Program-made: the position numbers and the translations under genes
Origin: Opitutia bacterium Tous-C4FEB
Lineage (GTDB): Bacteria; Verrucomicrobiota; Verrucomicrobiia; Opitutales; Opitutaceae
Assembly (NCBI GenBank): GCA_002304445.1
Contig: NEVA01000009.1
Span: 1 to 64,000, forward strand
Direction of reading: 5' to 3'
Length of the DNA stretch: 64,000 bases
Notes under the pieces: model-generated
Told to the model about the DNA's origin: nothing
What the model saw: the letters and a program-made list of their open reading frames with translations, nothing else
Databases searched by the model: none
Part shown: one piece after another, positions 1-64,000 of the stretch
Numbering within the stretch: the stretch's first letter is position 1
Layout: every line of letters starts with the position of its first letter

Positions 1-1122
1 GGCGGCTCCTTTTGGCAGCGGCGCGTTCAGCGCGGCGGCGACCGTGGCGAGCACGTCGGGCAACGCGATGACCTGGTCGCTCACGGTGTTGGCGGGCACG
101 CGGCCCGGCCAGCGGACGAGAAACGGCTCGCGGAAACCTCCTTCGTATTCCGTGTGCTTACCGCCGCGCAGAGGCCCGTTGATGGCGAGACCGGCCTCCA
201 TCGCTTGGCCCGTGTTGCCGTTCCCGGCGTCGACGATTCCGCCGTTGTCGCTGGTGAAAATCATGAGCGTGTCCTCGGTGAGCTTGAGGCGGTCAAGGGT
301 CGCGAGCACTTGGCCGACGCTCCAGTCGAGCTCTTGGATGAAGTCGCCGTAGCTGCCGTTGAGGCTGCCGGTGAACTGCGCATTCGGCGCGATGGGGCCG
401 TGCACGGCGTTGGGCGCGAAGTAGAGAAAGAACGGGGCCGCGTGATTGGCTTCAAGCCAGTCGGTCGCCTTCGCGGTGATGGTTTCCATGATGCGGGCGA
501 CGACCCGCGGGGCCCGAATGCCGGTCGTCGTGCCCTTCGCGCCCGCGCTGGCGACGACGACCTTTTCGCCGGGAATCCGGCCGACGATGTTTTCATTTTC
601 GATGAACGCATGCGGGCCGTTGCCGGGGTTGCCGCCGAGGCCAAAAAAATAATCGAAGCCGACGGCGCGTGGGCCGGGTTGCAACGGTTGGTTCCAATCC
701 GTCGCCGCAACGCCGGTCTGCAAACCGAGGTGCCACTTGCCGAATGCGCCGGTGCGGTAGCCGTGGGCTTTGCAGAGCGAGGCGAGCGTGAGCCGGGCCG
801 GCTCGATGTGGAGCGGCGCAGTCGGCATGAGGACTTCGCCGTCCTTGATCGAAGTGCGCCAGAAATAGCGGCCGGTCAGCAAGCCGTAGCGCGAGGGCGA
901 GCAGACGGAGCTAGGAGCGTAGGCGTGGGTGAACCTCCGGCCCTCGCGCGCAAGGCGATCAAGATTCGGCGTGTTCAGGCCCTTGGCGCCGTAGGGCGTG
1001 GAGGAACCCCAGCCGAAGTCATCGGCGAGGATGACGATGATGTTGGGCTTGAGAGAATCCGCGGCGCCGAGGGCCACGCCACCCAGCGCGATGAAGCAAG
1101 CGACCAGCGGAAGAAGTTTCAT
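1..1122 (-). CDS. Exported S1-family sulfatase, C-terminus cut by window edge
   Basis: Sulfatase that would hydrolyse sulfate esters, probably on a polysaccharide outside the cytoplasm. The first ~20 residues are a Sec signal peptide (MKLLPLVACF, then a hydrophobic core ending ALGA). The metal-binding stretch NIIVILADDFG follows at about residue 27. The formylglycine motif C-S-P-S-R starts at Cys74, so this is a Cys-type enzyme needing a formylglycine-generating enzyme, which is not in the window. A GKWHLG motif lies further on. The frame is open to base 1, so only the first 374 residues are present. It starts 11 bp downstream of another sulfatase gene on the same strand, which suggests one transcript. 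The substrate cannot be told from sequence. Confidence 0.93.
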   Translation of the reverse strand, partial: MKLLPLVACFIALGGVALGAADSLKPNIIVILADDFGWGSSTPYGAKGLNTPNLDRLAREGRRFTHAYAPSSVCSPSRYGLLTGRYFWRTSIKDGEVLMPTAPLHIEPARLTLASLCKAHGYRTGAFGKWHLGLQTGVAATDWNQPLQPGPRAVGFDYFFGLGGNPGNGPHAFIENENIVGRIPGEKVVVASAGAKGTTTGIRAPRVVARIMETITAKATDWLEANHAAPFFLYFAPNAVHGPIAPNAQFTGSLNGSYGDFIQELDWSVGQVLATLDRLKLTEDTLMIFTSDNGGIVDAGNGNTGQAMEAGLAINGPLRGGKHTEYEGGFREPFLVRWPGRVPANTVSDQVIALPDVLATVAAALNAPLPKGAA

Positions 1123-1133
1123 GGTGGCTCCAA

Positions 1134-2603
1134 TCAGTGTTTCGCTGGCTGCTTTTTTTGCTTCGAGAGCGCTTCGGATCGGCCCGGATTTTTCGGAGTC
1201 TTCATGACGGCGAATTCACGCGGCTTCACGTCGTCGGCGAGCATTGCGGCGACGAGGGGATCACGGTTGGCCTCGCCCCATTTTCGCAGCCGCTCGCGCA
1301 TGGCGAGGAGCGTTTCGCGATGGGCGGGATCGCGGGCGAGGTTGATTGTCTCGCCGGGATCCTTTTCGAGATCGACGAGCGATTCACGGCTCCGGCCGTG
1401 GACATAAACGCAGTATTTGTAGCGGTCGGTGCGAATCATGCGGCCTTCGGTCGTTGGCACGTTGCCGTCGACGGCGTGGGTTTGAGACATGTTGTTCTGC
1501 ACGACGACATCGTCGCGCCATGCAGCGACGGACTGGCCCAACGCGATGGGGCGGAGGCTGGCCCCGGAAAGTTTCGCGGGCCGGGCGAGGCCGGCAAAGT
1601 CGAGCATCGTCGGCAGAATGTCGGTTCCGGTGTTGGTAAAATTCTCCGACACGCGGCCGTTGCGCTGACCCGGGACGCTGATGATGAACGGCACGCGGGC
1701 CGCCTCCTCGAGGAATACCGTCTTTTGGTTGAAGCCGTGCGCCCCGGCGCATTCGCCGTGGTCGGCGGTGAAGACGATGAGCGTGTTTTCCTCGAGTCCG
1801 GCGGCTTGGAGCGCGTCGAGGACTTTGCCGATCTCTGCGTCGACCTTTTCGATGAGCCGGTAGTAACCCCAGCGGAGGGCCTGCCACATCTTCGGGTTGA
1901 AATTGCCGACCGGGAACTGGGGATTGGCGTGATATCCGGCGCGGATGCGGGTCATGGTGTCGGGCTCGTCGCGGGGCGGCGCGAGATTGGCCGGCGCGGG
2001 CGGGAGTTTTGCGGCGGTCGCCGGCGGTTCGCCGATCGGGCCGTTGTTCAGTTCCTGGCCGCGCGCGAGTTCGCAGACGTTGTGCGGATTGAGAAAGCTG
2101 ACGACGAGGAGGAACGGCTTGTCGTGTTTCTTCCCAAGAAATTTCGTGGCGAGCACGGCGTTCTCAGCGTCAATGTGGCCGGTTTCGAGCGTTTCAAAGC
2201 CGTGTGACTTGGTTGCACCCTCGTCGTAGGCGAGATGCCATTTGCCGAAGTAGGCGGTTCGGTAGCCGGCTTGGCGGAAGTGGGTGCCCATCGTGACGAA
2301 CTCGGCGGCATCGAGCGTGGTCTTGGTGTTGTCGGTGATCCCGGTCTCGTGCGGATAGCGACCGGTGAAGATCGAGTTGCGCGCGGGCATGCAGAGAGGG
2401 TTGGGGGTGTAGGCGCGCGAGAAAAACGTGCCGCGGGCGGCGAGTCGGTCGAGCGCGGGCGTCTTCAAGTAGCGGTCGCCCATCCGGCAACTCAACGCGT
2501 CGGCCGAGTGCTGGTCGGTCATGATGAAAACGATGTTGGGCGGCGCAGCGGACGCGACGGCGAGGGAGGCGGCGAAAGCGAGGCAGGCTAGGATAATCTT
2601 CAT
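1134..2603 (-). CDS. Exported S1-family sulfatase
   Basis: A 489-residue sulfatase with a clear signal peptide (MKIILACLAFAASLAVASA). The N-terminal metal site reads NIVFIMTDQH (Asp30), and the formylglycine motif is C-M-P-A-R at Cys71. GKWHLAY and the later FTADHGE stretch are also typical of the family. The protein ends in a short basic tail (SKQKKQPAKH) beyond the sulfatase fold. It is the middle gene of a three-gene minus-strand run: a BNR_4 propeller protein upstream, 60 bp away, and a second sulfatase 11 bp downstream. The pairing suggests successive desulfation steps on one polymer, which is inference. Length is normal for the family. Confidence 0.94.
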   Translation of the reverse strand: MKIILACLAFAASLAVASAAPPNIVFIMTDQHSADALSCRMGDRYLKTPALDRLAARGTFFSRAYTPNPLCMPARNSIFTGRYPHETGITDNTKTTLDAAEFVTMGTHFRQAGYRTAYFGKWHLAYDEGATKSHGFETLETGHIDAENAVLATKFLGKKHDKPFLLVVSFLNPHNVCELARGQELNNGPIGEPPATAAKLPPAPANLAPPRDEPDTMTRIRAGYHANPQFPVGNFNPKMWQALRWGYYRLIEKVDAEIGKVLDALQAAGLEENTLIVFTADHGECAGAHGFNQKTVFLEEAARVPFIISVPGQRNGRVSENFTNTGTDILPTMLDFAGLARPAKLSGASLRPIALGQSVAAWRDDVVVQNNMSQTHAVDGNVPTTEGRMIRTDRYKYCVYVHGRSRESLVDLEKDPGETINLARDPAHRETLLAMRERLRKWGEANRDPLVAAMLADDVKPREFAVMKTPKNPGRSEALSKQKKQPAKH

Positions 2604-2663
2604 CGGTGCAAAAGCGGTTGGGGTCGAAATGAGGAGCCGGGAAAGCGAGGTGCGGCGGGCGTC

Positions 2664-4133
2664 TCAGGGATCTTCGTCGTCGAGGCCGAGTTTTTTCTTC
2701 TTCTTGGCTTCGGCTTTGGCCCGGTTCGGTGGCGGGAGGGACTTGATTGCTTCGAGCCGGTCACCCAGCTGACTGGCCTCGGCGGCGAGACGGCCCAGCG
2801 GACCGCGGGCGCCGACCAGAAACATTCGGCGATATAAGTGCGGTTCCGTCGCGTCGCGTGAGCCGAGCAGCATCACGGCGTCCGGGTGCGCGTTTCGCAC
2901 GATCGCCGTTGTGCCGAAAGAGAGCACCTTTGAGGAGATGAGAATGTTGCCCTTGGTCCAAGTGAGGCCGCCGTCCTCGGTGTTCCACCAGCCGATCTCG
3001 TTGTCGCCGTCGTGCTCAGTAGAGAGAATCATTCGCACGGAGAGCGGGGAATCGACGATGAAGTCGCCGTCGCCCACGCGTCCATGGCCGGCGCCGACGC
3101 TCACGGGCTTTTGCCAGGCTTTGCCGTCCCAACGATAGTAGCGGATGTCGCGGCCCACCGGGAAAGCGACATGGGGGTAGCCGTTGGCGTCGACGTGGCA
3201 CGTGCCGTGAGTCGAGCGCACGGTGCCGGTCGCTTCGATGAGAGTGAACCGATCGGCGGACTCTTTGGTGACCGGCAGCGTGAGGCGGTCGCCCTGCACG
3301 TTCGTCCAGTTACCATCGCGAGCATTCATCTGCATGAAATAGACGTTTTGCCGGTGGGCGTTGTGCTTCGGATTCGCGCACGGGTGATAGACGTAGGAGG
3401 CGGTGATGGTTTCGCCGAGACCGGGCTCGAACCACGCATACCAGGAGTCGTTGATCGCAGGCGAAGCGGAGCTGACCTTGTGTTTGAGGACGGAGACGGG
3501 TGCGGAAAACGTCAGACCGTCGTTGGTGGATTTTTGATAAACCCAGTCGCTGCGATGGCCGCCGTGGCGATAGAACAAATACAGGTCACCGCTCGGAAAT
3601 TTGACCCACTGGTTGTAGGTGCCGAACGGCGGAAGGTTGTCGACGACGCGCCAAGCGGAGATGTCACCGGGCTTTTGTGAGACGACGTGGGTCATCTTGC
3701 CCTTTGTCCCCATGAAGAATTCGCCAAGCGGATTCTTTCCGAATTTGGGGTCGCCGCCATGCGAGCCGAAAACGAGGTGAATGTAGCCCTTGCGATCGAT
3801 GACGAGCGCGGGCTTGCCGTGGTTGTCGAGCTCGCTGGGGTCGATCTGGTCCGGTGATTTGCCCATGAGGTTCACGCCGGCTTGGACGGGGCCGGTCCAC
3901 TTGCCCGTGGCGTGATTGTAGGCAGCCACGTAGGGATCCTCGTGCGGGCCCTGATAGGCGACGTAGGTCACGCCTTGGTAATGCTCGGCCGCGGGGTGTT
4001 GGAGGGAACTGACGGGATTGCCGTAGCCGTTGTCGGTGAAGAACGGAACTTCCGCCGCGATGGCGAGCGTTGCCATTTTGAGTGCGGCGGCGAGCGCGGC
4101 GAGAAGTCTGCAGGGGAAATTCAAGAGTGACAT
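2664..4133 (-). CDS. Exported BNR_4 beta-propeller protein, candidate PL24/PL25-like ulvan lyase
   Basis: A 489-residue exported protein. I chose the start at 4133 because it begins a signal peptide (MSLLNFPCRL, hydrophobic to about residue 27); the frame is open 49 codons further upstream without signal-like sequence. The body has propeller-like repeats and the BNR_4 pattern D-N-H-G-K-P followed by IHLVFGSHGG. His105, His125, Tyr173 and Arg189 stand at spacings of 20, 48 and 16. I recall the catalytic His, His, Tyr and Arg of the PL25 ulvan lyase PLSV_3936 at 123, 143, 188 and 204 (spacings 20, 45, 16). It is upstream of two sulfatases in one orientation. The tail is Lys-rich and acidic (KAEAKKKKKLGLDDEDP). 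The BNR_4 assignment is firm; lyase activity is inferred. Confidence 0.85.
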   Translation of the reverse strand: MSLLNFPCRLLAALAAALKMATLAIAAEVPFFTDNGYGNPVSSLQHPAAEHYQGVTYVAYQGPHEDPYVAAYNHATGKWTGPVQAGVNLMGKSPDQIDPSELDNHGKPALVIDRKGYIHLVFGSHGGDPKFGKNPLGEFFMGTKGKMTHVVSQKPGDISAWRVVDNLPPFGTYNQWVKFPSGDLYLFYRHGGHRSDWVYQKSTNDGLTFSAPVSVLKHKVSSASPAINDSWYAWFEPGLGETITASYVYHPCANPKHNAHRQNVYFMQMNARDGNWTNVQGDRLTLPVTKESADRFTLIEATGTVRSTHGTCHVDANGYPHVAFPVGRDIRYYRWDGKAWQKPVSVGAGHGRVGDGDFIVDSPLSVRMILSTEHDGDNEIGWWNTEDGGLTWTKGNILISSKVLSFGTTAIVRNAHPDAVMLLGSRDATEPHLYRRMFLVGARGPLGRLAAEASQLGDRLEAIKSLPPPNRAKAEAKKKKKLGLDDEDP

Positions 4134-4259
4134 GGTGAAACGAATTGAAACCGGGGAGATCAAACTACGGCGCAGCACGGTGGATGTCAGGTGCGCTGCG
4201 CTGCAACTGTTGCATCGCCAGCGCTTGCAACCGCAAGACAGCCTGCGTGACTCCGTGGC

Positions 4260-5357
4260 CTGAACGCCACGCTCGCCCATTTTAGTCCCGCAGAACTAGA
4301 GTCCCGTTTCGTCGTCTGGGGTTACAAGCCGTCCCATGCAGCGCGGATTTTGCGGGCTTTTTTTGCAACCGGTGGCGAGGTGGGCGCGGCGACAGGATTG
4401 ACGTTGCCCGGCGGTTTGACGGAGCGGATTGAGACGGCGTTGGCTTTGCCCACTGGAGTGCCGGCGACGAGCTCACTTGCGGTCCGGCAGGTGGCGAGCG
4501 ACGGTACGACGAAGTTACTGCTGCGGTTGCACGACGGGCGCACGGTCGAATCGGTGTTGATGCCCGACTACCACGCGGATCGCGCGGCGGGCTGTATCTC
4601 ATCACAGGTGGGCTGCGCGATGGGTTGCGATTTCTGCGCGACGACGAAAACCGGATTCGAGCGCAATTTATCGGCCGGCGAAATCGTGGAGCAGTTTCTG
4701 GCGCTACGACGTGAGGCCCTCGCCGGCGGGCGGACGCTGCGCACGCTGGTTTTCATGGGCATGGGCGAGCCGATGCTCAATCTCGACGCGGTGCTCACAG
4801 CGATCGACCGCATAGCCGACAACCGGCTCGGCGCGCTGGGCTGGCGGCAGATTACGGTTTCCACCGTGGGGATTGTGCCGGGGATTGAGGCGCTCACGGC
4901 GACGGGTCTCAACGTGCACCTCGCGGTGTCGCTACATGCGCCCGACGACGCGACGCGGGCCCGCTTGCTCCCGATGGGACGGCGATTTGCGATCGCCGAG
5001 ATCCTCGCGGCGGCCGACCGTTTTCAAGCCAGCCGCGGGCGGCCGGTGACGATCCAGTATTGTCTGCTGCGGGGAGTAAACGACACGCCGGAGCACGCGC
5101 ACGCGCTGGCGGGGGTGCTCGGGAAACGGCGGATGCACGTGAACCTGCTGCGCTACAATCCGACGGGCCTGAGTCTGCTGGGCCGGAGCTACGAACCTTC
5201 GGACGACGCGACGTCGGATGCGTTTGCTTCGATCCTCCACGGGCAGGGTTTGGTAGCGCACCATCGGCGTTCGCGCGGGCCGGACATCGACGCGGCCTGC
5301 GGACAACTGCGACGACGGGTGGCGGCTGAAGCGATCGATCACAGCGGTAGTCTCTGA
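4260..5357 (+). CDS. rlmN: Radical SAM 23S rRNA (adenine-2503-C2)-methyltransferase
   Basis: RlmN/Cfr-family enzyme that methylates A2503 of 23S rRNA, and in E. coli also A37 of some tRNAs. The 4Fe-4S motif C-A-M-G-C-D-F-C is present. A Cys lies seven residues before it (GCISSQVGC), and the methyl-carrying Cys sits near the C-terminus in DIDAACGQL; both match E. coli Cys118 and Cys355 in context. The start is a problem. The first conventional start is TTG at 4350, giving 335 residues. In-frame sequence upstream (PAELESRFVVWGYKPSHAAR) looks like the normal RlmN N-terminal helical domain. The only start-like codon there is CTG at 4260, which gives 365 residues and is used here. The frame is blocked by TGA at 4248. 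No clear Shine-Dalgarno precedes either. Confidence 0.9.
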   Translation: MNATLAHFSPAELESRFVVWGYKPSHAARILRAFFATGGEVGAATGLTLPGGLTERIETALALPTGVPATSSLAVRQVASDGTTKLLLRLHDGRTVESVLMPDYHADRAAGCISSQVGCAMGCDFCATTKTGFERNLSAGEIVEQFLALRREALAGGRTLRTLVFMGMGEPMLNLDAVLTAIDRIADNRLGALGWRQITVSTVGIVPGIEALTATGLNVHLAVSLHAPDDATRARLLPMGRRFAIAEILAAADRFQASRGRPVTIQYCLLRGVNDTPEHAHALAGVLGKRRMHVNLLRYNPTGLSLLGRSYEPSDDATSDAFASILHGQGLVAHHRRSRGPDIDAACGQLRRRVAAEAIDHSGSL

Positions 5358-5603
5358 CGCGTGGTCCGAGCGGTCACAGCATGCGATGGCTTGGTGGCGT
5401 GGCTTCCAAACGATGCGCAGCTTTCGGCTCGGAGCAGCTTTTTATTCAGCTGAGACTGGGCGTTGGCACGAATCACCACCCGCGCCTTGCTCAAAGTTTT
5501 CGCTTTCCTGAAAATCTCGCCCGGTTAGTCCTCGACCCCAGTTCGTGTCCGTTCGTTGAGACACTTTCCCCGCACCCCTCGTCTGATCGCTTTTGCTTTT
5601 TTT

Positions 5604-6878
5604 ATGAAATTTACCCGACGACAGTTTTTGAAAACAACGGCAGTGGTTTTGGGCGTACCCACGTTCATTCCGGCTTCGGCGCTTGGCCGCGATGGCACCG
5701 TGGCGCCCAGCAATCGGATCGTGGTGGGCGGCATCGGTCTCGGCCCGCGGGGCCGCGAGGTCTTGAAGGCGTTTCTCGGTCAACCCGAGGTGCAGTTCGT
5801 GATGATCGCGGACGTGCAGGAGACGCGGCGCGAAGTCGTTCGCGTCATGGCCAACCGGCATCACGGCAACCAAGACTGCGTCAAGACCCGCGATATGTAT
5901 GAGGTGCTCGCCCGACCCGACATCGACGCGGTCGTGATTGCCACCGGAGATCGGTGGCATGCGGTGTTGAGCATCCTCGCGGCGAAGGCGGGCAAGGACA
6001 TTTATTGCGAGAAACCGTGCAGCATGACGGTGCGCGAGAGCCAGGAACTGGCCGACGCGATCAACCGCTACGGCCGGGTTTTCCAAGCCGGCACGCAGCG
6101 GCGCAACGTCGATAATTTCCGCTTTGCGGCGGAACTCGCCCGGAGTGGACGGCTCGGCAAAGTCCATACGGTCCACGCGGGAATTTTGCCATTGGAAGAG
6201 AGTTTCAAATGGTTGCCGGAGCAACCGGAGCCGGCCCGGGACGTGGTTGACTGGGATCGTTGGCTCGGCCCGGCACCGTGGCGGCCGTTTAACAAGGACT
6301 ACGTGAACGGGCGTTGGCGCGGCTACTATGATTTCCACGGCGGGGCCGCCCTGCCGGAGTGGGGCGCGCACACGGTCGATCTCTGCCAGTGGGCGGCCAA
6401 CGCGGACGACACGACGCCGGTCGCCTATGAGGCCGACGGGCAAACCATCTACGGCCGCTATGCGAACGGCACGAAACTCGTCATGCGCCTTTCCGGATTT
6501 AAAGGTGAAGGCAATTGGGTCGCACCCGGCACCTGTCCGGTTCGCTTCGAGGGCGATGAGGGTTGGATCGAGGCCGCCGACACCGGCAAGGTTGCGGTAT
6601 CGTCGCCAAAACTTCTGGAAGGCGGAGCGCCGGCGACAATGTCAGGCACGGATCCGACCAAGCACGTTCGCGATTTTCTCAATTGCGTAAAATCCCGCGC
6701 GAAACCGGCCGGCAACGCCGACATCACGCGCCGGGGCCACATCATTTCCCACGCGGCGTCGATCGGTTGGCGGCTTGGTCGCAAAGTGGAGTTCGATCCC
6801 GTCACCGAGACGTTTGTGAACGATGCCGACGCCAACCGCATGTGCAGCCGCGCGCGCCGCTCCCCTTGGCACGCCTGA
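5604..6878 (+). CDS. Tat-exported Gfo/Idh/MocA-family oxidoreductase
   Basis: NAD(P)-dependent sugar or polyol oxidoreductase of 424 residues. The start at 5604 gives a classical twin-arginine signal (KFTRRQFLKTTAVV) with a cleavage region near ASALGRDG; an in-frame ATG at 5556 would bury it. The Rossmann motif reads GGIGLGPRG. The family motif EKPCSMTVRES follows, with the Lys-Pro that usually contacts cofactor and substrate. DWDRWLGPAPWRPFN is a hallmark of the exported subgroup common in Planctomycetes and Verrucomicrobia. Tat export implies folding with bound cofactor before crossing the membrane. A HEAT-repeat lipoprotein gene follows 21 bp downstream. Substrate unknown. Confidence 0.92.
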   Translation: MKFTRRQFLKTTAVVLGVPTFIPASALGRDGTVAPSNRIVVGGIGLGPRGREVLKAFLGQPEVQFVMIADVQETRREVVRVMANRHHGNQDCVKTRDMYEVLARPDIDAVVIATGDRWHAVLSILAAKAGKDIYCEKPCSMTVRESQELADAINRYGRVFQAGTQRRNVDNFRFAAELARSGRLGKVHTVHAGILPLEESFKWLPEQPEPARDVVDWDRWLGPAPWRPFNKDYVNGRWRGYYDFHGGAALPEWGAHTVDLCQWAANADDTTPVAYEADGQTIYGRYANGTKLVMRLSGFKGEGNWVAPGTCPVRFEGDEGWIEAADTGKVAVSSPKLLEGGAPATMSGTDPTKHVRDFLNCVKSRAKPAGNADITRRGHIISHAASIGWRLGRKVEFDPVTETFVNDADANRMCSRARRSPWHA

Positions 6879-6899
6879 ACCCAAGTCCGAGATTATCCC

Positions 6900-7595
6900 A
6901 TGAACGTTATCCGCTCTCTGCTTCCAGTCGTCGTCGTGTCGGTGCTGGCCGGCTGTGTTACCGCGCCGACTTCTCCACCTAGTCCCGTCGAAACCGCCGC
7001 CCTCGCCGTGCTCGCGTCCGACGCCGGGCTCCGGGAAAAGGCGCGGGCGTGTCAGGAACTCGGTGATTTCGGCGGGCCCGCGTCGGTTCCAGCTCTGGCC
7101 GCCCTTCTGGGCAAGGAGCATCTCGCAGACTATGCCCGCAGCGGACTTGAAGGCATCAAGGATCCCTCGGCCGGCGAGGCCTTGCGTGCGGCTCTGCCCA
7201 CGCTCGAAGGCCGCTATTTAGCCGGCGTGGTGAACTCGCTGGGCGTGCGCCGCGACACCGCGGCCTTGCCCGCCTTGCAGAAGCTGGCGCTTGATCCAAA
7301 GCGGGGCGCGGCCGAGGCCGAGGCCGCCATCGCTTCGCTGGGGATGATCGCGACGCCCGCCGCGGCCAAGACACTGCAAACTATTTTGGTCAGTGGTCCC
7401 GCCGCCCTGCGGGTCCCCGCCGCCCACGCCGCGCTCGTGGCCGCCGAGCAGTTGGTCAGAGACGGAAACACGACAGCCGCGCGCGCGGTGTTGAACGCGG
7501 TCGTGCAGGCATTGCCGCCCGGCCACCTTGCAACCGCGGCAAACGACAGGGTCGCCGCGCTGAGCGGAGCGCCCGTTTCCTCGGCCCGGAAGTAA
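6900..7595 (+). CDS. HEAT-repeat lipoprotein
   Basis: A 231-residue predicted lipoprotein. The signal peptide ends in a lipobox L-A-G-C with Cys19 as the lipidated residue, followed by a Pro/Ser/Thr linker. The rest consists of Ala/Leu-rich helical repeats (for example ASVPALAALLG and AALPALQKLAL) resembling PBS-lyase HEAT repeats, usually a protein-binding scaffold. It lies 21 bp after the Tat-exported oxidoreductase, so the two are probably co-transcribed and may meet in the periplasm. No catalytic motif is visible. The repeat assignment is good; the function is unknown. Confidence 0.82.
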   Translation: MNVIRSLLPVVVVSVLAGCVTAPTSPPSPVETAALAVLASDAGLREKARACQELGDFGGPASVPALAALLGKEHLADYARSGLEGIKDPSAGEALRAALPTLEGRYLAGVVNSLGVRRDTAALPALQKLALDPKRGAAEAEAAIASLGMIATPAAAKTLQTILVSGPAALRVPAAHAALVAAEQLVRDGNTTAARAVLNAVVQALPPGHLATAANDRVAALSGAPVSSARK

Positions 7596-7752
7596 GCGAA
7601 TTGGTACCGAAAACTTCAGCGGGAAAGTCGCTGGCCGGATTAACAAGCAGCTGCGCGCCGCGGGCAGAGGCTCGCCGCTCGGAGCGCGAATCGGGGATAG
7701 GCCAAAAGGCGCGAATCGATTTGCGCTACCAGGCTTTGATTCGTTTCGCATT

Positions 7753-8091
7753 TCATCGCGATAAAACGAGCTGGATCAAAAGCACGATGTGCCCGCCGGC
7801 GATGCCGGCAATCATCCATCGGAAATCACGCCGCATCGCGGTGACGGCAGGTTGGAGAGGAAGCTTCGCCGCCCAAGTGATGTCACCAATCGCGATCTCA
7901 TAGAAGACCGACGACTGCCGCGATCCTACCCAGCGTGAATCAATCGCTGCGCGGATTTGCGCCGGGAGGTGCGCCGCCGTCTCTTCTTCGTTCAAACGCT
8001 TTATCGCCGTCACAATGCGCGAATAACCAACCGCGACACGCAGCGAGAAAAACACCACAATGACCGAGATAAAAAGCGCCGGCAGGAGCAT
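7753..8091 (-). CDS. Small membrane protein of unknown function
   Basis: A 112-residue frame with a strong N-terminal membrane segment (LLPALFISVIVVFFSLRVAV) and a second near the C-terminus (WMIAGIAGGHIVLLIQLVL). Between them is a soluble loop of about 70 residues. The two hydrophobic segments with charged flanks look like real protein rather than chance. It stands alone on the minus strand between the HEAT lipoprotein and fabV. I do not recognise a family. Confidence 0.55.
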   Translation of the reverse strand: MLLPALFISVIVVFFSLRVAVGYSRIVTAIKRLNEEETAAHLPAQIRAAIDSRWVGSRQSSVFYEIAIGDITWAAKLPLQPAVTAMRRDFRWMIAGIAGGHIVLLIQLVLSR

Positions 8092-8316
8092 GAATTCCGC
8101 TGAACGGAAACCGTCTCGCTTACCCGATCACACCACGAGGCGCGGCAGAATGAGGGATGACACTGCTGAAGCAGAGCGGCGATAAGCAGCCGGTTTTTTG
8201 AGGTGAACGCCAACCATAAGAACCGACCAAACGCGGGCCGTTGCGGGGCGACGCAATTTGAAGTGAGGATGCGGGCGCCGGCCGGGCGTCGACCCAGCGG
8301 CGCCCTTGTTCGGACA
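8092..8316. other. Intergenic region with no recognised feature
   Basis: Between the small membrane protein and fabV. Frames here are mostly antisense extensions of fabV. I see no hairpin with a T-run, tRNA or repeat. Confidence 0.4.
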
Positions 8317-9507
8317 TCAAATCATCGGGACGTGCGGCTCGGCGTCGGCGTCGTAATTGATTCCGGGTAGGCCGAAACCGAAAAGCTTCATGAACTCGCT
8401 GCGGTAGCCTGCGATGTCGGTGAGTTCGGTGAGATTCTCGGTGGTGACCTTGGGCCAGATTTCTTTGACCGCGGCTTGGACCTCTTCGCGCATTTCCCAA
8501 TCGTCGACGCGAATGCGTCCGCCGGCGTCGAATTGCGGGCCGGTGGGCGCATAGAGCTGCGTAGCGAAGAGGCGGGCCATCTGTTCGATGCAGCCCTCGT
8601 GCGTGCCCTTCGCCTTCATGATCTTGTAGAGAATGGCGATGTAGAGCGGGACGACGGGAATGGCGGAGCTGGCTTGGGTGACCAAAGCCTTGTTGACGGC
8701 AATGCAGGCGCGACCGCCGGAGTGCTGGAGCTTGAGCAAGGAATCGATGCTGCGGGCGGCGCGTTCGAGGTCGTTTTTGGCGAGGCCGATCGTGCCGTTT
8801 TTGTAGATCGCCCAAGTGACTTCGGGGCCGATGTAGGAATAGGCCACGGATTGCGCGCCGGGGGCTAGGAGCTTGGCTTCGGAGAGGGCTTGCATCCACA
8901 TCTCCCAATCTTCGCCACCCATTACCGCGGTCGTGTCGGCGATCTCTTGGTCATTGGCGGGCTCGATCGTAACGGTGCTGACGATTCCCTTGTCGGTATC
9001 TACCGTTTGATTGGTATAAGATTGGCTAACCGGCTTGAGGACGGACTTGTGGACGGCGCCGGTGGTCGGATGAGTGCGGCGGGGCGAGGCGAGGGAGTAG
9101 ACGACGAGATCGACCTGGCCAAGATCGGCGCGGATGAGATCGAGGGTCTGGCGTTTGATGTCGGCGGAAAAAGCGTCGCCGTTGAGGTTCTTGGCGTAGA
9201 GGCCGGCGTCGCGGGCTGCTTGAGTAAAAGCGATAGTGTTATACCAGCCGGGGCTGGCCGGGCGGTCCTCTTCGGAAGGACGCTCGAAGAAGACGCCAAG
9301 CGTGGCGGCACCGGCGCCGAAAGCGGCAGTCACGCGGGACGCGAGGCCATATCCGGTGGAGGCGCCGAGCACGAGGACCTTCTTCGGGCCGTGGGTGAGC
9401 GCAGGCTGGGATTTGACGTGGGCGATCCACTCTTGGACGTGCGCCGCACAACCGGCGGGGTGGGCGGTGATGCAAACGAAGCCACGGACTTTGGGTTTAA
9501 TGACCAT
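8317..9507 (-). CDS. fabV: Enoyl-ACP/trans-2-enoyl-CoA reductase, FabV type
   Basis: NADH-dependent reductase for the last step of fatty-acid elongation, of the triclosan-insensitive FabV class. The start at 9507 gives the family's usual N-terminus (MVIKPKVRGF); an upstream ATG at 9552 adds 15 residues with no family resemblance. The cofactor-binding motif is GASTGYGLASR at about 48-58. The catalytic pair Tyr235 and Lys244 (Y-x8-K in WAIYKNGTIGLAK) sits at exactly the numbering I recall for FabV. Length, 396 residues, is normal. It is a single-gene unit facing away from the anti-sigma gene. Whether it is the only enoyl reductase of the cell cannot be judged here. Confidence 0.97.
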   Translation of the reverse strand: MVIKPKVRGFVCITAHPAGCAAHVQEWIAHVKSQPALTHGPKKVLVLGASTGYGLASRVTAAFGAGAATLGVFFERPSEEDRPASPGWYNTIAFTQAARDAGLYAKNLNGDAFSADIKRQTLDLIRADLGQVDLVVYSLASPRRTHPTTGAVHKSVLKPVSQSYTNQTVDTDKGIVSTVTIEPANDQEIADTTAVMGGEDWEMWMQALSEAKLLAPGAQSVAYSYIGPEVTWAIYKNGTIGLAKNDLERAARSIDSLLKLQHSGGRACIAVNKALVTQASSAIPVVPLYIAILYKIMKAKGTHEGCIEQMARLFATQLYAPTGPQFDAGGRIRVDDWEMREEVQAAVKEIWPKVTTENLTELTDIAGYRSEFMKLFGFGLPGINYDADAEPHVPMI

Positions 9508-9647
9508 AGGGGTGGAAGCGTTTCCCGCGTGCGCGGGTGGAGCAAGTTTCAAGTGCGGCTTACCTCGCGATGAAGTGAGCCAAACCCCTCCGATGAATCA
9601 GAGCCAAGAATGGAAAACGACAACACAGACAAAATGCCCGCGCTATG

Positions 9648-10649
9648 TTAAGGACCGATCAGCACCATCGGGCCTTCGGCCTTCGGCACGCCGCCTTTAC
9701 GCTCCAAGCTGACGGCAAATTTTGCGACGGTCTTGACCGGGAGATTAGGCCTAAAATTCATGCGAGCTTCACCGGTGGCTGGATCGACCCGAAACACCCC
9801 GCCATCGACCGGGATCGGATACTGGGGATCGACGACCCAAAGCTGGTAATCCTTATCGGCGGCAAGCGCCGGAAGTTTCTGAACCGTGAGCACGCCCTCT
9901 TGGTTGGCGGGATTCCAGACCGCAACGGCCAGGGCCTGCGGGCTATTGCCGAGGAGCGAGGCGAGGGTCGCGATCTTGTAGTCGGCGAGGGTGCCTTGCG
10001 CGGCGAGTTGGCGGGTAAGATCACTCACGCGTTGATCGCGGGCGGTGAGCTCCCGGCGGGCGGAGGTAATCTGCTCCCGGGAAACAACGAGCTGCCGGGC
10101 GGAGTCAGCGGCGGTGAGCGAGGCTTCGGCAAGCCGCGACTCGAGTGCTGCAACCAAGCCTGAGGATTCGGCAGCTTTCGCCGAGGCGGCGGCGAGTTCC
10201 CGACGACTGATAAGGCGTTCAGCTTCGAGCTGATTGGTCGCCCCGCGCAGAGCAAGATCGGCGAGCGTTTGCTGGTCGCGGAGCGCCGCAACTGCAGCAC
10301 GCTCAGTAACGAAGGCTTGGCCAAAATAGGCGGCGGCCAAGGCGAAGCACGCAGCGGCGGCTAGCCCAATCCATGAGGCAAACGGTATCACAGTTCCCCG
10401 GGCCGGGCGCGCTGTCGCCGGAGTCGTTTGAGTCGAGAGACTGGCGAGGATGCGGGTTTTGAGGTGCGTGGGCGGAACAACGGGAGGCGCGGAGTACGCA
10501 AGTTCGGCCGCCGTCGAGCGGCAGGATGCCACCAGAACAGCGAAAGCGGGATCAGCCGCGGCGGCGGCGGCCAACTCGGCTTGTTCGGCCGGTGAAAGGA
10601 GGTCGACGGCGCCGAGCGCGGCGAGTTCTTCTTGGCGTTCGGCGATCAT
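9648..10649 (-). CDS. RskA-type anti-sigma factor
   Basis: A 333-residue membrane anti-sigma factor that would hold the adjacent ECF sigma factor inactive. The N-terminal ~75 residues (LGAVDLLSPAEQAELAAAAA) resemble the sigma-binding zinc-finger-like domain of the SigK/RskA group, without the zinc ligands. One membrane segment follows (IGLAAAACFALAAAYFG, near 110-130), then a long Ala/Glu-rich coiled coil. The C-terminal RskA domain contains YQLWVVDPQYPIPVDGGVF. Its start overlaps the sigma gene's stop in ATGA (10646-10649), which couples translation and stoichiometry. The coiled coil is longer than in mycobacterial RskA. Signal unknown; release is usually by regulated proteolysis. Confidence 0.9.
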   Translation of the reverse strand: MIAERQEELAALGAVDLLSPAEQAELAAAAAADPAFAVLVASCRSTAAELAYSAPPVVPPTHLKTRILASLSTQTTPATARPARGTVIPFASWIGLAAAACFALAAAYFGQAFVTERAAVAALRDQQTLADLALRGATNQLEAERLISRRELAAASAKAAESSGLVAALESRLAEASLTAADSARQLVVSREQITSARRELTARDQRVSDLTRQLAAQGTLADYKIATLASLLGNSPQALAVAVWNPANQEGVLTVQKLPALAADKDYQLWVVDPQYPIPVDGGVFRVDPATGEARMNFRPNLPVKTVAKFAVSLERKGGVPKAEGPMVLIGP

Positions 10650-11242
10650 TGGCGGGCAGCGAGTCGCTCGCGAAGTTTAAGCAGGCCACGGCGAATCCGG
10701 GCTTTGATGGTGCCGAGCGGAGTGCTCAGGCGGGCGGCGATCTCCTCCTGTGTAAGACCACCGAAGAAAGCGAGTTTCAGGGCACTCTGTTGATCGGGCG
10801 GCAAACTATCGACGGCGGCCCGGACGGCGGCGGCTTGGTCGGAGGTATCGGCTGAATCGTCGGCGGAAAGACCGGAGGAGTTTTCGTCGAGTCCGAGGTC
10901 GGACGGGGCGGAGTTTTCGAGCAACTCGGCGCGCCGACGGCGAGAGCGAAGACGGTCGATGGCGCGGTTACGGGTGAGGGTGAGGGCCCAGGAAAACGCA
11001 GTGCCCCGTGAGGACTCGTAGGTGTTGGCCTTGTCCCAAAGAGCAACAAAGGCGTCGTGTACAACATCCTGAGCTTCGGCGGTGTCGCTCAAAATCCTGA
11101 CCGCCGTCGAATACAGCGGTTTTGAGAAGCGGTCGTAGAGCTCGGAAAAAGCGGCGCGGTCACCTGCGGCCACCCGCTTGAGCAGCAGCGCATCGACCGC
11201 GTGGCGTTTGTCGGGTTGCTCGGTTGGCCCGGATTCACTCAT
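10646..11242 (-). CDS. ECF RNA polymerase sigma factor, SigK-like
   Basis: A 198-residue extracytoplasmic-function sigma factor. Region 2 is visible as FSELYDRFSKPLY, AQDVVHDAFVALW and FSWALTLTRNRAIDRLRSRRRR. Region 4 is visible as LPPDQQSALKLAFFGGLTQEEIAARLSTPLGTIKAR (two adjacent blocks), with the expected helix-turn-helix. An acidic Asp/Ser linker joins them. I chose the start at 11242; the frame is open upstream to 11332 but that part is not sigma-like. The stop overlaps the RskA-type anti-sigma start by 4 bp, the usual arrangement. Targets are not evident; no repeated promoter motif was found in the window. Confidence 0.94.
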   Translation of the reverse strand: MSESGPTEQPDKRHAVDALLLKRVAAGDRAAFSELYDRFSKPLYSTAVRILSDTAEAQDVVHDAFVALWDKANTYESSRGTAFSWALTLTRNRAIDRLRSRRRRAELLENSAPSDLGLDENSSGLSADDSADTSDQAAAVRAAVDSLPPDQQSALKLAFFGGLTQEEIAARLSTPLGTIKARIRRGLLKLRERLAARQ

Positions 11243-11425
11243 GGGGTTTGGGCGCGGCAGACGGCTACGATCACGCGGTTCCGCGGAGCACGCGAAGAAT
11301 CGGGAATGACCTAAGGACAACAGCAGTGGCATGGAGCTGAAGACTCATACGCGTGGAAATGGGGAAGAGATGCAGCGAAGTGCAGTGGGGCGAGGAGAAA
11401 GTGGCGGGGAAATCGCAGCAAAATT

Positions 11426-11518
11426 CTACAGCACCGACAGTCCGAGCAAACCGAGAACAATGATCAACCCGATGACGGCGAGGGCGACGCGTTCGCGACG
11501 AGTGGTGGCAAAAGGCAT
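11426..11518 (-). CDS. Putative 30-residue single-pass membrane peptide
   Basis: A very short frame: MPFATTRRER, then one hydrophobic helix (VALAVIGLIIVLGLLGLSVL) running to the stop. The basic N-terminus followed by a clean membrane helix resembles bacterial small membrane proteins with an N-in orientation. It lies 20 bp downstream of the EpsI-like chimera and upstream of the sigma gene, all on the minus strand. There is no good Shine-Dalgarno before its ATG, so translation is uncertain. Confidence 0.4.
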   Translation of the reverse strand: MPFATTRRERVALAVIGLIIVLGLLGLSVL

Positions 11519-11538
11519 GACGAGGGAGGAACGCTGAT

Positions 11539-12048
11539 TTAGAGGCCGAGGGGTTGGAGTCGGGAGAAAGTCTCGGCGAGGAACGGTTCGGCGGTGAATT
11601 CCGCCCACGGGCGGTTGCTTGAAACGCGGACGAAGAGTTGATCGCCGTCGCGGCGGAATCCGTAGCGCCAGGCCAAGCCAAACAGCTCAACAAGGTTGTA
11701 AGGATCGGCGAAGGTGGTGGGGCGCCCGTCGAAGAGGTGCCAAAACCAGACATGCTGGGGGCGGCCTCCGCTCAAAAAAACCCGATACTCGGCAGGGGCG
11801 AGGGTGCGTGTTCCGACGAGCGGAGTGTCGCGCTTCACGGGATCTGGCACCGCGGTCCAACCAGCTCCTGGCCAGCATGCGTCCGGCGTGTGGGTGGCCA
11901 CGCTACTGACACTCTTTTGGCCGGAATCGCTTGGGTCCTGGCAAGGAGCGCGCCCGCCCCGCCCGCGCCGCGGCCACAGAGTTTTGCGGGTGTTCCAATA
12001 AAGGAGGCTCCAAGCCAAGCGGAGAAAGTCAGCGATCCAACCAATCAC
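11539..12048 (-). pseudogene. Chimeric ORF with EpsI-like (exosortase-associated) C-terminus, probably a gene remnant
   Basis: The last ~115 residues resemble the EpsI domain that accompanies exosortases. There is a H-T-P-D-A-C-W-P-G-A-G-W motif, then FLSGGRPQHVWFWHLFDGRP, then YGFRRDGDQLFVRVSSNRPW, matching EpsI's Cys motif, YWY-like strand and terminal RxDG..VRVS block. EpsI proteins are normally longer or fused to an exosortase. Here the Cys motif is preceded by unrelated sequence (an aromatic membrane-like stretch LAWSLLYWNTRK and CQDPSDSG). The GTG at 12048 is only one possible start; the frame stays open to 12414, antisense to the redoxin gene. No exosortase or PEP-CTERM substrate is in the window. 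I read it as an in-frame deletion product; a short functional protein is possible. Confidence 0.5.
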
Positions 12049-12201
12049 AGAAGGGACGATGAGACCCGCCGCCGAGTCGGCAAAGAATTTCGCAAGGTCG
12101 TGGGAACTAGGCGGCCGCGATTGAAAACGAGACTGGGGATTTCCAAGGGGTTGGGCTGGCGCGCCGGTCAACCGGGCGTTCACTCCCGGGTCGTATCCAT
12201 C

Positions 12202-12816
12202 ATGAAAACAACTCTCTATCGTTTTTTTGCCGCGTCGGGTTTGGCCGTCGCGTTCTGCCTTCTGCCCCTGCAAGCCCTCGCCAAAATCGGCCAAACCGCG
12301 CCTGCGTTCACCTTGACTGACATCACGGGGAAGACGCACGGGTTGGCCGATTTCAAGGGGAAGACAGTTGTGCTCGAGTGGGTAAATCCGGAGTGCCCGT
12401 TCGTGGAGAAACATTACGAGAGCGGTAATCTTCCGTCGCTCCAGAAGGCGGCCGCCGCGGACGGCGTCATTTGGTTACTGATCAACTCTGGCAAAAAAGG
12501 CGCGCAAGGTGATTTCTCCCCAGCTCAGGCGGCGAAGTGGTCGAAGGAGGTGGGCGGAGCGCAGGCGGCGTATCTCCGAGATCAAGACGGCAAAGTCGGC
12601 AAACTTTATGGCGCCAAGACCACACCGCATATGTTCGTCATCAACAAGGACGGTGTGCTCGTTTACGATGGCGCGATCGATAGCATCCGCTCGACGGACA
12701 AAGACGACATCAAGCGGGCAACGAACTACGTGACGGGGGCACTCGCGGCGTTGAAGGCCGGCAAAGCCATCGAGCCCAGCATGACCAAACCCTACGGCTG
12801 TTCGGTCAAGTATTGA
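12202..12816 (+). CDS. Exported redoxin / thioredoxin-fold protein with single catalytic Cys
   Basis: A 204-residue periplasmic thioredoxin-fold protein (AhpC/TSA-redoxin type). The start at 12202 gives a signal peptide (MKTTLYRFFAASGLAVAFC to ALA). Family strands are seen in APAFTLTDITGK and VVLEWVNPECPF. The active-site region has one Cys (N-P-E-C-P-F-V) instead of CxxC, so it resembles a peroxiredoxin-like enzyme rather than a disulfide oxidoreductase. A conserved-looking C-terminal Cys occurs in KPYGCSVKY. TTPHMFVINKDG holds the cis-Pro. The frame is open far upstream but without protein-like sequence. A hairpin terminator follows at 12851. Confidence 0.9.
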   Translation: MKTTLYRFFAASGLAVAFCLLPLQALAKIGQTAPAFTLTDITGKTHGLADFKGKTVVLEWVNPECPFVEKHYESGNLPSLQKAAAADGVIWLLINSGKKGAQGDFSPAQAAKWSKEVGGAQAAYLRDQDGKVGKLYGAKTTPHMFVINKDGVLVYDGAIDSIRSTDKDDIKRATNYVTGALAALKAGKAIEPSMTKPYGCSVKY

Positions 12817-12850
12817 TCGGGGCGAAGTTCAGTTCTTCGGAAGGAACCGG

Positions 12851-12877
12851 GCCGGTGCCGAAAGCACCGGCTATTTT
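12851..12877 (+). terminator. Rho-independent terminator after the redoxin gene
   Basis: Perfect 8-bp stem GCCGGTGC/GCACCGGC with loop CGAAA, followed by TATTTTG. It lies 35 bp after the redoxin stop. The T-run is imperfect, so strength is uncertain. Confidence 0.65.
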
Positions 12878-12896
12878 GTGATCGCGGCGGGAGAAA

Positions 12897-13757
12897 TCAG
12901 ACCTTCACCGCGAACAGTTCCGGGTGCATGGTGCCCTCGGCCACTTTGTTCACGGTGCCGGTCATCATGATCGAAAAACCGTCGCCGATCTCGATTCCGA
13001 TTGTGCCCCCGGGCATGTGCACGGTCACGTCGCGATCCACCAACCCGAGCCGATAAGCGACCGCCGCGCTGGCGCTGCTGCTGCTACCCGACGCGAGTGT
13101 ATATCCGGCGCCGCGCTCCCAGATTTCGATGCGGATATTTGCGCGGTCGATGACCTGGAGGAATTGGACGTTGGTCTTGCGGGGGAAGAGCGGGTGTTTT
13201 TCGAGGTGCGGACCGTAAGTGTGAGCCAACTCGGGCGTCACCGCGGGCAGGGGGATGACGCAGTGGGGGTTGCCGATCGTCGCCGCGCAGAAGGTGAACT
13301 CCCGGTCGAGGATGGTGACTTTCTCATTGATCACTTCGCGGGTCGCGCCGGCCAGAGCGACGGGAATTTTCGCACTGTCGAAGCTGACCGATCCCATCGC
13401 GATCGTGAGGAGTTGACCGTTTTCCCTGATGACCACCTGAACATGACCGCCAGGGGTTTCCACCGTGAACGCCGTTTTCGTGACGAGCTTTTGATCCCAG
13501 AGAAAGCGGGAGAAGATGCGAAGGCCGTTACCGGATTTTTCCGCTTCTGAGCCGTCTGGATTGAAGATCCGCAGACCAAATTCGCTCTGTGCTGAGGGAA
13601 GCGGTCCCCAGAGAATGCCGTCGGAGCCGACGCCGAAATTACGATGACAGATGACCCGAATCTGCTCGATCGTCGGAGCGGCCTGCCACGAGGGGAGATC
13701 GCGGGGATCGAGGACAATGTAGTCGTTGCCGAGGGCGTGGTATTTGTGGAAGCGCAT
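12897..13757 (-). CDS. Diaminopimelate epimerase family protein lacking both catalytic cysteines
   Basis: A 286-residue protein with the DapF fold: MRFHKYHALGNDYIV at the N-terminus, a first half-site NPDGSEAEKSGNGLR, a second IWERGAGYTLASG, and IGNPHCV between. In DapF the half-sites read AxxCGNG and E(T)xACGTG, with one Cys each (Cys73 and Cys217 in E. coli). Here both are Ser, at residues 75 (codon TCC) and 223 (TCG), and ACGTG has become ASGSS. Glu215 and Arg216 of the second site remain. By known DapF chemistry such a protein should not epimerise by the thiol mechanism. It may have another activity. Length and the rest of the fold are intact, so it is not an obvious pseudogene. It stands alone on the minus strand. 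Confidence 0.9.
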   Translation of the reverse strand: MRFHKYHALGNDYIVLDPRDLPSWQAAPTIEQIRVICHRNFGVGSDGILWGPLPSAQSEFGLRIFNPDGSEAEKSGNGLRIFSRFLWDQKLVTKTAFTVETPGGHVQVVIRENGQLLTIAMGSVSFDSAKIPVALAGATREVINEKVTILDREFTFCAATIGNPHCVIPLPAVTPELAHTYGPHLEKHPLFPRKTNVQFLQVIDRANIRIEIWERGAGYTLASGSSSSASAAVAYRLGLVDRDVTVHMPGGTIGIEIGDGFSIMMTGTVNKVAEGTMHPELFAVKV

Positions 13758-13791
13758 GAATGGAACGCCGAGGCTAGTAGCTTTTTCGGCT

Positions 13792-13826
13792 GCAAAACAC
13801 GCGAAAAGACGCGAAATCTTTCACGC
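13792..13826. repeat. CACGCGAAA-type short repeat upstream of the DapF-like gene
   Basis: Contains CACGCGAAAAGACGCGAAA, two imperfect copies of an ACGCGAAA unit, about 35 bp upstream of the DapF-like start. It resembles the motifs at 33843 and 46088, which are also at the 5' ends of minus-strand genes. It may be a dispersed low-complexity element; with three degenerate copies the relation is tentative. Confidence 0.4.
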
Positions 13827-13987
13827 AAGCCCGCCTTGGACCGACGTCACCCCGGCCGAGCGCCATCTCCAAATAGGATTCGACCTTCGCAGCGGGCGAC
13901 AGGGTTTCAATAGGGAGAAACGATCGCTCCCTCCCCGATCGCCGCCACTTCGAACCCGAGGGAAACGGCAACTGTCAGATGCGGCGC

Positions 13988-15481
13988 TCAGGCGGCGCCG
14001 ACCGATTGGTTACAGCCGAAAAGGCCCCGCTTCTTAATCGCTTCGACGACGATGTCGGGAACCATCCGCTCCCACGTCGGATCGCCTTCCTTGATTCGCC
14101 GAAGCACATCGCGGGAGAAGATATGCAGGATCGTGGGATCGAAACCGACAATGCAGTCGATGTAGTGGGCCTCAAGCAAGTGGGCGTAGAGGTTGCGCAG
14201 GTGCCCGGCGATCTGGACGTTCTTGGCGTTGATGAGCACCGCGGAAGCGAAGGCGTGATGGGTCGGACGTCCGACTGGACCGCTCGGGATTTGCCCTGAG
14301 CCGCTGTAAAGATCGAGCCCCTCCTGGCGCATCGGGTAGATGTAGAGCTTAACAGCATTGCGGAAGAGCCGGCCGAAGGACTCGAGAATTCCGCCTTCGA
14401 GATTTTCGTAATACTTTTCGTTGAAGATTTCGACGAGGTTGTTGATGCCCATCGCAACGCCGATCATCTCCTTGGTGTAACGCCGAAAGTATGTAGTGAG
14501 GCGGTAATACTCGGAGTAATTTGAAATCAACACCGTGAAACCGATGTCGCCGAGCAGATCGACGCGGGCGAGAAAGTCCTGCGCATCGATTTCACCCGCT
14601 GCCAGCAGGTTGTTCATCGTGATCTCCATCACCACGACGACCTCTTTGCCCTTCACCAAGGGTTCTTGGACAAACTGCGCCGTGGCGCAGTTGAGCATAT
14701 CGACATTGACGAGGGTGACCGGGCGGAAAGAGCCGCGTTCGACGAGAATCGGCTTGTTGCGCAGCACCTCGGAGGGTTGGAGCACGTCGCGATCCGGGCC
14801 GAACATGACGGCATGGGTGAGACCAAATTGAACCAGCAGGAGGGACATGAGGCGGTTATCGACGTCTTGAAACGCGGGACCGCTCAACTTGAGCATATCG
14901 ACCTCGATCCGATCGGCGGAGAGATTATCGAGCAGCGATTCGACGAGCTTGCGTGGGTCGGCGTGGTAATAGAGCGCGCCGTAAATCAGGTTTACCCCGA
15001 TGATGCCGAGGGCTTGTTGCTGAAGGACGTTTTCCTTGTCCCACATCCGCACATGGAGCACGACGTCGCTGTAAGGGCCGCCCGGGGTGATTTGAAAGCG
15101 GATGCCCATCCAGCCATGCGCTTCATTGGTGCCCTTGAAATTGCGGGCCGCGACCGTATCGGCGAAGACGAAGAAGGTGGTGCGATCGCCCCGTTGGCCG
15201 GCGAGACGCTCGATCAGGAGTTGATACTCGTGGTCCAGCATGAGCCCAAGCCGCTCCCGGGAAACGTAGCGGGGCGCCTTCCCGTAGATGGCGTCGCTGA
15301 ACGTCATGTCGTAAGCAGAGATGGTCTTGGCGATCGTGCCCGACGCACCGCCGGCCTGAAAGAAGACGCGCGCGACTTCCTGCCCGGCCCCGATCTCCGC
15401 AAACGTGCCGTAACGCGGCTCATCGAGGTTGATCGTGAGGGCCTTGCGGTTGGTGGTAAGGAGTTCTTTTTGCTCGCTCAT
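13988..15481 (-). CDS. Conserved protein of unknown function (~500 aa)
   Basis: A 497-residue soluble protein with no signal peptide or membrane helix. I recognise the sequence type as a widely conserved bacterial protein: N-terminal TNRKALTINLDEPRYGTFAEI, then GAGQEVARVFFQAGGASGT and SAYDMTFSDAIYGKAPRYV. I know of no established function. Database labels I remember for relatives (nicotinate-nucleotide adenylyltransferase, TonB-dependent receptor) disagree and do not fit the visible motifs, so I do not use them. It has many acidic and aromatic residues and no nucleotide-binding loop that I can see. It is transcribed away from sppA, with a 172-bp shared upstream region. Confidence 0.88.
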   Translation of the reverse strand: MSEQKELLTTNRKALTINLDEPRYGTFAEIGAGQEVARVFFQAGGASGTIAKTISAYDMTFSDAIYGKAPRYVSRERLGLMLDHEYQLLIERLAGQRGDRTTFFVFADTVAARNFKGTNEAHGWMGIRFQITPGGPYSDVVLHVRMWDKENVLQQQALGIIGVNLIYGALYYHADPRKLVESLLDNLSADRIEVDMLKLSGPAFQDVDNRLMSLLLVQFGLTHAVMFGPDRDVLQPSEVLRNKPILVERGSFRPVTLVNVDMLNCATAQFVQEPLVKGKEVVVVMEITMNNLLAAGEIDAQDFLARVDLLGDIGFTVLISNYSEYYRLTTYFRRYTKEMIGVAMGINNLVEIFNEKYYENLEGGILESFGRLFRNAVKLYIYPMRQEGLDLYSGSGQIPSGPVGRPTHHAFASAVLINAKNVQIAGHLRNLYAHLLEAHYIDCIVGFDPTILHIFSRDVLRRIKEGDPTWERMVPDIVVEAIKKRGLFGCNQSVGAA

Positions 15482-15653
15482 GGCGGGAGAATTTAGGCGA
15501 CCCGCCCAAGACGCAACCTGTTCGTTGGGGATGGTGTGACACTGTGGTTACAGTCGACCCATTTCGGCCGTCTCTCAGCAGATAACGCACCAGCCCGATG
15601 TTGCGTTTCGACTGGCTGCGCTGGGCATTGCAGCTACGGTCTACGGGAATTGC

Positions 15654-17483
15654 ATGAAAAATTTCTTCACTTCATTGCTCGGTGCCCTAGCCGCGTTGGT
15701 CATTTTTGCGGGAGGAGCCTCTCTGCTTTTCGTCGGAATCCTAGGCGCGATCGTCGCTTTGAACACCGAGACGAAAGCCCCGTCGTTTGAACGCGGCTCG
15801 TATCTTGTTTTCGATTTGGCGTCCAATATCACGGACGCGCCGCCCCTGATTGATTTCGGGCATTTCGGGGGTTCCAGCCATACGACGCTGCAACTTCGTT
15901 CCGTCACCCGCGCGATTCGCGCGGCGAAGACTGATGACCGGATCTCGGGGCTCGTCATCACGGGTTCAATCGTGCAAGCGGGCTACGGATCGGGTCTGGC
16001 CGCGCTTAAGGAGGTCCGCGCGGCGTTGATGGATTTTAAAGCCGGCGGTAAACCGATCACGGCTTACCTAGAGTCCGTGAGCACCAAAGATTACTATTTG
16101 GCCTCGGTCGCTTCGGAATTGGTGCTTGATCCCTACGGCCTGATTTTGATGCCCGGCTTGGCGAGCGAGCCCATGTTTTTTGCGGGGATGTTCGAGAAAT
16201 ACGGGATCGGCGTCCAAGTCTCGCGCGCCGGAAGATACAAATCTTTCGGCGAGCCGTTTACCCGGAAGGACATGAGTCGGGAGAGCCGGGAGGAAACCGA
16301 GAAGCTCCTCGGCGACTTGTGGAGTTCAATCGTAGGCGACCTCGCGGAGGCGCGGGGGCTGACCCCCGAGGCCATCCAAGCCATCGTCGATGCCGAGGGT
16401 CTCATCCGGTCTGAGGCCGCGAAACTTGGAAAACTGGTCGATCGGATCGCCTATCGCGATCAAGTGATCGCGGAGATCCGGGCGAAAACGGGCGCAGCTG
16501 CCGGCGAGAAGATTGCTTTTAAGCAAATCTCCATCGCGTCTTACGCCAAGATTTCAACGGATGTGGCCGACTTGGTGAAAACTCGTGACGTCTCCACACC
16601 GGGTGGTCGGGGTCGGATCGCGATCGTTTACGCCGAGGGCGACATTGTTGATGGTGATGGCGATATCGGCGACGTGGGCGGGATCAAGTTTGCCCGGGAA
16701 ATCCGGCGGCTGCGTCAGGACACCAACGTCAAGGCCATCGTCCTGCGGGTGAACAGCCCGGGCGGTAGTGCGTCAGCCTCCGAAAACATCGGCCGTGAGG
16801 TTCAACTCGCCCGGAAATCCAAGCCCGTGATCGTGTCGATGGGCAGCTATGCCGCATCGGGCGGTTATTGGATCTCGGCCTACGCGGATCGGATCTTTGC
16901 CGAGGCCACGACCGTGACGGGCTCGATCGGCGTTTTCGGTCTCCAGTTCGACGTGCAGAAGCTCGCGAACAACGTCGGCATCACGTTCGACAGCGTCAAA
17001 ACCGGGCGCTATGCAGATATGCTTACCATTTCGCGTCCAAAGACCGACGCCGAGCTCGAGGTCACCCAGCGCATGATCGATTGGACCTACGGCGAGTTTC
17101 TCAGAAAAGTCTCTGAGGGACGAAATCTGAGTCCCGCGGTGGTGGCCGAGATCGCACAAGGTCGGGTTTGGTCGGGATTGGAAGCGAAGAAACTCGGGCT
17201 CGTGGACGAGCTCGGCGGCTTGGATTCAGCGGTGCAGTTTGCCGCGGAGAAGGCGGGCTTGGGCCGCAACTTCCGCATCGTGGAGTTTCCGCAGAAGAAG
17301 GAACTGGCCGAAGCGCTTGCCGAGTTGATGGACAAATTCGCGCCGGACGCGCAGGCCCGGGTGGGCACCGGCCTCGTCGGCGAAGTAACGCGGCGTTTCC
17401 AGAAAGAGATCTCGGCCTTGAATAACTTCAACGACCCCCAGGGCATCTACGCCCGGATGCCGTTGGAGCTGGCAATCCGTTAA
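15654..17483 (+). CDS. sppA: Signal peptide peptidase SppA, 67-kDa type
   Basis: Membrane-anchored serine protease that clears cleaved signal peptides. At 609 residues it is the long, duplicated form seen in E. coli rather than the short form of Bacillus. One N-terminal membrane helix (SLLGALAALVIFAGGASLLFVGIL) anchors it. The catalytic dyad is split across the repeats: Lys196 in RAGRYKSFGEP (N-terminal half) and Ser402 in GSYAASGGYW (C-terminal half). ATTVTGSIGVFG is the conserved stretch after the Ser. sufT starts 12 bp downstream, so the pair is probably co-transcribed. Confidence 0.96.
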   Translation: MKNFFTSLLGALAALVIFAGGASLLFVGILGAIVALNTETKAPSFERGSYLVFDLASNITDAPPLIDFGHFGGSSHTTLQLRSVTRAIRAAKTDDRISGLVITGSIVQAGYGSGLAALKEVRAALMDFKAGGKPITAYLESVSTKDYYLASVASELVLDPYGLILMPGLASEPMFFAGMFEKYGIGVQVSRAGRYKSFGEPFTRKDMSRESREETEKLLGDLWSSIVGDLAEARGLTPEAIQAIVDAEGLIRSEAAKLGKLVDRIAYRDQVIAEIRAKTGAAAGEKIAFKQISIASYAKISTDVADLVKTRDVSTPGGRGRIAIVYAEGDIVDGDGDIGDVGGIKFAREIRRLRQDTNVKAIVLRVNSPGGSASASENIGREVQLARKSKPVIVSMGSYAASGGYWISAYADRIFAEATTVTGSIGVFGLQFDVQKLANNVGITFDSVKTGRYADMLTISRPKTDAELEVTQRMIDWTYGEFLRKVSEGRNLSPAVVAEIAQGRVWSGLEAKKLGLVDELGGLDSAVQFAAEKAGLGRNFRIVEFPQKKELAEALAELMDKFAPDAQARVGTGLVGEVTRRFQKEISALNNFNDPQGIYARMPLELAIR

Positions 17484-17494
17484 CCGCAGCCACC

Positions 17495-18025
17495 ATGGAA
17501 ACAACGCTCAAGCAGGCCACGCCCGCGACTTCAATTCCCGCCGGTCATCCGACCACATTGGCAGCCGGATCCGGCGTGTTCATCACACAGACACTCGGCG
17601 GCAATGTGACCGTCCGCACCGATCAAGGGCTCTTCCGGATCGCGAGCGAGCACGCCGATGCCATCGTGGGTTATGTGCCGCCGGCAGCGCCCAGCGCGGC
17701 GGCCGCGGGAGAATTTAACGAGGCGGCCGTCTGGTCGGCGTTGAAGACGTGTTTCGATCCGGAGATTCCCGTGAACATCGTGGATCTCGGACTCGTTTAC
17801 GATTTGGCGATCGAGCGGGCGGGAGACGGCTCGCACACCGTCGAAGCAAAAATGACCCTCACCGCGCAAGGCTGCGGAATGGGGCCAACCATCGCGGAAG
17901 ACGCCAGGCAGAAAGTCGCCGCGTTACCCACGGTCACTTCGGCTAAAGTGCACATTGTCTGGGATCCGATTTGGACGCCGCAGATGATTTCTCCGGAAGG
18001 GCGCAAGGCGTTGGGCCTGGAGTGA
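17495..18025 (+). CDS. sufT: Fe-S cluster assembly protein SufT (DUF59/MIP18 family)
   Basis: A 176-residue protein acting in iron-sulfur cluster maturation. The C-terminal two thirds hold the DUF59/MIP18 domain, with the signature CFDPEIPVNIVDLGLVYDL (conserved Asp-Pro-Glu and the following strand) and LTAQGCGMGPTIAED, whose Cys is the likely cluster or metal ligand. The N-terminal ~70 residues form the Gly-rich extension that separates SufT from short MIP18 proteins. It sits 12 bp after sppA, not in a suf operon. Confidence 0.92.
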   Translation: METTLKQATPATSIPAGHPTTLAAGSGVFITQTLGGNVTVRTDQGLFRIASEHADAIVGYVPPAAPSAAAAGEFNEAAVWSALKTCFDPEIPVNIVDLGLVYDLAIERAGDGSHTVEAKMTLTAQGCGMGPTIAEDARQKVAALPTVTSAKVHIVWDPIWTPQMISPEGRKALGLE

Positions 18026-18408
18026 CAGAAACCTGCGGGAAACGCGCCCAAGCGGTGCGGCGTTCAGGGCACCAAGCCGTTTGATCAACGCGAACGGGTC
18101 GCGGCTTTTCTCCGCGTTCCGCTCGTAGTCAGCGCCGCAGGCAACGCCGCCGGCTGTGGAGTAGTCGAAGCGTTTGGCCATGAGACCGAGGTCCATGTCC
18201 ATGCCGGCGGAGACTACGGACGACGTAAAAAATTCCGTCTTCGACCGACATGATCGAAACTCTTGCCCGCTACCGACCCACCATCGCCAATGGACCGGAC
18301 ACGTCGCGGAGTTCAAAAAAATCTCGAGCCTGATGATGCCGACGAAAAGTCGCAGCGAAGGCTGCAGACGCCGCGCTCGAGACCTCAGCAGGGCTCCACG
18401 CTAGCTCT
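18026..18408. other. Intergenic region with no recognised feature (383 bp)
   Basis: Between sufT and the convergent cupin gene. Short open frames exist on both strands but none has a recognisable domain, start signal or signal peptide. I see no tRNA or T-run hairpin. Confidence 0.5.
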
Positions 18409-18849
18409 TCAATTCTGGGGCGGAGTCTTGGCGGTGACGAAACGAAAAACAAAATACGAGGCGTTCGTCTCGCCGATATTCTTCATCCCGTGCAGGTCGT
18501 GGGGTGCGTAGAAGAAGATAGAGCCGGTCCCGGCGCGGCGGACCTCGTTGTTGATCGTAACTTCGAGGGTGCCCTCCTTGACGATGACCATCTCCTCATC
18601 GGGGTGGCGGTGGGGCGCATGCGCAATTTCGCCAGGTCGCAGTGTGGTGATGTGACCGGAGAAATTATCGAGCGTGGCGGTGGGGCCGTTGAACACTTGG
18701 CGTCGTTCGCCGGTCTTGGTCGCTACCACGGCAAGCTGGTTCCAATCGAAAACAGAGGATTTCATGATGGGTTTCTTGGCCGTTTCGGCTGCGAACAAAC
18801 CGGCACCAAGACAGGAGAACGTTAACCAGGTCAGGAGGGATATTTTCAT
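18409..18849 (-). CDS. Exported small cupin-domain protein
   Basis: A 146-residue protein with a signal peptide (MKISLLTWLTFSCLGAGLFA) and one cupin domain. Cupin motif 1 reads HAPHRHPDEEMVIVKEGTLEV, giving the usual His/His/Glu metal ligands; motif 2 is in SIFFYAPHDLHGMKNIG. An ATG 12 bp upstream (18861) would only add three residues. It probably binds a divalent metal in the periplasm. Single-domain cupins have varied roles, so none is assigned. It is divergent from the M20 peptidase gene. Confidence 0.85.
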   Translation of the reverse strand: MKISLLTWLTFSCLGAGLFAAETAKKPIMKSSVFDWNQLAVVATKTGERRQVFNGPTATLDNFSGHITTLRPGEIAHAPHRHPDEEMVIVKEGTLEVTINNEVRRAGTGSIFFYAPHDLHGMKNIGETNASYFVFRFVTAKTPPQN

Positions 18850-18963
18850 GGGGATCAGCAATGCGCCTTACCCAATCTTCACAGAAATACCGAAGCAAGA
18901 GGTCCGCGAAAATCATTTCTAGCTGACAGCGTGACGAGGGCGAGGCGTGCTCATGGGACAATG

Positions 18964-20223
18964 ATGCATCCCACGCTCAAAGTTCTCTCGCGAATCGTTG
19001 CAATCACGCTGGCGCTGGTCGGCGCTGAGCTCATGGCGGTGGTCGAGCCGCAATCGCTCATGGCCGATCCCGCCATCAAGTCCGCCCTCGCCGCCATCGC
19101 GCGGAATGAGCCTGAGACAATCAACGAACAGGTGCGGTTAACTGAAATTCCAGCACCACCGTTTAAAGAGACGGTACGGGGTCTTGAGTTGAAGCTCCGG
19201 TTTGAGCAACTGGGGCTAAAGGACGTTCGGGTGGATAAAGAGGGCAATGTCGTCGGCGTACGGCCCGGCGCATTACCCCGGCCCAATGTGGTGGTCGCGG
19301 CCCATCTGGACACGGTGTTTCCCGAGGAGACCGACGTGCGGGTGAAGCGCAAAGGCGCCTTGCTCATCGGCCCGGGCATCGGCGACAACGGCCGTGGGCT
19401 GGCCGTCATGCTCAGCCTCATCCGCGCGTTGGACGAGGGCGGCGTGAAGACGACGGGCACCCTCACGTTTGTGGCCAATGTAGGGGAAGAAGGCCTCGGT
19501 GATCTTCGCGGCGTCAAAACGCTTTTCGGCGAAACCCTGAAGGGCCAGATCGATTCCTTTATCGCGATCGAACCGGGCCCCGCGAACCGCATCACCAACG
19601 GCGGCGTGGGCAGCTACCGTTACCGCGTAACATTCAAGGGGCCCGGCGGGCACAGTTACGGGGCCTTCGGGATGGCCAATCCCATTCACGCGCTGGGACG
19701 GGCGATCGCTAAGATCGGTGAGCTCAAGGTGCCGCAAAACCCAAAAACCACGTTTAATGTGGGCCGCGTCAATGGCGGGACTTCGGTCAACTCGATCGCT
19801 TTTGAAGCCTGGTTCGAAGTTGATCTGCGCTCCGAAACTATGGCAGCGCTGGAGGCCTTGCGCGCCCAGTTTACGGCAGCCGTGGAGTCCGGGGTGAAGG
19901 AAGAGAACATCCGGTGGAACAATCGGGCCGCCGTTTCCGCCGATCTCGAATTGGTTGGGTTTCGCCCGGCCGGACAAACAGCCGACGACTCAGCGATCGC
20001 GAGAATTGCGCGGGCCTCCGTGATTGCGATGGGCGGCATTCCTTCATTCGACTCGGGCTCGACCGACTCGAACTGGCCGATGCAACTGGGTATTCCCGCA
20101 CTTACCCTCCGTGGCGGCGGCCAGAACCGCGGGGCGCATTCGCTCGACGAGACGTTCGACACGACCGACGCCCACCTCGGGCCCCAGACCATTTTGCTGA
20201 CGATTGTTGCGCTCGCCCGTTGA
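18964..20223 (+). CDS. M20-family metallopeptidase, exported
   Basis: A zinc-dependent aminoacylase/carboxypeptidase-type enzyme of about 419 residues. The N-terminus is a signal peptide (ATG at 18961 and 18964 are equivalent). M20 metal ligands are seen in order: HLDTVF (His), GIGDNGRG (bridging Asp), NVGEEGLGDLRG (general-base Glu and ligand Glu), IEPGP, and a C-terminal His in GGGQNRGAHSLDE. The dimerisation domain GPGGHSYGAFG is present. It would trim peptides or N-acyl amino acids in the periplasm. The next gene starts within or just after its stop. Confidence 0.93.
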   Translation: MHPTLKVLSRIVAITLALVGAELMAVVEPQSLMADPAIKSALAAIARNEPETINEQVRLTEIPAPPFKETVRGLELKLRFEQLGLKDVRVDKEGNVVGVRPGALPRPNVVVAAHLDTVFPEETDVRVKRKGALLIGPGIGDNGRGLAVMLSLIRALDEGGVKTTGTLTFVANVGEEGLGDLRGVKTLFGETLKGQIDSFIAIEPGPANRITNGGVGSYRYRVTFKGPGGHSYGAFGMANPIHALGRAIAKIGELKVPQNPKTTFNVGRVNGGTSVNSIAFEAWFEVDLRSETMAALEALRAQFTAAVESGVKEENIRWNNRAAVSADLELVGFRPAGQTADDSAIARIARASVIAMGGIPSFDSGSTDSNWPMQLGIPALTLRGGGQNRGAHSLDETFDTTDAHLGPQTILLTIVALAR

Positions 20224-20303
20224 TCGTAGCGCCCGGCGGAGGGCGATGGGATTTTTTGGAGTTTACCCTCGCCACCGGCGAACTCCGCCCGCCGAATTTG
20301 GGG

Positions 20304-20918
20304 GTGCACCTCGTTATCTTTTACACGCTGGTCGTTTTGCTCGGTATTTTGAGCATGGGTTTTCAGCTGCTCGCCTCGCGCTTGTTGAATCCGTTTTTTG
20401 GCTCGTCGCTTATTGTTTGGGCGTGGCTCATTTCAACGTTCTTGGCGGCGTTCAGTGTTGGTTCGATTCTGGGCGGTTGGATCAGCAACGCGCCGACGTC
20501 CCAGCGGGTCCGCGCACAGTGGATCGCCGGGGCGGTCGCCGTCGGCTCACTGGCGTTCACCGCGTTTTTCGGCCGGGCAGTTTTGGGGCAGATCGAGATT
20601 GCGTTCACCGAGATCACCACCGGGCTGCTCGTCGCATGCCTTGGGTTGTTTTTCCTGCCGGTGACGACGTTGTCCTCGTTCGGTCCGCAGTGCGTGCAGT
20701 TCCTTGCGGGCCGCGGGACGCCACCGGGCAAGGCTTCGGGCTTGGTCTATGGCGTGAGCACCCTCGGCAACATTGCCGGCGTGATGCTCACGGCGTTTGT
20801 GCTGATTCCGCACCTGCCGGTCTCCACGTTGCTCTATCTCTGGCTTGGGGTGGCTCTGGTTAACTTGAGTTGCCTCATCATTCTTTTGCGGCCGGACAAG
20901 CCCGCTTTCTCGCCATGA
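20304..20918 (+). CDS. Six-helix membrane protein, N-terminal half of a fused MFS/spermidine-synthase-like system
   Basis: About 204 residues with six predicted membrane helices. It matches the membrane domain normally fused in front of spermidine-synthase-like proteins: SSLIVWAWLISTFLAAFSVG, then GPQCVQFLAG and ASGLVYGVSTLGNIAGV, the latter being the family's linker helix. The start is uncertain: GTG at 20304 is used, TTG at 20298 is close, and a TTG at 20220 overlaps the peptidase stop. Its stop overlaps the next start in ATGA (20915-20918), and that next gene encodes the catalytic half. The two halves are thus separate but translationally coupled. Confidence 0.78.
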   Translation: MHLVIFYTLVVLLGILSMGFQLLASRLLNPFFGSSLIVWAWLISTFLAAFSVGSILGGWISNAPTSQRVRAQWIAGAVAVGSLAFTAFFGRAVLGQIEIAFTEITTGLLVACLGLFFLPVTTLSSFGPQCVQFLAGRGTPPGKASGLVYGVSTLGNIAGVMLTAFVLIPHLPVSTLLYLWLGVALVNLSCLIILLRPDKPAFSP

Positions 20919-21820
20919 AACTTCTCCGTCTCGTCGCTTTGTGCCTGAGCATTCCCGCCGTCATGCCGGCGGCCGATTTCGTCGAAAATCACGATACGCT
21001 CTACAACAATCTCACGATCGAACGTCGCGGTACGGTCGTGGAGTTGCGCGCGCGTTCGCGCGGCGGGGAATACTTGGAATCGGCCGTGGATCTGGCCGAT
21101 CCGCTGCGGTTGGTGGTGCAGTATACGCGCACCCTGTTTGCCGCGGCGTTGCACGAGCCGGCCCCAAAGAACGTGCTGATGATCGGTCTGGGCGGCGCGG
21201 GATTTCACCGCGTGTTCGTTCACGCCTATCCACAGGCCCGCATTCAGTCGGTGGAGCTGGATCCAAAGGTGTTTGAACTCAGCCAAACGAAAATGGCTTT
21301 CAAGCCCAACGAGCGGACTCCAGTCGCCGTGATGGACGGACGGCTCTTTGTAAAACGGAACCGCGAGCAATGGGACTGGTTGATTTTGGATGCCTTCCGG
21401 GGCGGCTTCGTGCCGCCCCATCTGAAGACGGAGGAGTTTTACCGCGAATGCGTCGCGCGGATGACCGAGCGCGGAGTGTTCGTGACGAACTTGCACCAAG
21501 GAACCGAACTCTTCGCCGCGGATTTGAAGACAATCCGCGCGGTGTTTCCCCAAGTCGTGCTCTACGAAGTGGCCGGGCGAGGCAACGTGATCGCCTGTGC
21601 GGTCAAATACGCCGCGCCCGCCATGGATCGCACGCCGGATGTAGCCGGGCTCAAGCGGGGCTATCCCGCGCTCGCCGAAAAAGTCGATCTCGCCGGCTTG
21701 GCGGCTGAGCGCATCGCGTTTCCGGAGACGGCGATCAAGAACGCGCGGGTATTGACGGACGATTTTTCCCCGGTGGAGTTTTTGGATGCGCTCAAAAGCA
21801 ACAACACCATCGCGCGCTAA
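20915..21820 (+). CDS. Exported spermidine-synthase-like protein
   Basis: A 301-residue protein with the Rossmann-like methyltransferase fold of spermidine synthases. LMIGLGGAGFHRVF is the nucleotide-binding loop, SVELDPKVFEL the acidic strand end, and ILDAFRGGFVPPHLKTEEFY the active-site region. It begins with an apparent signal peptide (MKLLRLVALCLSIPAVMPA), so the catalytic domain may lie outside the cytoplasm, where ordinary SpeE substrates are scarce. The ATGA overlap with the six-helix membrane gene indicates a split version of the fused MFS/SpeE architecture. The donor and acceptor are unknown; calling it SpeE would overstate the evidence. Confidence 0.85.
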   Translation: MKLLRLVALCLSIPAVMPAADFVENHDTLYNNLTIERRGTVVELRARSRGGEYLESAVDLADPLRLVVQYTRTLFAAALHEPAPKNVLMIGLGGAGFHRVFVHAYPQARIQSVELDPKVFELSQTKMAFKPNERTPVAVMDGRLFVKRNREQWDWLILDAFRGGFVPPHLKTEEFYRECVARMTERGVFVTNLHQGTELFAADLKTIRAVFPQVVLYEVAGRGNVIACAVKYAAPAMDRTPDVAGLKRGYPALAEKVDLAGLAAERIAFPETAIKNARVLTDDFSPVEFLDALKSNNTIAR

Positions 21821-21850
21821 ACCTCATTATCTGACCCCACAATCTATTCT

Positions 21851-23374
21851 ATGAGTCTTTTTATCGGCATCGATTCAGGCACCCAAAGCGTCAAGGCGGT
21901 CGTGCTCGATCTCGTGACCCGCAAGGTCATCGCGGAGGCCCGGGCCCCTCATCGGATGATCGAAGGCCTGCGCGTCGGCCACATGGAGCAACACCCGCAC
22001 GAATGGACCGAAGCGCTCGATTTCGTGCTGGGAGCAGTGGCCGCGCAACTCGGGGCCGATGCCGCCAAGCGGGTGCGGGGAATCGGTGTTTCCGGCCAGC
22101 AACACGGTTTCGTGGCCCTCGATGTAAATGGCGACGTCATCCGGCCGGCCAAACTCTGGTGCGATACCAGCACGGCCACCGAATGCGCGATCCTCACCAA
22201 GAAACTGGGCGGGCCGAAAGCGGCGATCCGACTGACGGGGAATTTGATTTTACCCGGGTTCACCGCGCCCAAAGTGCTGTGGCTGAAACGTCATGAGCCT
22301 GAAAACTACAAGCTGCTGCGGCAGGTGCTGCTGCCCCACGATTACCTGAACTATTTTCTCACCGGAAACTACTCGATGGAGTTTGGCGACGCGTCCGGCA
22401 CGGCGCTGATGGATGTGCGCACCCGCACGTGGTCCAAGAAAATGATCAATGCGATCGACCCGAAGCTGGCGGGCTATTTGCCGAAGCTCTCGGCCTCACA
22501 CGAGGCGGCCGGTCTGCTGCGGCCCGAGTTGGCCGCCAAATATGGATTTGCGAGCGACGTCGTCGTCTCGGCCGGCGGCGGGGATAATATGATGGGAGCC
22601 ATCGGCACGGGCAACGTCGTGCCGGGCGTGGTGACCGCCAGTTTTGGCACCAGCGGCACGATCTACGCCCACGCGGCGAAGCCGGTGATCGATCCACAGG
22701 GAGAAATCGCGGCCTTTTGTTCCTCGACGGGTGGTTGGCTTCCGCTGCTTTGCACCATGAATGTCACGACCTTGACCGAGCAAGTGCGTGCGCTGTTCGG
22801 CCAGGATCACGCCGCGCTCAACGCGGCGGTGGCAGCGGCCCCGGCGGGCGCGGGCGGGTTGGTATTGTTGCCTTATCTGGCCGGCGAGCGGACGCCCAAT
22901 GTGCCGGCCGGCTCGGGTGTGTTGCTCGGCTTGAACGCCCGAAATTTTAGCTCGGGGCACATCGCCCGCGCGGCGATGGAAGGAGTGACGCTGGGCATGA
23001 ATTATGGTCTCCGCCGACTCGCGGAGCTAGGGGTTAAGGCGAAGGAAATCCGCGTCACCGGCGGCGGTGCGAAGTCGGCGGTATGGCGGCAACTCATGGC
23101 CGATATCTTCGGCGTGCCGGTGGTCGCGATGGTCGAGGACGAGGGCGCGGCACTCGGCGGCGCTTTGCAAGCCGCGTGGTGCGTGGCGATCCGCGAGGGC
23201 AACAAGCGGGCCAAGCTCACTGATTTCACCACGGGCGTCGTCTCGCTCGACGAACGCACGCGGTGTCTCCCGAACAAGGAAAACGTGGCGAAGTATCGCG
23301 CGCTACAAACCGTGCAAGATCAGCTCAGCTTGGCCCTGCGCGGAGTGTTCGAGGCGCAGCGGAAGCTGGCCTGA
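21851..23374 (+). CDS. xylB: Xylulokinase
   Basis: FGGY-family sugar kinase of 507 residues that phosphorylates D-xylulose to xylulose-5-phosphate for the pentose phosphate pathway. The N-terminal phosphate-binding loop is FIGIDSGTQSVKAVVLD. GVSGQQHGFVAL carries the xylulokinase-type substrate motif. The second ATPase lobe shows GGGDNMMGAIGTG, ASFGTSGTIYA and IRVTGGGAKSAVWRQ (FGGY signature 2). It follows the spermidine-synthase-like gene by 30 bp. No xylose isomerase or transporter is nearby, so it seems to stand apart from a xyl operon. Confidence 0.93.
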   Translation: MSLFIGIDSGTQSVKAVVLDLVTRKVIAEARAPHRMIEGLRVGHMEQHPHEWTEALDFVLGAVAAQLGADAAKRVRGIGVSGQQHGFVALDVNGDVIRPAKLWCDTSTATECAILTKKLGGPKAAIRLTGNLILPGFTAPKVLWLKRHEPENYKLLRQVLLPHDYLNYFLTGNYSMEFGDASGTALMDVRTRTWSKKMINAIDPKLAGYLPKLSASHEAAGLLRPELAAKYGFASDVVVSAGGGDNMMGAIGTGNVVPGVVTASFGTSGTIYAHAAKPVIDPQGEIAAFCSSTGGWLPLLCTMNVTTLTEQVRALFGQDHAALNAAVAAAPAGAGGLVLLPYLAGERTPNVPAGSGVLLGLNARNFSSGHIARAAMEGVTLGMNYGLRRLAELGVKAKEIRVTGGGAKSAVWRQLMADIFGVPVVAMVEDEGAALGGALQAAWCVAIREGNKRAKLTDFTTGVVSLDERTRCLPNKENVAKYRALQTVQDQLSLALRGVFEAQRKLA

Positions 23375-23399
23375 CCAATCTCAGCCGAACTGGAAATCT

Positions 23400-23915
23400 T
23401 CAGGGCACGCGGCGGCCGAGCACGATGAGATCGCGCGGGGTGCCGTCGAGCACGGCCACTCCGGTCATGTGCGCCCACTCGACAAACCCGTGGCGGCGGA
23501 AGAGCCGGAGGCTGGGCTCGTTGTGGCCGAAAATGTAGCCGGTCAGCGTGTGGATGCCGTGGGAGGGGGCGCGGGCGATCAGTTCATCGAGGAGCCAACC
23601 ACCGAGACCGCGGCCCCGGTAGGACTCGGCCAAGTAAAGCGCGACCATGACCGTGCCGTCGTAGGCGGCGCGGAGGTAGAACGAATCAAAACTCGCCCAA
23701 GCGCAAACGGCGTGGTTGGCCGCCGGATCGGTTAACACCCACAGCGGGCGGTTGGGCGTCTGATGGGCCTCGAACCAAGCGCGGCGACTTTCGACCGTCA
23801 CCGGTTCAAGGTCGGCGGTCACCATCCGGCCGGCCACGATGCTGTTGTAGATCGCGACGATGGCCGGCAGGTCGGCGGCGTTGGCGAGGCGGAGCTGGAG
23901 GTTGGAGGGACTCAC
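23400..23915 (-). CDS. GNAT-family N-acetyltransferase
   Basis: A 171-residue acetyltransferase resembling the phosphinothricin/methionine-sulfoximine acetyltransferase group: N-terminal LRLANAADLPAIVAIYNSIV, the acetyl-CoA loop LAESYRGRGLGGWLLDELI, and HTLTGYIFGHNEPSLRLFRR followed by GFVEW. The substrate is not determined by the motifs. It overlaps the upstream GlsB-type gene by 4 bp (ATGA at 23912-23915) and converges with xylB. Confidence 0.9.
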   Translation of the reverse strand: MSPSNLQLRLANAADLPAIVAIYNSIVAGRMVTADLEPVTVESRRAWFEAHQTPNRPLWVLTDPAANHAVCAWASFDSFYLRAAYDGTVMVALYLAESYRGRGLGGWLLDELIARAPSHGIHTLTGYIFGHNEPSLRLFRRHGFVEWAHMTGVAVLDGTPRDLIVLGRRVP

Positions 23916-24160
23916 CGTTTGATGAACCTTAGCAACCAGGCGAAGAGCAGCGCGCCGAGGGTGGCGAAGATGAGCTGTCCAAGCAGGCCGCTCGCGTGGA
24001 TGCCGAGAATACCGAAGAGCAGACCACCGAGGAATGCACCGACGATTCCCACCAAAACATTGCCGAGAGCGCCAAACCCCCGGCCCTTAATGATCACCCC
24101 GCTGAGCCAGCCGGCGAGAGCGCCGATCAGCAGAAACGAGACGAAACCGACGAGCGACAT
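23912..24160 (-). CDS. GlsB/YeaQ/YmgE-family small membrane protein
   Basis: An 82-residue Gly-rich membrane protein of the transglycosylase-associated (YmgE/GlsB) family: LIGALAGWLSGVIIKGRGFG, NVLVGIVGAFLGGLLFGILG and a third hydrophobic segment, ending KR. These proteins are linked to general and envelope stress in other bacteria; their molecular role is unclear. Its stop overlaps the GNAT start, so the two are coupled. Confidence 0.9.
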   Translation of the reverse strand: MSLVGFVSFLLIGALAGWLSGVIIKGRGFGALGNVLVGIVGAFLGGLLFGILGIHASGLLGQLIFATLGALLFAWLLRFIKR

Positions 24161-24202
24161 CGCGAAACGGGAGGGACTCGGATTTCGCCGACAGAGAACG
24201 GC

Positions 24203-24883
24203 TTACTTGCCCGCCGGTTTGGTGAACTGGAGACGGATAACAACCTCGGCCAAGCGTTGACGGAGGAGTTCGTCCTCTTCGGCGGCCGTCTTTTTGTAGG
24301 TGGTACGTTCGAGCACGCGCTCGGTGAGCTCGATGCTGATGACGAAGATGTGACCGTTTTTGACGAAAAGCTGGTTGCCGCGTTTTGCCACGGGCATTGG
24401 GCCGCCGGCGATCATCGGAAGTTTATCCATGAACATCGAACCGCCGGGCAGGAGAATGTAAGTGATAAGTGAACCGTCGAGGGCGCTGGGGACGAACTTG
24501 GCGCTTTCGATGGAGGCGTCGGGAAAGGACTGCCGGAAATCGCCGAGCACATAATTGCTGAAGAAATACACGAGGTAGTCCTTCAGGCCCCGGGTCGACA
24601 TCTCCCAGCGCTGCGTGGCGTCTTGGGGAAATGAAGCGATGCTGATGTGGGTGTTAAAGTCGTCCTGAAAAGTGACCACGTTTTCCGTATCGGTGATGGT
24701 GCCGCCGAGTTCCGGGAGAACCGGGATCGTGACCTTAAACGCGCCGGTGGGTGAAAAATAAGTGCGGCCTTCGACCCGGCCAACGAGGGGCATGGATTCG
24801 GGCGCGGGTTCGGGTTCGCCTTGGGCACAGAGCAGACTGGGGGCGGTGAGAGCGATGAGGAGAGCGAGGGGGAAACGGCGCAT
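24203..24883 (-). CDS. Exported protein of unknown function
   Basis: A 226-residue protein with a signal peptide (MRRFPLALLIALTAPSLLCA). I chose the start at 24883; the frame is open upstream to 25273 but that part is antisense to ksgA. The mature protein has beta-strand-like alternation (GRTYFSPTGAFKVTIPVLPE) and reads like a one-domain periplasmic or outer-membrane-associated protein. I do not recognise the family. It lies 40 bp downstream of ksgA on the same strand. Confidence 0.75.
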   Translation of the reverse strand: MRRFPLALLIALTAPSLLCAQGEPEPAPESMPLVGRVEGRTYFSPTGAFKVTIPVLPELGGTITDTENVVTFQDDFNTHISIASFPQDATQRWEMSTRGLKDYLVYFFSNYVLGDFRQSFPDASIESAKFVPSALDGSLITYILLPGGSMFMDKLPMIAGGPMPVAKRGNQLFVKNGHIFVISIELTERVLERTTYKKTAAEEDELLRQRLAEVVIRLQFTKPAGK

Positions 24884-24923
24884 GGGTTGGAAAAGATGAT
24901 GAGTAACGGAACGCGGTCGGCTT

Positions 24924-25784
24924 TCAAGCCGCAGTTGCAGGCGGGGCGATGAGGCGTTGCCAGACGGTGGTGGGAATATCCTCGGGACGGCTGAGAGCTG
25001 AGAGCCCGGCAGCGCGGAGATGTTCCAACCAAGCGGCAGCCGTTGCGGGCGGAACGAGGTGACGAAGCAGCGAACCGATCTGTTTACGACGCTGTTGAAA
25101 GCAGCCGCGGATAACCGACTTGGTGGTGCGATCAAACGTGAAAGGCTCCGGCCGTCGGACGAGGTGGAGCAAATACGATTCAACGTCGGGACGCGGGTGA
25201 AAACAGGCAGCCGGGACTTTGTGCCCGGGTGCGATGGCGTAAGCGGCCTGAAGAAAAATCGAAATGGCCCCAAAAGATTTGGTTCCGGGCTGGGCGGCGT
25301 AACGCTGCGCGGCCTCCTGTTGGAGCATCAGCACCAGCGTCGCGGGCAATGGACCGGTCAAGATGCCGTCGAGCCAAGGGGTCGCGATGGCGTAGGGAAG
25401 ATTGGCGACGATTTTAAAGTTGCCGGCCGCGAGGGCGGGGCTCGGCGATGCGGGCAGTCCGGCCAGCGGAAATTCGACGGCGTCACCGAGGAGCAGATCC
25501 AGCCGATCGGGAAACTGGGGGAGCAAGGTGGAAACGAGATGCGCGTGGAGACGCTCGTCACGCTCGACGGCGTAAACGTGCGCGCCCGCGGTCAACAGGG
25601 CCTCGGTGAGCGTACCCAGACCCGGACCGATTTCGATCACGGTGTCGCCGGCAGTAACGCCGGCGAGGGCCAGGGATTTGTGGACGATGTTGCCGTCGAC
25701 GAGGAAGTTTTGACCGAGTGCGCGTTTCGGATGGTGGCCGAGACTGACGAGCAAATCGCGCGTGGCGGTGGGAGAAAGCGGCAT
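24924..25784 (-). CDS. rsmA: 16S rRNA (adenine1518/1519-N6)-dimethyltransferase
   Basis: KsgA/RsmA dimethylates two adjacent adenines in the 3'-terminal hairpin of 16S rRNA during late 30S assembly. SAM-binding motif I is VIEIGPGLGTLTEALL, with the preceding KRALGQNFLVD helix typical of KsgA. The catalytic motif IV is N-L-P-Y-A-I. The C-terminal domain ends HLVPPATAAAWLEHL. Length, 286 residues, is normal. Confidence 0.96.
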   Translation of the reverse strand: MPLSPTATRDLLVSLGHHPKRALGQNFLVDGNIVHKSLALAGVTAGDTVIEIGPGLGTLTEALLTAGAHVYAVERDERLHAHLVSTLLPQFPDRLDLLLGDAVEFPLAGLPASPSPALAAGNFKIVANLPYAIATPWLDGILTGPLPATLVLMLQQEAAQRYAAQPGTKSFGAISIFLQAAYAIAPGHKVPAACFHPRPDVESYLLHLVRRPEPFTFDRTTKSVIRGCFQQRRKQIGSLLRHLVPPATAAAWLEHLRAAGLSALSRPEDIPTTVWQRLIAPPATAA

Positions 25785-25809
25785 GAAAAAAACGCGGGCG
25801 CAGACCGGT

Positions 25810-26232
25810 TCAGCGCGGAGCGCGGCCCTCGTCGACCTCGAAGAACGCGAAGAAAGTCTCGATGTCGTCGCGATGTCCGAGGCCGGCGGCGGCCTTGTGT
25901 TTGATCAGGTTGGCCGAGGCATCGTCGCGCCAGCCGCGTTTCGGGGCGAAACCGTTCCAGATGAGCAGATCGTGCTCGGTGAGGGTGCGGCCGGTTTGTT
26001 GGCACCAGGCGAAGATCTCGGCATCGGTGCCACCGGCGAGCACGCGGGCGCGGAGGGCCGGGTAGGCGACGCCGAGGTGAGAGCAGCAACGACCATCAAG
26101 AGCGATACCGAGATTCTCTTGAAATCCCGCGAGAAGATCGCCGCGGGCGTGCAGGCGGATCTTATCGATCATGCGGGCAAAGTAGACCAAACCGCCGACT
26201 TCGACGTAGGGTGAAACTGGAAATGTGCTCAT
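25810..26232 (-). CDS. DUF5069 family protein
   Basis: A 140-residue soluble protein that I recognise as DUF5069 by FARMIDKIRLHARGDL and ALDGRCCSHLGVAY, the latter with a conserved Cys-Cys pair. The family is common in Verrucomicrobia and Planctomycetes and has no established function to my knowledge. It lies between trpC and ksgA with small gaps (13 and 25 bp), so it may be part of that transcript. Confidence 0.85.
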   Translation of the reverse strand: MSTFPVSPYVEVGGLVYFARMIDKIRLHARGDLLAGFQENLGIALDGRCCSHLGVAYPALRARVLAGGTDAEIFAWCQQTGRTLTEHDLLIWNGFAPKRGWRDDASANLIKHKAAAGLGHRDDIETFFAFFEVDEGRAPR

Positions 26233-26245
26233 GGTTTAAAAAAGA

Positions 26246-27043
26246 TTAAGGCCGGAACGATGCGATCAGGGCTGCGGGATCAGGTGCCTTCATCAGCGCT
26301 TCGCCAACCAGCACGGCGTGCGCGCCGGCGGCACGGACGCGGGCGGCATCGGCGGCGGTGTGAATCCCGCTTTCGCTGACGGCGATCACGTGCTTGGGAA
26401 AGAGGGGGATCAACCGCTCGCTGAGGCCGAGGTCGGTCTTGAAGATGGCGAGGTCGCGGTTGTTGACGCCGATGATCGTCGCGCCGTGAGCGAGGGCGCG
26501 ATCGAGCTCGGGGGCGGTGTGGATCTCAAAGAGGGAATCGAGACCGGAGGCGTCGGCCGCGGCTTTGAGGGCGGCGATCTCGGCATCGGTGAGAGCGCGG
26601 ACAATGATGAGAATCGCGCTGGCTCCGGCGTGGCGGGCTTGAAGCACCTGAATCGGATGGACGAAAAAATCTTTGCGAATGCAGGGCAATGGCGGCGGGG
26701 ACTGACGAAAGTGAACGGTGACAGCCGCGAGATCATCGAGGGTGCCGCCGAAGTATTTCTCGTCGGTCAGGACGGAGAGCGCGCTGGCGGCGGCGTGGCG
26801 GTAGCGTTCGGCTTGGGCCGGGGCGGCGACGCCGGTGGCGATGGCACCGGCGGAGGGCGATCGGCGCTTGATCTCGGCGATTACGGCGAGCTTGCCGTCA
26901 GAGCGCCGAAGCGAAGCGGCGAACGAGGGCACGGCGGGCAGAGAGGCGTGGAGCGCGGCGAGTTCGGCGAGCGGCACAGGCCTGACTTGGCCGGCGATCT
27001 CGACGCGCTTCCAGGCCATGATTTCGGTGAGCTTGTCGGACAT
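26246..27043 (-). CDS. trpC: Indole-3-glycerol phosphate synthase
   Basis: TIM-barrel enzyme of tryptophan synthesis converting CdRP to indole-3-glycerol phosphate. Signature stretches are AVIAEIKRRSPSAG (catalytic Lys), FFVHPIQVLQARHAGA, GVNNRDL and AVSESGIHTAAD. I used the ATG at 27043 (MSDKLTEIMAWKR), matching the family's N-terminus; an upstream ATG at 27061 adds six residues. Length, 265 residues, is normal. No other trp gene is nearby, so the pathway is dispersed here. Confidence 0.96.
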   Translation of the reverse strand: MSDKLTEIMAWKRVEIAGQVRPVPLAELAALHASLPAVPSFAASLRRSDGKLAVIAEIKRRSPSAGAIATGVAAPAQAERYRHAAASALSVLTDEKYFGGTLDDLAAVTVHFRQSPPPLPCIRKDFFVHPIQVLQARHAGASAILIIVRALTDAEIAALKAAADASGLDSLFEIHTAPELDRALAHGATIIGVNNRDLAIFKTDLGLSERLIPLFPKHVIAVSESGIHTAADAARVRAAGAHAVLVGEALMKAPDPAALIASFRP

Positions 27044-27344
27044 GAAGGGGCAAACAAACACGCGGTAACGACGGAAGACAAAGCGGAAAAATCTCCGGCC
27101 TGGCTAGATTGGCGCAGGTTTGATCCCAGCTACGCTGTTCGCCCAGAGCTCACGCATCAAAGTAGCCCGGTTACGGATTGAAACGATTGCGAGCGGGCAA
27201 GTGACACAGCGGTTGCCCAGAACTGTTGGATACGGCGTTTGGCGCCGATGCCGTGGCGGCGAGGTGAACGCGGCCGCAGCTGTGCCGGACGCGACAGATT
27301 GCGATGGCTGCGCCCTGGATCGGGTCGAGCGAGTGCACGGTTGG
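27044..27344. other. Intergenic region with no recognised feature (301 bp)
   Basis: Between the 5' end of trpC and the 3' end of the sulfatase gene. It should hold the trpC promoter, but I cannot point to a convincing -35/-10 pair. No hairpin terminator or repeat was noticed. Confidence 0.4.
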
Positions 27345-28982
27345 TCACGGGGCTTTCTTCTTCCCGGTGGAGGTGGGCGCGGGCACCGGGAAGACTTGGG
27401 CACGAGCGGCCCAAGCGTCCCAGTGGGCGACGAGATTTTGGAGCTCGGCGGGGTGCGTCGCGGCGAGATCGTGAGTTTCAGTGCGATCGCGGGAGAGATC
27501 GTAGAGTTCCCATTGGCCGCGACCGCGCCGGTCATATTGTCCCGGCGGCGCGAAAACGGCTTTGAGATCGCCGACGCGGACGGCTTTGTAGCCGTATTGC
27601 TCCCACGTAAACACGCGCGGCGCAGCGTCGATTGGCGGGGCGTCGTCGAACCGCGGAAGGAGACTGCGGCCCTCAAGAGGAACAGTCGGTTGATCGCGGT
27701 GCTTCGACGGGTAGTTTGCCCCGGATACAGCAAGCGCGGTGGACATGATGTCGGTCAGGTACCCGGGCGTGGTGTCGATGGAGCCGGGTTTCGCTATGAG
27801 GCCGGCGGGCCAGTGAACGATGAGAGGCGTTGCGATGCCGCCCTCGTAGAGCTGGGATTTAAATTTGCGGAACGGAGTGTTGGAAGCGTTCGCCCAGCCG
27901 GTGCCGTAGGAAACGTTACCGCTGAAGGCGGGATCGTTGATGCGCTCGGCGGATTGGCCGCCGGCGTCGGTGTAGGGTTCGGCACAGCCGCCGTTGTCGG
28001 AAAGGAAAAGGATCAGCGTGTTTTCAAGTTTACCCTGCTCGCGCAGGCTGGCGACGAGACGTCCGATGTTCCAATCCATGCGGTGCACCTGCGCGGCGTA
28101 GACGGCCATGCGGTAGTCGAGGGCGATCTGCTCGGCGGGCGAAAGGGCGTCCCACGCACGGGCACCTTCGTCGCGGGGCGAGAGCGGGGCATCGGCAGGG
28201 AAGAGACCAAGAGATTTTTGGCGGGCGTGGCGCTCGACGCGGAGGACATCCCAACCGGCGCGATACTTGCCCACGAAACGGGCGATGTCCTCGTTGCGGG
28301 CGTGAAGCGGCCAGTGCGGAGCCGTGAAGGCGAGGTAGAGAAAAAACGGGGCGGGCGAGGAGTGCTCGCGGACAGTCTGGATGGCGAAGTCGGTGAAGGC
28401 GTCCGTGGTATAGTAGTTTGGATCGGTTGGCGGCGGGAGCGGCTGGTCATCGAGCGTAAGGCTGCGGTTGCCAGAGGGCTTGAAGAAGCTGGAGGCACCC
28501 GACAGCAGGCCGTAGAAGCGATCAAAGCCGCGTTTGAGCGGCCATTTCGATTCGTCCCGTTGGCCAAGATGCCACTTTCCTGCGAGGTAAGTGCTATAGC
28601 CGACGGGGCGAAGGGCCTCGGCAATAGTGACACTGCGGGAATTGAGGTAGCCGAGATAACCGTCGGGATGCGTAGCGGTGTTTCCGACCGCTTCCTCGGC
28701 GAGGCGACCCAAACCGGCTTGATGCGGGTGCAAGCCGGTGAGGAGGGCCGCGCGGGTGGGTGAGCAGCGGGCGGTGTTGTAGAACTGGGTGAAACGCAGA
28801 CCGCCGGCGGCGAGCGCGTCGAGGTGAGGGGTGGGAATCTCTGAGCCGTAGCAGCCGAGGTCGGAGAAGCCCATGTCGTCGGCCATGATCAGAATGATGT
28901 TGGGGCGCGAAGGCTTAAGGTCGGCGGCAACGAGAGCGCCGGTGACGAGGAACAGCAGGAAAGCGGTGCAGAGATTTTTCAT
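27345..28982 (-). CDS. Exported arylsulfatase (S1 family)
   Basis: A 545-residue sulfatase with a signal peptide (MKNLCTAFLLFLVTGALVA). Metal site NIILIMADDMGFSDLGCYG (Asp35, Asp36); formylglycine motif C-S-P-T-R at Cys73 followed by AALLTG; GKWHLGQ and LSDNGG further on. The arrangement is closest to arylsulfatase-A type enzymes. The C-terminal tail is Pro/Lys-rich (PVPAPTSTGKKKAP). Unlike the pair at the left edge it stands alone. Substrate unknown. Confidence 0.95.
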   Translation of the reverse strand: MKNLCTAFLLFLVTGALVAADLKPSRPNIILIMADDMGFSDLGCYGSEIPTPHLDALAAGGLRFTQFYNTARCSPTRAALLTGLHPHQAGLGRLAEEAVGNTATHPDGYLGYLNSRSVTIAEALRPVGYSTYLAGKWHLGQRDESKWPLKRGFDRFYGLLSGASSFFKPSGNRSLTLDDQPLPPPTDPNYYTTDAFTDFAIQTVREHSSPAPFFLYLAFTAPHWPLHARNEDIARFVGKYRAGWDVLRVERHARQKSLGLFPADAPLSPRDEGARAWDALSPAEQIALDYRMAVYAAQVHRMDWNIGRLVASLREQGKLENTLILFLSDNGGCAEPYTDAGGQSAERINDPAFSGNVSYGTGWANASNTPFRKFKSQLYEGGIATPLIVHWPAGLIAKPGSIDTTPGYLTDIMSTALAVSGANYPSKHRDQPTVPLEGRSLLPRFDDAPPIDAAPRVFTWEQYGYKAVRVGDLKAVFAPPGQYDRRGRGQWELYDLSRDRTETHDLAATHPAELQNLVAHWDAWAARAQVFPVPAPTSTGKKKAP

Positions 28983-29423
28983 GGAGGAGTATTTCCAATC
29001 AACGGCAGGCAGCGATAAAGACGCGCGGGAGGAGCGACAGCTGCAAGTTTGCCCGCAACGCGACGATGTGGATGATTTTATTTGTGGGCGAACGTCAAAT
29101 GGCCCGCGCGTTCGAAGGCGGCGAACGGTTCGACGTCGAGCCGAGCAGGTAAATCGATCGCCGGTGAAGCTGTGTAAGCTCTGCTAGGCGCGGCATCGCT
29201 GAGGTGGTGGGTGATGCCCGCACCGGTCCTTCGGCGAAAAACGGATGATTGATTTTTACCCCTTCCCGAGCGCCGAGTTTGGTTGGGTCGGCCGTGGTCA
29301 CGGAGGTGGGCGCGTGAGCTAAACGCCTAGGGGCTACCTGTTCTCGCTAAGATCCGAATCGAGCACGCTGGAGCAAAAAATTTCCGTGTATTTGCGCGAT
29401 GCTGCGGGCTAACTGCGGGCACT
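28983..29423. other. Intergenic region with no recognised feature (441 bp)
   Basis: Divergent region between the sulfatase and mazG. A 68-codon frame on the minus strand (29095-29301) has no recognisable domain and I do not accept it. Promoters for both flanking genes must lie here but are not obvious. No structured RNA was recognised. Confidence 0.45.
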
Positions 29424-30104
29424 ATGCAAGCGATGGACGAGCTGAAAACGACGATTGCCCGATTGCGGGCGCCCGATGGTTGTCCGTGGGATCAGGAGCA
29501 GACGCATGCGTCGCTGGTTCGCTGTCTCATTGACGAGGTGAGCGAGCTGATTGAAACGATTGATCGCGGGGATCTACCGCACATGCGCGAGGAGTTGGGC
29601 GATGTTTTGATCCAAGTGGTGTTTCACGCGCAGCTCGCGGCGGAGGCGGGAGCTTTCACGCTGGAGGACGTCGCGCGCGAGGTGAACGAGAAGCTCGTGC
29701 GGCGGCATCCACATGTTTTTGGCACGGGAAAGCTCGGGACTTCCGACGAAGTGCTCGTGCAGTGGGAGCAGATCAAGGCGCAGGAGAAGAAGCACGGTCC
29801 GGTAGCGAGCGGGGTGTTTAAGGACCTGCCGGGGCGTTTGCCGGCGCTGATGTTTGCCGAGGCGGTGTGGAAGCAGATTGAGAAGAAGGCGCTACCGGTT
29901 CCGGAGGAGAGCGTGGTCGATGTTGCTCAAGTGAAGGCGCTGGGCTCGCGGCTGACGGAGGCGGAGTTGGGCAAGATGCTGTTTGAAGTGACAGCGGCGG
30001 CCCGGGCCAAAGGGCTCGATCCCGAGGGTGCGCTGCGTCTGCACGCGACAAAAGTGATGCAGGCGGTGGAGGCGAAGGTGGCCGAGGGCAACCTTGCGAA
30101 GTAG
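29424..30104 (+). CDS. mazG: Nucleoside triphosphate pyrophosphohydrolase MazG
   Basis: All-alpha NTP pyrophosphatase of 226 residues that hydrolyses NTPs or dNTPs to the monophosphate. The first MazG domain reads LRAPDGCPWDQEQTHASLV, then the metal-binding EVSELIETI and REELGDVLIQVVFHAQLA (E-x-x-E-x12-28-E-x-x-D type). The second domain carries DVAREVNEKLVRRHPHVFG and a weaker repeat near the C-terminus. It is slightly shorter than E. coli MazG. A XerC-like recombinase gene follows 46 bp downstream. Confidence 0.94.
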   Translation: MQAMDELKTTIARLRAPDGCPWDQEQTHASLVRCLIDEVSELIETIDRGDLPHMREELGDVLIQVVFHAQLAAEAGAFTLEDVAREVNEKLVRRHPHVFGTGKLGTSDEVLVQWEQIKAQEKKHGPVASGVFKDLPGRLPALMFAEAVWKQIEKKALPVPEESVVDVAQVKALGSRLTEAELGKMLFEVTAAARAKGLDPEGALRLHATKVMQAVEAKVAEGNLAK

Positions 30105-30150
30105 GACGGGCCGTTGCCCCGGTTTTGGGAACTCGAAAATAGTAACGACG

Positions 30151-31125
30151 ATGCCTCGAGCGGAACCAGGAGCGGGACGGGGTGCGGCGGCAGGCCGGAG
30201 ACCTCACCTACCTACGGAAGTGATCGCGGAGTGGTGGACTCCGGTGGCGGAGCATCTCGCGCTGGAGCGTCGGTGCTCGGTCTATACCGTGCGTAACTAT
30301 CGACAGGCGTTTGAGGATTTTTGGCGCTGGGCGCAAACGGCGGGGGTGTGGGCGCGAGGTCTCGACGCGCTTGAGGTGAGGGAGGTGAGGGACTTCGTGA
30401 TCGAGGCGCGCGGCCGCTTTGACCGGCGGACGTTGCACAATCACGTCTCCGGCTTGCGCACGTGGGCGAAGTTCTGGCAGCGACGCGGGAAGCTGATCCG
30501 AAACCCATTTGTGGGGGTGCCGCTGCCGAAATTGGAGAAAAGGCTGCCGCAGTTCTTGACCGAAGAGCAGATGCAGCGGCTGCTGCGCGGCCCGCAACGC
30601 CTGATCGAAAACGAAAGCGAGCGCCCGGAGATCGCGTGGCGGGACCGACTGGCGATGGAGTTGCTCTACGGCGGGGGCTTGCGGGTGAGTGAAGTTGTGG
30701 GGCTCAACTACGGCTCGGTGGACGCGGCGAACGGAGTGGCGCGGGTAGTGGGCAAGGGAAGGAAGGAGCGGATGTGTCCGCTCGGGCGCGTCGCGGTCGC
30801 CGTGCTCGTGAAGGTGCGGGACACCTACGCCAAACAAGTAGGGCCCGATGATCCGGTGCTCGTGAATCCGGACGGCACACGAATGACGGTGCGGGCGGTG
30901 CAGTTGCAGCTGAAGAAATACCTGGCGCTGGCGGATCTGCCACTGGAGCTCACACCGCACAAACTACGGCATTCCTATGCGACGCATTTGCTAAACGCGG
31001 GCGCCGACTTGCGGCTGGTGCAGGAATTGTTGGGGCATGCACAACTGACGACCACCCAAGCCTACACCCACGTAAGCGTCGCTAGACTGCGCGAGGTCTA
31101 CGCTAAGGCGCACCCGCGGGCGTGA
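30151..31125 (+). CDS. Tyrosine recombinase, XerC/XerD type
   Basis: A 324-residue site-specific recombinase, probably for chromosome dimer resolution. The N-terminal SAM-like core-binding domain is at about 25-125 (SVYTVRNYRQAFEDFWRWA). The catalytic set is complete: Arg178 (GGGLRVSE), Lys202 (GKGRKER), His270 and Arg273 (HKLRHSYATHLL), His296 (LGHAQLTTTQ) and the nucleophile Tyr305 (AYTHV). ATG 30151 is chosen; the upstream in-frame extension overlaps mazG. There is no prophage context, and size and motifs fit a housekeeping Xer rather than a phage integrase. XerC and XerD cannot be separated by eye. Confidence 0.92.
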   Translation: MPRAEPGAGRGAAAGRRPHLPTEVIAEWWTPVAEHLALERRCSVYTVRNYRQAFEDFWRWAQTAGVWARGLDALEVREVRDFVIEARGRFDRRTLHNHVSGLRTWAKFWQRRGKLIRNPFVGVPLPKLEKRLPQFLTEEQMQRLLRGPQRLIENESERPEIAWRDRLAMELLYGGGLRVSEVVGLNYGSVDAANGVARVVGKGRKERMCPLGRVAVAVLVKVRDTYAKQVGPDDPVLVNPDGTRMTVRAVQLQLKKYLALADLPLELTPHKLRHSYATHLLNAGADLRLVQELLGHAQLTTTQAYTHVSVARLREVYAKAHPRA

Positions 31126-31150
31126 GGCAGGGATTTCGCCCCCGGCCGAA

Positions 31151-31501
31151 TCAGAACTTCGGCCGCAGATAAACCATCAGGACGGCGATGAACAGGAGTG
31201 CGAGAGCGACCTTGCTCAACATCCCGCGCCATTCGACCCGACGGTAGACGATGCCCGCCATCGCGGCGAGACCGACCAAGCAGACAAACTTCACCAGCAC
31301 CCACGGCGTGACGAACGGAATCTTGTAAATCGTGATCATGCCGAAACCGCTCACGAACATCAGAAATGCGGCGATACCGGTGGTGATCATCGTGCGGCGC
31401 TTGTTCTCCGCGAGCGGATTGGCGAAGGCCATGAAGATGTGCGTGGCGAGAACCAGCAGCGAAAGGACGTGGACGATCTGATAGTAAGGTAGGCGTTCCA
31501 T
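31151..31501 (-). CDS. Four-helix membrane protein of unknown function
   Basis: A 116-residue integral membrane protein with four predicted helices (for example QIVHVLSLLVLATHIFMAFA and VLVKFVCLVGLAAMAGIVY). Lys/Arg-rich loops such as ENKRRTM and YRRVEWRG suggest the topology. It recalls SirB-like or small DUF membrane proteins, but I cannot assign it. Start MERLPYYQ is used; an ATG 18 bp upstream is possible. It converges with xerC and lies 69 bp upstream of the propeller gene's stop end. Confidence 0.75.
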   Translation of the reverse strand: MERLPYYQIVHVLSLLVLATHIFMAFANPLAENKRRTMITTGIAAFLMFVSGFGMITIYKIPFVTPWVLVKFVCLVGLAAMAGIVYRRVEWRGMLSKVALALLFIAVLMVYLRPKF

Positions 31502-31569
31502 AGTGAAGTGGTGTTTCAAAAAATGGGGGAGAGCGGATGAGTCGGAGTCAATCCGCGCGAACTGGAAAA

Positions 31570-33933
31570 CTAGAGCGTAAGTCTACGCGTCACGCTATTG
31601 CCGACGGCGTCGTAAAGGGTGAGTTCGGCCGCGGTCGCGCCGGTGGCGCGGCTGAGCGGCAGTTCGAGAACAAACGCCTCTTCGCGGGAATCGCGGATGC
31701 CGTCGGCGGGCTGCTCGACGGTTTCGCGAACCCCATTGTTCAGGACGACTTCGATGCCTTCAACGAGCGAGAGCGCGTCGCGACCGCGCACGGTGATCGT
31801 GAGCGCCTCGGCGGTGCGGGTCGCCGTCGCTTCGAGAATTTCCGGGGCGGTGTGATCCACGACGAGATTGTCCGTTTGAAAGGTCAGACTGAGTCGGTCG
31901 CCGGGGATGCGCGGCGCCGTCTCGGTGGCAACGAGGCGGGTAAAATAAACGCCGTCCGCGAGGCGCGCGGTGTCGAAAGTCACGTAGGGATCCCGGGTCG
32001 CAACCGTGAGATCGGTCCAAGCGGACTCGCTCTCCCGGCGAATGGAAAATGTGGCGCTTACGTTGTCGCCATCGGGATCGGCGAGCGTCCAAAGAGCCAC
32101 CTGGGTGCCGGGCGATGGCACGACTTGGCTGGCAAGGAAAGCCGAGCGACTGCGTTTGCCCGCGCCCAGATCATCGTCTTTGCCGGCATTCAAAATCGAA
32201 CTGAGAGAAGTGGACACGCTTGGGGTGGGCTCGGACCCGGGAATCAGGCCGAAATTGGGCGAAAGGAAACGAAACTCCTGCAGCGTGGGGCGCCGGTTCT
32301 GGGGCAGAAAATAGAGCGCGGGTTTTTCTATTTCAGCCGCGCTTGAAGCATCGGTAAGTTTCAGGCGGAGTTTGGCGTAGCGGCCGCGAAGTTCGGGCGC
32401 GCGCCAGGCAGGATCGGCGGCGTCAGGATTTTTGAGAACCGTCCAAGGCGTCCAACCCTCAATCTCATCGCTGCCGAGGCTGGTCTTTATCTCGAGCGAG
32501 ATTTGACCGGTCTTAAGATCGCGAAGCCGGTCAAAGCGGAGAGCGCCGAGGCGGGCGGGAGTTCCGAGGTCGAGCCGGCGGGTTTCGGCAGATCGGTCCG
32601 AGGCCGCGTTGAAATCGAGGACGGCGAGACCAGGCGCGTTATTCCGCAACACGAGGAAACGTCCGGGAGAACCGGGGACGGCGGCGAGAGCATTGAGCTG
32701 TGCAGAAGTGCTGCCGGCAAAGGTGAGCGAAGTTCGGGCGGTAAGGTCGTAGCCGAGCAATTCGCCGAGTTCACCGCCCGCGATGAGCAAGGTATCGTTG
32801 TAGCGGGCGAGTTGGTAAAAGGCTATATTGGTACGGGAGGCCAAGACTTCCGGAAACCCGCCGGCCGGAAGATAAACGAGGCTGCTGCGACCGGAAAAGC
32901 GCTCGACCGGGGCGAACGACACGAGCGTAGGAGTCACTGACGAATCGGGGGAATCCTTCGTGTTTTTCGCGGGCGCAGAATTGATGCGGGTTTCGGCGGC
33001 CGAGGCGGTGAACACGAGTGTAGCGTAGAGATCGCCGTTGGCCTGAGGGAGGAGATCGGTGACCTCGGCGTCGCGGTTTTCTTGAAGCAGAACAGGTGGA
33101 ACCGGAGCAGCGGGCGCGGTGGCGACAGGCGCGGCGAAAACGTAGATGTTACCCTTGGGCGACGAGCCGGCAGCGATGCGGCCGTCTGGAAACCGGGCAA
33201 GGCGACGTACATTGCGGTCTCGAATCTCGCCAAAAACGGAAACGCCTTTGGTCGTCAGAATTTTGGCATCGTTCGTCTTTCCGGGGGTCACGCCAGCAGT
33301 GGCGAAAACGGCGAGGTCGACGTGGTAAATGCGGGCGGGATTGCCGGTGGCGACGAGGGCGGTTGCCGGTGACACCACGAGCAGGTCAAAAATCGAGTCT
33401 GCCGGCAGGCCCAGACGAGCGACGATTTTTTCGTCGCGAAGCAGAACAAGGCCGCCGTTGGGTGACGTGCCGGCGAGGATCGAACCGTCGGGCAGCCGGC
33501 GCAGGGCGAAGATGTGGGGCTCGTCGAGCTTCGCTAGTTCGCGGGTGGTAAAAAGTGAGTCGGCCGGGCCGAGGGTAGCCTCAAGGATGCGACCATCGGG
33601 GCCGGTGCCCATGAGCCAACGGTCCGGAGCGGCGCCGGGGGCTAGCGACCAAAGCAGATCGGCGGGGAGCGCGGTGGCGGGGTTGAGTTCCGTGAGCGCA
33701 GGGCCGGGAACGAGGCGACCATCGGGGCGGGTGGCGAGGCCTTTCAGGTTGCGGCTTGGAACGTCGCGGTAGAAATCGAGATCGAGTTTTTTGGAGAGCG
33801 GATCAGCCGAACTTGAGGCTCCTCCGGGTCCGAAGATGGCGACCACGAAACACACGAAACACACGAAAGAGGGACGGCGGAGAATCGGGGCGCGAAACAC
33901 ACTGACGCCAGAAAGAAAGGGGAGGGTGGGCAT
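31570..33933 (-). CDS. Large exported beta-propeller protein of unknown function
   Basis: A 787-residue predicted secreted protein. The first ~500 residues have repeating propeller-like segments (GLATRPDGRLV, ALRRLPDGSILAGTSPNGG, RLARFPDGRIAAGSSPKGN), i.e. a D-G-R/S-I-x-A-G-T/S-S pattern. The C-terminal part (LADPDGDNVSATFSIRR, VDHTAPEIL, LYDAVGNSVTRRL) looks like Ig/fibronectin-type beta-sandwich modules. The N-terminus is unusual: the hydrophobic core of the signal peptide, FVCFVCFVV, is encoded by a 9-bp tandem repeat. The gene is last in a run hemL, S55 peptidase, propeller, with gaps of 3 and 44 bp. The job is unknown; a surface or periplasmic sensing or binding role is possible. Confidence 0.82.
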   Translation of the reverse strand: MPTLPFLSGVSVFRAPILRRPSFVCFVCFVVAIFGPGGASSSADPLSKKLDLDFYRDVPSRNLKGLATRPDGRLVPGPALTELNPATALPADLLWSLAPGAAPDRWLMGTGPDGRILEATLGPADSLFTTRELAKLDEPHIFALRRLPDGSILAGTSPNGGLVLLRDEKIVARLGLPADSIFDLLVVSPATALVATGNPARIYHVDLAVFATAGVTPGKTNDAKILTTKGVSVFGEIRDRNVRRLARFPDGRIAAGSSPKGNIYVFAAPVATAPAAPVPPVLLQENRDAEVTDLLPQANGDLYATLVFTASAAETRINSAPAKNTKDSPDSSVTPTLVSFAPVERFSGRSSLVYLPAGGFPEVLASRTNIAFYQLARYNDTLLIAGGELGELLGYDLTARTSLTFAGSTSAQLNALAAVPGSPGRFLVLRNNAPGLAVLDFNAASDRSAETRRLDLGTPARLGALRFDRLRDLKTGQISLEIKTSLGSDEIEGWTPWTVLKNPDAADPAWRAPELRGRYAKLRLKLTDASSAAEIEKPALYFLPQNRRPTLQEFRFLSPNFGLIPGSEPTPSVSTSLSSILNAGKDDDLGAGKRSRSAFLASQVVPSPGTQVALWTLADPDGDNVSATFSIRRESESAWTDLTVATRDPYVTFDTARLADGVYFTRLVATETAPRIPGDRLSLTFQTDNLVVDHTAPEILEATATRTAEALTITVRGRDALSLVEGIEVVLNNGVRETVEQPADGIRDSREEAFVLELPLSRATGATAAELTLYDAVGNSVTRRLTL
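33844..33870. repeat. Three 9-bp tandem units CACGAAACA inside a signal-peptide coding region
   Basis: Reads CACGAAACA, CACGAAACA, CACGAAAGA. On the coding (minus) strand this encodes the hydrophobic stretch FVCFVCFVV of the propeller protein's N-terminus. A related but degenerate motif occurs at 46088 and 13792. Confidence 0.75.
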
Positions 33934-33977
33934 TGAGGCGATACGGGGGAAAAAAGTGAGTGGAGATGCAAAAAGGA

Positions 33978-35801
33978 TCAGTCTGTCACGCGGAGCGGGC
34001 GCCGAATCATGACGGTAGCGAGTTTGCCGGGGAGAAGATGACGTTCGTAAAGCGGGACAACCGCGCTGCGGGTTTGGAAACGCGCTTCGTCGGCGGCGCG
34101 GGCGATGCGCTCGATGGAGCCGGGAATCTCTGGCGTGGATGCGGTCTCGTCGGAAAAGAGGGTAGATTTCTCCACGATAGCGAGGCTCAGGCCGTCGCGC
34201 GGCCGATCATCGCGCATCGCCGAGAGATAGGAATCGAAGCTACGCAGACTGGCGGCGGCAATTACAGAGGGACGGCCGGCAAGTTCGTCGAGTGCTGTGC
34301 CCGGAGCGAGAATGACCTCGAGGTTCTTGCCGGCCCACGCGGCGTTGATCGGCAGGGTAATGATCTCTCGCTGGGCTTCGCCCTGAAAATCACGCCACGC
34401 CAGCGTCGCGGTGATCATGTCGCCGGCGCGGGCGGATGCTCGGGAAAGTTGAAAAAGGTCGATCGTGACGGCGGGATTGGCCGAAAGCGGTTCAATCGTG
34501 ACGTTGATCGCCGAGGGAAATGTTTTCTCGTAGGGATTTTGCAGGTCTTGCGCGAGACTCTGGACGAACTGATTAAGACCTTGGGTGAAGGCTTGGGGAC
34601 CGGCGTGAAGCGAGCGAGCGGCGAGGTGTTGAGTCGGGGAGAAACGGATATTACTTGTGATGCGGAAGCCTGAGGCGAGGGCGCCGTCGTTGGACCCGAC
34701 GATGGCTTGGGTGACGCCGGCGGCGATCAAGGCGGGAGTGACCTGAGTATGGCGGGCAACTTGAAAACGGAGCGTGCGCCGAGTCGGGCTGTTGGGCGCA
34801 ACGGAGACCTCGACGGCGATCATCGCGGGGCCCGCGCCGAGGGTGCCCGAAACGGCGGAGAGACGATCTTGCGTGATAGTTCCAAGCACAGACCCGGTGT
34901 TGGCGATTTTGACGGACTGAAGATTGGATGGGAGAATGGTGACGATTTCGGCGGCGCACATCGGGAGTTCGACATTGCCCAGCGACAGCATCGGGTGGCC
35001 AAAGGCGGTCACGCGGGTGCCGTCGACGCGCGAGACGGTGCCGGTGCCGGCGAGCGTGATGTCGCCGGTGGCAAGGGCGACGGCGATGGCGGAACCGGCG
35101 CGAAGCGGGGCGGGGCCGGGGGGGTGGTTGTCGACCGGTGCTCCCGAGGTGCTACCGCCGAGGGAGGTGACATCGAGCCCCAAGGCCGTGAAGCGCGGAG
35201 CGAAAAGATCAGCTACGACGGGGGCGAGCCCGCTCAGCGTGAAGACAGGGCGGAGCGGTTGGTAGGCGGAAAGAGGTGAGGGACGAGGGGTGAGGGGATA
35301 CGGAACGGAAGTAAGCGGAACCGCCGGCGGCCTGGAGGGAGCGAGGTCGGGCTTATCGCGGACCTCCGTGAGATCGGCGGCGGGCGTAAAACCGGCATGG
35401 CGGACGGTTTCGAATCGCTGGATTTGATAACTCAGGGCACCGGCGAGACGTCCATCGATGTAGAGCGGGCTGCCACTCATGCCGGCAACGGCGCCCATGT
35501 TTTGAACGCGAGAATCGGTGAGCTGGCAAATAATCAGGGACTTTCCAGGGCCTAGGGCGTTGCGGACCACGCCGGTAACCTCGACCTCGAAAGGTTCGGG
35601 CTCGGTGCCGCGAAAAACAGTCCAGACTTGGCCACGTTGGCCCGGGCGAAGTTCATCGATAGGAATGGTAGCGACAGGCGCCGAGGCGGGTTGGGCGCAG
35701 AGCGCTCCGACCGTTAGACTAAAAAACGCCGCAACCAAAAGCCGGCGCACCACGCCTAAAGCACGGAAAAAAGTCGGGGAAGAAAACTGGGCGACGGGCA
35801 T
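33978..35801 (-). CDS. SpoIVB-type (S55) peptidase domain protein, exported
   Basis: A 607-residue exported protein. The signal peptide is RRLLVAAFFSLTVGALCAQ, preceded by a ~20-residue basic extension. The S55 domain follows: PIDELRPGQRGQVWTVFRG, then MGAVAGMSGSPLYIDGRLAGALSYQ with the nucleophile motif GMSGSP at 107-112. In Bacillus SpoIVB the equivalent Ser is catalytic and the protein cleaves a membrane-protein partner; here the organism shows no sign of sporulating. The long C-terminal part is beta-rich without a known name. It lies 3 bp after hemL and 44 bp before the propeller gene, so it is probably co-transcribed with both. I could not assign the His/Asp of the triad with confidence. 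Confidence 0.85.
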   Translation of the reverse strand: MPVAQFSSPTFFRALGVVRRLLVAAFFSLTVGALCAQPASAPVATIPIDELRPGQRGQVWTVFRGTEPEPFEVEVTGVVRNALGPGKSLIICQLTDSRVQNMGAVAGMSGSPLYIDGRLAGALSYQIQRFETVRHAGFTPAADLTEVRDKPDLAPSRPPAVPLTSVPYPLTPRPSPLSAYQPLRPVFTLSGLAPVVADLFAPRFTALGLDVTSLGGSTSGAPVDNHPPGPAPLRAGSAIAVALATGDITLAGTGTVSRVDGTRVTAFGHPMLSLGNVELPMCAAEIVTILPSNLQSVKIANTGSVLGTITQDRLSAVSGTLGAGPAMIAVEVSVAPNSPTRRTLRFQVARHTQVTPALIAAGVTQAIVGSNDGALASGFRITSNIRFSPTQHLAARSLHAGPQAFTQGLNQFVQSLAQDLQNPYEKTFPSAINVTIEPLSANPAVTIDLFQLSRASARAGDMITATLAWRDFQGEAQREIITLPINAAWAGKNLEVILAPGTALDELAGRPSVIAAASLRSFDSYLSAMRDDRPRDGLSLAIVEKSTLFSDETASTPEIPGSIERIARAADEARFQTRSAVVPLYERHLLPGKLATVMIRRPLRVTD

Positions 35802-35804
35802 TTT

Positions 35805-37088
35805 TTAGAGTTCGCGGAGAGATTTTGAAAGGATGTCGCAGGCGTGGTCGATAGCGTCGCCTGCGTGCGCAGTGCTGAGGAAATAGGCCTCATATGCGCT
35901 CGGGGGCAAGTAGAGCCCGCGGGATAAGCAATTTTGAAAAAAGCGGGCAAACAGCGAAGCATCGGACGTGATCGCGGTCGCATAATCTCGGATCGGTGTT
36001 GCGGTGAAAAAAACGCTGAGCATGGAGCCCCGCTGGGGAACTTGGACGGGCAGGCCTTTGGTCGCCGCCGTTGAAAGGACGGCGTCGCGGACTTGGCGAC
36101 CCAGTGCGTCGAGGCGGGCATAAGGGTCGAGCTCGGCGAGGAGTCGGACGCTCGCAATGCCGGCGGCCAGCGCGAGCGGATTACCGGAAAGCGTTCCCGC
36201 CTGATAAACGGGGCCGAGCGGCGCGAGGTGATCCATGATATCGGCGCGTCCGCCAAAGGCGCCGACGGGCAGGCCGCCGCCAATAATTTTACCGAGGCAG
36301 GTGATGTCCGGAGTGATCGACTCGAGGTGTTGGACTCCGCCCAGGGCGAGGCGAAACCCGGTCATCACCTCGTCGAAAATGAGCAACGTCCCGTGCTCGG
36401 TGCAGAGGCGTCGGACCTCGGCAAGGTAGCCAGGTTCAGCCGGAATGAAGCCGACATTACCGATGTAAGGCTCGAGGATGACCCCGGCGATTTGCGCGGG
36501 ATGGGCGGCGAGCGCGGCCGCGAGAGCAGGGCCGTCGTTGAAGGGCAGGACGATGGTCTCGCGGGCAAAGCTGGCGGGAATCCCGGCGCTGTCGGGATGG
36601 CCGTGGGTAAGGGCGCCCGAGCCGGCTTTGATCAAGAGCGAGTCGGAGTGGCCATGGTAGCAACCGGAGAACTTGATGATTTTATCCCGGCCGGTGAACC
36701 CACGGGCAAGGCGTACAGCGGACATGGTGGCTTCGGTGCCACTGCTGGTCAGGCGGACTTTTTGGATCGATGGAACCAGCCCGGTGATGAGCTCGGCCAT
36801 TTCGACTTCGTAGGGATTGGGCGTGCCATAGGAGGTGCCGTCCTCAAGGGCGGCGGAGATGGCGGCTTTGATAACCGGGTGGTTGTGACCGTGAATCGCG
36901 GGACCCCAGGTGCCGACAAAATCGATGAGTTCGCGATCGTCGGCGGTCACCAGCGTTGCACCGCGGGCGGACTTTACGAAGAAAGGCGAACCACCGACAG
37001 CGCGGAAGGCCCGAACGGGCGAATTCACACCGCCAGGAATGAGGCGGCGAGCACGGGCGAAGAGGGCATCGGACACGGGATCGAGCAC
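35805..37088 (-). CDS. hemL: Glutamate-1-semialdehyde 2,1-aminomutase
   Basis: PLP enzyme converting glutamate-1-semialdehyde to 5-aminolevulinate in the C5 tetrapyrrole pathway. The 427-residue protein carries [46 protein letters not shown] (cofactor Asp) and [20 protein letters not shown] with the Schiff-base Lys267. Length is normal. It leads a three-gene minus-strand run with two exported proteins; the link to haem is not obvious and may be only transcriptional. Confidence 0.97.
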
Positions 37089-37165
37089 GGGAAAAAAGAA
37101 AAAAGTTAAACGATCAGAGGCCGCGCACGACGAGCACGAACACGCCGGACCATAAAAACTTCCGC

Positions 37166-37171
37166 TATAAT
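37166..37171 (+). promoter_or_regulatory. Possible -10 element TATAAT between hemL and rpoZ
   Basis: A consensus-like TATAAT within TCCGCTATAATTATCC. It could serve rpoZ (start at 37350) with a long leader. On the other strand GATAAT in the same spot could serve hemL (start 37088). No convincing -35 is seen for either, so orientation is unsettled. Confidence 0.25.
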
Positions 37172-37349
37172 TATCCTAATGGCATGGCTGGCAAACGGCT
37201 TGGCCGCCCCTGCCCGTCTGGCCTGAGATAGGCGTCGTCTCTACGGCCCGGCATTTTTAGGGTGACAGTGGTCATAGGGGCTCGAGGTCATTTCGGCTTT
37301 GGGGTTTCACGGCGGGGCAACGCGCCGGTGGGTAGACCACAAATTACTT

Positions 37350-37571
37350 ATGCGTGACGATTATATCAAAGGTGCCCTGAAGATGGTCGATGACCCAAAT
37401 ATCTTGGTGAACTTGGTTTCACTGCGGGTGAAGCAACTCAAGCGCGGTAATCGTCCTCTCGTGGAGTCGCTGGAAAAAATGTCGCCGGAAGACACGGCGT
37501 TGCGCGAAATTATGGAAGGCAAGATCAGCTTCGAATTGGCGACCAATCTCGAAGCGCACGGGAATCGGTAA
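37350..37571 (+). CDS. rpoZ: RNA polymerase omega subunit
   Basis: A 73-residue omega subunit that helps assemble the beta' subunit. NILVNLVSLRVKQLKRGNRPLVE corresponds to the family's helix and the (R)PLV turn, followed by ALREIMEGKISFE. Start 37350 (MRDDYIKGAL) is chosen over an upstream GTG/ATG frame lacking omega sequence. Its 3' end overlaps the convergent VOC gene by 47 bp. The likeness to E. coli omega is modest but the pattern is right for this phylum. Confidence 0.85.
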   Translation: MRDDYIKGALKMVDDPNILVNLVSLRVKQLKRGNRPLVESLEKMSPEDTALREIMEGKISFELATNLEAHGNR

Positions 37572-37938
37572 GCGAGCGCTTCCGCCAAGGGACGCCGCGG
37601 TCACCGATGCTGAGGTGATTGCCCTCGGGATCGCGGCCTGTGCAGAAATTCGAACCGGGAGATAGGGAAGTGGCTCCCAGCCGGAAGCCGCGTGCGACTA
37701 AGGTTCTCTTTGCTTGGGCAACGTCCGTGACGCCGAAGACCATCTTGGCCGCGGCTCGCCGATGGTCGGCAGTTGTGGCCGCGCGATGGAGAGCGAGGTG
37801 GCAGCTGCCGGCGGACCGGTTGACCCAGCCATCCTCGCTTTCGCCGACGTTCAACAGCTCGAATATTTGCCGACAAAAATCGGCAAATTTTTCGGCATCC
37901 TTCACGTCGATCACGATTCTGGCGATCGAGGCGAACAT
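37525..37938 (-). CDS. VOC (glyoxalase/bleomycin-resistance) family protein
   Basis: A 137-residue protein with VOC beta-alpha-beta modules: FASIARIVIDVKDAEKFADF at the N-terminus and the characteristic FCTGRDPEGNHLSIGDRG near the end. A metal-dependent lyase or dioxygenase-like role is possible; the substrate is unknown. The tail of ~20 residues is antisense to the end of rpoZ. It lies 6 bp upstream-side of the nadE stop on the same strand, so it may be transcribed with nadE. Confidence 0.75.
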   Translation of the reverse strand: MFASIARIVIDVKDAEKFADFCRQIFELLNVGESEDGWVNRSAGSCHLALHRAATTADHRRAAAKMVFGVTDVAQAKRTLVARGFRLGATSLSPGSNFCTGRDPEGNHLSIGDRGVPWRKRSLTDSRALRDWSPIRS

Positions 37939-37944
37939 CGCGGG

Positions 37945-39585
37945 TTAACTCACGTACTTCTGGACAATCGGAATGCGACGACCGACGCCGAACGCGAGCG
38001 GAGTGATGCGCAGGCCGGGGGCGGCTTGCTTCCGTTTGTATTCGTTGAGGTCGACCTTGCGGGCGATGTCGTTGACGACGGCCTCGGGGAAACCTCGCGC
38101 GACGAGATCTCTGCGGGATAGGCCCTCCTCGACGTAGCCTTTGAGAATCGCGTCGAGCTGCTCGTAGGGCGGCAGGCTGTCTTGATCGACTTGGCCCGGG
38201 CGGAGCTCGGCGGAGGGCGGCTTGTCAATCGTGTTGGCAGGGATGATTTCGCGGTCCCGGTTGATCCAACGCGAGAGCGCGTAAACCTGCATCTTGAAGA
38301 CATCGCTGATGACCGCGAGACCGCCACACATATCGCCGTAAAGCGTACAATAGCCGACGGCCATCTCGCTCTTGTTGCCGGTGGTCAGAAGCAAGGCGCC
38401 GAATTTGTTGGAGAGCGCCATCATCAGCACTCCGCGGACGCGGGCTTGGATGTTTTCCTCGGTCACGTCGCGGGTGCGGCCGGCGAAGACCGGACCGAGC
38501 GCGGTTTCGGCCGCGGCAACGGCGTCGGCGATGGCAATCGTCTCGAAGCGGATGCCAAGGTTGGCCGCAAGGATGCGGGCGTCGTCGCGGGAATGTTGGG
38601 AAGAGATTGAGGAAGGCAGTGAGACACCGATGACGTTCTCCGCGCCGAAGGCTTCGGCCGCGACGACGGCAACGAGGGCGGAGTCGATGCCACCGCTGAG
38701 CGCGACCAGGGCCTGCTTGAAGCCTGATTTCTGGGCGTAATCGCGGAGGCCTAGGACCAACGCAGCGTAGATGTCGTCAAGATCGGGTTGATGAAAGGTC
38801 GGCGATGGAGGTGTGGTGACCGCCGTATCGACGACGCGGAGCTCCTCGGTGAAGGCGGAGAGGCCGGCCGTGATCGAACCGACTGAAGAGGCGACCAGAC
38901 TACGCCCGTCGAAGATGAGCTCGTCGTTGCCGCCCACGGCGTTGACGTAGGCCACCGGACAGCCGAGCGCGCGGGCGGCGTCGGTCACGAGTTTCTCGCG
39001 GACATCGCCCTTGGCGAAGTGCCACGGGCTGGCGGAGAGGTTGACCATCACGTCGCACGTTTGCGCAGCGAGTTGGGCGAGTGGTTCGAGGCCGTGATAA
39101 AGACGCCTCGTGCCGAGCATCGGGTGGGTCCAGATGTCTTCACAAATCGTGATGCCGATGCGGAAGCCGGCATGTTCAACGACGGTGGGCGACGCGGCGG
39201 GTTCGAAGTAGCGGTCTTCGTCGAACACATCGTAGGTGGGCAAAAGACATTTTCGGGCCGTGGCGACAATCTGGCCGCGATGGCAGAATGCCGCGGCATT
39301 GAAAAACGGTCGGCCGGTCGCGGCCGGGTTGGGCTCCACCGTGCCGATGACGGCGGGCACGTCGCCGATGATGGCGACGATTTGGGCGAGGGAATCGGCG
39401 ACGTCGCTCACGAAGCGGCGTTTGAGCAGAAGATCGCGCGGCGGGTATCCGCAGACGATGAGCTCCGGGAAAACAACCAGTTCGGCGCCCTGCGCGACGA
39501 GGGACTCGTAGGCGGCGATGATTTTACGGCGATTACCGGCGAGGTCGCCGACGGTCGGGTTGAGCTGGGCAAGGCCAAGGCGCAT
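37945..39585 (-). CDS. nadE: Glutamine-dependent NAD+ synthetase
   Basis: Amidates nicotinate adenine dinucleotide to NAD+, using glutamine. The N-terminal nitrilase-fold glutaminase domain has [17 protein letters not shown] (Glu) and [12 protein letters not shown] (nucleophile Cys). The C-terminal synthetase has the PP-loop [18 protein letters not shown] and [22 protein letters not shown]. Start at 39585 ([18 protein letters not shown]) is the family's usual N-terminus; an ATG 45 bp upstream is not needed. Length, 546 residues, is normal. Confidence 0.97.
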
Positions 39586-39726
39586 GGAAGGAAGGAGCGA
39601 AAAGCGTGGACGCGTTTTGGCGAGCCGCAACTCACCGGGCTTGCAGCAGCCGGGCCGCCGACGCTTTGTTGATCAGCTAATGCATCTTGATCCCGACAGT
39701 TTAACCGACCGGAACGTGAAGCTCGC

Positions 39727-40308
39727 ATGAGTATGCAACCGGCACTGATTCTGGCCTCGGCGTCGCCGCGGCGGCGGGAGTTGCTCGCCCAGTTGGGCGT
39801 GGTGTTTACGGTCGTCACGGCGGAGGTGACGGAGCACGAAGATCCGGCCAGCGAGCCCAAGTCGATGGTCGCGCACAACGCGGCGCTGAAGGCGGATTGG
39901 GTCGCCGCGCGTCATCCTGATGCGCTGGTGTTGGGCGCAGACACGACCGTTTTTATCGAAGGCACGGTTTTGAACAAACCGGCGGACGGGGTGGAGGCGC
40001 GGGCGATGCTGCGGCGGCTAAGCGGGCGGACGCATACGGTGTTCACCGGGCTGGCCGTGAGGCGCCTGCGCGACGGACTGCGCCTCGAAGCCGGCGAAGC
40101 GAGCGAGGTGACGTTCAAGGAGTTTGGCGAAGAGACGATCGAGGCGTATTTGGCGAAAGTGAATACGCTCGATAAAGCCGGCGGCTATGGAATTCAGGAT
40201 AACCCCGAGTTGATTGTCGCGGGTTACCGCGGGTCGCTTTCGAACATCGTCGGGTTACCACTAGAAACGACGAAACAAATTTTGACCAAATGCGGTCTGC
40301 TGCGTTGA
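39727..40308 (+). CDS. maf: Maf-family nucleotide pyrophosphatase
   Basis: A 193-residue Maf protein that hydrolyses non-canonical or excess NTPs (dTTP/UTP type or related). Signature LILASASPRRRELLAQLG at the N-terminus; VLGADTTVFIEGTVLNKP holds the catalytic Asp; KAGGYGIQDNPELI is near the C-terminus. It leads a plus-strand run with a TonB-like gene, an RluA-type synthase and DAHP synthase. Confidence 0.94.
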   Translation: MSMQPALILASASPRRRELLAQLGVVFTVVTAEVTEHEDPASEPKSMVAHNAALKADWVAARHPDALVLGADTTVFIEGTVLNKPADGVEARAMLRRLSGRTHTVFTGLAVRRLRDGLRLEAGEASEVTFKEFGEETIEAYLAKVNTLDKAGGYGIQDNPELIVAGYRGSLSNIVGLPLETTKQILTKCGLLR

Positions 40309-40340
40309 GTGACCGCAGTCCCGATCCTCGCCACGCGTCA

Positions 40341-41447
40341 ATGAGTGCCACCTTGAGTCCACCACCTGCGGCCCCGCGCCGGGGTTTGCCGCGCCTGTCG
40401 AGCAATCCGGAGACGAGATCGGTGCAGATCGGGGTGATCGGGACGCTGGTTTTGCATCTGCTGCTGTTTGTGGCGGCCCCATATTTTCTTACGGTCGGGC
40501 CTACGGTTTTGCCGAGGAGTGAAGAGCCGCAGACGTTTAGTATTGAGATGCCGCCGGACGAGTTTGAGACCCAGAAGCCCGCGCCGAAGCCGGCGCCGTT
40601 CAAGTTCGTGGAAGCCAACCCCGACGCGCCGGACAATGTGCCGGACAAAACGGACAATTTCAGTTTCATGAACCAGCAGGTGGCGCAGGAAAAACCCACG
40701 CCCAACGGCACCAGCGACATGCCGGCGCTCGTGGGCAAGAAGGACGTTCAGTCGACCCAGATTGTTGATGGCCAGTTGACCAAACCCGAAGAAGCCGTGC
40801 CGACCGCCCCGCCAACCGAGGCAACGACGGCAGAGGAAAAACAAGAGGCGCCCAAGCAAGAGCAGAACCCGCTTTCGGGCTTTGAGAAACAGGAAGGCGA
40901 GAACCCGGACGCATTCGGCAGCAACGTCGCGAAGTTTGCCCCGGGAGCCAAAGCGGTGCCCGACCGCGTCGAAGGGATCCAAAACGCGCCGCTGATCCAG
41001 ACCGCGACGGCAAACACGCCGAGGCTTGACCGGCAGAAACCGCAGCCGCGCCCGGTCCTGCAAAAGCAGCAGGTGAGACCGGGGATTTTTTCGGACAACA
41101 AATTTGGCACGATGAACATCGGCCCGACCGCGGTGGATGCAAAATGGAGCAACTACGGCGTCTACCTTCAGCGCATGATCGAGACGGTGCAGATCCAGTG
41201 GGATCGCATCTTGCTATCGAGCACGCTTTATCCGCCGTCGGGAACGACCGTAACGGTCAAATTCCGGATGGACTCCGACGGCAAGATCACGGCCATCGTC
41301 GACGTGAAGAACACCTCCAACGAGCAAGGCAAGGAAGCGTGTATTTCCGCGATCACGGCGCGTTCGCCCTACGGGAAATGGTCGGATGACATGATCGCGG
41401 TGTTGGGCGATTCGCAGGAGATGACGTTCACATTTTACTACCAGTGA
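40341..41447 (+). CDS. TonB-like periplasmic-spanning protein
   Basis: A 368-residue protein with one N-terminal membrane helix (VIGTLVLHLLLFVAAPYFL), a long Pro/Glu/Lys-rich spacer (for example TQKPAPKPAPFKFVEANP), and a C-terminal TonB/TolA-like domain (YLQRMIETVQIQWDRILL, GTTVTVKFRMDSDGKI). This is the architecture of energy transducers that link the inner membrane to outer-membrane receptors. No exbB/exbD is next to it; an ExbB-ExbD-TonB set lies at 50.8 kb. Its stop overlaps the next gene's GTG start (GTGA). The match is to the architecture more than to specific residues. Confidence 0.75.
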   Translation: MSATLSPPPAAPRRGLPRLSSNPETRSVQIGVIGTLVLHLLLFVAAPYFLTVGPTVLPRSEEPQTFSIEMPPDEFETQKPAPKPAPFKFVEANPDAPDNVPDKTDNFSFMNQQVAQEKPTPNGTSDMPALVGKKDVQSTQIVDGQLTKPEEAVPTAPPTEATTAEEKQEAPKQEQNPLSGFEKQEGENPDAFGSNVAKFAPGAKAVPDRVEGIQNAPLIQTATANTPRLDRQKPQPRPVLQKQQVRPGIFSDNKFGTMNIGPTAVDAKWSNYGVYLQRMIETVQIQWDRILLSSTLYPPSGTTVTVKFRMDSDGKITAIVDVKNTSNEQGKEACISAITARSPYGKWSDDMIAVLGDSQEMTFTFYYQ

Positions 41448-42205
41448 GCGCGGTCGGCGCGAGTTTTTGGGCAGGCTTGCCGTTTGGACCGGGCGTCAAA
41501 GTGCTGGCGCACGATGTGAATGGACTGGCCGGGCTCGATAAGCCGGCGGGCGTGCTTTCGCATCCGAATCAGAAATCTGATCAGCCCAAGGCATTGCTCG
41601 ACGCGCACTACGCGCTCGACGGGGAATTTTACCAGTGGAAGGACGCGGCGGGTTCCGACCGAAAGCTCTGGCTGCTGAACCGGTTGGATTCAGCGACGTC
41701 GGGGGTGATTTTGGTCGCGGCCAGTGCGGAGTTGGCCAACGAGATTCGCGCACAGTTTAAGCGCAAACAGGTGAAGAAGGTTTATCATGCATTGGTCTTT
41801 GGCACGCCGGCCAAGTCCGTCGAGTCTTGGCGCGATCTCTTGGCTGTCGAAAAGCGCGGCGGCCAGATTCGCACGGCGGCGCAATCCGGTCACATGCCGG
41901 CCGAGTGCTTGGCGAGTGCGGTGCGGAGCGGGCGGCAGCAGCCCAAGCTCACCTTGATCAAGCTGGAGCCGCGCACCGGGCGGAGCCACCAATTGCGGGT
42001 GCAGTGCGCCAAGCGGCATCTGCCGATCGTGGGGGACCAGACTTACGGAGACTTTACGCGGAATCGTGCGTTTGCGAAGCAGGCCGGAACCAAGCGGCTT
42101 TTTCTGCACTCGTCGGAGACCAGTTTTCTCTACGAGTGGCGCAGCCGGGAGTTCCAATTTACCGCGCGCGCGGCTTTACCTTCGGAGTTTGAGCAGAGCC
42201 TCTGA
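41444..42205 (+). CDS. RluA-family pseudouridine synthase
   Basis: A 253-residue RNA pseudouridine synthase. The catalytic motif is LLNRLDSATSG with Asp82; LAGLDKPAGVLSHP precedes it, and LIKLEPRTGRSHQLRVQ and HLPIVGDQTYGD follow, all standard for RluA-type enzymes. There is no S4 domain. Which uridine it modifies is not evident. The GTG start at 41444 overlaps the TonB-like stop. Confidence 0.93.
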   Translation: MSAVGASFWAGLPFGPGVKVLAHDVNGLAGLDKPAGVLSHPNQKSDQPKALLDAHYALDGEFYQWKDAAGSDRKLWLLNRLDSATSGVILVAASAELANEIRAQFKRKQVKKVYHALVFGTPAKSVESWRDLLAVEKRGGQIRTAAQSGHMPAECLASAVRSGRQQPKLTLIKLEPRTGRSHQLRVQCAKRHLPIVGDQTYGDFTRNRAFAKQAGTKRLFLHSSETSFLYEWRSREFQFTARAALPSEFEQSL

Positions 42206-42277
42206 GTTCGGCGCGGTGCGTTGCAGCTGAGACTTCCCTCGGCCCGGTGATTGTGTTTTGTTGCCCGACTCGCCGCC

Positions 42278-43309
42278 ATGATTCTGCCCAAATCCACCCG
42301 CCTCACGTCCGATCAGCTCGCCGAAATCACCGCCATCGTCGCGGAGTTTGGCTGCAAGATTCAGCCCATCGTGGGCGCGATGCGCTCGATCTATGCCATC
42401 GTGGGCGACGAGCGGGACGACCTCATGATCAATCGACTCGAGGGCCTAGATTACGTCGATCGCATCGATCGGATTCAGTCGCCGTTCAAGCTCATGGACA
42501 AACGGTCGGACCTGGCTAGCCACCGGATCAAGATCGGCGGCGTCACGCTTGGCGAGGAGCTGTTCATCATCGCCGGCGCCTGCACGATCGATCCCAAGAA
42601 CCCCAACTACTTTTACGAGACGGCGGCAGCGGTAAAGGAAGCCGGAGCCAACGCGCTGCGCGGCGGCGTATGGAAACCGCGGACCAATCCCTACACGTTT
42701 CAGGGTGATGTGAAGTCGCTCGACATCTTGATGGAGGCCTCGCGCCGCACCGGGCTGCCGGTGGACACCGAGGTGATGGAAGAGGCGCACATCAAGTTGG
42801 CGCTCGATGCCGGCGTGACGACGCTCCAAGTCGGCGCGCGTAACGCGCTCAATTATTCTCTCCTGCGTGCCATCGGCAAAGCGATCGGCGAGAAAGACAC
42901 GGCGGTGTTGCTCAAGCGGAGCATTCACATGGGGCCGCTCAACGAGTTCATCTCGGCGGCCGAATACATAGCGGCGTTTGGAAATCCCAACGTGATCCTC
43001 TGCCCGCGCGGGACCACGCCGACGCTTGACGGCTTTCGCAATCATCCCGACGAGAGCATCACGCCGCTGCTAAAGGAAAAAACTTGGGCGCCCGTGGTGG
43101 TCGATCCCTCGCATTCGGTTGGCAAAGCGAGCTACGTGCCTGCGGCAGCATTGGCGGCGGTCGCCTATGGGGCGGACGGGCTCTGCATCGAAGCTCACGT
43201 CGAACCGGCGAAAGGCATCGGCGATGACCCTAAGCAGGCACTCACGCCGGATGTGCTGAAAAAGACGATCGCGCAGGCGAAGCAGCTCTGGGCGATCCGG
43301 CGGGGGTGA
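42278..43309 (+). CDS. aroF: 3-deoxy-7-phosphoheptulonate synthase (DAHP synthase, type I-beta)
   Basis: First enzyme of the shikimate pathway, condensing phosphoenolpyruvate with erythrose-4-phosphate. The ATG at 42278 gives 343 residues with an N-terminal ferredoxin-like regulatory domain (FGCKIQPIVGAMRSIYAIVG), as in the Thermotoga-type enzyme where it senses aromatic amino acids. The barrel carries IIAGACTIDPKN, RGGVWKPRTNPYTFQG, GARNALNYSLL, KRSIHMG and VVVDPSHSVGKASYV. It ends the maf-led run, 72 bp after the pseudouridine synthase. Confidence 0.96.
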   Translation: MILPKSTRLTSDQLAEITAIVAEFGCKIQPIVGAMRSIYAIVGDERDDLMINRLEGLDYVDRIDRIQSPFKLMDKRSDLASHRIKIGGVTLGEELFIIAGACTIDPKNPNYFYETAAAVKEAGANALRGGVWKPRTNPYTFQGDVKSLDILMEASRRTGLPVDTEVMEEAHIKLALDAGVTTLQVGARNALNYSLLRAIGKAIGEKDTAVLLKRSIHMGPLNEFISAAEYIAAFGNPNVILCPRGTTPTLDGFRNHPDESITPLLKEKTWAPVVVDPSHSVGKASYVPAAALAAVAYGADGLCIEAHVEPAKGIGDDPKQALTPDVLKKTIAQAKQLWAIRRG

Positions 43310-43495
43310 TGGAGCGAGAAGAGTTCGTGAGAGCAGACCGAATTGGGGACGCTCGATGGGCTTCACTTGGCGCCTCTTCGGTCGGTGATCACCCGTGCAA
43401 TTCCGCCCAAGAAAAGCAGATGTGCGCATGGTGAAGCTGCCGAGGTCTGCGACCATGGACTCGAGGAGAGCAATCTTCGCCCGACGTGCCCGCTG

Positions 43496-46066
43496 CTAGA
43501 GCAGACTCATCTGATCGGAGTCGGCGGGCGTGACGGAGATTTTTTTCTTCGGCTTGGCGGTGGGCGCCGCAGCGGGAAGCGTTACGCTGGTGTCATCACT
43601 TTCGAGTTTGGCCAAGATGGTCTTGGCCCGGTCGATCACGCTGAGCGGCAGGCCGGCGAGCCGTGCAACTTGGATCCCGTAGCTGCGGTCGGCCGCGCCG
43701 GGGACGACGCGGCGCATGAAAACGATCTCGTCGTTCCACTCCTTCACCGCGACGGAGAAGTTGCGGAGGCGCGGCAGGTGTTTGTCGAGCTGGGTGAGTT
43801 CCTGATAATGGGTCGCGAACAACGTGCGCGGGCCGTTGGTGGGCTGGCGGTGCAGGTGCTCGACGACGGCCCATGCGATGCTGAGTCCGTCATAGGTCGA
43901 GGTGCCGCGGCCGATCTCATCGAGGATGATGAGCGAGCGCGTGGTGGCGTTGTTGAGGATGTTGGCGGTCTCGTTCATCTCGACCATGAACGTCGAATTA
44001 CCGCGGGCGAGGTCGTCGCTGGCGCCGACGCGGGAGAAGATACGATCCACGAGCCCGACCCGGCAGGACTTCGCCGGTGTCCAACAACCAACTTGGGCCA
44101 TGAGCGTGATGAGCGCGACCTGGCGGATGTAGGTCGACTTGCCGGCCATGTTGGGGCCGGTGAGCAGGGCAATCTGCGCATCGTCGCAGGCGAGCAGTGT
44201 GTCGTTGGGAACGAAGGCCGTGGTCGTGCCTCGGGCAACGGCGACATCGGCCGTGCGCAGCATCTGTTCAACGACGGGATGCCGCCCCTCTGTAATCTCG
44301 AGCAGGTCGCCCTCGTCGAGGGACGGTTGGCAGTAGTTCCATTCGCGTGCGAGCAGCGCCCAGCCCGCGAGCACATCGAGCTCGGCCAAGGCATCGGCGG
44401 TGCGGGAGAGGGCAAGCGAGTCGTCGAGAATCGCGGCAGTGAGCGTGGCGAAGAGTTCGTGCTCGCGGGCGAGGGCGTTTTCTTCGGCGTGGAAGATTTC
44501 TTTTTCCTTTAGCTTGAGAGCCTCGGTGACGTAGCGCTCACCGCCGACCGTGGTTTGACGGCGGATGTAGTCCGCGGGAACGAGGTGCAGGTTGGCTTTG
44601 GTGATCTCGATGTAGTAACCAAAATTATTCGTGAAGCGGACTTTTAGACTGCGAATGCCCGTGCGCTCCTGCTCGGCGCGTTCGAGATCGGACAGCCAGG
44701 TTTTATTGTCGGTCGTGAGCGAACGAAGCCGGTCGAGCTCGGGATCGTGACCGGCGCGGATGAAATTGCCGTCGGCGAGATCATTGGGAAGTTCGTCTGT
44801 AAGGGCGGACTGCAGGAGCTGCCGTAGTTGCGGTAGCTCCTGTAGTTGAAGGCTCAAATTCGAAAGCTGCAGACCCGGCCCGAAGGCGGAGAGAGTGGCA
44901 CGAAGATCGGGCAACTGGAGGAGCGTATCGCGGATGCCGCCGAGTTCGCGCGGATTGCGCAGCCGGTTTTGCAGCCGGCCAAGGATGCGCGGAACGTCAC
45001 GGATGAGACCGAGGCGCCCCCGCAGTTCGGCGAGCATACTGGGCTGGGCGCGGAGCTCTCCAACGAGCGACTGGCGCCGAAGAATCTCGGTGAGATCGAG
45101 GGTGGGGGCGGCGAGCCAGCGTTCAAGCAGTCGGGCACCGGTGGAGGTGGCCGTGCGGTTCATCGCCGTGAGCAGAGAGCCGTCACGCGTGCCGCGGGAC
45201 GAGGTAAAAACCTCGAGATTTCGCAGGGTCGCGGGATCAAGGAGGAGCGTGTGCGCGCTGCGGTATTCTTGCAGACCGCGGAGATTTTCCGGTTTGGCGC
45301 AGAGATTCTCCGTCGCGTAGTAGACAAGCGCGCCGGCGGGCCCGAGTGCGGGATGGGTGTGGGCGAAACCGAAGCCCTGAAGATTCAGGACGCCGAGCGT
45401 ATCCATCACGGTCTTGGCGCCGGTAGACGTTTCAAAGTGATAGCCGGCGAGCTCGGTAGTGAGACGTCCGAGGCAGAAGGCATGCAACGCGTGGGTGTCG
45501 GCTTGGTCGTGGGGCGCAGCGGCCCAGCGGGCGAGGGCGCCATCGATGACGAGCAGTTCGGCCGGATCGAGTGCCGTGAGGACGGGGAGCAGATTGGCGA
45601 TGGCCGGATCGGTCGCGACCCGGAACTCTCCCGTCGACAGATCCAGCCACGCGGCGTGGAGACCCGCGGCATCAAAGGCGAGAGCGCACAAGTAGTGGTT
45701 GCGGGCCGCATCGAGTTGGGCGGCGTTGAGGGTGGTGCCGGGGCTGAGGATGCGCGTCAGAGCGCGCCGAACCAGTTTCCCGGGCTGGGCGGGCTCGGCT
45801 TGGTCGCAGATGGCGACTTTCTTGCCGGCGGCCAAAAGTTTGGTGACGTAGTTGTCGAGCGCGACGGAAGGCAGACCGGCCATCGCATGGTCCTGCCGTT
45901 TGGTGAGGGTGAGCCCGAGAATTTTTGAAGCGACGACGGCGTCTTCGAAGAAGAGTTCGAAGAAATCGCCGAGCCGAAAGAGGAGCAGCGTGTCTTTCGG
46001 CAGGCCGCGCTTCACCTCGAAGTATTGCTGCATCATCGGAGTGAGTTTGGGGGCGTCGGCGGGCAT
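43496..46066 (-). CDS. mutS: DNA mismatch repair protein MutS
   Basis: An 856-residue MutS1. The mismatch-recognition Phe-x-Glu is in FRLGDFFELFFEDA. Connector and lever domains occupy the middle. The ATPase shows Walker A LLTGPNMAGKSTYIRQVAL, Walker B SLIILDEIGRGTSTYDG and the signature LFATHYQELTQL. The C-terminus is short (PKKKISVTPADSDQMSLL, in pieces), ending in a region like the beta-clamp-binding QxSLL. No mutL is nearby. The start at 46066 is 22 bp downstream of a CACGAAA-type repeat. Confidence 0.97.
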   Translation of the reverse strand: MPADAPKLTPMMQQYFEVKRGLPKDTLLLFRLGDFFELFFEDAVVASKILGLTLTKRQDHAMAGLPSVALDNYVTKLLAAGKKVAICDQAEPAQPGKLVRRALTRILSPGTTLNAAQLDAARNHYLCALAFDAAGLHAAWLDLSTGEFRVATDPAIANLLPVLTALDPAELLVIDGALARWAAAPHDQADTHALHAFCLGRLTTELAGYHFETSTGAKTVMDTLGVLNLQGFGFAHTHPALGPAGALVYYATENLCAKPENLRGLQEYRSAHTLLLDPATLRNLEVFTSSRGTRDGSLLTAMNRTATSTGARLLERWLAAPTLDLTEILRRQSLVGELRAQPSMLAELRGRLGLIRDVPRILGRLQNRLRNPRELGGIRDTLLQLPDLRATLSAFGPGLQLSNLSLQLQELPQLRQLLQSALTDELPNDLADGNFIRAGHDPELDRLRSLTTDNKTWLSDLERAEQERTGIRSLKVRFTNNFGYYIEITKANLHLVPADYIRRQTTVGGERYVTEALKLKEKEIFHAEENALAREHELFATLTAAILDDSLALSRTADALAELDVLAGWALLAREWNYCQPSLDEGDLLEITEGRHPVVEQMLRTADVAVARGTTTAFVPNDTLLACDDAQIALLTGPNMAGKSTYIRQVALITLMAQVGCWTPAKSCRVGLVDRIFSRVGASDDLARGNSTFMVEMNETANILNNATTRSLIILDEIGRGTSTYDGLSIAWAVVEHLHRQPTNGPRTLFATHYQELTQLDKHLPRLRNFSVAVKEWNDEIVFMRRVVPGAADRSYGIQVARLAGLPLSVIDRAKTILAKLESDDTSVTLPAAAPTAKPKKKISVTPADSDQMSLL

Positions 46067-46087
46067 GGGAGCGGACGAGGATTGGAA

Positions 46088-46116
46088 CCACGAAACATCC
46101 GGAATACACGAAAAAA
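46088..46116. repeat. CACGAAA-type repeat upstream of mutS
   Basis: Reads CCACGAAACATCC then GGAATACACGAAAAAA, i.e. two CACGAAA units. It lies in the 95-bp divergent region between mutS and the esterase gene, and resembles the elements at 33844 and 13792. Confidence 0.5.
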
Positions 46117-46161
46117 TTCCCGGAGTTTGCCTCGGACCGAAGGACCCGTGCAGGGTGGGGT

Positions 46162-46932
46162 GTGGTCAAACTCTTTCATCGTGATCTGGGCGGCGCGGGG
46201 AAGCCGCCGCTGGTAATTTTGCACGGGCTGCTCGGCTCGTCGCGGAACTGGCAGACGGCGGGTCGGGATTTGACGGAGCGGTTTCACGTGTCGGCGCTCG
46301 ACCTGCGAAATCACGGGAGTTCGCCCCACGCGGACGAGATGACCTACGAGGCGATGGCGGGGGACGTCGTGGCGTGGATGGATGCGCAGGGCTTGGCGCG
46401 GGTGACGTTGCTGGGGCACAGCATGGGCGGAAAAGTTGCGATGCTACTTGCGTGTCGGCACCCGCAGCGCGTGACGCGGCTGATCGTCGTGGATATCGCG
46501 CCGAAGGATTACTTCTGGGCAGGCCATCGAGCGGAGTTTGCGGCGATGAACGAGCTCGATTTGGCGAGCTTGCAATCACGCGCCGAAGCGGAGCTGCGGT
46601 TCGAAGCGCGGGTGGACGATTGGGCGATGCGGAAATTCATCGCGACGAATCTGGAGCGGATGCCCGACGTCGCCGGCGGATGGCGGTGGGTGATCAACCT
46701 GCCGGTCGTCACGGAGGCGCTGCCCGATCTGGAGCGGAATTCAATCGCCGCGGGTGATAGGTTCCCGGGCCCAACCTTGTTCATTGTTGGCGGCCGTTCA
46801 CGCTACGTGAGCGCGACAGACCACGCTTTGATTGTTGGGCATTTCTCCGCCGCGCGCGTGGAGACGATCGGCGAGTCCGGGCACAACCCACATATGGAGG
46901 CTCGGGCGGCGTTTGTGGCTCTGATCGAATGA
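46162..46932 (+). CDS. Alpha/beta-hydrolase (YbfF-like esterase)
   Basis: A 256-residue alpha/beta-fold hydrolase starting at GTG 46162. The oxyanion-hole motif is ILHGLLGSSRNWQ, the nucleophile elbow GHSMGG with Ser87, and the catalytic His lies in GESGHNPHME near the C-terminus. The sequence is close to acyl-CoA/short-chain esterases of the YbfF kind. No signal peptide, so it is cytoplasmic. Substrate unknown. Confidence 0.9.
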   Translation: MVKLFHRDLGGAGKPPLVILHGLLGSSRNWQTAGRDLTERFHVSALDLRNHGSSPHADEMTYEAMAGDVVAWMDAQGLARVTLLGHSMGGKVAMLLACRHPQRVTRLIVVDIAPKDYFWAGHRAEFAAMNELDLASLQSRAEAELRFEARVDDWAMRKFIATNLERMPDVAGGWRWVINLPVVTEALPDLERNSIAAGDRFPGPTLFIVGGRSRYVSATDHALIVGHFSAARVETIGESGHNPHMEARAAFVALIE

Positions 46933-46945
46933 CGGAATTCCCACC

Positions 46946-47770
46946 TCAATGGGCGGATTTTGCCGCTGCTGCGGGGGTGACGGAGTCGGCGGCGGAAGTC
47001 GGCGCGGGCACGGGAGCAGCGCCGACGAGCGGGCGATAGAATTCCACTTTGCCGGTCTCGATGTTGTAGAAGCCGCCGATGATGTCGATGGCTTGGCGGT
47101 CGTGGAGTTCGCGGAGAACGATGCTGCGTTCGCGGATTTGACGGACGGCGAGGATGACGTTGAGGCGGCCAACGTCGTCGACGAACTTCAGGTTTTTCGA
47201 CGTGCGTGGTTTGCCGTCGGCCGGCACACCCACGACGGCGGGTTTGATGCGGGCGAGAAGAGACGTGAGATTACCCAGCACGACGTCGTCGTCGGCACCC
47301 TTCATCGCGCCACAATGGCTGTGACCGAGAACGACGATGAGTTTGGCGCCGGCGACCTTGTGAGCGTATTCAAGCGAACCGAGGACGTCGTCGTTGATAA
47401 TGTTGCCGGCGAGCCGAAGGCTAAAGACATCGCCGAGGCCCAGGTCGAAGACGTGCTCGACGGCGGTGCGGGAGTCCATGCAGCTCACGATCGAGGCGAA
47501 CGGGTGTTGGCCGTGGGCGGTGGCTTTGACTTGGGCGGGCAAATCTCGGGCGGCACGCCGGCCGGCGAGGAACCGGGTATTGCCCTCTTGCAGCCGGATG
47601 AAAGCGGCGCTGGGCGACATAAGGGTCTGATCTGCCTCGGTCACGACGGCCAGAGCTGCCGGGGTGGGAGAAGCCGGAGCCGAAGAGGAATTGGCGCGGA
47701 GCGCGACCAGCCCCAAAAGCGGAAACAAGCACAGCGCCTGAAACAGAGATGCCCGACGGAAATAATGCAT
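46946..47770 (-). CDS. Exported beta-class carbonic anhydrase
   Basis: Zinc enzyme interconverting CO2 and bicarbonate. Of 274 residues the first ~30 form a signal peptide (RRASLFQALCLFPLLGLVAL) with a low-complexity Ser/Pro linker after it, so the mature enzyme is periplasmic. Zinc ligands are Cys97 (SCMDSR, with the Asp99-Arg101 dyad), His150 and Cys153 (LGHSHCGAMKG). An unusual Pro/Ala-rich C-terminal tail follows the catalytic domain. Most beta-class enzymes are cytoplasmic; export is known but less common. Confidence 0.93.
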   Translation of the reverse strand: MHYFRRASLFQALCLFPLLGLVALRANSSSAPASPTPAALAVVTEADQTLMSPSAAFIRLQEGNTRFLAGRRAARDLPAQVKATAHGQHPFASIVSCMDSRTAVEHVFDLGLGDVFSLRLAGNIINDDVLGSLEYAHKVAGAKLIVVLGHSHCGAMKGADDDVVLGNLTSLLARIKPAVVGVPADGKPRTSKNLKFVDDVGRLNVILAVRQIRERSIVLRELHDRQAIDIIGGFYNIETGKVEFYRPLVGAAPVPAPTSAADSVTPAAAAKSAH

Positions 47771-47823
47771 CGGGCGAGCATCGGCACGTTGGCCGCCGAC
47801 TTAAAGCAGGAACCTGCGGCGCG

Positions 47824-48816
47824 CTAACGCCGCGCCCAGAGACGAAGGGCGGCGAGCAAGTAGGTCTCGAGGGCGGCGGACTCGTTGAGATTCAGGCGGA
47901 GAAGACCGACGGCGTGCTCGAGCTCGTCGACGCTGGCGGTGAAGGCGCGCCGCGCTGGCTCGTTGCCGGCGGTCAACCTTGGGAGAGCGAAATTGCGGGT
48001 CGCGGTTTCTATCTCGGCAAAGAGGCGGAGCCGGATCCCATTGGCGATTCCGGTTTCGATGGCCTCGATTTCATCGTCCTTGATGTCGGCGGGGAGCTTT
48101 TCCTTTTGCTGTTTCCAGACCTCAGCGGTCGCGAAATCGAGCACCGCACCGAAGCGGGAAACGAGACCATAAATCGCAAAAACATGGTCAGCCACGGCGC
48201 GTTTATCCGGGACTATTTCGGAGAGGCGCTTGAGCCAAGCCCGGTAGTCGTCGAGCCACGCGGGCCAACCGTCGGTGTCCACCGACAGGCCGGAAGACGG
48301 GAACCGAAAGTGCAGGACGCGGCTACGAATCGTGGGGAGGAGCGCATAGGGGCGCGTCGTAAGGAGCAGCAGGGTCGTGTGCGGCGGCGGTTCCTCGAGG
48401 GTCTTCAAAAACGCGTTGGCCGACTCGACGTTCATGCGGTCGGCTTCGTAAATGATGGCGACCTTTTGGGCGGAGACCGCCGAGGTGACGTAGAGCTTGG
48501 GGAGAAACTCGCGCATCGTGCCGGGCTCGGGGTTTTCCGCTTTGCCGATCGGAATGAGGCGCATTTTACCCTTGGGGCGGAGGGCGAGGTAGTCGGGATG
48601 GTCCTTGACGGCGAAGTGCGCGGAGGACGCCGGGGTGTTGAGCAATCGATCGGCAATCGCGTGGGCCACGCCGACGAGGGTGCCGAGGTCGTCGCCGTGA
48701 AGGAGAAGACTGTGCGAAAGCCGGTGACGGACGATCGCCTGCTCGATGACGGCAACGCCGGGCGTGCCAACAAGGGCGGCGGGCCAAGGGGCGGGTGGTT
48801 GAACGTGGGCAGACAT
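47824..48816 (-). CDS. holB: DNA polymerase III delta' subunit
   Basis: A 330-residue clamp-loader subunit. LSHSLLLHGDDLGTLVGVAHA is the degenerate P-loop region expected for delta', which does not hydrolyse ATP. VAIIYEADRMNVESANAFLKTLEEPPPHT (split here as two known blocks) is the sensor/SRC-like region. I used the ATG at 48816. It is last in a tight run PfkB-like kinase, tmk, holB; the tmk-holB neighbourhood is common in bacteria and supports the call. Confidence 0.9.
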   Translation of the reverse strand: MSAHVQPPAPWPAALVGTPGVAVIEQAIVRHRLSHSLLLHGDDLGTLVGVAHAIADRLLNTPASSAHFAVKDHPDYLALRPKGKMRLIPIGKAENPEPGTMREFLPKLYVTSAVSAQKVAIIYEADRMNVESANAFLKTLEEPPPHTTLLLLTTRPYALLPTIRSRVLHFRFPSSGLSVDTDGWPAWLDDYRAWLKRLSEIVPDKRAVADHVFAIYGLVSRFGAVLDFATAEVWKQQKEKLPADIKDDEIEAIETGIANGIRLRLFAEIETATRNFALPRLTAGNEPARRAFTASVDELEHAVGLLRLNLNESAALETYLLAALRLWARR

Positions 48817-48871
48817 CAGACGCGCAATAAGCGAGCGGCACGGGGAGGGACGGGAATCCACCCCGAAGTGA

Positions 48872-49519
48872 TCAGCCGAGGCGGGCTTTCACCGCGGACC
48901 AGATTTTTTTATCGATGGCATCGACGGACTTGGTGCCGTCGACGACGACGATGCGCTCAGGTAGCCCTTTGGCGAGGACGAGGTAGCCTTCGCGAACTTT
49001 GGTGTAGAAATCGATGTTCTCGCGCTCCATGCGATCGGGCAGGTCGGAGGCGCGTTGCTTCAGTCGGGCGAGACTTACCTCGGTGGGCACATCGATGACG
49101 ATGGTGAGATGAGGCATGACGTTGCCGATGGCGAAGCGGTTGATCTGCGCTACGGGATCGGCGGCGAGGTTGCGGGCGATGCCTTGATAAACGGTCGACG
49201 AGTCGAGGAAACGGTCGCTGAGGACGACTTTGCCCGCGAGCAGGGCGGGGGCGATCACTTCACGCACCAGTTGGGCCCGGGCGGCCGCAAACAGCAGGAG
49301 CTCGGTCTCGGCGCACATCTCGTCGCCCTTGGAATTGTGGACGATGATATTGCGGATTTGTTCGCCGATTTCGGTGCCGCCCGGTTCACGAACCGTCACG
49401 ACGTCGCGCTTGATCTTCTGCAGGTGGGCGGCGAGACGTGCGATCTGGGTTGATTTCCCCGAACCCTCGGAGCCCTCGAAGGAGATCAGCCGGCCGGATG
49501 AATTTTTGGAGGATGGCAT
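48872..49519 (-). CDS. tmk: Thymidylate kinase
   Basis: Phosphorylates dTMP to dTDP. The 215-residue protein has the P-loop ISFEGSEGSGKSTQ, the DR-x motif VVLSDRFLDSSTVYQG and the lid region KQRASDLPDRMERENIDFY. Length is normal. It lies 17 bp after the PfkB-like kinase gene and 55 bp before holB on the same strand. Confidence 0.96.
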   Translation of the reverse strand: MPSSKNSSGRLISFEGSEGSGKSTQIARLAAHLQKIKRDVVTVREPGGTEIGEQIRNIIVHNSKGDEMCAETELLLFAAARAQLVREVIAPALLAGKVVLSDRFLDSSTVYQGIARNLAADPVAQINRFAIGNVMPHLTIVIDVPTEVSLARLKQRASDLPDRMERENIDFYTKVREGYLVLAKGLPERIVVVDGTKSVDAIDKKIWSAVKARLG

Positions 49520-49536
49520 AGGGAAAAGGTAAGTGA

Positions 49537-50652
49537 TCAGCTCCAGTTGGCGAGGAACGTCTCAAGGTCGGCCAAGCTGGGACTCTTGGCTGTGCGCACA
49601 TAGTGGCCGCTGGTGCAGACGCCGGCGCCGAGGCAAGCTTCAGGCGAGCAACCGATGAGCTGGGCGGCGCTAAAGCCCGCGTTGAAGTGGTCGCCGGCAC
49701 CGGTGGTGATGAGGGGCTGGGCTACATAGGGCCCGGGAATCCACCACGTGCCGTCGCGGGTCGCGCAAGCGGCGGATTCTTTGGGGTGAACGACCACGGT
49801 GGTGAGATCGAGGCGTTGGCGGATCTTCTCCGCCATCTCGCGGAGACCGGATTCGCTTTCGGAGACGACCCCGAAGCCGAGCGCGGTGAAGACCTGTTGG
49901 GCTTCTTTCAGATTTAGCCCGAGAGTAACGCGACCGAATTGCTCAAACTTCCCGATGACATCGAGCGCGTAAACGAGATCGGCAGCGGAGCGTTTTTCCG
50001 GGTCGGCGAGGTCGAAGAAGAAAGTGCGCCCGGGTCGGACCGGGGTCGCCGGCAGAACGCGTTCAACCAGATCGGTGAAGATCGCGGTCATGTTGGGAAT
50101 CATGGTCCAGTTGACCAAGGCAACGAGATCGCTCGCGGCGAGGGCGGCGCGGTAGCCGTCGATGCCGCCGAGGGCGGTCGTGATGTTGGCGGCGGTGACT
50201 TCGTCGAGGCTGCGCATCATACCGAGCATGACTTTGCCGTCCGTGAATTCGACGGCGGTGGTCTGGGCCGGTTCAACAAACGAGATGACGCGGGCGCGGC
50301 TCGCAAAGTCCGCGAAGACCGGATGCACCGCGCCGCGGCCGAGTGCTCCGACGTAGGTGACGCTGGCGCCATGGGCGAGCAGGGCGTTGCCCATGATCGG
50401 GCCGTTGCCGCCGAGTTTGTCCATCCGGGGATAGAACTCGATGTTGGTGCTCTTGCCGGCGGCCCCGATGATGCGTTGGCCAAATTCGGCAATCGTGGGA
50501 AAGGGTGTGAAGTTGTCCCCTTGGCCGGCGCGCTGGGCGACGGGGGTCACGATGGTATCGACGAAGCCATCGAAGCCAACGAGTGCGGTCTTTTGGGCAA
50601 GCGAGCCACGGCGGTCGCGGAGCTCACGGAGGGTGCGAGTCTTGAAGTCCAT
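49537..50652 (-). CDS. PfkB-family carbohydrate kinase
   Basis: A 371-residue ribokinase-like kinase. The N-terminal glycine pair region is MDKLGGNGPIMGNALLAHGA, and the anion-hole/catalytic base motif is TTGAGDHFNAGF near the C-terminus. LVGFDGFVDTIVTPV at the N-terminus is characteristic of a subgroup I have seen in this phylum. The sugar substrate is unknown. First gene of the run with tmk and holB. Confidence 0.9.
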   Translation of the reverse strand: MDFKTRTLRELRDRRGSLAQKTALVGFDGFVDTIVTPVAQRAGQGDNFTPFPTIAEFGQRIIGAAGKSTNIEFYPRMDKLGGNGPIMGNALLAHGASVTYVGALGRGAVHPVFADFASRARVISFVEPAQTTAVEFTDGKVMLGMMRSLDEVTAANITTALGGIDGYRAALAASDLVALVNWTMIPNMTAIFTDLVERVLPATPVRPGRTFFFDLADPEKRSAADLVYALDVIGKFEQFGRVTLGLNLKEAQQVFTALGFGVVSESESGLREMAEKIRQRLDLTTVVVHPKESAACATRDGTWWIPGPYVAQPLITTGAGDHFNAGFSAAQLIGCSPEACLGAGVCTSGHYVRTAKSPSLADLETFLANWS

Positions 50653-50809
50653 GTGAAAGTAAGGATACGCAGCGAAAAATCACCGGGACGTGGCGGCAAA
50701 CAGATTCGCGCGGGGCGGAATTCTCCGGTGAAAATACGCGGCAAAAAAGCGCAGGGAATTTCCGTTGAACGCGCCGCGCAAACCCGCCAACTCTTCAATT
50801 CTATTCATC

Positions 50810-51514
50810 ATGCCCGCGCCGCTCACCGCTCCTCTGTTCCTCGCCTCCGCCAACATCATTGAGATCTTCGAACGAACCGGAATGGTCGACAAGGTGATCG
50901 TCCTCGGCCTCGCGCTGTTCAGCCTGGTGGCTTGGACGGTGATGATCGCGAAGCATTATGAGCTGAAGCGCCTGCGGATGTTGAATCACAATTTCGACGC
51001 CCACTTGCGGGATCAAAAGTCGCTGCTCTCCTTGCCGGAGTCGTTTAAAAACAAGCGGTCGATCCCGTATGCCGATCTGTTTGCCGACGCGATGGAGAGT
51101 TACTGGCGCGCAGCGGCGATCATGAAGGAGCAGGGGATCGTCAATTCCCGCGCGCCGCTGGAGCACGCCGAGAACGCGATCCAGCGAGCCATCGCCCGCC
51201 AGACCCTGCGCTACGAATCGAGCATGATTTTTCTGGCCTCCATTGTGTCAGGCGCGCCGTTCATCGGGTTGCTGGGCACGGTTTGGGGCGTGATGGAGGC
51301 CTTTAGCGCCGTCGCCAACCAACAGACGGCCGGAATTCAGCAGCTGGCGCCGGGCGTCTCGGGTGCGATGTTGGCTACGATCGCGGGCTTGGTGGTCGCG
51401 ATCCCCTCGGTTTTCGGCTACAATTTGCTGCTCGGTAACACCCGCGAAATGATCACCGAGATCGAGAACTACGCCAGTTCACTCGCGGACCGGCTCGAAC
51501 TCGAGTACAAGTAA
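50810..51514 (+). CDS. exbB: MotA/TolQ/ExbB proton-channel family protein
   Basis: A 234-residue inner-membrane protein of the proton channel that energises TonB- or Tol-type systems. The first helix is VDKVIVLGLALFSLVAWTVM; the conserved C-terminal pair of helices includes GAPFIGLLGTVWGVMEAF and GAMLATIAGLVVAIPSVFGY. The start at 50810 (MPAPLTAPLFLAS) fits the N-terminal periplasmic segment. ExbD and a TonB-family gene follow (gaps 15 and 45 bp). ExbB and TolQ are not separable by eye. Confidence 0.92.
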   Translation: MPAPLTAPLFLASANIIEIFERTGMVDKVIVLGLALFSLVAWTVMIAKHYELKRLRMLNHNFDAHLRDQKSLLSLPESFKNKRSIPYADLFADAMESYWRAAAIMKEQGIVNSRAPLEHAENAIQRAIARQTLRYESSMIFLASIVSGAPFIGLLGTVWGVMEAFSAVANQQTAGIQQLAPGVSGAMLATIAGLVVAIPSVFGYNLLLGNTREMITEIENYASSLADRLELEYK

Positions 51515-51529
51515 ACGGACGCCCGCACC

Positions 51530-51958
51530 ATGGCCCGTAATTTTCGCCGCACGCGCTCGGCCCACCCCATCGCCGATTTGAACGTCACCAACCTGATCGA
51601 CTTGGGGTTTATTTTGCTGATCATCTTCATGGTCGTCGCGACGGTGGCCAAGCAGGAGCAAACCTTGCCCGTAAATCTTCCGACGGAGTCAAAAAGCATC
51701 CAGATCAAGCCCGACCCCGACGATAAGTTTGAAAGCATCACCATCCGGGCCGACGGCTCAATCAGCCTCGGCGGCCGACAGCTCACGATGGCGCAGCTGG
51801 GACGGGAGCTGAGCAGCTTTGCCGGTCAACCCAAGCCGCCGGTCTTTCGCCTCCGGCTGGATGCCGACGCGACCGCCCAGCACTTCGTCGCGGTCATGGA
51901 TGAATTGAAGAAGCAGAATCTCTTCAAAATCACCTTCGATACCCAGACGGCGAACTAG
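51530..51958 (+). CDS. exbD: ExbD/TolR-family protein
   Basis: A 142-residue partner of the ExbB-type channel. NVTNLIDLGFILLIIFMVVAT is the single membrane helix, with the key Asp (LID) that carries protons in this family. The periplasmic part (GRQLTMAQLGRELSSFAG and ALDADATAQ-like strands) matches the ExbD/TolR fold. It sits between the ExbB-type and TonB-family genes. Confidence 0.93.
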   Translation: MARNFRRTRSAHPIADLNVTNLIDLGFILLIIFMVVATVAKQEQTLPVNLPTESKSIQIKPDPDDKFESITIRADGSISLGGRQLTMAQLGRELSSFAGQPKPPVFRLRLDADATAQHFVAVMDELKKQNLFKITFDTQTAN

Positions 51959-52003
51959 GAGGTTTTGCCCTGATACGTTGAGCCTCAAGCTTGCCCGCTA
52001 CCA

Positions 52004-52921
52004 ATGTCTGACCGCTCACCCGCTTTCATGCTCTCGCTCACCCTCCACGCGGCGGTCGTGGCGGTGCTGCTGTTTTTGGGTTATGCGGCGAGCCCCGGGA
52101 AAAAGGAAAAGCCCCAAGTCTTCGAGTTGGTCGCCGGCGCCGGGGACAACTACATGGCCACCGAAGCTCCCGCCCTCGGATCGCCCGGCGGAGTCAAACT
52201 CGAGCTTCCGGCCCCACCAGTCCCCCAACCGCAGATTGAACCGGCACCGGAACCACCCGCGCCTCAGCCTGCGATCCCCGAACCTTCGCCGATTACGCCG
52301 GCTCCGATTGAGAAGAAAGCTCCGCCGGTGAAAAAAGCGGACGCGCCCGAGCCCACCGACGCGCCTAATTTCAAGAAACAGATCACAAAGCAGATCATCC
52401 GGGCCGAGTCGCAGGCGAAGCGCGACATCAAGCGCGAGCGTGAGAAGGAAGCGAAGATTACGAAGGAAGCTTTCGACAAGGCCAACAAGGCTAAGGCCAA
52501 ACAGGCGGCGAACGCCAAAGGCAGTCCGGCAAAAGTGGCCAAGATCGACGCCGAGGGCATCGCGGCGGGAGTCGTGGGAGGATCGCCAAAGAACAAGACC
52601 GGCGGGGCAGGGGGCAAGGCCTTGGTCGCCGACGATGGCAAGCCGATGGAGCGCTACTTCTCGTTGCTTAAACTTCGACTGAAGGAAAACCACGAGAAGC
52701 CCTCGGGGCTGAGCGATACGCTGGTGGCGCGGGTCGAGTTCTTCGTGGGCGCAGACGGTTCAATCAGCCGCGTTAGAATCAAGAATTCATCCGGAAGCGC
52801 TGAGTTTGACCGCTCGGTCTTAGAGGCGTTTTCGCGCACGCGGACCATCGGCGCGCGTCCCGACAAGAAAGGCGAGACCGTAGAACTCGAATTCAAGATG
52901 CGGGAAGAAGACTCTGGCTGA
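52004..52921 (+). CDS. TonB/TolA-family energy transducer
   Basis: A 305-residue protein with an N-terminal membrane helix (FMLSLTLHAAVVAVLLFLGY), a Pro-rich and then Lys/Ala/Glu-rich helical middle (KRDIKREREKEAKITKEAF), and a C-terminal TonB-like domain (LVARVEFFVGADGSISRVRI, FDRSVLEAFSRTRTIG). The helical Lys/Ala spacer resembles TolA as much as TonB. It ends the exbB-exbD run and may serve outer-membrane transport or envelope integrity. A tRNA-Ala gene lies just downstream on the other strand. Confidence 0.88.
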   Translation: MSDRSPAFMLSLTLHAAVVAVLLFLGYAASPGKKEKPQVFELVAGAGDNYMATEAPALGSPGGVKLELPAPPVPQPQIEPAPEPPAPQPAIPEPSPITPAPIEKKAPPVKKADAPEPTDAPNFKKQITKQIIRAESQAKRDIKREREKEAKITKEAFDKANKAKAKQAANAKGSPAKVAKIDAEGIAAGVVGGSPKNKTGGAGGKALVADDGKPMERYFSLLKLRLKENHEKPSGLSDTLVARVEFFVGADGSISRVRIKNSSGSAEFDRSVLEAFSRTRTIGARPDKKGETVELEFKMREEDSG

Positions 52922-52951
52922 GCCGGGGCCGACGGGTCCGGCTCCTGGCCA

Positions 52952-52988
52952 CAAAAAAGCCGGCCAAACCACTTGGATTTGACCGGCT
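52952..52988 (-). terminator. Rho-independent terminator of the tRNA-Ala gene
   Basis: On the minus strand AGCCGGTCAAA pairs with TTTGGCCGGCT (one G-T wobble) across a 9-nt loop, followed by TTTTTTG. It ends 4-5 bp after the tRNA 3' end. On the plus strand there is no T-run, so it does not serve the TonB gene. Confidence 0.88.
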
Positions 52989-52992
52989 AAAT

Positions 52993-53068
52993 TGGTGGAC
53001 CCTAGCGGTCTCGAACCGCTGACCTCCTCAATGCCATTGAGGCGCTCTACCAACTGAGCTAAGAGCCC
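52993..53068 (-). tRNA. tRNA-Ala (GGC)
   Basis: 76-nt cloverleaf on the minus strand. Acceptor GGGCTCT/AGGGTCC, D-arm GCTC-AGTTGGTA-GAGC, anticodon stem CCTCA/TGAGG with loop ATGGCAT (anticodon GGC), T-arm AGCGG-TTCGAGA-CCGCT. A CCA end is encoded. Acceptor contains two G-T pairs. A strong terminator follows. Confidence 0.97.
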
Positions 53069-53154
53069 GATCGCCCGTGCGAGAGACAAAAAAATCGAAA
53101 ATCCCGCGACGAACGCAAGGAGTTTTTTGCGAAACCGCCCAATGCCTTCGCGGC

Positions 53155-53940
53155 TCAGCGTGGCGTCTCCAGCAATGGCGGCGACTCCGGCGGGCGTCCG
53201 GATTGAAAAAGGGCCATCACTTCCCGCCAGTGTTCCTCCTCCCGCTCCCGTCGCAAGACGGCCCGGTATTCCGTCTCACCGGCGAAGAAGATGAAGCCGA
53301 ATAAAAAAGCGGTGAGGTAGGCCTCAAATCCAATTGCGGCGATCAGCGCGGCGGCGACAGCGAAAATTTTTCCCACCGTGGCCGCCCAAAATGTGGCCCG
53401 GACATAGGGCATCTTTGTGGCCAGCAGCGCCCGCAGAACACGTCCACCGTCCATGGGGAAGACGGGGGAGAGGTTGAAACACCCCATGAGCAGATTCCAA
53501 TGCAACAAAAGATGGGCAAACCCGGTAACGCTGGCCTCGTAATTCGAAAACGACCAAAATGAGAACGTCTCCGGCAGTCCGAAGCTCGCCCAAAGCAGAC
53601 CGGCGATGGCGAAGTTAACCGCGGGGCCAGCGAGCGTCATGAGCAGTTCCTTCGCCGGCTCCCGCGGGATCGACTCAAATTCCGCCATGCCGCCGATGGG
53701 CATCAGCAAGATCCGCCGCACGCCAAAGCCGTAATGCATCCCGGTGAAGCAATGCCCCAGCTCGTGCAGCACGATACAGGTGAAAAAGGCCGCCAAGATC
53801 GCCACGCTCCAAGCAGCCCCGAGGAGGCCATCACTTTGCCAACCTTCCCAAGCGACGTAGGCCAGCAGCAGTAGAAAACTCCCGTGTAACGCGAGTTGGA
53901 TACCCCGGATGCGGAACAAGTTTATTGACCAGCCAAGCAT
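53155..53940 (-). CDS. Site-2-protease-family (M50) intramembrane metalloprotease
   Basis: A 261-residue integral membrane protease. The zinc motif H-E-L-G-H starts at His59 inside the membrane helix TCIVLHELGHCFTG; the third ligand is in NLSPVFPMDGGRVLRAL, the family's second motif (Asp-Gly-Gly-Arg). Several further helices follow. There is no CBS or PDZ domain, so it is the minimal form. Substrate unknown; regulated proteolysis of anti-sigma factors is a possible role for the family. ATG 53940 is used. Confidence 0.92.
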   Translation of the reverse strand: MLGWSINLFRIRGIQLALHGSFLLLLAYVAWEGWQSDGLLGAAWSVAILAAFFTCIVLHELGHCFTGMHYGFGVRRILLMPIGGMAEFESIPREPAKELLMTLAGPAVNFAIAGLLWASFGLPETFSFWSFSNYEASVTGFAHLLLHWNLLMGCFNLSPVFPMDGGRVLRALLATKMPYVRATFWAATVGKIFAVAAALIAAIGFEAYLTAFLFGFIFFAGETEYRAVLRREREEEHWREVMALFQSGRPPESPPLLETPR

Positions 53941-54016
53941 GGGAAGCAATCAAAGCGGGCCGACGGAATTCGCCAGCACCATCGACGGTGATCGCTGCGC
54001 CGGTCCGTAAGTTATT

Positions 54017-55513
54017 ATGACTGATCCTGCCGCCAAACCACCGACCATCCTTGTCATCGATGACGACGCTGAGATCCGTTACTCGCTCACGCGGGTTTTG
54101 AGTTCGCGGCGGTATCAGGTAACCGAAGCCGCGAGCGGTGAGCAGGGGATCGCGATGGTCAAAAAAGGTCCGTGGCCGGACCTCGTGTTTCTAGATGTGC
54201 GCATGAGCGGCATGAGCGGCATCGAAGCGCTACAACATATTCGCTCGGTCAACCCCAAGCAACTGGTCGTGCTCATGACGGCGTTTGGCACGGCCCAAAC
54301 GGCGATCGAGGCGATGAAATACGGCGCGTTCGACTACGTGATGAAGCCGTTCGACCCGGCCAAGGTGCTATCTCTCGCAGAGAACGCGCTCAAGGCCCAC
54401 GCCGATCTGCGCGCGGTCGGCGATTATAAGCCCACCATCAACGCCGACGACTACCGCGAGGGCATCGTCGGATCGTCTCCGGTGATGCAGGATGTCTTTA
54501 AGGTGATCGGGCAAGTCACCGCCAGTGATGTGACCGTGATGATCACCGGTGAGAGCGGCACGGGCAAAGAACTCGTCGCCCGTTCGATTTGGAAACACAG
54601 CCATCGGGCCGGCAAGCCGTTCATCGCCGTCAACTGCGCGGCGATTCCGGACAATTTAATCGAGAGCGAGCTCTTCGGTCACGAAAAGGGTTCCTTCACG
54701 GGTGCGACCGGTCAACGGCTGGGCAAATTCGAGCTTTGCGATGGCGGCACTATCTTCCTCGACGAGATCGGCGACATGGCGCTTGCGACTCAGACGAAGA
54801 TCCTGCGCGTGCTCCAGCAAGGCGACATCCAGCGCGTCGGAGGCACCGAGACGATCAAGGTCGACGTGCGCATCCTCGCCGCGACGAACAAGGACCTGGA
54901 GGAAATGGTAAGGGCGAAAACGTTCCGCGAGGATCTTTACTACCGCCTGAACGTAGTCCGCATCCGTATGCCCGCGCTGCGCGAGCGGGGCGACGACGTG
55001 CCGCAGATCGTCGATTTCTGCCTGCAAAATTTATTCAAGCAGCGTAAGGCGCGCGCGAGCAAAGTCTCACCCGAGGCGATGGCTATTCTGGTGCGCTACC
55101 GTTGGCCGGGAAATGTGCGCGAACTCGAAAACGTCATTTACCGCAGTGCGGTGATTGCCCAAGGCGAGGCGATTCTGGTCAAGAACTTGCCGAGCGAAAT
55201 TCTCGAAACAGCCGGCGAGGGCGATGCCCCGGTTGGCGAACTTCCCGCGACGACTCCGGTTCCGGGCGGCGCGGCTTCCCCGGAAAGCGCTCCGCCGACA
55301 CTGACCTTGGTCCGGGCGTTGGATTTTGTTTACGACGAGCTGGCGCAGAGGGGCGGACCGCTCATGCCTCCGCTGACCGCAGCGATGCTGGAACGAGCGC
55401 TCAAGGCGGCGGCCGGCGACCAAGCCAAGGCGAACGCTCAACTCGGTCTGATTGAATCACAACCGGAGGAATTGCCGAAAAAGAAGCCTGCGCCCATCAA
55501 GCGCAAAACGTAA
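54017..55513 (+). CDS. NtrC-type sigma-54-dependent response regulator with degenerate DNA-binding end
   Basis: A 498-residue regulator. Receiver domain: acidic pocket VIDDDAEIR, phosphoacceptor Asp60 ([11 protein letters not shown]), Lys in [11 protein letters not shown]+ domain: Walker A GESGTGKE (about 178-185), sigma-54-contact loop GSFTGA at 225-230 (a variant of GAFTGA), Walker [23 protein letters not shown]. The C-terminal Fis-type helix-turn-helix starts normally ([21 protein letters not shown]) but where the recognition helix should be, the chain reads [20 protein letters not shown] and stops. No histidine kinase is adjacent. It may bind DNA weakly or act through contacts alone. Confidence 0.9.
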
Positions 55514-55551
55514 CCCGCCGCCGTGCGTCTTACCGCGCACCACCCACCATT

Positions 55552-56535
55552 ATGCTAAATCGCCCCACACTCATGCGAGGCGCCTTCGGGCTTCTCTTGG
55601 CGCTTACTTGCGCTTCGTTTGCCGGACCTGCGGCTCCGACAGAAAAGAAAGTGCTCTTCTTCACCAAATCGTCCGGATTTGAGCACTCAGCGATCAAACG
55701 CATCGCCGGAAACCCCTCGTTTGCCATGCAGGTGCTCAAGGAACTCGGCGCAAAGCACCGCATCGAATTCACCGAGTCAAAGGACGGCAGTCTTTTCACG
55801 CCGGAGTATCTGGCGCAGTTCGACGCATTCCTGTTCTACACCAGCGGCGATCTCACGCTCGCGAAGAACGACGAGAAACAAGGCGACGGCAATCCGCCCA
55901 TGACTGCGGCCGGCAAGGCCGCGTTTCTTCAGGCGATCCGCAACGGCAAAGGTTTTGTCGGCACGCATAGCGCCAGCGATACGTTTCACCCGCCGGGCAA
56001 CAAAGGACACGGTCCAGCCCGCAACCAGGACGACGGCGACAAGCTCGATGACTACACCCGGATGATCGGCGCTTCGTTTATCAAACATGATGCCCAGCAA
56101 AAGGCGCGGCAGATCATCGGGAGCCCGAAGTTTCCGGGAATCGCCGCGCTGCCGGCCGGTTTCGGTCCGCATGAAGAGTGGTATTCGCTCAAAAACTTCG
56201 CGTCCGATCTGCATGTAATCCTCGCGCAAGACACTTCCTCCATGGATGGTCCGTCCTATAAGCGGCCGCCGTATCCTTCGACGTGGGCGCGGACGCATGG
56301 CAAGGGCCGCGTGTTTTATACGACCATGGGCCATCGCGAAGACGTATGGTCGAGCCCTGAGTTTCAAGCCGTGCTCATGGGCGGTCTCGAGTGGGCCCTC
56401 CGCCGCGTCGATGCCGAAATCACCCCGAATCTCACTCAGGTGACGCCTCAAGCCCGCGTGCTTCCGGTCTATGTCGAGCCGCCGCCGCCCAAGAAAAAAG
56501 CGGCTCCGGGTGCCAAGGCCGAAGCGAAGAAGTAA
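55552..56535 (+). CDS. Exported ThuA-domain protein
   Basis: A 327-residue ThuA (trehalose-utilisation-like, glutamine-amidotransferase-fold) protein with a signal peptide (MRGAFGLLLALTCASFAGPA). Family motifs: KVLFFTKSSGFEHSAIKR, FVGTHSASDTFHPPGNKG, PSTWARTHGKGRVFYTTMGHREDVW. The molecular function of the family is not settled; genomic links are to sugar metabolism. The C-terminal tail is Pro/Lys/Ala-rich (PPPPKKKAAPGAKAEAKK). A strong terminator follows. Confidence 0.92.
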   Translation: MLNRPTLMRGAFGLLLALTCASFAGPAAPTEKKVLFFTKSSGFEHSAIKRIAGNPSFAMQVLKELGAKHRIEFTESKDGSLFTPEYLAQFDAFLFYTSGDLTLAKNDEKQGDGNPPMTAAGKAAFLQAIRNGKGFVGTHSASDTFHPPGNKGHGPARNQDDGDKLDDYTRMIGASFIKHDAQQKARQIIGSPKFPGIAALPAGFGPHEEWYSLKNFASDLHVILAQDTSSMDGPSYKRPPYPSTWARTHGKGRVFYTTMGHREDVWSSPEFQAVLMGGLEWALRRVDAEITPNLTQVTPQARVLPVYVEPPPPKKKAAPGAKAEAKK

Positions 56536-56556
56536 GTCCGCTCCGGCGCTTTTATC

Positions 56557-56581
56557 AGCCCGCTCCAAGCGGGCTTTTTTC
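56557..56581 (+). terminator. Rho-independent terminator after the ThuA gene
   Basis: Perfect stem AGCCCGCT/AGCGGGCT, loop CCA, then a run of T. It lies 22 bp after the ThuA stop and only 9 bp before the ATG of the esterase/SMP-30 gene, so read-through or a start inside the hairpin region would be needed for that gene. Confidence 0.88.
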
Positions 56582-56589
56582 TTATTCCC

Positions 56590-58359
56590 ATGAACCCCGC
56601 CGCCTCTCTCCGAGTCCCCTTTGCTCTGCTCGGTTTGCTCCTTGCTCCGCCCGTTTCTCGCTCAGCCGACGAATTCCCGCTTGGACCCGACTCCAAGGTT
56701 CAGCCCGGCGTACCACAGGGCGAACTGATCAAGTTTGAATTTAGTGATTCGAAGATTTTTCCGGGCACCACCCGCGAGGTGACGATTTACGTGCCCAAGC
56801 AATATGATGGGACGAAGCCGGCCTGCGTTTACGTGAATCAAGACGGAGTGCAATGGAGCGCGCCCACGGTGTTCGACAACCTCATCGCACGCGGCGAGCT
56901 GCCGGTGATTGTCGGGGTGTTTGTCCGGCCCGGAATTCTGAAGAGTCCCGATGCAAAGACGGCGCTGGACCGTTTTAACCGGAGCTTTGAATACGACGGT
57001 CTCGGCGACGCTTACGCCCGATTCTTGCTGGAAGAACTGTTGCCGGCCGTTGAGACCAAAACGGCGGCCGACGGACGCGCGATTAAGCTGTCGCGCTCTG
57101 GCAATGACCGCGCCATCGGCGGATCAAGCAGCGGAGCGATCGCGGCGTTTACGGCCGCGTGGGAGCGGCCCGACGAGTTCAGCCGGGTGTTTAGCGCCAT
57201 CGGCACCTATGTCGGGCTGCGCGGGGGCGACCGCTATTCGACGCTGATCCGCAAGACGGAGCCCAAAGCGCTGCGCGTGTTTTTGCAGGGCGGCTCCAAT
57301 GACAACAACATCTACGGCGGCGACTGGTGGATGGCCAACCAGACGATGGAACGCGCCCTGACTTTTGCCGGCTACGACGTAAAACACGTATGGGGCGCAG
57401 GCGCGCACAACGGTCGGCACGGGGCGATGCTCTTTCCCGACGCGATCCGATGGCTATGGCGGGACTGGCCGAAACCCGTGGCGATGGCGGCACCGACGAA
57501 GAACGGGGTGCTAACATCGGTCTTGATCCCGGGCGAAGACTGGAAACTCGTGGGCGAGGGCTACCGCCTGAGCGAGGGCGCGGCGGTGAACGCGAAAGGC
57601 GAGGTCTTCTTCACCGATATCCCCAACGGTAAAACCTACAAGATCGGCTCCGATGGAAGGCCCGCGGTCTTCATTGCCGATAGCAAGCGCGCCAATGGTC
57701 AGGCCTTCGGGCCTGACGGTCGGCTCTACGCCGTGGCCACCGGCACGAAGCAAGTCTTGGCCTACGCGGCCGACGGCACGGCGACCACCATCGCCAGTGA
57801 CATCGCCGGCAACGACCTCGTCGTGGGGCACGCCGGCAACGTTTACGTGACCGAGCCTCTCGCGGTGAAGAACGAAGTGAGCCAAGTTTGGCTTATCCGG
57901 CCGGATGGAGCGAAGCAGGTCGTCGACACCGGGGTGAGGTTTGCCAACGGCATCGCGCTTTCGCCGGATCAAACTCTGCTCTACGTGGCGGACTACCGGT
58001 CGCACTGGATTTACAGCTATCAAGTGCAGCCCGATGGCACGCTCGCGCACAAGCAGCGCTACTATCATCTGCATGAGCCCGACTCGGAGGATCAGAGCTT
58101 TGCCGACGGTTTGAAGGTGGACCGTGAGGGTCGGCTCTACGTCGCAACCCGGCTTGGGATTCAGGTCTGCGACCAAGCAGGCCGCGTCAATGCGATCATT
58201 CCTACGCCGAACGGGCGCATCACCAATCTCGTATTCGGCGGCGCCGCCTTCGATACGCTCTACGCGACGTGCAACGACCGCGTCTATCAACGCCGGGTAG
58301 GGGTCGTTGGGGCCAATGCTTGGGCTGCTCCGGTATTGCCGAAACCCCCGCGGCTTTAA
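56590..58359 (+). CDS. Exported fusion of an enterochelin-esterase-like domain and an SMP-30/gluconolactonase propeller
   Basis: A 589-residue exported two-domain protein (signal peptide MNPAASLRVPFALLGLLLA). Residues ~45-300 form an alpha/beta-hydrolase of the esterase D/enterochelin esterase type: PGTTREVTIYVPKQYDG, nucleophile elbow GGSSSGA with Ser180, and GAHNGRHGAMLFPDAIRWLW with the likely His. Residues ~310-580 form an SMP-30/gluconolactonase-like six-bladed propeller: LSEGAAVNAKGEVFFTDIPN, GNVYVTEP, FANGIALSPDQTLLYVADY, DGLKVDREGRLYVATRLG. Together they could cleave an ester and open a lactone of one substrate. A terminator hairpin ends 9 bp before the ATG. Confidence 0.9.
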   Translation: MNPAASLRVPFALLGLLLAPPVSRSADEFPLGPDSKVQPGVPQGELIKFEFSDSKIFPGTTREVTIYVPKQYDGTKPACVYVNQDGVQWSAPTVFDNLIARGELPVIVGVFVRPGILKSPDAKTALDRFNRSFEYDGLGDAYARFLLEELLPAVETKTAADGRAIKLSRSGNDRAIGGSSSGAIAAFTAAWERPDEFSRVFSAIGTYVGLRGGDRYSTLIRKTEPKALRVFLQGGSNDNNIYGGDWWMANQTMERALTFAGYDVKHVWGAGAHNGRHGAMLFPDAIRWLWRDWPKPVAMAAPTKNGVLTSVLIPGEDWKLVGEGYRLSEGAAVNAKGEVFFTDIPNGKTYKIGSDGRPAVFIADSKRANGQAFGPDGRLYAVATGTKQVLAYAADGTATTIASDIAGNDLVVGHAGNVYVTEPLAVKNEVSQVWLIRPDGAKQVVDTGVRFANGIALSPDQTLLYVADYRSHWIYSYQVQPDGTLAHKQRYYHLHEPDSEDQSFADGLKVDREGRLYVATRLGIQVCDQAGRVNAIIPTPNGRITNLVFGGAAFDTLYATCNDRVYQRRVGVVGANAWAAPVLPKPPRL

Positions 58360-58391
58360 CTCTGAATCTCGGGCCGCGTAGACCCGCTCGA

Positions 58392-59384
58392 CTAACGGTC
58401 AGCGAACCCAGACGGGTTGGCTCGATGCCATTTCCAGGCGGTCTCGACGATGGCTTCGATCTGGTTGAACTTTATCTCCCAACCCAACTCTCTGACCGCC
58501 TTGGCTGAGTCGGCGTAAAGTGCCGGCGGGTCGCCGGCGCGCCGGGGAGCGAGAATGTAGGGCACCTTGAGGCCGGTAACTTTTTCCACCGCCCGAATTA
58601 CTTCGAGCACCGAGGTGGGTCTGCCGGTACCAAGATTGTAAAAGAGCGCTGTGCCCGGTTGTTCGAGTTTGGCGAAGACTGCGATGTGCGCGCGGCTCAG
58701 GTCGTCGACATGGACGTAATCTCTCAAACAGGTGCCGTCGGGCGTCGGGTAGTCGGTGCCAAAAACCTGCAAGGCGGGGCGACGGCCAACCGCGGACTCA
58801 ATCGCCAGCGGGATCAAATGGGATTCCGGCACGTGGTCCTCCCCGATGGACCCATCCTCAGCGGCGCCCGCGGCGTTGAAGTATCGAAACGCGGCAAAGC
58901 TCAAGCCGTGCGCCTGGGCCAGAGCCTTGAGGGCGCTCTCGATATCGAGCTTGGTCTGGCCGTAAGGGTTGATCGGGGCCTGCGGCATTGTTTCAACAAT
59001 AGGCATCGCGGTCGGCACGCCGTAGGTCGCACAGGTTGATGAGAAAACGAATTTCTTCACTCCGTGTTTCAACATCACCCGGAGCAGGCCAAGCGTCGCG
59101 ACCACGTTGTTGAAATAGTATTTGAGCGGATCGTTAACCGACTCGCCGACGTAAGCGAAGGCGGCAAAATGCATCACGGCCTCAATCTCCTCCCGTTTCA
59201 GAATCTCCCCTACGGCGGCTTCATCGCCCAAGTCCGCCGTGTAGAGGGGAACGCCCGCTGCGATCGCCCCCCTGTGCCCAAACACCAAGTTATCGAGCAC
59301 TACCGGGCGATTGCCGGCGGCGAGGAGTTGGCGAACACAATGACTGCCGATGTAACCGGCTCCGCCGACGACGAGAACGTTCAT
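58392..59384 (-). CDS. galE: UDP-glucose 4-epimerase
   Basis: Extended SDR enzyme of 330 residues converting UDP-galactose and UDP-glucose. NAD-binding motif VVGGAGYIGSH at the N-terminus; DNLVFGHRGAI; catalytic Ser/Thr at 116-117 (SSTCATYG) and the Y-x3-K pair Tyr141/Lys145 (YGQTK); RYFNAAGA; DGTCLRDYVHVDDL. Length is typical. It diverges from the ketosynthase gene and is not clearly part of that group. Confidence 0.96.
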   Translation of the reverse strand: MNVLVVGGAGYIGSHCVRQLLAAGNRPVVLDNLVFGHRGAIAAGVPLYTADLGDEAAVGEILKREEIEAVMHFAAFAYVGESVNDPLKYYFNNVVATLGLLRVMLKHGVKKFVFSSTCATYGVPTAMPIVETMPQAPINPYGQTKLDIESALKALAQAHGLSFAAFRYFNAAGAAEDGSIGEDHVPESHLIPLAIESAVGRRPALQVFGTDYPTPDGTCLRDYVHVDDLSRAHIAVFAKLEQPGTALFYNLGTGRPTSVLEVIRAVEKVTGLKVPYILAPRRAGDPPALYADSAKAVRELGWEIKFNQIEAIVETAWKWHRANPSGFADR

Positions 59385-59446
59385 AGAAATGAGAGGTTTT
59401 ATTGCTTTCAGTAGCGGGATGGCTAGCGATTTCCGTTTACCACGTA

Positions 59447-60685
59447 ATGAAGCACGCGCGCATCGTCATCACCGGAGTAGGTCTCACCGCCCCCAACGGC
59501 AATTCACTGCCCGAATTCCGAAAGAATTTGCTCAACGGCGTCGCTGGAATCGAGCGCATGGAAGTCCGGTATATGGGCTCCCAGCTTGCCGGCGTGTGCC
59601 ACTTCGACGCGCTCAAGTATCAAAAGAAAAAAGAAGTCCGCGTCGGCACCCGGGCCGGTTCGATTTCCATTTATTGCGCAAGAGAAGCCCTGAATGACAG
59701 CGGCGTAAATTTTGAGGCCATGGCGAAAGATCGGGTCGGCATCTATATCGGTTGCACCGAGCACGGGAATGTCGAGACCGAGAATGAGATCTACAACATC
59801 TCGAAATTTAACTACGACACGAAGTTTTGGTCGCATTACCACAATCCGAGAACTGTCGCCAACAACCCTGCCGGAGAGACCTCGCTCAATCTTGGCATCA
59901 CCGGGCCCGCCTACACGATCGGCGCAGCCTGCGCGGCCGGCAACATGGGCCTTATCCACGCGGCGCAGATGTTGCGCTTGGGCGAAGTCGATTTTGCGCT
60001 TTGCGGCGGCGTGAGCGAAAGCATCCATACATTTGGGATCTTCGCCGGATTCAAATCTCAGAATGCCTTGGCAACCCATGATGAGCCGCACAAGGCCTCA
60101 CGACCGTTCGATAAAGCGCGCAACGGCATCGTGATCTCCGAAGGGGGATGCCTCTATACGTTGGAGCGTCTGGATGATGCAGTGGCGCGTGGGGCGAAGA
60201 TTTACGGCGAGATCGCCGGTTATCACGTAAACTCCGACGCTTCGGACTACGTGCTGCCCAATCCGGTGCGCCAAGCCGAGTGTGTTCGGGCCTCGATCAC
60301 GCGAGCGGGACTCAGCCCGAGCGACATCCATATCGTCAACACCCACGCTACCGCGACGCCCTTGGGTGATATCCAGGAGTGCGAAGCCATCCGCGCGGTT
60401 TTTGGTGAAGGCTGTCCCGACACTTATATCAACAATACCAAGAGCTATATCGGTCACTGCATGGGAGCTGCCGGGGCTCTGGAATTAGCCGGAAATCTTC
60501 CTTCATTCGACGACTTGACGGTCCATCCCAGCATCAATGTCGATGACCTCGATCCCCTGTGCGCGATCCCGGGACTGGTCCTAAATCAGCCGCGCCGGGT
60601 TGCGAAAGTGGATACCATTCTTAACAACTCTTTCGGGATGCTCGGGATAAATTCCGCGTTGATTGTTAAACGTTTTAACCCGTAA
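59447..60685 (+). CDS. Beta-ketoacyl-ACP synthase (KAS I/II-like)
   Basis: A 412-residue ketosynthase that would extend an ACP-bound acyl chain by two carbons. ATG 59447 gives MKHARIVITGVGLTAPNG. The Cys-His-His set is Cys162 (GAACAAGNM), His300 (NTHATATPLGD) and His337 (KSYIGHCMGAAG), with Lys332; so it is a condensing enzyme, not a chain-length factor. The C-terminal half (VHPSINVDDLDP, VDTILNNSFGMLG) resembles ketosynthases I remember from anammox and planctomycete lipid clusters more than FabF of primary metabolism. An ACP follows 20 bp downstream, then two CrtI-like flavoproteins. Confidence 0.93.
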   Translation: MKHARIVITGVGLTAPNGNSLPEFRKNLLNGVAGIERMEVRYMGSQLAGVCHFDALKYQKKKEVRVGTRAGSISIYCAREALNDSGVNFEAMAKDRVGIYIGCTEHGNVETENEIYNISKFNYDTKFWSHYHNPRTVANNPAGETSLNLGITGPAYTIGAACAAGNMGLIHAAQMLRLGEVDFALCGGVSESIHTFGIFAGFKSQNALATHDEPHKASRPFDKARNGIVISEGGCLYTLERLDDAVARGAKIYGEIAGYHVNSDASDYVLPNPVRQAECVRASITRAGLSPSDIHIVNTHATATPLGDIQECEAIRAVFGEGCPDTYINNTKSYIGHCMGAAGALELAGNLPSFDDLTVHPSINVDDLDPLCAIPGLVLNQPRRVAKVDTILNNSFGMLGINSALIVKRFNP

Positions 60686-60705
60686 TCCCGATTTCAACCG
60701 CCATC

Positions 60706-60969
60706 ATGACCAAAGAAGAATGCAAGAAAGTCGTGCTCGATATCATCGCAGATATCGCACCCGACGAGGATCTCTCGAACGTGAAGCCAGAAGTGCGCCT
60801 CCGCGACCAGCTTCAGCTCGATAGCATGGATTTCCTTGATATCGTGATGGAGCTTCGGAAGCGCCACGGCATCGAAGTGCCGGAAGCCGACTACCAGCAA
60901 CTGGCATCGCTCGACAGTTGCGCTGACTATTTGACTCCGAAGTTCCTCGCCGTCGCCGCCAAGGGCTAA
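60706..60969 (+). CDS. Acyl carrier protein
   Basis: An 87-residue ACP. The phosphopantetheine site is D-S-M-D-F with Ser40, preceded by DQLQLDSMDFLDIV; D-S-L is the usual form, so the Met is a mild variant seen in specialised ACPs. The four-helix pattern and acidic character are right. It lies between the ketosynthase and the CrtI-like genes, suggesting a dedicated carrier. A strong terminator follows 23 bp after the stop. Confidence 0.95.
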   Translation: MTKEECKKVVLDIIADIAPDEDLSNVKPEVRLRDQLQLDSMDFLDIVMELRKRHGIEVPEADYQQLASLDSCADYLTPKFLAVAAKG

Positions 60970-60991
60970 GTCGCACCCCGTTTTCAAATCC

Positions 60992-61022
60992 GGGCCGGGA
61001 TTCAATTCCCGGCCCTTTTCTT
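60992..61022 (+). terminator. Rho-independent terminator after the ACP gene
   Basis: Stem GGGCCGGGA/TCCCGGCCC (9 bp), loop TTCAAT, then TTTTCTTT. It separates the ketosynthase-ACP pair from the first CrtI-like gene (ATG at 61038), which may therefore be transcribed partly by read-through. Confidence 0.88.
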
Positions 61023-61037
61023 TGCCTGTTACCTCGG

Positions 61038-62465
61038 ATGAACACCAGCACTCACTACGATGTTGCGATCATCGGCGCGGGGATGTCAGGCCTCGCTGCC
61101 GGCATCCGATTGGCGCACTTCGGAAAAAAAGTGTGCATTTTCGAGCGTCACAACGCCGTCGGCGGGCTCAATAGTTTCTACAGCTTGAGCGGACGCAAAT
61201 TCGACGTGGGGCTGCATGCGCTGACGAATTTTGTGCGGCCGGGGGTCAAGGGCACGCCGCTGACCAAGCTGCTGCGCCAATTGCGCATCGACCGCGCCGA
61301 GTTTGCACTCTGCGAACAGAAGCAGTCCAGGGTTGCCTTCGGCCCCGGTGGCGAGACATCCCTGCGCTTTACCAACGACTTTTCAGTCTTCGAAAGCGAG
61401 ATTGCGGCGCAGTTCCCGGTGCAAATTGACGGCTTTCGCCGGTTGGTAACCAAGATTCGCTCCTTTGACGATGTTTCGCTCGACGCCGCCCCGGTTTCAG
61501 CGCGAGCAGTTGTGCGGGAACACATCACAGATTCACTGCTGGAGGACATGCTGTTTTGCCCGGTTATGTATTACGGCAGCGCACAAGAGCACGATATGGA
61601 GTTCGGCCAGTTCGTAATCATGTTCAAAGCCCTTTTTTTAGAGGGGTTTGCCCGCCCGTTGGACGGGGTGAGGGTGATCCTGCGCGTGCTGCTGGACAAA
61701 TACCGTCGGGCGGGCGGGGAACGCAGGATGAAGTGCGGTGTAACTAAAATCGTCGCTCATGCCGGCCGGGCCAGCGCTTTGGTCCTAGACTCGGGTGAAG
61801 AGATTACGGCGACGCACGTCATCTCATCGATCGGCGCGCCGGAGACTGAACGCCTGATAAACTCAGCTACCGGCAAACCGCTACTGACACCCGGGCGGTT
61901 GTCGTTTGTAGAAACGATCACGATCCTCAATCGGCAACCTGCGGAGCTGGGCTGGGGCAGGGACACCATCATCTTCTTCAACGATTCCCCGCGATTCGAC
62001 TACGTTTGCCCCGACGAACCGGTCGATGTTCGGAGCGGCGTGATCTGCATCCCGAACAATTTCGATTATGGAACAGATCTGAATCTGCCCGAGGGCATCT
62101 TTCGGGTCACCTGTCTCGCGCGCTACGACCGTTGGGCGGGGCTGCCCGAAGATGCCTACCAAGCGGCGAAACGCGCATGGTTTGCGACTGTTCAAAGCAG
62201 CGCACGGCGCTTCGTGCCGACCATAACCGACAACGCTCTGGCCGAAGCCACACTGACAACCGATATGTTTACCCCGCGCACGATTACCAAGTTTACCGGA
62301 CACATTGGGGGGGCGATTTACGGGGCTCCCGTTAAGCACCGGCAGGGAAGGACTGAGTTGGAAAATGTTTATCTTTGTGGCACCGACCAGGGCTTTCTCG
62401 GAATCATCGGCGCGATGCTCAGCGGCATTTCGATGGCCAATTACCATATTTTGCAAAAAGGCTGA
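61038..62465 (+). CDS. CrtI-like FAD-dependent desaturase/oxidoreductase
   Basis: A 475-residue flavoprotein of the phytoene-desaturase superfamily. The N-terminal dinucleotide motif reads VAIIGAGMSGLAAGIRLA with the acidic end in CIFERHNAVGGLNSF. The C-terminal FAD motif is NVYLCGTDQGFLGIIGAMLSGI. It lacks the membrane signal and fits a soluble or peripheral enzyme. Following a ketosynthase and ACP, an acyl-ACP polyene or related lipid is a likelier substrate than phytoene (inference). A second paralogue starts 234 bp downstream. Confidence 0.9.
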   Translation: MNTSTHYDVAIIGAGMSGLAAGIRLAHFGKKVCIFERHNAVGGLNSFYSLSGRKFDVGLHALTNFVRPGVKGTPLTKLLRQLRIDRAEFALCEQKQSRVAFGPGGETSLRFTNDFSVFESEIAAQFPVQIDGFRRLVTKIRSFDDVSLDAAPVSARAVVREHITDSLLEDMLFCPVMYYGSAQEHDMEFGQFVIMFKALFLEGFARPLDGVRVILRVLLDKYRRAGGERRMKCGVTKIVAHAGRASALVLDSGEEITATHVISSIGAPETERLINSATGKPLLTPGRLSFVETITILNRQPAELGWGRDTIIFFNDSPRFDYVCPDEPVDVRSGVICIPNNFDYGTDLNLPEGIFRVTCLARYDRWAGLPEDAYQAAKRAWFATVQSSARRFVPTITDNALAEATLTTDMFTPRTITKFTGHIGGAIYGAPVKHRQGRTELENVYLCGTDQGFLGIIGAMLSGISMANYHILQKG

Positions 62466-62699
62466 ACGTTTTCTTGATGACGGGAGCGTTCAGGCGAGAA
62501 AGAGCGGCGGAGTAATAAGCAAACCAGCCAACGTCGGTCTACTGGGGATATTCTAGGAGTCTCTTTGGGAGGGATAGGAGAGCCGAACATTTGTGCCACT
62601 CCACATCGCCGGCGTAGGTTCATTTTCCCACTGAATCGTTGCAGGACCGCAAACTCGGAGTTGCGCTTTGCCCGCGCGGCCTCTCAGTTTTCACCCTCC
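62466..62699. other. Intergenic gap between the two CrtI-like genes (234 bp)
   Basis: Contains an inverted pair CTGAACG...CGTTCAG just after the first stop, with a long loop and no T-run. It may hold a promoter for the second gene. No other feature seen. Confidence 0.35.
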
Positions 62700-64000
62700 A
62701 TGGCTTACGACTGGCTCAAAGGTGTCGCAGACGAGTATGACGTGATTGTGATTGGCAGCGGCTTAGGCGGCCTGACCGGAGCCAACGTGCTGGCGAAGGC
62801 CGGTCACCGCGTCCTGCTCGTCGAGCACCACTATCAATTCGGCGGGCTCGCCACTTGGTTTACACGAAAGGGAGGTCATATTTTCGACATTTCCCTGCAT
62901 GGGTTTCCCAGTGGCATGATAAAGTCCTGTCGGCGCTATTGGACCAAGGAGATTTCCGACGCCATCGTGCTGCTGAAAGACATTCGCTTTGTGAATCCAC
63001 AAATGGATGTTTGGACCACATTTACCCGAGAGGATTACACCCGCGTTCTGGTCGATCAGTTCAAGCTGCCGAGAGCCGAAGTCGAGGCGTTCTACGACTA
63101 CCTTCGGGCCATGAACTACTACGACAACAACCCCGAGACCACCGGTCAGATGTTTGAGCGATTCTTCCCCGGACGGGCGGATGTGCATCGTCTCTTGATG
63201 GAACCAATCTCCTACGCCAATGGATCGAATTTCGACGATCCGGCCATTACCTTCGGGATTGTGTTCTCCAATTTCATGGGAGCAGGCGTCTATACTTACC
63301 GAGGCGGTTCAGACGACATGATCGAGAAGATGGTGGCTGAACTCAAAAAAAACGGCGTCGAACTTAGAAAAAAGGTCTTGGTGGAAAAGATTCTGGTCGA
63401 AGAGCGGGCCGGTCAAAAGATCGCCTGCGGAATCGTCGCCGGAAACGGGCGTGTTATCCGGGCCAAGGCCGTGCTCTCAAACGCGAACATCAAAAACACG
63501 ATTTTTCGTCTGGCCGGCGCCGAAAATTTCCCTGCGGATTTCGCCGCGCAGGCCGAGGCTGTCCGCATCAATACGAGTTCATGCCAAGTTTACTTCGGCA
63601 TCCGCAAGGGCGAGAGCATTCCGCATATCGGCGACCTCGTCTTCACGTCGTCGGCGCCCACTTACAGCAATGAGGAGCTCACAGATTTCCATACGACCAG
63701 CCGCACTTTTTCGCTCTATTATCCGGATATTCGGCCGGGTTCCGACCGCTATACCGTCGTCGCGTCGCTAAACGGGCGTTATCCGGATTGGAACACTCTT
63801 TCCGAAGCGGATTACGAAGCGCACAAATTGCGCATGATCGAAGAATCTTTAGTGGCGCTCGAAAAATTCATTCCAGATGTGCGCGGCAAAATCGACTGGA
63901 AGGAGGCAGCTACTCCGCGGACGATTGAACGCTACACAACCCACCTTAACGGCACGTCGTTCGGCACAAAGTTTGAGGGCCTGCCCGTTTCGATGAATCT
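62700..64000 (+). CDS. Second CrtI-like FAD-dependent oxidoreductase, cut by window edge
   Basis: A flavoprotein of the same superfamily as the preceding gene. The dinucleotide motif is [18 protein letters not shown] with [16 protein letters not shown]. The middle has [20 protein letters not shown] and [13 protein letters not shown], found in retinol-saturase/CrtI-type proteins. 433 codons are present and the frame runs to base 64000, so the C-terminal FAD motif is missing. Two such enzymes beside a ketosynthase and ACP suggest a multi-step desaturation or cyclisation pathway. Confidence 0.9.

Follow-up and report, generated by a model that had tools for sequence, protein, structure and literature searches.

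The window, that is, the whole stretch of 64,000 nucleotides analysed here, opens with a probable lyase gene and two sulfatase genes on the same strand:

2664–4133, minus strand: lyase gene, 489 aa, PL25 family, with a signal-like N-terminus, a seven-bladed β-propeller and a lysine-rich C-terminal tail
1134–2603, minus strand: sulfatase 1 (PF00884), 489 aa, complete, 60 bases behind the lyase gene
1–1122, minus strand: sulfatase 2, 11 bases behind sulfatase 1, 374 aa seen, cut by the contig end

The initial annotation had reported the open frame at 2664–4133 without its strand; the frame is there, on the minus strand. Translation might also begin at an ATG further out, at 4280, and would then give a protein of 538 aa, but the 489-aa form agrees with the start codons of the relatives, which were picked mechanically by script. 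A signal sequence was recognised by eye at the N-terminus, from which the lyase is predicted to be exported from the cell. The lysine-rich tail (2667–2789, minus strand) begins after Arg448.

Base 1 of the window is base 1 of contig C39, and the contig ends inside sulfatase 2, so that the flank beyond is absent. The sulfatase motif C-x-P-x-R is present in both sulfatases (CMPAR, CSPSR). The annotation had described two exported sulfatases directly downstream of the lyase. Both genes are found there on the same strand, the second cut by the contig end, and the export of their products is suggested by signal sequences seen by eye. Because the upstream frame (4350–5357), judged by eye to be RlmN-like (an rRNA methyltransferase), runs on the opposite strand, the lyase gene probably heads the cluster.

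Family and fold of the lyase

Profile searches named the protein weakly. BNR_4 was the sole Pfam family above its cut-off (69.7 bits), and an NCBIfam search returned nothing near the cut-off (17.7 bits against 700), which fits the earlier remark that such proteins are usually left as 'BNR repeat-containing'. A phmmer search of the PDB, in contrast, matched PLSV_3936 (5UAM) over residues 24–449 at E 1.2e-117. Beyond 5UAM and the mutant entry 5UAS, whose chain carries Asn opposite His105 in the alignment, the next-best match had an E value of 0.75, and no PL24 chain was among the four matches with E up to 10. Because the alignment with PLSV_3936 is full-length at this E value, we regard the relationship to PL25 as settled. 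Identity between the two proteins was 45% in the sequence alignment and 44% in the structural superposition.

An AlphaFold2 model, computed from the window protein aligned to 40 relatives, had a pLDDT of 91.8 and a pTM of 0.90. In VIA-align it superposed on 5UAS with a Z-score of 57.1 and 1.7 Å over 422 residues (1.7–1.8 Å across 5UAM and 5UAS); among the matches listed, which define the families covered by this ranking, all non-PL25 ones scored Z 37 or less. PL24 (Z 24–25, 14–16% identity) and the GH145/PL42 propellers (Z 32–37, 15–18% identity) were accordingly rejected as the closest family. Membership of PL40 was rejected as well, since the model has the PLSV_3936 propeller and Uly1040, a PL40 enzyme, has a fold that its authors call distinct from it (PMC12915356; here and below, papers are cited for the portions of their text consulted). 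The alignment with PL40 that the annotation had proposed is for this reason of no help, while its structural check came out for PL25 by a large margin over PL24. The window protein also groups with PL25 and not with other BNR_4 proteins, so that neither of the outcomes named in the annotation as refuting its reading was obtained. The genome encodes another BNR_4 protein (L010:9549-11003, on G000:C30), which was considered as a further PL25 member and set aside as it is without the four-residue pattern described below; it adjoins a frame judged by eye to resemble a TonB receptor.

The GH145/PL42 enzymes, as the next nearest folds, raise the question of another substrate. The His-Tyr-Arg triad is, in print, common to both groups, Bacteroides GH145 proteins act as lyases on Wi-AGP, with a sulfated target thought probable (PMC8406133), and a related fungal enzyme is a lyase for Rha-GlcA (PMC8377490). 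The window lyase could accordingly act on Rha-α-1,4-GlcA units of (sulfated) arabinogalactan proteins from algae or aquatic plants, like the GH145/PL42 lyase site. We consider this improbable, as PL25 is far nearer to the protein in both identity and Z-score.

Homology over the lyase domain, the superposed propeller, the catalytic His, Tyr and Arg with the helper His and Tyr, and the zinc ligands all place the protein in PL25. The gene thus most likely encodes an exported PL25 ulvan-type lyase, its activity being predicted from sequence and model, and the earlier suggestion of a lyase candidate gains support from both. Taking family and mechanism together, we think it quite probable that the protein is a PL25 polysaccharide lyase that employs the PL25 β-elimination mechanism.

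Active-site and zinc residues

The annotation had pointed to four residues of the lyase. They and the zinc ligands are encoded as follows:

3819–3821, minus strand: codon of His105, equivalent to His123 of PLSV_3936, one of the acid/base pair
3759–3761, minus strand: codon of His125, equivalent to His143 of PLSV_3936, which helps to neutralise the carboxylate
3615–3617, minus strand: codon of Tyr173, equivalent to Tyr188 of PLSV_3936, the other member of the acid/base pair
3567–3569, minus strand: codon of Arg189, equivalent to Arg204 of PLSV_3936, which neutralises the uronate carboxylate
3363–3557, minus strand: span of the zinc ligands His193, His250, Cys252 and His257, equivalent to His208, His264, Cys266 and His278 of PLSV_3936

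All four residues are present with the spacing 20-48-16 that had been given for them, and the PLSV_3936 positions quoted alongside (123, 143, 188 and 204) fall on the residues aligned with them. From superposition and alignment, the four would also lie near each other in the modelled fold. Tyr232 aligns with Tyr246 of PLSV_3936, and the substrate contacts Asn122 and Lys125 of that enzyme are likewise matched; the list of residues compared, including Asn122, Lys125, Tyr246 and the zinc ligands, is that of PMC13193363. The spacing by itself is only suggestive of PL25: a loose form of the pattern occurred in one of the 143 stop-to-stop segments of at least 150 aa in the window, the lyase itself, but it also arose in 37 of 5000 shuffles of the lyase protein.

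Conservation was assessed in an alignment of 82 rows (80 loci, the window and 5UAM). His125, Tyr173, Tyr232 and each zinc ligand were kept in 82 of 82 rows, and His105 in 81, the remaining row being without that region. Arg189 was also kept in 81 rows; the exception, a lake relative (L019:7977-9434), has Trp instead, which may mark an inactive copy, a sequencing error or a new use. Points against the assignment are that the position of the Lys125 contact varies (58 Lys, 23 Arg, one gap) and that two surface loops are unlike those of PLSV_3936. The conservation bears on whether the window protein could be a PL25 relative without catalysis, a propeller that only binds carbohydrate. Among the propellers listed for the model, those at Z 23–27 are largely lectins, and the Trp-bearing relative points the same way, but a silent protein would not need the catalytic residues, each of which is retained in 81 or all 82 rows, the window included. 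We regard a silent propeller as highly improbable.

Proposed mechanism

Because of this residue conservation, we infer that the window protein works like the characterised PL25 enzymes. The seven-bladed propeller of the exported lyase would bind a chain in which L-rhamnose, probably 3-sulfated, is (1→4)-linked with glucuronic or iduronic acid. Arg189, aided by His125 and Tyr232, would neutralise the carboxylate at subsite +1, with Tyr173 as the base and His105 as the acid; a zinc ion held by His193, His250, Cys252 and His257 would sit near the active site. Cleavage of the chain by β-elimination, presumably in endo mode, would leave a 4,5-unsaturated uronic acid, which absorbs at 235 nm. Both sulfatases of the cluster probably desulfate this polymer or its fragments, at whichever point in this putative order of steps.

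The roles follow those described for PL25, in which Tyr is the base, His the acid, Arg neutralises the carboxylate and His143 helps (PMC11395424). In a docked model of the PL25 enzyme SH2L_Ulv3, His sits close to C5 and Tyr close to the leaving oxygen (PMC13193363), a placement that would swap the base and acid roles of Tyr and His; the two sources differ in this respect. Replacement of either the matching His or the matching Tyr with Ala inactivates SH2L_Ulv3 (PMC13193363).

Relatives and a branch of mainly lake bacteria

Scanning GTDB genomes gave 160 relatives, of which the nearest 80 were kept; the resulting tree of 80 sequences is no census, and the truncated loci L031 and L045 were left out of it. 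The tree splits, with an SH-aLRT support of 100 and no root inferred, into 40 rows with the window and 40 marine rows with 5UAM (PLSV_3936) and Alteromonas. The split persists when six further rows with long branches or odd composition are removed (74 rows, 35 + 39). By habitat label, the window's 40 rows comprise 35 lake, four unsure and one marine, the labels being assigned from record titles and, for F1, by assumption; the record codes RE, RH, MiE, ZE and Jr we presume to be lake sites. PMC8121793 names Loclat, Erken, Kiruna and Alinen as lakes or sites.

The lake branch contains Verrucomicrobiota, Hydrogenedentota, three Planctomycetota, one Kiritimatiellota and one Acidobacteriota, the marine branch Bacteroidota, Pseudomonadota and one marine verrucomicrobium (Pelagicoccus). 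Pontiella sulfatireligans, a marine isolate, sits in the lake branch; a word search of the portion of its description consulted (PMC7356697) found no mention of ulvan. The C-terminal tail has a median of 40 residues in the lake branch versus 11 in the marine rows. The nearest relative of the lyase, at 90% identity, is from an Opitutus MAG (L011). At E 1e-30 the lyase is found in three of 387 genomes of a phylum sample and four of 61 of a family sample, the window's own genome counted in both.

Some lake genomes hold two PL25 genes. Locus L014 has two PL25-type frames, and the MAGs RH-23may17-1042 (L018, L025) and MJ-time_bin-1056 (L033, L036) each have one PL25 gene on each of two contigs.

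Within the openly licensed literature, in the portions consulted (PMC8406133, PMC6431674 and PMC9676036 included), we found no paper on PL25 in lake bacteria. PMC9676036 surveys PL25 and other enzymes for green seaweeds across phyla, Verrucomicrobia included, and the portion consulted makes no mention of lakes. What is new here is the branch: a PL25 lyase in an uncharacterised branch of mainly lake bacteria, for which we found no assay in the openly licensed literature.

Locus context and the degradation pathway

The order of lyase and sulfatase genes is conserved in the Opitutae part of the lake branch. Twenty-three Opitutae-type loci have DNA downstream; counting only homologs of the window's two sulfatases, 18 of them have one on the same strand whose start lies no more than 250 bases behind the PL25 gene. 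Fourteen of these 18 are of the sulfatase-1 type (76–95% identity), and in 10 Opitutae-type loci a sulfatase-2 homolog (at least 61%) also lies downstream; the other five of the 23 have neither sulfatase directly downstream. Such a downstream sulfatase is present in only one of the 17 other lake-branch loci, several of the non-Opitutae ones having a sulfatase just upstream. Sulfatases near PL25 are equally common in the two branches (30 of 39 marine loci, 30 of 41 lake-branch loci), and the window's own genome, a 3.76 Mb draft, has 85 sulfatase (PF00884) matches. For both reasons, the neighbouring sulfatase does not name the substrate. Many of the sulfatases listed for this genome lie on contig C1, at about 138–190 kb.

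The branches differ in other partner enzymes. GH106, GH88/105 and GH78 occur in 20, 9 and 11 of 39 marine loci versus 0, 0 and 2 of 41 lake-branch loci, as counted with profiles that were built from mostly marine clusters and may miss remote lake forms, and in lake loci that are shorter in total (500,615 versus 631,956 bases). Among loci longer than 16 kb, the counts for lake versus marine are 0/17 versus 18/33 for GH106, 0/17 versus 8/33 for GH88/105, 2/17 versus 11/33 for GH78 and 11/17 versus 29/33 for sulfatases.

GH88/105 is the usual next enzyme after an ulvan lyase. At genome level it was matched in 24 of 24 marine PL25 genomes versus 13 of 25 lake genomes (10 of 25 above 50 bits), in a sample that represents 24 of 39 marine and 25 of 41 lake-branch loci, with genome completeness unstated and with Fisher tests on these counts confounded by the kinship of the genomes. 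The idea that lake PL25 genomes wholly lack GH88/105 was dropped in view of the 13 matches. Ulvan-utilisation loci are recognised by sulfatases beside the lyase, which are present here, by rhamnosidases beside it, where the contig breaks off inside sulfatase 2, and by GH88/GH105 in the genome; the window's own genome, a draft 96.3% complete, gave 0 matches to PF07470. It has one partial GH78-type match (76.7 bits), elsewhere than at the lyase locus, and a KduI (226 bits), an enzyme that handles released unsaturated uronate. With 0 GH88/GH105 matches and a single partial GH78-type match, this genome does not show the usual ulvan pathway in full. The lyase is canonical; the pathway in the lake branch may be otherwise.

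Another protein was noticed beside lake PL25-sulfatase clusters (L020:6773-8980 and L048:13855-16056, partial in L022 and L029). It has 734–736 aa, appears by eye to be exported and occurs in four of 41 lake-branch loci. Among the family genomes it was found in five of 61, two of them among the four with PL25, and not in the window's own. It has no Pfam match, and the L048 copy had no PDB match better than E 0.26. An AlphaFold2 model of the L020 copy, from four sequences only, had a pLDDT of 43 and is uninformative as to fold. The protein contains an HHGHADEN...DGGYR stretch, which is reminiscent of heparinase II/III-type lyases, and is possibly a new lyase family.

Which polymer would the lyase cleave?

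The likely substrate is a sulfated rhamnose-uronate polymer. Ulvan is unproven as the natural substrate of the window lyase, since its nearest kin are mostly from lake genomes. Seaweed ulvan should be scarce in lakes, and the polymer of the lake branch may instead be a sulfated rhamno-uronan from freshwater algae, cyanobacteria or plants. A more far-reaching view, put forward tentatively, is that the second PL25 branch, mainly of lake Verrucomicrobiota and Hydrogenedentota, cleaves an undescribed sulfated rhamno-uronan of freshwater algae or cyanobacteria, in a pathway that in many genomes is without GH88/GH105, the unsaturated uronate being removed by another enzyme. Cleavage of ulvan proper and cleavage of arabinogalactan proteins differ from the PL25 lyase proposed above in substrate only.

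The literature consulted on freshwater sulfated polysaccharides names, in the portions seen, no lake polymer that fits. Sulfated polysaccharides occur in some freshwater Cladophorales; the ones on record are built on arabinose or galactose, and the order is stated to lack uronic acids (PMC7550628). The cyanobacterial polymer synechan contains rhamnose and sulfate and almost no uronic acid, 0.1 mol% in an overproducer (PMC8205485). Neither fits well as a substrate of the lyase. For the sulfatases of freshwater Verrucomicrobia, cyanobacterial and plant polymers have been named as possible sources of targets (PMC5615132).

Alternatively, the enzyme could cleave ulvan proper and so play the part that PL25 lyases have in marine bacteria. 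The residues published for catalysis, substrate contact and zinc binding are conserved, several Ulvophyceae live in fresh water (PMC7550628), and the short zinc loop of the lake proteins, His250-Cys252-His257, is spaced as His240-Cys242-His247 of SH2L_Ulv3, which cleaves ulvan (PMC13193363). The same match led us to discard the short loop as a sign of a new substrate. However, in the window's 23-row clade the other 22 rows all bear a lake or pond label, given from record titles or by presumption, and the scarcity of GH106, GH88/105 and GH78 at lake-branch loci also speaks against ulvan proper. We consider this alternative possible, though doubtful.

The substrate of the lyase touches on a wider question. 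Sulfatases are numerous in freshwater Verrucomicrobia, and it seems unsettled which sulfated polymers these bacteria eat in lakes. A lyase whose bond preference is known from its marine kin, from sulfated rhamnose to uronic acid, offers a handle on this question.

Comparison with known systems

The closest known protein is PLSV_3936 from Pseudoalteromonas sp. PLSV (5UAM, 5UAS), which shares with the window protein near-full-length homology, the fold, the catalytic His, Tyr and Arg, His143, Tyr246, Asn122, Lys125 and the zinc ligands. The window protein differs from it in a zinc loop about seven residues shorter, in a region about 10 residues shorter near 349–358, in three additional residues between the equivalents of His143 and Tyr188, in its added C-terminal tail and in its position in the other branch of the tree.

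SH2L_Ulv3 has the same residues and the same short spacing of the zinc loop as the window protein (PMC13193363). It is a PL25 ulvan lyase, called phylogenetically distinct, from a metagenome enriched on seaweed from an intertidal hot spring, and its nearest relatives are from Flavobacteriaceae, Flammeovirgaceae and Draconibacterium (PMC13193363); the comparison is with its description, outside the present tree.

More distant are the GH145/PL42 enzymes BT3686, BACCELL_00856 and FoRham1, which like the window protein are seven-bladed propellers with the common triad, described in print for GH145. They match the window protein at only 15–18% identity and Z 32–37, and they release terminal rhamnose (PMC8377490, PMC8406133). 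The PL24 lyases LOR_107 and Uly1 resemble it in propeller and substrate class at 14–16% identity and Z 24–25, but in PL24 a His serves as both base and acid (PMC11395424), unlike in PL25.
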